Shown: positions 1-20,141 of the stretch, piece after piece | How the letters are laid out: each line of letters starts with the position of its first letter | How positions within the stretch are numbered: position 1 is the stretch's first letter | Notes under the pieces: model-generated | What the model was told of the DNA's origin: nothing | Seen by the model: only the letters and a program-made list of their open reading frames with translations | Databases searched by the model: none | Program-made: the position numbers and the translations under genes | Origin: a virus | DNA length: 20,141 bases | Virus record (IMG/VR): IMGVR_UViG_3300009151_000523 | Location: 1-20,141 of that record | Direction: 5' to 3' (one strand)

Positions 1-92
1 GATTGAAATATGCATTTGATGGTAAGTTAGTTGAGTACTACAAATTATTCATATCAGATATCCACGAAAAACTCAACAGGGAAACGGACTAA
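1..92 (+). CDS. C-terminal end of an unidentified protein (partial)
   Basis: An open frame enters from the left edge (first full codon at base 3) and stops with TAA at 90-92. The 29 visible residues (LKYAFDGKLVEYYKLF... ending KLNRETD) are mixed and charged, with no recognisable motif. The stop overlaps the next start in a TAATG junction, the usual coupling in this genome, which supports it being a real gene end. Function cannot be assigned. Confidence 0.6.
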   Translation, partial: LKYAFDGKLVEYYKLFISDIHEKLNRETD

Positions 93-211
93 TGCAGACT
101 GCTTGTATAGTAACCCAATTCATCATATTTACTTTGTTTTTAATCATGTATATACCAATAGCATTATTTTGTAGTGTTGCCTATGATGCTTTAATATCTA
201 AAAAAGTATAG
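92..211 (+). CDS. Small single-span membrane protein, 39 aa
   Basis: ATG at 92 overlaps the preceding stop (TAATG), and the frame ends with TAG at 209-211. The product begins MQTACIVTQF and has one strongly hydrophobic stretch, about residues 5-30, then a short tail ending in SKKV. It looks like a one-pass inner-membrane micro-protein. It is the last plus-strand gene before a hairpin and the convergent holin gene, so a lysis-related role is conceivable but is only suggested by position. No family recognised. Confidence 0.6.
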   Translation: MQTACIVTQFIIFTLFLIMYIPIALFCSVAYDALISKKV

Positions 212-214
212 TAC

Positions 215-251
215 ACGATGCAATATACTCCAGATTTGTATATTGCATCGT
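215..251. terminator. Hairpin between convergent genes, possible bidirectional terminator
   Basis: Bases 215-228 are the exact reverse complement of 238-251: a 14-bp stem (left arm ACGATGCAATATAC) with a 9-nt loop. It sits between the stop of the 39-aa gene and the stop of the minus-strand holin gene, where a shared terminator is expected. There is no clean U-tract on either side, so it may be an mRNA 3'-end stabiliser rather than a classical intrinsic terminator. Confidence 0.6.
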
Positions 252-262
252 ATGTAATACAA

Positions 263-532
263 TTACGCTATTTTTGTGGACTCTAATTTCTCTTTTGTTC
301 TGCCGTGTGTAGTCAAACCAAGTACAGCTCCCATGCTCAAATGATACAACCCTCCACCCTGCAAAGTTATCGCTGAATAAGCAGAGATTGTTTGACCATG
401 ATCATAATATTGCAACATGTTAAATAAAATAGGACCTATCGAAAAATCAAACATACAAATGAAAACATATGACCATGCAAGGGCTGGTCTCCAACCAGTT
501 TGAATCCAGTGTTCTGTCTTTTTAATTACCAT
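263..532 (-). CDS. Phage holin, 3TM gene-transfer-release type
   Basis: An 89-residue protein that recalls the 3TM holin family (GTA_holin_3TM type). The family-like features are a W-x-R-P-A-x-A-W segment (residues 14-20: WRPALAW) entering a hydrophobic span at about 16-37, a central stretch ending in LQGGGLYHL (57-65), a second hydrophobic stretch to about residue 74, and a basic GRTKEK tail (77-82). Holins open the inner membrane at the end of infection so that the endolysin can reach the wall. GGAGAA lies a few bases upstream of the ATG. It is transcribed alone on the minus strand behind a TATAAATA motif, matching late lysis timing. Assignment is from remembered family pattern. Confidence 0.8.
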   Translation of the reverse strand: MVIKKTEHWIQTGWRPALAWSYVFICMFDFSIGPILFNMLQYYDHGQTISAYSAITLQGGGLYHLSMGAVLGLTTHGRTKEKLESTKIA

Positions 533-556
533 GAATTTTCTCCGTAGTTATGCATA

Positions 557-564
557 TATTTATA
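557..564 (-). promoter_or_regulatory. T4-type late promoter for the holin
   Basis: The minus strand reads TATAAATA, the exact T4 late-promoter core, 25 bases upstream of the holin ATG and just before its ribosome-binding site. T4 late promoters need only this -10-like element plus gp55/gp33/gp45, and a gp33-like gene is present in the window. The motif can occur by chance in AT-rich DNA, but its position ahead of a lysis gene is convincing. Confidence 0.7.
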
Positions 565-568
565 AAAG

Positions 569-596
569 TTGACATTTGGTGAAACTATGATATAAT
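569..596 (+). promoter_or_regulatory. Sigma70-like promoter (TTGACA-16-TATAAT)
   Basis: TTGACA at 569-574 and TATAAT at 591-596 are both perfect consensus hexamers with a 16-bp spacer. The expected transcription start is about 603, just before the 52-aa gene at 627. It is divergent from the holin promoter. The same two hexamers with the same 16-bp spacing recur at 4204, 5189 and 15552, so this is a repeated promoter class of this phage. Confidence 0.85.
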
Positions 597-626
597 ACTC
601 ACATATATAATTATTTGGATACACAT

Positions 627-785
627 ATGAGTGAAGAAGAGAAGATATATACAATACCCGAGACACAGTTGTTCAGATTATTAACAGCGTGTAGTAAGAT
701 TAATCGTTGCGAAAATAGAAGAGACAAGTGTGAATGTTTAACCGGAATACCTAAACCACAACGTAAACAGAAGGCTAAAAAATGA
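627..785 (+). CDS. Small cysteine-containing protein, 52 aa
   Basis: ATG at 627, TGA at 783-785, overlapping the next gene's ATG (782) in an ATGA junction. The product begins MSEEEKIYTI and carries four cysteines (residues 22, 28, 35, 37) followed by a basic tail (KPQRKQKAKK). The spacing C-x5-C-x6-C-x-C could bind a metal, but this is only a possibility. It is the first gene of the operon behind the 569-596 promoter, a position where T4-like phages often keep small host-interaction proteins. No family recognised; the ribosome-binding site is weak. Confidence 0.55.
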   Translation: MSEEEKIYTIPETQLFRLLTACSKINRCENRRDKCECLTGIPKPQRKQKAKK

Positions 786-1186
786 ATAAAACTGAAGTGA
801 ATAAATCTGCATTAAGAATCGTATTAGATGACATCAAAATGTTCAATCAACATACCGAAAAAGCAAAGACTGATGTTGAGTATTATCAAAATATCTTATC
901 AGTACTGAATGATGAAAAATTAAGAATCGAATCTGATCTTATCAATGAAGCAGCCAGACGACAACAAGAAGAAATAACACCACTGGACACTAAACCTGTA
1001 GAACGTTTTATAGTTATGCATGATACCGAAGTACAGCGATTAATGGTTGCGATATCCGCGTTCCAAATTAGGACCGGCATTTCCGATTTAATGAAAATCG
1101 TAGAAACGGATTCTGGCATTTCTGTACATTTTGTGGACGGGTCTGTAGTTGAAATTACATCCGGCAGTTTATTCGGTGAATTATGA
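782..1186 (+). CDS. Hypothetical coiled-coil protein, 134 aa
   Basis: It starts inside the stop of the previous gene (ATGA) and ends by overlapping the next ATG at 1183. The first half (about residues 10-70) is rich in charged residues and leucines and should be helical or coiled-coil. The C-terminal 40 residues (ending SGSLFGEL) look like short beta strands. No signal peptide or membrane segment and no family recognised. Tight coupling on both sides argues that it is real and co-translated with the membrane proteins that follow. Confidence 0.7.
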   Translation: MNKTEVNKSALRIVLDDIKMFNQHTEKAKTDVEYYQNILSVLNDEKLRIESDLINEAARRQQEEITPLDTKPVERFIVMHDTEVQRLMVAISAFQIRTGISDLMKIVETDSGISVHFVDGSVVEITSGSLFGEL

Positions 1187-1386
1187 AAAATTGTACTAAT
1201 GATTTGTTTGTAAGGTTGGTGGGCTACACATCAGTAGTGGCTGTGGTATCTATACCACTTGGTGCGTGGGCTACACACGTTATTACTTGTATTCAGAAAG
1301 AAGAGTGGGTATTCTTGATTGCTGGAGCTATTGCAGCTCCAGTAGGTATCGTACATGGTATTGGTATTTGGTTTGGTGCTTGGTAA
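1183..1386 (+). CDS. Small two-span membrane protein, 67 aa
   Basis: ATG at 1183 overlaps the upstream stop (ATGA), and its own TAA at 1384-1386 overlaps the next ATG (TAATG). Two hydrophobic segments (about residues 11-35 and 42-66) are separated by a short polar loop (QKEEW), a compact helical hairpin with a glycine-rich second helix. Its role is unknown. The opposite-strand and third-frame reading frames over the same bases are shadows: the coupled junctions identify this frame as the gene. Confidence 0.65.
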   Translation: MKNCTNDLFVRLVGYTSVVAVVSIPLGAWATHVITCIQKEEWVFLIAGAIAAPVGIVHGIGIWFGAW

Positions 1387-1652
1387 TGAAACGATATAAT
1401 TGTGTAGGTGGTCCCGTTGATATGGAAGAAGATAAAAATGGGTATTGGGTGACGTGGGAAGACTATAATTTGTCTGAGCTGACTCATAACAAATGTATGG
1501 AGAAGACTCATAGGGCATATGATGAAAAGGTGTCGACTATCGTATACGAACACGACAATGAAGTTCAAGATACTGTCGACAAGTTAAGATTCACGGTACT
1601 AATGATGTCTGCAGTAATCTTCGGGTGTTTTGCTGCACTAATATTCTCATAG
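1386..1652 (+). CDS. Tail-anchored-like small protein, 88 aa (paralogue of next gene)
   Basis: The open frame extends upstream to 1266, but the ATG at 1386 is chosen because it overlaps the previous stop as TAATG. The product begins MKRYNCVGGP, has an acidic ED-x-NG-x-WV-x-x-x-DYN motif near the N-terminus, a charged helical middle, and one hydrophobic segment at the very end (about residues 68-88). It resembles the next protein in both motif and layout, so the two are probably a tandem duplication. A single C-terminal helix would leave the N-terminal part in the cytoplasm. No known family. Confidence 0.65.
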   Translation: MKRYNCVGGPVDMEEDKNGYWVTWEDYNLSELTHNKCMEKTHRAYDEKVSTIVYEHDNEVQDTVDKLRFTVLMMSAVIFGCFAALIFS

Positions 1653-1660
1653 GAAATGGT

Positions 1661-1999
1661 ATGAAACGATATAAACAACATTATATTGGCGTGGGTAGAA
1701 TGCAAGAAGACGAAAATGGTCAATGGGTTAGTTTGGATGATTATAATCATTGTAGTGATTCATGGGCCAGATTAGATCTTACGATATATGACCTTATCAC
1801 AAATCATGCTGCCGAATTGAAAACTCATAGGAAAGTATTTGATGATGATTTGCTAGAAATTCAACTAGCATGGCAAGCAGATATGGATACGCACGATAGA
1901 CTGAAATTAAGAAACGACATTTTATTCTGGTTAATGACTACAGCATTTATGATAAATTTAGCCGTAATAATTGCCAAACTAGCGGAGATATTGATATAA
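1661..1999 (+). CDS. Tail-anchored-like small protein, 112 aa (paralogue of previous gene)
   Basis: The start is set at ATG 1661, preceded by AGGAAA at the proper distance and giving the same MKRY beginning as the previous gene; the frame itself is open from further upstream. Near the N-terminus it has the shared motif QEDENGQWVSLDDYN (compare EEDKNGYWVTWEDYN in the neighbour). A charged helical middle follows and a C-terminal hydrophobic helix (about residues 90-112). Its TAA overlaps the next ATG at 1999. Function unknown; the shared motif and layout suggest duplication and divergence. Confidence 0.65.
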   Translation: MKRYKQHYIGVGRMQEDENGQWVSLDDYNHCSDSWARLDLTIYDLITNHAAELKTHRKVFDDDLLEIQLAWQADMDTHDRLKLRNDILFWLMTTAFMINLAVIIAKLAEILI

Positions 2000-2286
2000 T
2001 GAACACAAATAACACTAAACGACCATACGTCAGAAAAGTTAAGGTAGACCTAGTTGTTGAGCCGATTGTGGAAGCACCGATAGTTGCTAAACGTGCATAT
2101 ACAAAGAAAGCGAATAAGCTACCAAAAATCGATGAGATTAGTGAGTTATATTCATCATTGCAGCGCAATCACAAAGATTATTATGATCTACAATTAAGAT
2201 ATAGTAAGATATTCACGTTATTAGGAATCTCTACTGCATTTAATGTTGCTGCATCGGTATTACTTGCTATTGTAGGATTGAAATAA
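1999..2286 (+). CDS. Basic protein with C-terminal membrane helix, 95 aa
   Basis: It starts inside the previous stop codon (ATAATG). The N-terminal third is basic and proline/valine-rich (KRPYVRKVK ... KRAYTKKANK), the middle is a polar helix, and the last 25 residues or so (LLGISTAFNVAASVLLAIVGLK) form a hydrophobic anchor. It is the third consecutive protein here with a C-terminal membrane helix. The basic arm could touch nucleic acid or acidic lipid headgroups; that is speculation. No family recognised. Confidence 0.65.
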   Translation: MNTNNTKRPYVRKVKVDLVVEPIVEAPIVAKRAYTKKANKLPKIDEISELYSSLQRNHKDYYDLQLRYSKIFTLLGISTAFNVAASVLLAIVGLK

Positions 2287-3267
2287 TTGAAAAATGAACA
2301 TACAACTCCAATGCAATGTTACTATGATTTATTGCAGAATATATTAGATCATGGTAATGAATGCGACGATAGGACAGGTACAGGGACCCTGTCATTATTT
2401 GGGAAGCATCTTGAGTTTGATCTAAAAGAAGGGTTTCCACTACTGCCCGGTAAGTTTACTTCCTTCAATATGATTGCTAATGAATTGTTATGGTTCCTTT
2501 CAGGAAGTACCAACAATGAAGAATTGAGAAAATTGAATGGTAATGATAAACCAACTATTTGGGAAGAGTGGGCAGATGAGGATGGTGACCTCGGACGTAT
2601 TTATGGTTACCAATGGAGGCATTGGTGGTGTGACGGTGAAAATAATGTTGACCAGATTGCTGATCTTATCGCTGGACTAAGGGAAAGACCATTCAGCCGT
2701 AGACACATTGTTTCTGCATGGAATGTTGCTGATCTTCCGGATGAAACCATATCACCACAAGATAATGTTGGTATTGGCAAAATGGCATTAGCACCTTGCC
2801 ACGCATTCTTTCAGTTTGGTGTGAGGAAGTTATCGTTCCAAGAGAGAGTTAAGTATTGTACATCAGATATCCAACCGTCCGAATATTATTCTGAAGCATA
2901 CTCAAAAATCATGGATAATTTTCATACTCCGAAGTATGCTTTGAGTTGTCATTTATATCAACGCAGCGGAGATGCTTTTTTGGGAATTTGCGCAAATATT
3001 TCCAGTTATGCCCTGTTAACTCATATGATTGCTAATGTTACCGAAATGATACCAGATAATCTCCATATGTCCTTTGGTGATAGTCATATCTACAAAAATC
3101 ATATAGAACAGACCCATGAATTATTAAGTAGGGATCTAGAACTATATCCATTACCAACATTGGAGATTGATAAGAAATATAGTTCAATAGATGATTTTAC
3201 TATGGATAGTTTCAATGTTGTTGGATATAATTCACACCCAAGAATTCATGCACCAATATCGGTGTGA
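2287..3267 (+). CDS. thyA: Thymidylate synthase
   Basis: Converts dUMP to dTMP using methylene-tetrahydrofolate, supplying phage DNA synthesis together with the DHFR gene downstream. Visible ThyA signatures: DDRTGTGT (27-34), the IWEEWADEDGDLG-x-x-YG-x-QWR block (91-111), SRRHIVSAWNV (137-147), catalytic cysteine in LAPCHAFFQF (Cys171), YQRS-x-D-x-FLG (224-233) and the HPRIHAP end. At 326 residues it is longer than the usual ~264, mainly from a ~35-residue insertion between CHAFFQF and ALSCHLYQRS. The usual Cys after QRS is Gly228, and PLVTTK is PLLPGK. A TTG start at 2287 is chosen for its AGGA 9 bases upstream and its position directly after the previous stop; ATG 2311 is the alternative. 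Unlike T4 td, no intron interrupts it. Confidence 0.95.
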   Translation: MKNEHTTPMQCYYDLLQNILDHGNECDDRTGTGTLSLFGKHLEFDLKEGFPLLPGKFTSFNMIANELLWFLSGSTNNEELRKLNGNDKPTIWEEWADEDGDLGRIYGYQWRHWWCDGENNVDQIADLIAGLRERPFSRRHIVSAWNVADLPDETISPQDNVGIGKMALAPCHAFFQFGVRKLSFQERVKYCTSDIQPSEYYSEAYSKIMDNFHTPKYALSCHLYQRSGDAFLGICANISSYALLTHMIANVTEMIPDNLHMSFGDSHIYKNHIEQTHELLSRDLELYPLPTLEIDKKYSSIDDFTMDSFNVVGYNSHPRIHAPISV

Positions 3268-3353
3268 TATTATTTTGGAGTAAATGAAAATCCTAGTTCA
3301 CGATAGGTCTTTCCTATAATACCGTCACAAATTTCTATATAGGATACTATATT

Positions 3354-3512
3354 ATGTTAAGCACTAAAGAAGAAAGAGATACATATAATTTCTTATTAAA
3401 AGATATACAAATTCGTCCGCCACTAGAACGGCTTAGGGCGATACAGCACCTGAGAGAGTTCTTGGACGTCATTGGTCACGCCGAAGACGATGATAATGAT
3501 TTGTTTTTATGA
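3354..3512 (+). CDS. Small acidic-tailed protein, 52 aa
   Basis: ATG at 3354, preceded by AGGA, with a stop overlapping the DHFR start as ATGA (3509-3512). The product begins MLSTKEERDT, has a leucine- and arginine-rich helical middle (RPPLERLRAIQHLREFL) and an acidic end (EDDDNDLFL). It is sandwiched between thyA and the DHFR gene and translationally coupled to the latter, so a link to nucleotide metabolism is possible, but nothing in the sequence shows it. The bases before it (3268-3353) contain only a decayed or leader-length frame. Confidence 0.6.
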   Translation: MLSTKEERDTYNFLLKDIQIRPPLERLRAIQHLREFLDVIGHAEDDDNDLFL

Positions 3513-3985
3513 TAACACTAATAGCAGCAGTATCAGATAACGGTATAATTGGAGATAGCACACTAGATTCTATGCCGTGGCATTGTAAAGATGAGCTAAG
3601 ACAATTCAGAACAATTACTATGGGTGGTACTCTGGTAATGGGTAGGGTAACGGCAGAACAGGTAGGAAAACTTCCTGGCCGTGAGGCTATTGTGTTATCA
3701 CGAGATCCAGAGTACAAGCTTGATGGTTTCACACCCATGTCCACTGAGAAGTTTCTATTAGAAAGTGAAGCGGCAGCAGCAGGTAGATACTATATTTGTG
3801 GTGGTGCTGAGATATACAAACAGCTATTACCATACTGTGATAATATGATCATATCGTATATGAAGTTTGAATGCTCCGGTGATGTTCTTATGCCAGAATT
3901 ACCATTAGATATCTTTTTTGTTTCAAACTACACCAAACACGAAGAATTTGTGACATACCACTATTATAAGAACTCAATGAAATGA
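3509..3985 (+). CDS. folA: Dihydrofolate reductase
   Basis: Reduces dihydrofolate, regenerating the cofactor consumed by thymidylate synthase; in T4 the equivalent gene is frd. At 158 residues it is the usual DHFR size. Visible signatures: the MITLIAAVSDNGIIG start, MPWHCKDEL with the catalytic acid most likely Glu29 (five residues after Trp24, as Asp27 in E. coli), the cofactor motif VMGRVT (43-48), LPGREAIVLSR (55-65) and YICGGAEIYKQLLP (95-108). The ATG overlaps the upstream stop (ATGA). The enzyme should be active as far as these residues show. Gene order thyA - small ORF - DHFR forms a thymidylate cassette. Confidence 0.93.
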   Translation: MITLIAAVSDNGIIGDSTLDSMPWHCKDELRQFRTITMGGTLVMGRVTAEQVGKLPGREAIVLSRDPEYKLDGFTPMSTEKFLLESEAAAAGRYYICGGAEIYKQLLPYCDNMIISYMKFECSGDVLMPELPLDIFFVSNYTKHEEFVTYHYYKNSMK

Positions 3986-4014
3986 CATATATATAATTCT
4001 ATTTAAGGACCATA

Positions 4015-4203
4015 ATGATAAGTTTTATAGTAGGACAATCGTGTGCGGATTACATTGAGACACTGAATAGATTAGACAAAACGCCACTGAAATTACCAGA
4101 ACTCAATGAAGATGGTTTTTACAATTGGAAAGTAAATAAACATCAAGAATACCTCCCAAGAAAAGTTTATAACAATAATGTGTTAGAACTTCATCACGAA
4201 TAG
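4015..4203 (+). CDS. Hypothetical protein, 62 aa
   Basis: ATG at 4015 with AAGGA upstream; TAG at 4201-4203, one base before the next promoter. The product begins MISFIVGQSC and is polar afterwards, with no membrane segment and no recognised motif. It closes the thyA/DHFR operon. A 29-bp gap after the DHFR gene contains TATATAAT but no -35 at a suitable distance, so I take it as co-transcribed. Confidence 0.55.
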   Translation: MISFIVGQSCADYIETLNRLDKTPLKLPELNEDGFYNWKVNKHQEYLPRKVYNNNVLELHHE

Positions 4204-4231
4204 TTGACAATTATAAGGATGGTGTTATAAT
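4204..4231 (+). promoter_or_regulatory. Sigma70-like promoter for DNA ligase (TTGACA-16-TATAAT)
   Basis: Perfect TTGACA at 4204-4209 and TATAAT at 4226-4231 with a 16-bp spacer begin immediately after the stop of the 62-aa gene. The expected start of transcription is about 4238, 23 bases before the ligase ATG. The -10 element lies in the centre of an inverted repeat (4214-4243). Confidence 0.88.
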
Positions 4232-4243
4232 AACCCATCCTTA
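4214..4243. repeat. Inverted repeat enclosing the ligase promoter -10
   Basis: TAAGGATGG (4214-4222) pairs perfectly with CCATCCTTA (4235-4243), and GTTAT (4224-4228) pairs with ATAAC (4230-4234) after a one-base bulge, so almost the whole element is palindromic. As RNA from upstream transcription it would form a stable hairpin at the operon end; as DNA it could be an operator. The right arm ends near the predicted transcription start. Confidence 0.75.
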
Positions 4244-4260
4244 ATCAAAAGAGAATTATT

Positions 4261-5160
4261 ATGATACCAAACTTCAAACCTATGTTGTCGGCAAAACTAG
4301 ACAAACCATCATTCCCATACTTAGCATCACCTAAATTAGATGGCATACGCTGTGTAATTGTAGATGGTGTTGCATTGAGTAGAACACTTAAGCCTATTCC
4401 CAATAAGCATATTCAATCTATACTTGGATCTATCTTGTTGAATGGCTTAGATGGAGAGATTATTTGCGGCAGTCCCACTGACCCGGAATGCTTTAGAAAT
4501 ACAACCACTGTTGTTATGTCACATGACAAGGTTGAGGATTTTACCTTTCATGTATTTGATGAGTTTACACACCACAAGCTCCGATTTTCGACACGTTTAT
4601 TTTTAGCGGAAGATAGAGTTGTGTCAATACAGTGCGGACCATCTATTGAAGGCAAACATATAAAGACAGTTCCGCACCATATGGTAAATACCCAAGAAGA
4701 GTTTGATGCAGCGGAAGTTATGTTCCTTACTTTAGGTTATGAAGGAATGATGGGTAGAAAACCTGATGGACATTACAAATTTGGGCGCACAACGGTTAAA
4801 GAGAACATATTGATTAAGGTCAAACGATTTTCTGATAGTGAGGCTGAAGTTATCGGAATGGAAGAGCTAATGCACAACGATAACGAGAAATTGGTTAACG
4901 AATTGGGTAGAAGCAAACGTTCATCACATCAAGATGGTAAACGTGCTGCCGGAACAATGGGTGCATTAGTTGTCAGAGATGTTGAGACAGGTATCGAGTT
5001 TAATATCGGGACAGGGTTTGATGCGGCGCAGCGTGATGAGATATGGGAAAATAGAGACAGCACTATAGGTAAGATATTAACCTATAAATCTTTCCACATT
5101 GGAGTCAAAGAAAAACCCAGACACCCAGTGTTTAAGTTCTGGCGCACCATCGGATTTTGA
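4261..5160 (+). CDS. ATP-dependent DNA ligase
   Basis: Seals nicks in DNA during phage replication and repair. The 299-residue protein has the nucleotidyltransferase motifs in order: I, SPKLDGIR with adenylated Lys25; Ia around SRTLKPIPNKH (40-50); III, LDGEI with Glu66; IIIa, FHVFDEF (96-102); IV, EGMMGRK (161-167); V, LIKVKRF with Lys186/188. A C-terminal OB-fold domain follows (MGALVVRDVETG..., FHIGVKEKPRHPVFKFWR). This is the short two-domain ligase type, much smaller than the T4 gene 30 ligase, so orthology to gene 30 is not claimed. It is alone between two promoters. Confidence 0.93.
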   Translation: MIPNFKPMLSAKLDKPSFPYLASPKLDGIRCVIVDGVALSRTLKPIPNKHIQSILGSILLNGLDGEIICGSPTDPECFRNTTTVVMSHDKVEDFTFHVFDEFTHHKLRFSTRLFLAEDRVVSIQCGPSIEGKHIKTVPHHMVNTQEEFDAAEVMFLTLGYEGMMGRKPDGHYKFGRTTVKENILIKVKRFSDSEAEVIGMEELMHNDNEKLVNELGRSKRSSHQDGKRAAGTMGALVVRDVETGIEFNIGTGFDAAQRDEIWENRDSTIGKILTYKSFHIGVKEKPRHPVFKFWRTIGF

Positions 5161-5188
5161 GTAATAACTACTTATATCTAGTCAATAC

Positions 5189-5216
5189 TTGACATTTATC
5201 ATATTAGTGATATAAT
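5189..5216 (+). promoter_or_regulatory. Sigma70-like promoter for the cobS operon (TTGACA-16-TATAAT)
   Basis: TTGACA at 5189-5194 and TATAAT at 5211-5216, with a 16-bp spacer, lie between the ligase stop and the cobS ATG at 5251. A second TATAAT follows at 5221-5226 but lacks a spaced -35. The predicted start is about 5223. The core sits inside an inverted repeat, as at 4204 and 15552. Confidence 0.87.
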
Positions 5217-5222
5217 ATGATA
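5197..5222. repeat. Inverted repeat enclosing the cobS promoter -10
   Basis: TATCATATTA (5197-5206) is the exact reverse complement of TAATATGATA (5213-5222), leaving a 6-base loop. The left arm begins two bases after the -35 hexamer and the right arm covers the end of the -10 hexamer and the six bases after it. The arm sequence is unlike that of the other promoter repeats, so the architecture rather than the sequence is conserved. Confidence 0.7.
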
Positions 5223-5250
5223 TAATTTTTTAAACAGCGAGAAATATATA

Positions 5251-6396
5251 ATGGCATTAACAGTGAAACAGAAAGAGTTTATCGTGGCGGCACAATCTAT
5301 CTATGGAGTAAATGCCGTAGTTACACGGGAAGATATTGATCATGTTGTTGAGGTGTTGGGTGCCCCGTATCCTCATTGGTTAATCAACAAATCAGAATAT
5401 CGTGTTGGTCGCGGGGAGTATCAAATTCCTACACTAGATGAAACATTAATCACAGAAGCTATTATGACAAAAGAACAAACCACTATTAGTTTAGCTCCAC
5501 CAGCTTTACATTTCCGACAACCAAAGATGATTGATGAGTCAGCACCAACAGTGCCAACGAAATATGTTGACTATGTGCCATTCGGATTCCATAAAGATTT
5601 GGTTACTGTAGTCAAATCTAGAGAATTCTATCCTGTATTCATCACTGGTCTCAGTGGTAACGGCAAAACCCTAATGGCTGAACAGGTGTGCGCGCAGTTG
5701 AAACGTGAGTGTATTCGTGTCAATGTTAGTGTTGAAACCGATGAATCTGATTTGATCGGCAGCAATACCCTTATTGATGGTAACGTGGTATTCCGTGATG
5801 GTCCTGTTATTACTGCGATGAAACGTGGTGCGGTCCTATTAGTGGATGAGGTTGATCGTGGTAATGGTGCTAAGTTGATGTGTTTGCAGGGTATCCTTGA
5901 AGGTGCCTCGTACTATAACAAGAAGACTGGTGAAATGATTCATCCTAAAGATGGATTCAACATTATCGCTACTGCTAACACAAAGGGCAAGGGTTCTGAA
6001 GATGGAAACTATCTATCACAGATACTTGACTCTGCTTTCTTGGAACGTTTCGTTATTACTATCGAGCAAGAATTTCCTGATGCTAATACCGAGAAGAAGA
6101 TTTTATCATCATTGATTGCCGATACAGCATTCATTGATGAATTGGTTCAGTGGGCAGATGTTATCAGGAAAACTTATATGGAGGGGGCTATTGACGAAAT
6201 CATAAGTACTCGTAGACTTGTTCATATTGCTAAGTCATATAATATCTTTGGTGATAAGATGAAAGCTATTAAATTATGTACTAATCGTTTTGATGATGAG
6301 ACCAAAGCTGGTTTCCTTGACCTGTATGCTAAGATGACAGTTGAACCTGATGTAGAAGTTGAAACATTTGCAGAGGTGGTTGATCATGGATTCTGA
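5251..6396 (+). CDS. cobS: CobS-like MoxR/AAA+ ATPase
   Basis: An AAA+ ATPase of the type annotated as cobaltochelatase subunit CobS in many T4-like phages. N-terminal domain with the phage CobS pattern YPHWLIN...YRVGRGEY (40-57), then Walker A GLSGNGKT (133-140), Walker B VLLVDE (195-200), sensor region IIATANTKGKG (Asn243) and LDSAFLERF with a likely arginine finger (Arg266). 381 residues. Bacterial CobS works with CobT and CobN in inserting cobalt into the B12 ring; no CobT or CobN is seen here, so in the phage it may instead act as a general MoxR-type remodelling ATPase. First gene of a ten-gene operon. Ribosome-binding site is weak (GCGAGAAA). Confidence 0.88.
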   Translation: MALTVKQKEFIVAAQSIYGVNAVVTREDIDHVVEVLGAPYPHWLINKSEYRVGRGEYQIPTLDETLITEAIMTKEQTTISLAPPALHFRQPKMIDESAPTVPTKYVDYVPFGFHKDLVTVVKSREFYPVFITGLSGNGKTLMAEQVCAQLKRECIRVNVSVETDESDLIGSNTLIDGNVVFRDGPVITAMKRGAVLLVDEVDRGNGAKLMCLQGILEGASYYNKKTGEMIHPKDGFNIIATANTKGKGSEDGNYLSQILDSAFLERFVITIEQEFPDANTEKKILSSLIADTAFIDELVQWADVIRKTYMEGAIDEIISTRRLVHIAKSYNIFGDKMKAIKLCTNRFDDETKAGFLDLYAKMTVEPDVEVETFAEVVDHGF

Positions 6397-6577
6397 TGCA
6401 AAGTGTAGTTTCTGTGCAGCTGCAAAGAAGCAAGGTACGACATTGATTATATCAGAAACGGGGGCAGTCATTTGTAATCATTGCATTACTAAATCAAAAT
6501 TGTTGATTGTCGATGAATTGTATGAAAACGATGTGGTGGTTAATATCAAATCACCATTAACAAATTCAGTAGCATAG
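6386..6577 (+). CDS. Small ClpX-type C4 zinc-finger protein, 63 aa
   Basis: The frame opens earlier, but ATG 6386 is preferred: AGAGG lies 9 bases upstream, and it overlaps the end of cobS by 11 bases. The product has CSFC (Cys7, Cys10) and CNHC (Cys30, Cys33) separated by LIISETGAVI, the spacing and hydrophobic pattern of the N-terminal zinc-binding domain of ClpX (CSFCGKS...LI.GP...ICDECV). In ClpX this domain dimerises and docks adaptors and some substrates. Here it is free-standing with a ~30-residue tail and no ATPase domain. It may compete for ClpX adaptors or recruit ClpXP; that is inference. Small zinc ribbons of other families are the alternative. Confidence 0.75.
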   Translation: MDSDAKCSFCAAAKKQGTTLIISETGAVICNHCITKSKLLIVDELYENDVVVNIKSPLTNSVA

Positions 6578-6585
6578 GATAAAAT

Positions 6586-6960
6586 ATGGTAGCATGGGCA
6601 GGTGGCAAAGGCAGTGGAGCTAGGTCGGTGGATCGGGATAGATTCAGCGCCAATTGGGACTTAATTTGGGGAAAGAAAAATATGAATAGAGATGAAATTG
6701 TTGATATACTACATAATAACATTGCGAATATTACATTCACGAAAGTCAATGGCGATGTTCGTGTATTGAAAGGCACATTATTAGACCAATACCTACCACA
6801 AAAAGAAGTTGATTCATCTGGTGTCGATATCGAGCCAATTTCAGAAACACAAGAAAGAAAAGCGACCAATGATAATGTGGTCGTGGCGTTTGATATAGAT
6901 AACGATGGATATCGATCATTTAGAGTCGATTCAGTAACTTCCGTACAAATTGTAGAATAA
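6586..6960 (+). CDS. Conserved phage protein with SH3-like beta-barrel pattern, 124 aa
   Basis: ATG 6586 is preceded by AGGA at good spacing. Residues 1-32 are a glycine/arginine-rich leader ending NWDLIWGKK. From Met33 on, the sequence (DILHNNIANITFTKVNGDVRVLKGTL..., ending FRVDSVTSV) follows a pattern I associate with small beta-barrel proteins common in T4-like phages. A second in-frame ATG at 6682 has GGGGAAAG just upstream and would give a 92-residue protein of exactly that core. The gene may therefore make two products or be a fusion of two small genes. Function unknown. Confidence 0.7.
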   Translation: MVAWAGGKGSGARSVDRDRFSANWDLIWGKKNMNRDEIVDILHNNIANITFTKVNGDVRVLKGTLLDQYLPQKEVDSSGVDIEPISETQERKATNDNVVVAFDIDNDGYRSFRVDSVTSVQIVE

Positions 6961-6961
6961 C

Positions 6962-8041
6962 ATGGCTGAACGTAAACGTGTTAATATGGATGATATTGTG
7001 TACGGGAAAGAGCCGACATTCGAAGATACAAATGTAAATTTCATAGAATGTTCCAATTGGTATTCTCGTACAAAAAGTTATAAGGAATCAAAGGAATACC
7101 TATTAACATATTTGCGATCAAACAAATACGAACCCAAAATCATTACAAAAATATCAGCAACGTCTGAATACGAGATTAAGAATTTAGGGTTCGTTGCACG
7201 AATGATTTCTCGTGGGTATTCTCCATCTATGGAGCAGATTTCATGGATGGGTGTTCGCATCAATGAACTAGTTGAATATGTTGCACCTATAGTAGAGAAA
7301 GTAGAAACTCTCCCCAATAAACCAAAAGTATCATTACAAGACAAAATATACCTACATGTTACCACTATAATAGAAATAATAGAGGACCATATAGACATTC
7401 GGGACTATTCCCTTAAGATATATGAGTTCCTGACTGCGCAGATATGTAAATCCGCACACGCTAAACAGATAATCGACCATTTTACTCCATTTAGTGTGGA
7501 AATTAAATCCGTCATAGCAGGGGAAGATTTACAACTAACTGAAGGATATGCTAATTACAATAAGACAGAACTAAAGAAACTTAATCAGTTCCTGCAATTG
7601 GTCATATCCGATTGTAATAAATTCACAACCAACGCAAAAGTCGCAAAGACTCCAAGAAAAACCAAAGATGTTCCTTTGTCAAAGAAGCTATTGAAATTGA
7701 TATTCAAAAAAGATGACCCAGAATACAAGATAGTTTCGATAAAACCCGAGAGTATTATTGGATGTCAGTCTTTGTGGGTATTCAATACTAAGACTAGAAA
7801 ACTTGGTGTATATTTTGCTAAAGATTCATCGGGATTAGGCGTCAATAGGTCCACTATCACTAACTTTGACGAATCTGTATCCATAAATAAAGTAGTCAGG
7901 AAACCACTTGAAGTGATCCCTGACGTAGTAAAAGGCAACAAAACTATTCTAAAAAAGATCATGTCTAGCATTACTTCCGTTTCTACACCACTAACAGGGA
8001 GGATCAATGCTGATGTAATATTATTGAAAACAATAAAATAA
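6962..8041 (+). CDS. Conserved phage protein of unknown function, 359 aa
   Basis: ATG one base after the previous stop, TAA at 8039-8041. The N-terminal ~130 residues are mixed helical (ECSNWYSRTKSYKESKEYLL...). A helical middle contains EIIEDHIDIRDY. After a basic linker (KVAKTPRKTK) the C-terminal third has beta-rich segments: YKIVSIKPESIIGCQSLWVFNTKTRKLG and a GRINADVILLK ending. I recall similar C-terminal patterns in conserved hypothetical proteins of T4-like phages but cannot name a function. No Walker, metal-binding or membrane motif is seen. Its place among replication-period genes suggests an intracellular, early or middle role. Confidence 0.75.
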   Translation: MAERKRVNMDDIVYGKEPTFEDTNVNFIECSNWYSRTKSYKESKEYLLTYLRSNKYEPKIITKISATSEYEIKNLGFVARMISRGYSPSMEQISWMGVRINELVEYVAPIVEKVETLPNKPKVSLQDKIYLHVTTIIEIIEDHIDIRDYSLKIYEFLTAQICKSAHAKQIIDHFTPFSVEIKSVIAGEDLQLTEGYANYNKTELKKLNQFLQLVISDCNKFTTNAKVAKTPRKTKDVPLSKKLLKLIFKKDDPEYKIVSIKPESIIGCQSLWVFNTKTRKLGVYFAKDSSGLGVNRSTITNFDESVSINKVVRKPLEVIPDVVKGNKTILKKIMSSITSVSTPLTGRINADVILLKTIK

Positions 8042-8048
8042 GGATCAT

Positions 8049-8213
8049 ATGAAACTTCAGTTTAAACCGATAGCAGCTGAACGTAGTATAATTTTAGATG
8101 GATATTCCCAGAGAGATGGGTATCTTGGTCCAATTAGGAAAGATGGAAAAGTACTATACTATGACCCGAAGAACGGGATGTATTATGACCCCAGAACACG
8201 AGAATATAAATGA
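8049..8213 (+). CDS. Small YYDP-motif protein, 54 aa
   Basis: ATG at 8049 after AAGGATC, TGA at 8211-8213 overlapping the next ATG (ATGA). The sequence begins MKLQFKPIAAE and ends with two copies of a short motif, LYYDPKNG and MYYDPRTRE. Such Y-Y-D-P repeats recall the start of WW-domain-like or short beta-hairpin repeats, but with only two copies this is weak. Function unknown. Confidence 0.6.
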   Translation: MKLQFKPIAAERSIILDGYSQRDGYLGPIRKDGKVLYYDPKNGMYYDPRTREYK

Positions 8214-8425
8214 TTAAATACATCTGTAAACCATTCCTTGCTAATAACAAGGATATGCACACATTTAACTCCGCAACAGATGCATTACGATACCTTAATG
8301 ATAAACTATCATCCAAAGAATCTGATGCCGATTACATTTTCATACCACCAGCCAAGTCGTGTATTAATGATGCACTGGAAGATTATCAACACATAAAGAA
8401 ACTAGAAATTGTTTGGGACTTTTAA
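8210..8425 (+). CDS. Hypothetical protein, 71 aa
   Basis: Coupled to the previous gene by ATGA (8210-8213). The soluble-looking product begins MIKYICKPFL and ends LEIVWDF, with alternating helical and strand-like segments and no recognised motif. Part of the run of five small genes closing the cobS operon. Confidence 0.6.
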   Translation: MIKYICKPFLANNKDMHTFNSATDALRYLNDKLSSKESDADYIFIPPAKSCINDALEDYQHIKKLEIVWDF

Positions 8426-8428
8426 TAA

Positions 8429-8593
8429 ATGAACGATATAGAAGAATACGTGAGACCAAAACGGTGTCGTGAAGATGATAGCGGGTTTCGCCGAAAACAA
8501 CAAAAACTTGCGGGGTATGATAATATAGACCCCCGCAAACCAACTAAACAAAAATCAAAGAGAACCTTTGAACTAACCGAGAATTACTGGTGA
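8429..8593 (+). CDS. Small basic protein, 54 aa
   Basis: ATG at 8429, three bases after the previous TAA; TGA at 8591-8593 overlaps the GTG of the next gene. The product begins MNDIEEYVRP and is strongly basic in the middle (RRKQQKL, RKPTKQKSKR) with an aromatic end (FELTENYW). It could bind nucleic acid, but there is no fold signature. Tight coupling on both sides supports it as a gene. Confidence 0.55.
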   Translation: MNDIEEYVRPKRCREDDSGFRRKQQKLAGYDNIDPRKPTKQKSKRTFELTENYW

Positions 8594-8886
8594 AAAGCAT
8601 ATATTATTGGTGGTACGCATGTAAACGACTTGATGCACTGAACATAGACATTACCAAAGATGGTGGTGAAAACTATGTATTCCTAGCACAGAGAGATATG
8701 ATGGAATTGGAAATAGAATGGTATAGAGACGAATCTATCCAATTCCTTATAATTTTAGCTGGCGTAACGGCCACTGCTCTGCTTATTGGGTACCATTATC
8801 AAGATAGCATATATACATTTGTATCTGATATGGTACCAAGTATGTATCAGTCTTTTTTAATAAAATTGGAGTCATTATGGGGTTGA
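8590..8886 (+). CDS. Small membrane protein, 98 aa
   Basis: A GTG start at 8590 overlaps the previous stop (GTGA). The N-terminal part is aromatic and polar (MKSIYYWWYACKRLDAL), followed by an acidic stretch and one hydrophobic helix at about residues 50-66 (IQFLIILAGVTATALLIGY), then a short amphipathic tail. Probably a single-span inner-membrane protein. No family recognised. Its TGA overlaps the start of the next gene by 10 bases. Confidence 0.6.
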   Translation: MKSIYYWWYACKRLDALNIDITKDGGENYVFLAQRDMMELEIEWYRDESIQFLIILAGVTATALLIGYHYQDSIYTFVSDMVPSMYQSFLIKLESLWG

Positions 8887-9194
8887 AAGTAGAAGTATAT
8901 AATAAAGATCGTGGTTGTTTGTGTATTATTGATTTGGATGCCGTATTAGAAGTTGCACCATTAAGTGCCGGTGGTTGTGCGGTATTCTTTAGTAAAGAAC
9001 CTAACATCGCTCCAATGTACGTTACTAATGAGTATGTTGAATTCAAGCAATTTGTTGTACAAACAATATCGTCAGATGATATTGCAAATAGAGTCCATGC
9101 ACTGAAAGACTCAAATATTGAAGAATATCCAGCATTGAATGATGTTGTGGCAGAATCACCAAAAGGGAGAGGTAGACCAGCACTGAATAAGTAA
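8877..9194 (+). CDS. Hypothetical protein with AT-hook-like tail, 105 aa
   Basis: ATG at 8877 with GGAG upstream inside the preceding gene. The first ~60 residues look like a compact beta fold (MGLKVEVYNKDRGCLCIIDLDAVLEV...). The last residues KGRGRPALNK contain the R-G-R-P core of AT-hooks, which bind the minor groove of AT-rich DNA. That fits this AT-rich genome but a single hook is weak evidence. Last gene of the cobS operon; a hairpin follows. Confidence 0.65.
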   Translation: MGLKVEVYNKDRGCLCIIDLDAVLEVAPLSAGGCAVFFSKEPNIAPMYVTNEYVEFKQFVVQTISSDDIANRVHALKDSNIEEYPALNDVVAESPKGRGRPALNK

Positions 9195-9203
9195 TTCTAT
9201 ACG

Positions 9204-9236
9204 GTCTGGTATATTATAAATACTGGTATACCAGAC
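9204..9236. repeat. Inverted repeat at operon end, enclosing a late promoter
   Basis: GTCTGGTATA (9204-9213) is the exact reverse complement of TATACCAGAC (9227-9236), giving a 10-bp stem and a 13-nt loop. CTGGTATACCAG at 9223-9234 is itself a perfect palindrome, so alternative foldings compete. It closes the cobS operon and the TATAAATA late-promoter core lies in its loop. No U-tract follows, so termination is uncertain. Confidence 0.7.
9215..9222 (+). promoter_or_regulatory. T4-type late promoter for the PurD-like gene
   Basis: TATAAATA, the exact T4 late core, lies in the 61-bp gap between two genes, 34 bases upstream of the TTG start at 9256. It is located in the loop of the 9204-9236 inverted repeat. 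It implies late expression of the ATP-grasp gene and the genes that follow. Confidence 0.7.
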
Positions 9237-9255
9237 ATTTAAAACGGAGAGTAAA

Positions 9256-10587
9256 TTGAATATCTTAAGTATTGATCCCTATGGGCTTTCGCTACACTGG
9301 TGCCTAGATTGCATCGCCGCAGGACACACAGTTAAACTAATCACAGTAGGACCTATCGCCGAACCCATTGGCCAAGGACTTGTGGACAAGTTAGACAATT
9401 GGCAACAAGCAAAATCATATGCACGACACTGTGATTTGATATTCGTAGCAGATAATGTAGATTTCATGGAAGAAGTTTTAGAACTTCGCAAAAAAGGGTT
9501 GCCAGTTTTTGGTCCAGATAAAAGATCAGCACGTCTAGAAGTTGATCGTATGTATGGACAAAATGCTATCAAAGATTGTGGCAACAAAGTAATACCATCA
9601 ACAGAATTTTCCAATTATGACCAAGCAATAGCTTTCGTCAAAGCAACCCCCAATAGATACTGCTGCAAACCCTGTGGGGCTGTGGAAGATAAGTCATTGA
9701 CTTACTTAGCAAAAGATCCAGCAGACATGATAGGATTTCTTACTCGCATGAAGAAAGTTGGTAAGAAAGCGGGTATCACAAAGTTCATTCTTCAAGAATT
9801 CAAGAAAGGTACTGAACTTGCTGTTATGGGTATGTTTGGTCCTAATGGATTCAACAGCGTATTCTGCGAGAACTTTGAACACAAGAAATTGATGAATGGC
9901 GATCTTGGTGTATCCACTGGAGAAATGGGTACGGCTCTCAGATATACAAAAGATTCTAAACTTGCTGATATCATGCTGAAACCATTAGAAAAATTACTGC
10001 ATGAATTGAAATATGTTGGTTTTGTTGATATTAGTGTTATCGTAGATGAAAACGATGGAACTCCTTGGCCAATGGAATTTACACAAAGGCCAGGATATCC
10101 TATACACAATATCCAGCAATCACTGATCGTTGGTGATCCTGCTCAATGGATGGTTGATCTAATCAATGGTAAAGACACCTTTGAAATCATTGGTGGTGAG
10201 ACTGCTCTTGGTGTTGTCATGGCGTGTTCAGACTTCCCATTTGCAAAGAAACCCATCGAAGAATATCTAGATTATCCAGTAATAACTGATGATGTGAAAG
10301 ATCTTTCTATGGTATCACCATGCGAAATTAAGTTATCTTCTACTATTAAGATGATAGATGACGAAGTTGTGGAGAACTATCCAGAATGGGGTACTGCTGG
10401 CACTTATATTTGTGTATGTATAGGCATTGGTGGCACAATTTCACAGGCAAAAGATGCTGCGTATAAAGTAGTAAAACAAGTGAAGTTGGGCAATGATCCT
10501 GCATATCGTACTGATATCGGTGACTCATGTGAAGATAGATTGAAGCAACTACACAAATTTGATTATTGTAACGATTGGAAATTTTAA
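9256..10587 (+). CDS. PurD-like ATP-grasp ligase
   Basis: A 443-residue ATP-grasp enzyme most like phosphoribosylamine-glycine ligase (PurD, step 2 of purine synthesis). Family-like features: FILQEFKKGTELAVMGMFG (about 176-194) as the nucleotide-binding strand pair, GVSTGEMGT where PurD has TGGMG, and FVDISVIVDENDG followed by PMEFTQRPGYP in the metal/ATP-binding end of the grasp. The N-terminal GxGGREHA loop that binds the amine substrate in true PurD is missing; here it reads IDPYGLSLHW. The acceptor may therefore differ, and related ATP-grasp ligases add amino acids to small molecules or peptides. TTG start with GGAGAG upstream. Late promoter in front, which is odd for purine synthesis. 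TAA overlaps the next ATG. Confidence 0.75.
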   Translation: MNILSIDPYGLSLHWCLDCIAAGHTVKLITVGPIAEPIGQGLVDKLDNWQQAKSYARHCDLIFVADNVDFMEEVLELRKKGLPVFGPDKRSARLEVDRMYGQNAIKDCGNKVIPSTEFSNYDQAIAFVKATPNRYCCKPCGAVEDKSLTYLAKDPADMIGFLTRMKKVGKKAGITKFILQEFKKGTELAVMGMFGPNGFNSVFCENFEHKKLMNGDLGVSTGEMGTALRYTKDSKLADIMLKPLEKLLHELKYVGFVDISVIVDENDGTPWPMEFTQRPGYPIHNIQQSLIVGDPAQWMVDLINGKDTFEIIGGETALGVVMACSDFPFAKKPIEEYLDYPVITDDVKDLSMVSPCEIKLSSTIKMIDDEVVENYPEWGTAGTYICVCIGIGGTISQAKDAAYKVVKQVKLGNDPAYRTDIGDSCEDRLKQLHKFDYCNDWKF

Positions 10588-11156
10588 TGCTATCATTTAG
10601 TGATTTTGATTTCTTAACAGAATCTCTTGATGCTAAGTTTGAAGTGCGGCACGATAAAGATTTCGAGAATGATATAAATAAAAATTCTCGAGGTCGATTA
10701 TATACTGGCCATACAGCAGTGTTGCAATCGGATCATATGAAAGAGCACGGACATTCGGTGGGTAAGCTGATGAATAGCGATAAAGAAATAGAATATCATA
10801 TACACCATAGGAACGCTAATCCCGGAGAACGTGCTAATATTGATAGAAAGTCGCTGATACATACCATGAAAATTATACATGACGATGCACAGACACATTT
10901 ATCAAAGGGACATAGGATAAAAATACAAACACATAATCCAGATCAATACCACAAATATAAATCTCTTGCTCACCACATGATTAAGAAAAGTGGATTAGAT
11001 AAGAACACTACTGAATTGGGTAAACAACAAGGTGTCGATGGGTATTCTTATCATACACTAGTAATAGAGGGCTATAGATATGATAGAATGCCAACAATTA
11101 TTGAAAATATTTTAAATAGGAATATATTATGCCAAGATACGACTTTAGGAATATAG
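10587..11156 (+). CDS. Putative capsid-targeted internal protein, 189 aa
   Basis: ATG 10587 is chosen because it overlaps the PurD-like stop (TAATG); an in-frame TTG 12 bases earlier has no better ribosome-binding site. The N-terminus MLSFSDFDFLTES resembles the T4 capsid-targeting sequence (MKTYQEFIAEA in T4 internal proteins, from memory) and contains L-T-E-S, a fit to the prohead-protease rule [L/I]-x-E before A/G/S, predicting cleavage after Glu12. The rest is histidine-rich and hydrophilic (HIHHRNANPGER..., GHRIKIQTHNPDQYHKY) with no recognised fold. If packaged it would be delivered with the DNA. Its 3' end overlaps the next gene by 28 bases. Confidence 0.7.
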   Translation: MLSFSDFDFLTESLDAKFEVRHDKDFENDINKNSRGRLYTGHTAVLQSDHMKEHGHSVGKLMNSDKEIEYHIHHRNANPGERANIDRKSLIHTMKIIHDDAQTHLSKGHRIKIQTHNPDQYHKYKSLAHHMIKKSGLDKNTTELGKQQGVDGYSYHTLVIEGYRYDRMPTIIENILNRNILCQDTTLGI

Positions 11157-11410
11157 AAACTGGTGAAGTACAGGAGTATGTTTTTTCATACACAGGATAT
11201 GATCAATTTAAATTGGACAATCCACACTTAGAACGACACTTCACGACCGAAAATCTACACGTCATGAGTGATGGTATTAGACTTTCAGTGCCTGGAGTTA
11301 AGAAATGCGATTCGTCTTTCCAAAAATACGTAATTGACAGAATTAAACATGGTGTGGGTGAAAACACAATTGCTGACACTCACAAGCACCAGATCCCCAG
11401 AGAATGGTGA
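11129..11410 (+). CDS. FmdB-like conserved phage protein, 93 aa
   Basis: ATG 11129 has AGGA at good spacing, inside the end of the previous gene. The start MPRYDFRNIETGE resembles the FmdB-like small proteins of T4-like phages (MPxYxFxNxxTGE...), and residues 30-60 (DNPHLERHFTT...) continue that pattern. Cellular FmdB proteins carry a zinc ribbon; here the ribbon cysteines are absent (one Cys, at about 60), so metal binding is not expected. The C-terminal part is basic (YVIDRIKHGVG). The family is widespread in marine T4-like phages but its function is not established. Confidence 0.6.
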   Translation: MPRYDFRNIETGEVQEYVFSYTGYDQFKLDNPHLERHFTTENLHVMSDGIRLSVPGVKKCDSSFQKYVIDRIKHGVGENTIADTHKHQIPREW

Positions 11411-11463
11411 GTAAGCTATTGATTTATAACAGGTTTTAGTTTTACTAAGAAATAGGAGAAAAT

Positions 11464-12390
11464 GTGCTAACATTTAGACAATTTATAACAGAAGCGGCAC
11501 GATCAAACAAGCCACTTAAACCAGGAATAACTATTGATGCCAAAGACCATCCAGCATATCGCAATAGAACCGCGAAAAATGTCGGACTTCTCTCTGCGGA
11601 TGACGTCGATGAAGCTATAAAAACACACCCCGAATCACACGCAAAACAACAACAAGGAAATGAGCCGGAACAGGACTCCATAATTGGTGCGAGAACCAAT
11701 CTTAAGGTTAGGGACTCCACCAAGAAGAAGCTAGGACACTCTGTGCTCGTTGCATCTATACACCAAAAAGCAGAAGAGAAACAACGTGCAGCAAACAGAA
11801 AAAAGGGTCTGGCTGTTAAACCAACTCCCGGCGCAACATCACACGAGAGAAACACACCAGTATGTACAGGTGGGAATGTTTTAGGATATCGACAGGCTGT
11901 AACTGTCGATAATGCACATTTCAATGTATCGCAAGGTGCTAGAGAGAAGTTGGCTAAAACATCCGCAGAAGGTAGAAAGAGGGATGCTGATGCTAAAGCT
12001 GCTGGCATAACATTAAAGAGACCTAGCGCAAAAGGCTCTAAGACTATTATGGCCTCTATTGATGGTAGATATCAAAGAATAAAACCAGAACATCAACAAT
12101 TTCATGGCGTTGAGCTGCACATGAATCCTGTTAAGCATCATACGTTCGTGGATAGTGATAATAATGCAGTGCACAGTGCCGATCGATGTGTATATGCAAA
12201 CGGTAGGTGTTTTGCTCAAGGAAAAATTACATACCATTCAGAGGAATCTATGCCGAAGAAAGGTGGCGATGCCCCGACAGCATCAAAAGTGCTAAAGTCT
12301 AAAGATGACCTGAAATCTGAAGAAGCGTCTGAAACATACACCACTAAAAACGACAAGGGCACTACTAGACCAATACCAGAGCACTCATAA
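11464..12390 (+). CDS. Putative capsid-targeted internal protein, 308 aa
   Basis: GTG start at 11464 with AGGAGA four bases upstream; an ATG at 11462 is out of frame and stops after two codons. The N-terminus MLTFRQFITEA aligns without gaps to the T4 internal-protein leader (MKTYQEFIAEA, from memory): same length, same T, F, I, E, A positions. It predicts prohead-protease cleavage after Glu10 (I-T-E then A). The remainder is hydrophilic, basic, Lys/Ala/His-rich and probably partly disordered, as T4 internal proteins are. A local segment with HHTFVDSDNNAVHSADRC and CFAQGKITYH may be a small folded core. No enzymatic motif recognised. Confidence 0.7.
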   Translation: MLTFRQFITEAARSNKPLKPGITIDAKDHPAYRNRTAKNVGLLSADDVDEAIKTHPESHAKQQQGNEPEQDSIIGARTNLKVRDSTKKKLGHSVLVASIHQKAEEKQRAANRKKGLAVKPTPGATSHERNTPVCTGGNVLGYRQAVTVDNAHFNVSQGAREKLAKTSAEGRKRDADAKAAGITLKRPSAKGSKTIMASIDGRYQRIKPEHQQFHGVELHMNPVKHHTFVDSDNNAVHSADRCVYANGRCFAQGKITYHSEESMPKKGGDAPTASKVLKSKDDLKSEEASETYTTKNDKGTTRPIPEHS

Positions 12391-12393
12391 ATA
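12386..12393 (+). promoter_or_regulatory. Possible variant late promoter upstream of phoH
   Basis: CATAAATA differs from the T4 late core at one base and overlaps the stop of the upstream gene, 51 bases before the phoH ATG. It may be chance in AT-rich sequence; phoH could equally be read through from the upstream late promoter. Confidence 0.3.
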
Positions 12394-12444
12394 TTAGTGC
12401 TGGAAAATGTTCTGGCACACCTCCCCCAACTACCAAGGAAAAAA

Positions 12445-13218
12445 ATGGCTCGTAAACCAGCATCTCGTTTAGTGGACACACATTTTGAAGATTCATCAAA
12501 ATACCAAGCAAGTACTGATAGGACAACACAACCACCATCAAATAGACTCAAACTACGAATAGAAGATTTAAAAACATTTAAACCATTGACATTAAATCAA
12601 GCAGCATTCTATAACTCATACTCAGTTGGTGAATACTTCATGATGTTAAGCGGGTCCGCCGGCACAGGAAAATCATTTATTGCACTATACAAAGCTCTCG
12701 AAGAATGTATGGACAAGAGTAATTCATATAACAGAGTTCTAATAGTCCGGTCCGCAGTACAAACAAGAGATGTAGGGTATCTTAAAGGTAGCCTAGATGA
12801 GAAAACATCTATATACGAAGATCCATATATCCAGATATGTGCTACACTATTCGGTAAACCTGATGCATATCAAAGATTAAAAGAACAGGGGTTTGTTGAA
12901 TTTACTACCACAACAGCAATTCGTGGGATGAGTTTCGATAACTCTATTGTTATACTCGATGAAATGCAAAATTGTACATTTCAAGAGCTGGACACCATTC
13001 TAACTAGAATTGGACACCAATCAAAGATCATTTTCGTCGGCGATCTTACACAGAATGATCTGCTTAAGAAATCTAGTGAAGTTACTGGATTACCTCAGTT
13101 CTTGAGAATTGCTGAAACCATGGACGAATTCTGCAGAGTACATTTTACTAGTGCTGATATAGTACGATCTAGTTTAGTTAAATCGTATATCATTGCCAAA
13201 GAAGAACTAGGATTATAA
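12445..13218 (+). CDS. phoH: PhoH-like P-loop ATPase
   Basis: A PhoH-family NTPase, common in marine phages and often linked to phosphate stress or RNA metabolism, though its phage role is unproven. With ATG 12445 (AAGGAA just upstream) the protein has 257 residues; a longer GTG start at 12397 adds a segment that does not look conserved. Visible motifs: NQAAFYNSY (51-59, the Q-motif-like region), Walker A GSAGTGKS (70-77), RSAVQTRDVGYLKGSLDEK (102-120, the typical PhoH block), Walker B IVILDEMQN (168-176) and IIFVGDLTQND as sensor. Late promoters follow immediately at the stop. Confidence 0.92.
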   Translation: MARKPASRLVDTHFEDSSKYQASTDRTTQPPSNRLKLRIEDLKTFKPLTLNQAAFYNSYSVGEYFMMLSGSAGTGKSFIALYKALEECMDKSNSYNRVLIVRSAVQTRDVGYLKGSLDEKTSIYEDPYIQICATLFGKPDAYQRLKEQGFVEFTTTTAIRGMSFDNSIVILDEMQNCTFQELDTILTRIGHQSKIIFVGDLTQNDLLKKSSEVTGLPQFLRIAETMDEFCRVHFTSADIVRSSLVKSYIIAKEELGL

Positions 13219-13227
13219 ATATAAATA
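13214..13227 (+). promoter_or_regulatory. Two overlapping T4-type late promoters
   Basis: TATAAATATAAATA contains two exact late cores, 13214-13221 and 13220-13227, six bases apart, overlapping the stop codon of phoH. They lie 27-33 bases before the ATG at 13254. A tandem pair in a 35-bp gap is unlikely to be chance and predicts strong late expression of the repeat protein. Confidence 0.72.
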
Positions 13228-13253
13228 CTTAATATCACTACAATAGGCACTAT

Positions 13254-15119
13254 ATGTTAACTTTTAAATCATTTCTACGAGAACAATATCTAATAGAAGC
13301 TACAGCTAAACACTTTAATCATATTGATCTGGATGCGTCCAATCCAGAACATAAAGATCTAATTGATGCGTATAATAGGGGTCATTCAGCTAATGACCAT
13401 AATGTACCCAGACATCCAGGCCAAATACGTTCTATTGATCAGCTAAAATCAGCGGTACACCCACATCTTCAAAAAATACAACAAAAACACAAAGAAGATA
13501 TTGATGATATAAAGGCTAGAACTAATGGTGAGGCTAATGTTGTCCACCATAACCCAGATACTGGCGCTACTGTCACACAAGTAACTAATCAGGCAGGTTC
13601 TTGTGCAGCCGGCGCATCTAGTTCATGGTGTACAGGTAGGCGTGGTGTTGATATGGTCCATCATTATGATCCAGAAGGACACAAATCTTTCGTATTCAAA
13701 TTCCCTAAAGAAAAAAAGAAGCATCTTAGAACCATAGGTGCCTATGGTGCATATAATGGTGATACTAGCGATACCGCTAATCATCAAGATGCTGAAAATC
13801 ATACAGTACACCCACAAGAATGGCATAGATTAGTAAAGGAACATGGTCTAGACAAAATAAAACATTTAAAAGGTTCTGTTAGGGATATACCTATTACTAG
13901 TGATGAAAAATCTAAATACGCGGAAGAGCTTACACATCACATAAAAATGAGCACTACTAAACCAGAAGATTTATTACATGCCAGCGCTAATAGATATTTA
14001 ACTAAAGCACATAAACAAGCATTGGCTACTAATAGTAAAACACATACCAATATATTGAATGCTCTGGCTAGTGATCCAGAGACACATAAAGCTATATTAA
14101 AACATCCTAATGCTGGGGATAATGCATTGGATGCTGTTGCTAGTAACACAAATGATCCAGAGATACATAAAGCTATATTAAAACATCCTAAAGCTGGGGA
14201 TGGTGCATTGGCTGATGTTGCTCGTAACACAAGGGATCTAGAGATACATAAAGCTATATTAAAACATCCTAAAGCTGGGGATAATGCATTGGCTACTGTT
14301 GCTTATAACACAACAGAAGAGATACATAAAGCTATATTAAAACATCCTAATGCTGGTGATCATGTATTATCTTCTGTTGCTCGTAACACAACAGACCCAG
14401 ATATACATAAAGCTATATTAAAACATCCTAATGCTGGTGATAATGCATTATCTTCTGTTGCTCGTAACACAACAGAAGATATACATAAAGCTATAGTAAA
14501 ACATCCTAATGCTGGGGATAATGCATTATCTTCTGTTGCTAGTCACACACAGGATCCAGATATACATAAAGCTATATTAAAACATCCTAATGCTGGTGAT
14601 GGTGCATTATCTTCTGTTGCTTATAACACAAGGGATCCAGAGATACATAAAGCTATATTAAAACATCCTAAAGCTGGGGATAATGCATTGGCTACTGTTG
14701 CTTATAACACAAGGGATCCAGAGATACATAAAGCTATATTAAAACATCCTAAGTCAGATAGTTATCCAATAGAGCATTCTATAAATAATATACATGATGC
14801 CGGTGTTCACCATTTAATGATTAATAAATATAAAAACATCGATAATGAAAAGGTTGATACATTAGCAGATAAATATAAGTTACCAAAGACAAGCGGACAC
14901 AATTCAAAATACGACCAAGCCTCAGATGATACTATAGATAAATTACAACATGGATTGTCTAAACTAGTAGGAAGATCAGATTCTGCTAAATCTCGCACAG
15001 AAAAATTAGGCAACGACGATCCAATAAAACCAATAACACCAATAAAAAATAGACAGCGTAGATACAATTTTCATGAACAAATCCTTGAAATTTTATCAAA
15101 ACCCATTTCACGACAATAG
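13254..15119 (+). CDS. Solenoid-repeat protein with capsid-targeting-like N-terminus, 621 aa
   Basis: The N-terminus MLTFKSFLREQYLIEA matches the leader of the two other candidate internal proteins and carries L-I-E-A, predicting prohead-protease cleavage after Glu15. Residues ~110-150 hold AGSCAAGASSSWCTG, recalling a phage-protein motif (small-residue run, then WCT) whose function I cannot name. Residues 274-500 are eight full 26-27-residue repeats plus part of a ninth, consensus DPEIHKAILKHPNAGDNALSSVAxNT, similar to variant-leucine-rich or HEAT-like alpha solenoids that bind proteins. A polar, lysine-rich C-terminus follows (ending LSKPISRQ). AGGCAC is a weak ribosome-binding site. Late tandem promoters precede it. 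Could be an injected effector or a minor head component. Confidence 0.75.
   Translation: MLTFKSFLREQYLIEATAKHFNHIDLDASNPEHKDLIDAYNRGHSANDHNVPRHPGQIRSIDQLKSAVHPHLQKIQQKHKEDIDDIKARTNGEANVVHHNPDTGATVTQVTNQAGSCAAGASSSWCTGRRGVDMVHHYDPEGHKSFVFKFPKEKKKHLRTIGAYGAYNGDTSDTANHQDAENHTVHPQEWHRLVKEHGLDKIKHLKGSVRDIPITSDEKSKYAEELTHHIKMSTTKPEDLLHASANRYLTKAHKQALATNSKTHTNILNALASDPETHKAILKHPNAGDNALDAVASNTNDPEIHKAILKHPKAGDGALADVARNTRDLEIHKAILKHPKAGDNALATVAYNTTEEIHKAILKHPNAGDHVLSSVARNTTDPDIHKAILKHPNAGDNALSSVARNTTEDIHKAIVKHPNAGDNALSSVASHTQDPDIHKAILKHPNAGDGALSSVAYNTRDPEIHKAILKHPKAGDNALATVAYNTRDPEIHKAILKHPKSDSYPIEHSINNIHDAGVHHLMINKYKNIDNEKVDTLADKYKLPKTSGHNSKYDQASDDTIDKLQHGLSKLVGRSDSAKSRTEKLGNDDPIKPITPIKNRQRRYNFHEQILEILSKPISRQ
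14073..14753 (+). repeat. Tandem 78-81-bp coding repeats
   Basis: Eight complete units and a shortened ninth, each 81 bp or 78 bp (two units lack one codon), are marked by the recurring ACATAAAGCTATATTAAAAC block. Units are nearly identical at the DNA level, including silent positions, so the array expanded recently or is kept uniform by recombination. Differences cluster at a few codons (KAGD/NAGD, ATVAY/SSVAR/ADVAR). Confidence 0.9.
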
Positions 15120-15127
15120 GATATGAC

Positions 15128-15550
15128 ATGAATAGATTATTAGTACTATTTGCATTGATTTTCTCTACACAAGCATTTGCTGGTATTCCACCAGAAGCTA
15201 TTAGAACAACTGATGTAAAGGATATCTGCACAACATTAACATCAACCATTAGAAATGTGCCGGATTCGGTCAAGAAGAAAGTTTTCATACGAGACAATGG
15301 AAATGCATCACATAAGTATGAGGTGGACCATAGAATAGCATTGGGTTCTGGTGGTGCAAATGATATCAGCAACCTTAAATTACAAGATTACAATGGTTCT
15401 TGCAACGCACATGATAAAGATAAGTTAGAAGTGAGATTACAGTCATTGATTTGTAAGAACAAAATAACTGTATCCGAAGCTCAGAATTATTTGTATAATA
15501 GTTGGGAAGCTGGATATACTAAATATATTAATGCGAAAGGCTGCAAATAA
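15128..15550 (+). CDS. Secreted HNH endonuclease
   Basis: A 140-residue protein with a clear signal peptide (MNRLLVLFALIFSTQAFA, cleavage after Ala18) and an HNH-type core: YEVDHRIALGSGGANDISNL (Asp67, His68, Asn82) followed by CNAHDKDKLE. HNH proteins cut DNA with one metal ion. Export to the periplasm, with four cysteines (34, 92, 109, 139) that could form disulfides there, suggests it degrades incoming or released DNA in the periplasm, for example of a competing phage, rather than acting in packaging or homing. RBS AGGA lies nine bases upstream of the ATG. Last gene before the next promoter. Confidence 0.88.
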   Translation: MNRLLVLFALIFSTQAFAGIPPEAIRTTDVKDICTTLTSTIRNVPDSVKKKVFIRDNGNASHKYEVDHRIALGSGGANDISNLKLQDYNGSCNAHDKDKLEVRLQSLICKNKITVSEAQNYLYNSWEAGYTKYINAKGCK

Positions 15551-15551
15551 T

Positions 15552-15579
15552 TTGACATTGGGTGTATTTGTGGTATAAT
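15552..15579 (+). promoter_or_regulatory. Sigma70-like promoter for the hydrolase-33-59-32 operon
   Basis: TTGACA at 15552-15557 and TATAAT at 15574-15579, again perfect hexamers with a 16-bp spacer, begin directly after the HNH stop. The predicted start is near 15586, leaving a ~140-nt leader before the hydrolase ATG. The core is embedded in an inverted repeat. Confidence 0.88.
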
Positions 15580-15586
15580 ACACCCA
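15559..15586. repeat. Inverted repeat enclosing the 15552 promoter -10
   Basis: TGGGTGTATT (15559-15568) is the exact reverse complement of AATACACCCA (15577-15586), with an 8-nt loop. The left arm starts two bases after TTGACA and the right arm overlaps the end of TATAAT, ending at the predicted start of transcription, as in the 4204 and 5189 promoters. Confidence 0.75.
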
Positions 15587-15610
15587 TAACTTAAAAAGAG
15601 GAATGCTTAT

Positions 15611-15826
15611 AAGATAACCGATACACCAATCCCGTTTAAAAGTTCAAAATCACAAAGTCTATTCGAAGAACTAAGGGAAACTTTTATGTTATTTCACATA
15701 AAGGCAACTGAAAAGCTAGGAGAAAACTATGCGAGCAAAACAATTTATGCTCTTAATAGTCATGTGCTTGTCAATGGTGGCAAATGCAGAAACAAACAAG
15801 ATCATTATATCACCAAAACACTCTGA
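15611..15826 (+). pseudogene. Protein-like frame without a normal start codon
   Basis: One frame stays open from 15590 to the TGA at 15824-15826 and reads like a real small phage protein from about 15611 (KITDTPIPFKSSKSQSLFEE..., then FHIKATEKLGENYASK). AGAGG at 15597-15601 would suit a start at 15611, but that codon is AAG; the next is ATA, and the first in-frame ATG is only at 15686. The nearby ATG 15603 is in another frame and stops after four codons; one extra A at 15611 would join it to this frame. So this is a start-codon or frameshift mutant, a non-AUG gene, or chance. Its last ~98 bases overlap the hydrolase gene in another frame. Confidence 0.35.
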
Positions 15827-16220
15827 TATAATAGTACACAAAACAGTAATAAAACCCCGTCCAGTGATGGTCGTGGATCGAAAACAGTTGTCCTGTGTCG
15901 CAGAAACCATTTACTCTGAAAGTAGGGGCGAATCGTTGGTGGGTCAATATGCCGTTGGTCATACAATAATGAACAGATCTAGAAATATATTACACGAACC
16001 CCCATGTGCGATAGTTAAGCAGCAATACACCCAGAAACACATACCCAAAGAAGATGTCGATGAATTTTACTCAATTGCTAAAAATGTTATGATAGGTAAT
16101 TATAGAAATGTTGCGGGGAATTCTGACTCCTTTGATTCATTCAAGAATATCAAACACCCAAAGGGTAGTATACACATAGGTAATCATTGGTTCTACCAAG
16201 CATTGAAAAAGGTTGCTTAA
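15729..16220 (+). CDS. Secreted cell-wall hydrolase, SleB/Hydrolase_2 type
   Basis: A 163-residue protein with a signal peptide or signal-arrest helix (FMLLIVMCLSMVANA, residues 6-20) followed by a SleB-type domain: LSCVAETIYSESRGESLVGQYAVGHTIMNR (54-82) with the probable catalytic Glu59/Glu64 pair, and a C-terminal IGNHWFY. Such enzymes cut peptidoglycan glycan strands. AGGAGA precedes the ATG. It could be the phage endolysin, working with the holin at 263-532. Yet it lies first in the operon with 33, 59 and 32 behind a host-type promoter, which suggests early expression and possibly a wall-modifying rather than final lysis role. Confidence 0.85.
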   Translation: MRAKQFMLLIVMCLSMVANAETNKIIISPKHSDIIVHKTVIKPRPVMVVDRKQLSCVAETIYSESRGESLVGQYAVGHTIMNRSRNILHEPPCAIVKQQYTQKHIPKEDVDEFYSIAKNVMIGNYRNVAGNSDSFDSFKNIKHPKGSIHIGNHWFYQALKKVA

Positions 16221-16399
16221 TGATGTTTTCTGTGGTAAAATGGATCAATGGTGGGATAAAGGTGTTGCAGGAAGACCGATTAGACTTTCCTAATATGCCG
16301 ATGGGGTTACCCCCTATCTCTCATAATGTTTTATTCATCAATAAAGAAAATATAGGTGAATTTTTGAATACTATACAGGAATATAAAGATGCCCAATGA
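16220..16399 (+). CDS. Hypothetical protein, 59 aa
   Basis: ATG 16220 overlaps the hydrolase stop (TAATG), with a second ATG directly after; the frame opens upstream but that part lies inside the hydrolase gene. The product begins MMFSVVKWIN and contains a proline-rich middle (DFPNMPMGLPPI). It looks soluble. It overlaps the 33-like gene by 11 bases, so it is translationally coupled to both neighbours. No family recognised. Confidence 0.6.
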   Translation: MMFSVVKWINGGIKVLQEDRLDFPNMPMGLPPISHNVLFINKENIGEFLNTIQEYKDAQ

Positions 16400-16610
16400 A
16401 GATGAAATATTATCGTTCTCTCGCCACATGGAACAGATAGCTAAGGATGAACATGTCGATATTCTAGACGCCATTACACATTACTGCGAAGAATCACTAC
16501 TGGAATATGATACAGCCGCAGCTTTGGTGTCTAGCTCATTAAAAGATAAGATAAGAGAACAAGCAATTGCGATGAACCTTATTAGGAAAGAATCAAGTCT
16601 ACCTATATGA
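16389..16610 (+). CDS. 33: Late-transcription co-activator, gp33-like
   Basis: A 73-residue protein with the pattern of the short gp33 proteins of marine T4-like phages: DILDAITHYCEESLLEYDTAAALVSSSLKDKI (24-55), then a conserved MNLI...SLPI end. In T4, gp33 binds the beta flap of host RNA polymerase and links the sliding clamp gp45 to late promoters recognised by gp55. This agrees with the TATAAATA promoters in the window. Position immediately before 59, with ATGA overlap, reproduces the T4 33-59 order. AGGA lies eight bases before the ATG. Identification is by remembered pattern and synteny. Confidence 0.8.
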   Translation: MPNEDEILSFSRHMEQIAKDEHVDILDAITHYCEESLLEYDTAAALVSSSLKDKIREQAIAMNLIRKESSLPI

Positions 16611-17200
16611 ACTCTGGGCTTGAAACATATAAAATGTATATCTCTATAAAGAGGTACTTTTTGGATAACTATGACATAGTTAAATATAAACACAAAATTA
16701 AGGTTACCGAAGATTATTTTCTATCTAGGAAGGATAGATATTCATTCGTCAAGTTAGCATCTAAATTTAGTATTGATGAAACACGGGATTATATCTTCGC
16801 CAATTTCGTTAATGGTGATGTACATTGGGTAGGCGAATTGGTAGGTGCCGAAGGCGAGGATGTCTATAGAAAATGGCTAAAAACTAAACAGAGCTTGACA
16901 TACATATTCGAGAATGATATAATACACCTGATGGATTCTGTCGAGTCACCAAATGAATTGCTGATAGTGCCGGAAGGTAGATTTCCTGTGTTGTTAACAG
17001 AAACAATGGGTGGTAGAATTTCATTGGAAACCTTGATTATATTGAACTCACTATTAAACTTCTTTCCTATGTGGGAGGATAATATAGAGGATGATATAGT
17101 ATGGCCAAGATATAGCTTGAAGTGCAAAAAATATAAACCGTTTTTGAAATTTGATGCTGTTAAATTTAAACAAATTCTACTAAAGCATGTGAGGATATGA
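16607..17200 (+). CDS. 59: Replicative helicase loader, gp59-like
   Basis: In T4, gp59 loads the gp41 helicase onto gp32-coated forked DNA. The 197-residue product (T4: 217) shows the gp59 pattern: YKMYISIKRYFLDNYDIVKYKHKIKVTEDYFLSRKDRYSFVKLASKF near the N-terminus, matching the T4 YKLYLMIKQH...YDVIKYN...RRDKYFFQKLSEK block, followed by a region with ISLETLIILNSLLNF resembling T4 ISFETFILLDSFLN, and a C-terminal WPRYSLKCKKYKPFL. Overlaps the 33 stop by four bases (ATGA) and the next gene's start likewise. Basic and helical, as expected for gp59. Confidence 0.9.
   Translation: MNSGLETYKMYISIKRYFLDNYDIVKYKHKIKVTEDYFLSRKDRYSFVKLASKFSIDETRDYIFANFVNGDVHWVGELVGAEGEDVYRKWLKTKQSLTYIFENDIIHLMDSVESPNELLIVPEGRFPVLLTETMGGRISLETLIILNSLLNFFPMWEDNIEDDIVWPRYSLKCKKYKPFLKFDAVKFKQILLKHVRI
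16895..16923 (+). promoter_or_regulatory. Consensus sigma70 promoter inside gene 59
   Basis: TTGACA (16895-16900) and TATAAT (16918-16923), both perfect, with a 17-bp spacer, lie in the coding region of 59. It would add transcription of the HAD enzyme, lipoprotein and 32. In T4, gene 32 is also partly transcribed from promoters within 59, so this is plausible; a coding coincidence is the alternative. Confidence 0.6.
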
Positions 17201-17691
17201 TGAATAAGCCATTGATTAATAAGACATTTTTAGATTTAGACGGTGTGGTGGCAGATTTTTCTAAGAGATACGAAGAGTTATACCATATGGAACCTCGTGA
17301 AGCGGAGAAGAATAAAAAGTTCGACTGCCAGTTTAATGAATTCATTGATACCCAGCAATTCGCCACACTTGATCTAATGCCGGGGGCCATGGTATTGGTA
17401 GACTATCTGAAAACACTATCAATACCAACAGAGATATTATCATCGACTGGCAGACAAGAATCGTTTGATGCTGTGTCGAAACAGAAAAAGATTTGGCTAG
17501 ATACTCATAATATAACATTTAAGCAAAACTTTGTGCCGGGAAAAAAACACAAGTACAAGTATGCGACACCAGAATCCATTATCATAGATGACACTTGGTC
17601 TGTCATCGAAGATTGGAGAAACGCGGGAGGGATTGGTATATGGCACACGTCAGTACCAGAAACACTTGCAATTTTAAAACTATACGTATAG
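17197..17691 (+). CDS. HAD-family 5'(3')-deoxyribonucleotidase-like phosphatase
   Basis: A 164-residue HAD hydrolase resembling the 5'-nucleotidase C type (NT5C). Motif I is FLDLDGVVADF with nucleophile Asp13 and Asp15; motif II ILSSTG (Ser/Thr 82-84); motif III probably Lys97/98 in KQKKIW; motif IV IIIDDT (Asp131, Asp132). It probably removes phosphate from deoxynucleoside monophosphates, adjusting the dNTP pool alongside ThyA and DHFR. The ATG overlaps the 59 stop. The region between motifs I and II (about 23-70) is a short cap-like insert. Confidence 0.82.
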   Translation: MMNKPLINKTFLDLDGVVADFSKRYEELYHMEPREAEKNKKFDCQFNEFIDTQQFATLDLMPGAMVLVDYLKTLSIPTEILSSTGRQESFDAVSKQKKIWLDTHNITFKQNFVPGKKHKYKYATPESIIIDDTWSVIEDWRNAGGIGIWHTSVPETLAILKLYV

Positions 17692-17699
17692 GAATAAAT

Positions 17700-17966
17700 A
17701 TGAAGAAAATTATGTTAGTAATCGCGTTAGCAACATTAGCTGGCTGTGCAAGTAATGGCGCAGTGGAAAATCTACAGTCACAAATTGATGTATTAAAAAC
17801 ATCTACAGCAGAAGTATCTGTATTAGCAAAGGGTGCACAACTTGCAGCGGCACAAGCTTCTACATTAGCTGGCAATGCAGAAGCAGCAGCAAATAGAGCA
17901 GCACAATATGCTCAAGATGCTAATACCAAGTTAGACAACCTGTTCAAGAAATCAATGAGTAAATAA
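17700..17966 (+). CDS. Murein-lipoprotein-like (OprI/Lpp) lipoprotein, 88 aa
   Basis: The frame opens at 17595, but ATG 17700 is preferred: AGGAA sits upstream and it gives a lipoprotein signal MKKIMLVIALATLAGC with lipobox L-A-G-C (Cys16). The mature part is an alanine-rich heptad coiled coil (NLQSQIDVLKT ... AAAQASTLAGNAEAAANRAAQYAQ) ending KKSMSK, the layout of Pseudomonas OprI and E. coli Lpp, whose C-terminal lysine is linked to peptidoglycan. It should sit in the outer membrane. Its place between the nucleotidase and gene 32, under early-type promoters, is unusual. Roles could be superinfection exclusion, envelope strengthening or spanin-like function; none is shown. Confidence 0.85.
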   Translation: MKKIMLVIALATLAGCASNGAVENLQSQIDVLKTSTAEVSVLAKGAQLAAAQASTLAGNAEAAANRAAQYAQDANTKLDNLFKKSMSK

Positions 17967-18011
17967 GTAACACAAACCCGAACTAATCTGAAAAAAACTA
18001 AAGGAAATACA

Positions 18012-18857
18012 ATGAGTTTTGCAAATCTGAAACGTAACAACGGTAATCTTGAAAAACTGACTAAAGCACTCGAGAAAATGAGTGATGCTGGTGGCAAAGA
18101 TACAGAAGAGAATTACTGGAAACCCGAAATAGACAAATCCGGAAACGGTATGGCCACATTTAGATTCTTACCAACAGTTGATGAGGATGGTGAAAACGAT
18201 CCTTGGGTTAAAATGTATTCACACGGATTCCAAGGCCCCGGTGGATGGTTGATAGATAACTGCCTAACTACGAAAGGAGAAAAGTGCCCAGTTTGTGAAA
18301 GCAATACTTTGCTATGGAATTCTGGAGTAGCGGCCGATAAGAAGATAGCAAGTTTACGTAAGAGACGATTATCCCATGTGTCTAACATTTACATGATAGA
18401 TGACATTAAACATCCAGAAAACAATGGCAAAGTATTCTTATTTCGGTATGGTATTAAAATCTTCGAGAAAATTAAAGGGGCAGCAAAACCTGAATTTTCA
18501 GATGAGAAATCATTCAGCCCATTCGATGTTGACACAGGCGCCAACTTTAAACTTAAGGTTCGTAAGGTTGAAGGGTTCCAAAATTACGACAAATCTGAAT
18601 TTGAATCTGTAGGTCCTTTGTTTGATGATATGTCCAAAATGGCTAATTTATCTGGATATTCTCTGCAAGCAATCCTCGACGATAAAGTGTTCAAAACATT
18701 TGATGAAATTCAATCACGTCTCAACAAGGTACTTGGGATTGGTGGTACAGTAAGAACCACCATGGAACAAGCCAAAATGGCACCAAAAACTGTTGTCGAT
18801 GAAGAAACTAACGAAGATTATGATATGTCATACTTCGAATCACTCGTTGACGATTAA
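18012..18857 (+). CDS. 32: Single-stranded DNA-binding protein, gp32-like
   Basis: The replication-fork ssDNA-binding protein. The 281-residue product has the gp32 layout: a basic N-terminal arm (MSFANLKRNNGNLEKL), the core with zinc ligands His71, Cys84, Cys92 and Cys95 (T4: His64, Cys77, Cys87, Cys90), and an acidic tail (DEETNEDYDMSYFESLVDD) that in T4 contacts other replication proteins. AAGGAA precedes the ATG. The 45-base gap before it is A-rich and without an obvious hairpin, so a T4-style autoregulatory pseudoknot is not evident. The TAA overlaps the stop of the convergent gene. Confidence 0.94.
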   Translation: MSFANLKRNNGNLEKLTKALEKMSDAGGKDTEENYWKPEIDKSGNGMATFRFLPTVDEDGENDPWVKMYSHGFQGPGGWLIDNCLTTKGEKCPVCESNTLLWNSGVAADKKIASLRKRRLSHVSNIYMIDDIKHPENNGKVFLFRYGIKIFEKIKGAAKPEFSDEKSFSPFDVDTGANFKLKVRKVEGFQNYDKSEFESVGPLFDDMSKMANLSGYSLQAILDDKVFKTFDEIQSRLNKVLGIGGTVRTTMEQAKMAPKTVVDEETNEDYDMSYFESLVDD

Positions 18858-20141
18858 ACAACTCTGGTGCTATAGAACGTTAATCGTTCGAACGTAGGAC
18901 ATTTGTTTCTAACAGAATCTATAGGTTCTCTACCGGTTTTACCAGAATCAGATGAACTACTGCTCGATTGATTATTCACAGTTGTGGAGCTAGTTGTACC
19001 TACTTGAGCATCTAGCTTCATATCCTGATTTTCCGATGTCGCTTGGCCTAATTGAGCGCCTTGAGATGATGCAGCAGGAGCAGCACTTGGACTGGATGTG
19101 GACGCAGCAGGAGCACCACCAGCACCACCAGCACCACCACCAGCACCACCAGCACCACCACCCGGGGCACTAGCAGGAGCACTAACACCACCACTAACAG
19201 GAATTGGTTTAGTAGTACCACCAACACCAGTTTCTTTGTCCCCCCCACCAGTCAACATAGATTGTAGACGTTGTTGATCAGCACCCTCAAATCTATCCAT
19301 GTCTACTAATTTCTTAATGTCACTTTTCGGAAGTTTTTCAACTACGTCCCAGTTCTCGATAGTCGGATGGACGCCCCACCACGACACAGCATTCTTTTTA
19401 CGTAAATCTTGAATTAATTCTGTACCACCTTCACCCAGAGTGTCTTCAAACTTACCACCAAGAAACTTAAGGGCGCCAACAACTACAGCACCAACAAGAA
19501 GGGGCACTAACAGAGGAGTCAACATAGGCAACAATTTTGGAACTGCTTCCATGACACCATCCTCGATCATACCACCAAGCATATCACCTACACCACTCCC
19601 GCTACTACCATCTTCCGAGCCACCAACCTCTGTTAATGTAGTTGATCCAGTTAATGCACCAATTGCAGATATTAATTCCTTGTGTCTTCTTTCTTTTACA
19701 TCAATTTCATCCTGCTTTTTATCACCATCCAGATCTTTTGATTTTGCTGTCTTTTCAAAAGAGTTCTTTATCAATTTATGGATTTTTGTCAATGTGTCAA
19801 CCAAGCTACCTTTTTTTCTGTTAGTAGTTACATTGGCCTTTATCGGAGACGCCGATTTCTTAACAGGTTCCGTAGTTTTATTATCTACAGTCGTCTCTGA
19901 CTTCTTATTAAATAGTGATGATACTTTTTTCTTGGTGTGTGAGGCAACACTTTTAATTGGTGATGCGGTTTGACCAGTAGCACCAGCAGCACCACCAGCA
20001 GAATTATTAGCAGGTGTAGCCGTAGCACCAGCAGCATTATTAGCAGGTGTATCCGTAGCACCAGCAGCATTATTAGCAGGTGTAGCCGTAGCACCAGCAC
20101 CACCAGCAGCATTATTAGCAGGTGTATCCGTAGCACCAGCA
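18854..20141 (-). CDS. Probable virion structural protein, low-complexity rich (partial, 5' end outside)
   Basis: The minus-strand frame is open from the right window edge (20141) to a TAA at 18854-18856, so at least 429 residues; the TTG at 19802-19804 is internal, not a start. From the visible N-side: Ala/Thr/Pro/Asn repeats (AGATDTPANNA type), a lysine-rich segment, LDGDKKQDEID resembling a calcium-binding loop, a long hydrophobic segment (PMLTPLLVPLLVGAVVVGAL), a globular part with SWWGVHPTIENWDV, a Gly/Ala-rich stretch and Ser-rich linker, and the C-terminal CPTFERLTFYSTRVV. I associate endings of this last type (EPTFxRxxxxSTRVV) with phage virion proteins. Hydrophobic segment plus linkers would suit a tail or injected protein. 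No promoter in view. Confidence 0.65.
   Translation of the reverse strand, partial: AGATDTPANNAAGGAGATATPANNAAGATDTPANNAAGATATPANNSAGGAAGATGQTASPIKSVASHTKKKVSSLFNKKSETTVDNKTTEPVKKSASPIKANVTTNRKKGSLVDTLTKIHKLIKNSFEKTAKSKDLDGDKKQDEIDVKERRHKELISAIGALTGSTTLTEVGGSEDGSSGSGVGDMLGGMIEDGVMEAVPKLLPMLTPLLVPLLVGAVVVGALKFLGGKFEDTLGEGGTELIQDLRKKNAVSWWGVHPTIENWDVVEKLPKSDIKKLVDMDRFEGADQQRLQSMLTGGGDKETGVGGTTKPIPVSGGVSAPASAPGGGAGGAGGGAGGAGGAPAASTSSPSAAPAASSQGAQLGQATSENQDMKLDAQVGTTSSTTVNNQSSSSSSDSGKTGREPIDSVRNKCPTFERLTFYSTRVV
19102..19180 (-). repeat. Gly/Ala-rich coding repeat
   Basis: Runs of CACCACCAG/CACCAGCAC-type triplets on the plus strand encode GGGAGGAGGGAGGAGG on the minus strand. Simple triplet repetition of this kind changes length easily by slippage, so copy number may vary between isolates. 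Confidence 0.75.
19975..20141 (-). repeat. AGAT(A/D)TPANNA tandem repeat
   Basis: About four to five units of roughly 33-39 bp, marked by AGCATTATTAGCAGGTGTA on the plus strand, encode Ala-Gly-Ala-Thr-(Ala/Asp)-Thr-Pro-Ala-Asn-Asn repeats in the minus-strand gene. The array runs off the window edge. Short units with alternating ATCCGT/AGCCGT suggest higher-order duplication. Confidence 0.85.

Follow-up and report, generated by a model that had tools for sequence, protein, structure and literature searches.

We found that a T4-like freshwater phage, represented here by a virus record of 20,141 bases (the window), carries within its replication block a gene for a murein lipoprotein, and sequence comparisons support an origin of this gene in the Methylococcales. 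Judging from this one gene family, the phage probably infects these methane-eating bacteria. We put at about one half the probability that the lipoprotein, made early, keeps or retunes the tethering of the outer membrane to the peptidoglycan during infection. Family membership, host lineage, the match in length to host proteins, promoters, conserved place and selection on a related class of phage proteins are all directly supported; export, lipidation, linkage to the wall and the purpose of the protein are inferred.

The gene, which we call lpp, occupies positions 17700–17966 of the plus strand, begins with ATG, ends with TAA and encodes 88 amino acids; its AGGA ribosome-binding site (17690–17693, plus strand) overlaps the stop codon of the preceding gene. 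Two curated profiles matched the protein above their cut-offs: NCBIfam NF040598 (Lpp/OprI family alanine-zipper lipoprotein; 76.6 bits, E 1.6e-21, residues 4–88, cut-off 43 bits) and Pfam PF11839 (61.3 bits, E 1.1e-16, cut-off 23.1 bits). By these profiles the protein genuinely belongs to the Lpp/OprI family, as a preliminary description had proposed from its lipobox, heptad coiled coil and terminal lysine, all of which are present. The PHROG library has no phage family corresponding to it. Another contig (L001) matches the window at 99.6% identity over 4966 bases and has an identical lpp.

The protein starts with a type II signal peptide of 15 residues, MKKIMLVIALATLAG (17700–17744), which aligns with those of hosts and other phages and leads into the lipobox L-A-G-C. 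Cys16 (codon 17745–17747) is the predicted lipidated residue and would be residue 1 of a mature protein of 73 residues. The residue at position +2 is alanine and not aspartate, which predicts sorting to the outer membrane. Mature residues 7–66 (17763–17942) form an alanine zipper of nine consecutive heptads, whose a and d positions read VLILTVAAAAAAAAAALL. Alanine or an aliphatic residue fills 17 of these 18 positions without a break in the heptads, which none of 20,000 residue shuffles of the stretch equalled, and AlphaFold2, run on the monomer only, gave one helix over residues 19–87. The last residue, Lys88 (codon 17961–17963), is the expected site of linkage to peptidoglycan and is invariant in the aligned phage and host rows.

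Profile matches gave the gene order gp33–gp59–HAD–lpp–gp32, all on the plus strand, confirming the position between 59 and 32 given in the preliminary description. Gene 33 encodes the late-transcription coactivator (16389–16610; PF16805, PHROG 254), gene 59 the helicase loader (16607–17200; PF08993/PF08994, PHROG 269) and gene 32 the single-strand DNA-binding protein (18012–18857; PF08804, PHROG 224). The gene before lpp, which lpp follows after 8 bases, encodes a HAD-type 5'(3')-deoxyribonucleotidase (17197–17691; PF06941, PHROG 2643). A related lipoprotein lies at the 59–32 site in three lineages: the window and L001; L035 and L036, with gp32 identities of 65–66% and a 76-residue lipoprotein, MKKVMLVAMLATLVGCASTGD...KLDSLFKKSMTK; and L045, with a 72-residue one. 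In L035, L036 and L045 no HAD gene was seen separating 59 from lpp.

Upstream of gp33, each of the three lineages has genes for a nuclease and for a cell-wall hydrolase of the Hydrolase_2 type, and both products carry apparent signal peptides. The hydrolase of the window (15729–16220, plus strand; Hydrolase_2/SleB type) was recognized by PHROG 938 (4.5e-9); its Pfam score fell below the cut-off, and PF07486 scored above it in L035 and L045. Its position is kept in all three lineages. It shows no particular affinity to Methylococcales, with weak matches in 3 of 101 genomes. The nuclease of the window is HNH-like (15128–15550, plus strand; weak HNH matches), and the same slot holds an unrelated SNase (PF00565) in L035 (1874–2287) and L045 (1766–2179). 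This shared layout of exported enzymes, together with the promoters described below, suggests an early envelope module within the replication block. Further upstream, the product of positions 13254–15119 contains some ten DPEIHKAILKHPKAGDNALATVA-type repeats. Across 4966 bases the window and L001 show 19 differences, every one of them within 14083–14331 inside this repeat stretch, which is therefore taken to encode a fast-changing repeat protein. The window also encodes a phosphoribosylglycinamide synthetase-like ATP-grasp protein (9256–10587; PF01071).

The plus strand of the window contains five sigma-70 promoters that match the consensus at 12 of 12 positions and have an extended -10 element, against 0.03 expected in the whole window. 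One of them (16895–16923) lies inside gene 59 and reads into HAD, lpp and 32. Another (15552–15579) precedes the hydrolase gene and has equivalents in L035, L036 and L045, those of L035 and L045 also matching at 12 of 12 positions. In L035 and L045, which are without the HAD gene, an 11/12 sigma-70 promoter directly precedes lpp. No consensus late TATAAATA was found between 14787 and lpp of the window. Near-perfect sigma-70 promoters thus stand ahead of lpp and of the upstream hydrolase gene in all three lineages, making early expression probable. The host-type promoters and early timing of the preliminary description are in line with these results; we conclude that lpp of the window is probably made early, a timing read from promoters only.

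We looked for bacterial relatives by scanning one genome for each of 84,980 species with short exact peptide patterns. All 25 relatives belonged to the Methylococcales (gammaproteobacterial methanotrophs) and were 55–63% identical to the phage protein. Since a pattern scan favours close relatives, we checked the result by searching entire genomes; matches with E≤1e-12 occurred in about 133 of the 201 Methylococcales genomes (156 at E≤1e-6). In a sample of 274 genomes from the class, three matched at E≤1e-12; all three were also in the Methylococcales order sample, and no match lay outside it. The host proteins found did not exceed about 65% identity, indicating either that the capture is old or that the gene has evolved fast in the phage. 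A host source, as raised in the preliminary description, fits the nearest relatives, though at 55–65% identity.

Host mature lengths are 73 or 66 residues, one heptad apart, and the phage protein has 73. The C-terminal stretch AANRAAQYAQDxNxKLDNLFKKSMxK is almost unchanged, and the zipper register is intact at 55–65% identity. Identity to hosts did not differ significantly between zipper core and surface (Fisher p 0.16–0.58), and we therefore claim no stronger conservation of the core. In a tree the phage protein fell among Methylococcales proteins, with a placement short of firm support, and lipoproteins of enterobacterial phages grouped with E. coli Lpp (99/93). When distant rows were left out, ten phage proteins of Methylococcales type formed one side of a branch with support of only 86/59. 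In two host loci (L009 and L004) lpp directly follows a gene for a YkuD L,D-transpeptidase, and L049 and L050 are arranged alike, as would suit a lipoprotein joined to peptidoglycan. In two others (L052 and L059, from genomes G190 and G054) host lpp occurs in tandem pairs with a mature length of 66.

Beyond the 59–32 site, related genes were found at other genome places in L037–L044 and L046. The phage lipoproteins share their ends, a lipobox with GCAS(N/T)GD and the C-terminal KLD(N/S)(L/M)FKKSMTK, and vary in the middle. There the window protein has the alanine zipper, one class has CTAHC or CTEHC (mature length 61) and another has H/D-rich repeats (57, 67). The CTAHC or CTEHC motif, conserved mid-protein in L037–L044, is possibly a disulfide or metal site. 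Pairwise dN/dS within this class was 0.10–0.35, indicating purifying selection on the gene. A distant phage protein (L002) has a mature length of 66, and its gene lies among tRNA genes. In L040 (1747–1977) and L042 (4684–4914), which are 99.6% alike and come from one metagenome, the lipobox glycine codon is an in-frame TGA and the remaining frame is intact, as in a dying gene or one with a recoded stop. A further Lpp-like gene with an internal frame change was seen in L030 (3665–3918), a contig from the metagenome of L001. Two other candidates, L031 and L032, were rejected as readings antisense to real genes. The distant Kyanoviridae phages HTVC008M and Melnitz, with 66–67% DNA identity in the part of gp32 that matched, have other genes at the site; in both, curli genes (csgF, csgG, curlin) are annotated a few genes downstream of 32 (L074 5154–6487, L075 4803–6390). 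A curlin-like ORF was also noted in L046 (97–453).

In E. coli, Lpp is the most abundant protein and the sole covalent link between outer membrane and wall (PMC7156740); its C-terminal lysine is joined to peptidoglycan by L,D-transpeptidases, and its length sets the inner-to-outer membrane distance, that is, the size of the periplasm (PMC5736177, PMC7156740). The phage protein keeps the features needed for a tether of this type, and we therefore favour this function for it. Under this proposal, host sigma-70 polymerase would transcribe phage lpp, probably early, and the product would be exported, lipidated at Cys16 and sorted to the outer membrane, where it would assemble into an alanine-zipper coiled coil that may include host Lpp. 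A host L,D-transpeptidase would probably join its C-terminal lysine to the peptidoglycan. Tethering may in this way be kept, or in sister phages retuned, as host gene expression declines and the exported hydrolase and nuclease of the phage enter the periplasm. A version of lpp at the same position in related phages suggests management of the envelope during infection. The sister proteins are shorter and remodelled (mature lengths 61 and 57) and match neither host length, which counts against a pure like-for-like supplement in all members.

The main rival to a tether is superinfection exclusion, in which the early lipoprotein would alter the outer membrane or periplasm and block adsorption or injection by a second phage, an effect in which the exported nuclease may take part. 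Superinfection is excluded by small outer-membrane lipoproteins of other phages, T5 Llp among them; the promoters are strong and of early type; a nuclease bearing a signal peptide occupies a constant position although its family differs between lineages; and an arms race would be expected to remodel the middle fast, as seen. However, known exclusion lipoproteins bind a receptor, for which a peptidoglycan-linking end and an alanine zipper of host length are needless, and the profile of the exclusion protein Cor reached only E 0.11, over residues 1–19; we consider exclusion unlikely. Interference is another possibility, chiefly for the shorter sister proteins: phage Lpp would act as a competitor or spacer, displacing host Lpp or occupying the L,D-transpeptidase, so that weaker tethering eases release. 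Kept ends with a middle that is variable and, in most phages, shorter (61, 57) could give mixed or shorter tethers. The window protein, however, equals host Lpp in length, resembles it in core and should act as a normal tether, and its probable early timing is ill-suited to release; we regard interference with host Lpp as improbable.

Conserved place, promoter and reading frame refute in the main the view that lpp is a recent chance passenger, a gene of no use to the phage. In its favour, the window lpp itself is known from two near-identical contigs only, and HTVC008M and Melnitz do without a relative at the site. A passenger would nevertheless hardly account for related lipoproteins at one site in three lineages, two of them with a promoter of their own, for dN/dS of 0.10–0.35 in the sister class, or for the intact zipper register at 55–65% identity to hosts, and we regard it as very improbable. 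Most improbable of all is a lysis-stage outer spanin (o-spanin or u-spanin). The protein is a small coiled-coil lipoprotein and gave weak matches to Rz-like spanin profiles (E 0.066–0.2), but these cover the signal peptide and first mature part (the best, E 0.066, residues 1–49; the others within 1–32), whereas the Lpp family match is full-length. Neither neighbour (HAD, gp32) is an inner-membrane partner, no C-terminal transmembrane segment is apparent, the promoter is probably early and the consensus late element is absent from 14787 to the gene. A best match to known o-spanins, which the preliminary description had named as evidence against its proposal, thus did not occur: the spanin profiles stayed at E≥0.066 and in the N-terminal part.

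In a wider reading, to which we give a lower probability, phages of methanotrophs may maintain a lasting, fast-remodelled Lpp family that forms, with an exported nuclease and an exported cell-wall hydrolase, an early envelope module in the replication block, in which kept ends and a changed middle would set a phage-specific spacing or chemistry between outer membrane and wall (for example, in the CTAHC class), shutting out rivals or guarding the infected cell. A virulent phage with its own Lpp, and a family with kept ends and remodelled middles, would amount to a natural set of tether variants, with which it could be tested whether phages govern the mechanics of the envelope or the width of the periplasm in infected cells. 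In addition, phage lpp can serve as a marker pointing to Methylococcales as hosts of a group of uncultured T4-like phages, which probably infect methanotrophs.

We compared the phage protein with known systems. Its closest counterpart is the Methylococcales Lpp (NF040598), for example that of Methylobacter psychrophilus (L009), with which it shares the lipobox, mature length of 73, nine-heptad alanine zipper and C-terminal KLDNLFKKSM-K at 61–62% identity; it differs in a signal peptide four residues shorter, a diverged middle and the place of its gene between phage genes 59 and 32. The Braun lipoprotein of E. coli has a similar layout and presumed mode of work, but its mature form has 58 residues, and its structure (1jcc) was matched by the phage sequence only at E=3.5. 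T5 Llp and Cor, which act in superinfection exclusion, are likewise small phage lipoproteins, probably made early; the Cor profile match is confined to the signal peptide region, and we know of no peptidoglycan-linking tail in such proteins. When the window Lpp, a Methylococcales Lpp and OprI were searched by tblastn against 50,697 phage records, no full-length homologue was found; only E. coli Lpp as query recovered genes of the PVP-SE1 type and that of FBB1. The 'major outer membrane lipoprotein' of Salmonella phage PVP-SE1 (gp89) and Erwinia phage FBB1 is also phage-borne, near the host type and diverged in the middle with its C-terminal end kept. These proteins differ in belonging to the enterobacterial lineage, in the replacement of the alanine core by leucine and valine and in having their genes among tRNA genes; they are a separate capture. 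Their mature lengths of 60 and 59 are close to the 58 of E. coli Lpp. We found no functional study of a phage-borne Lpp in the open-access literature. Phage-borne Lpp homologues were already annotated, in PVP-SE1 (gp89) and its relatives and in FBB1, and what is new in the methanotroph-type phages is the conserved site, the promoters and the remodelled middle.
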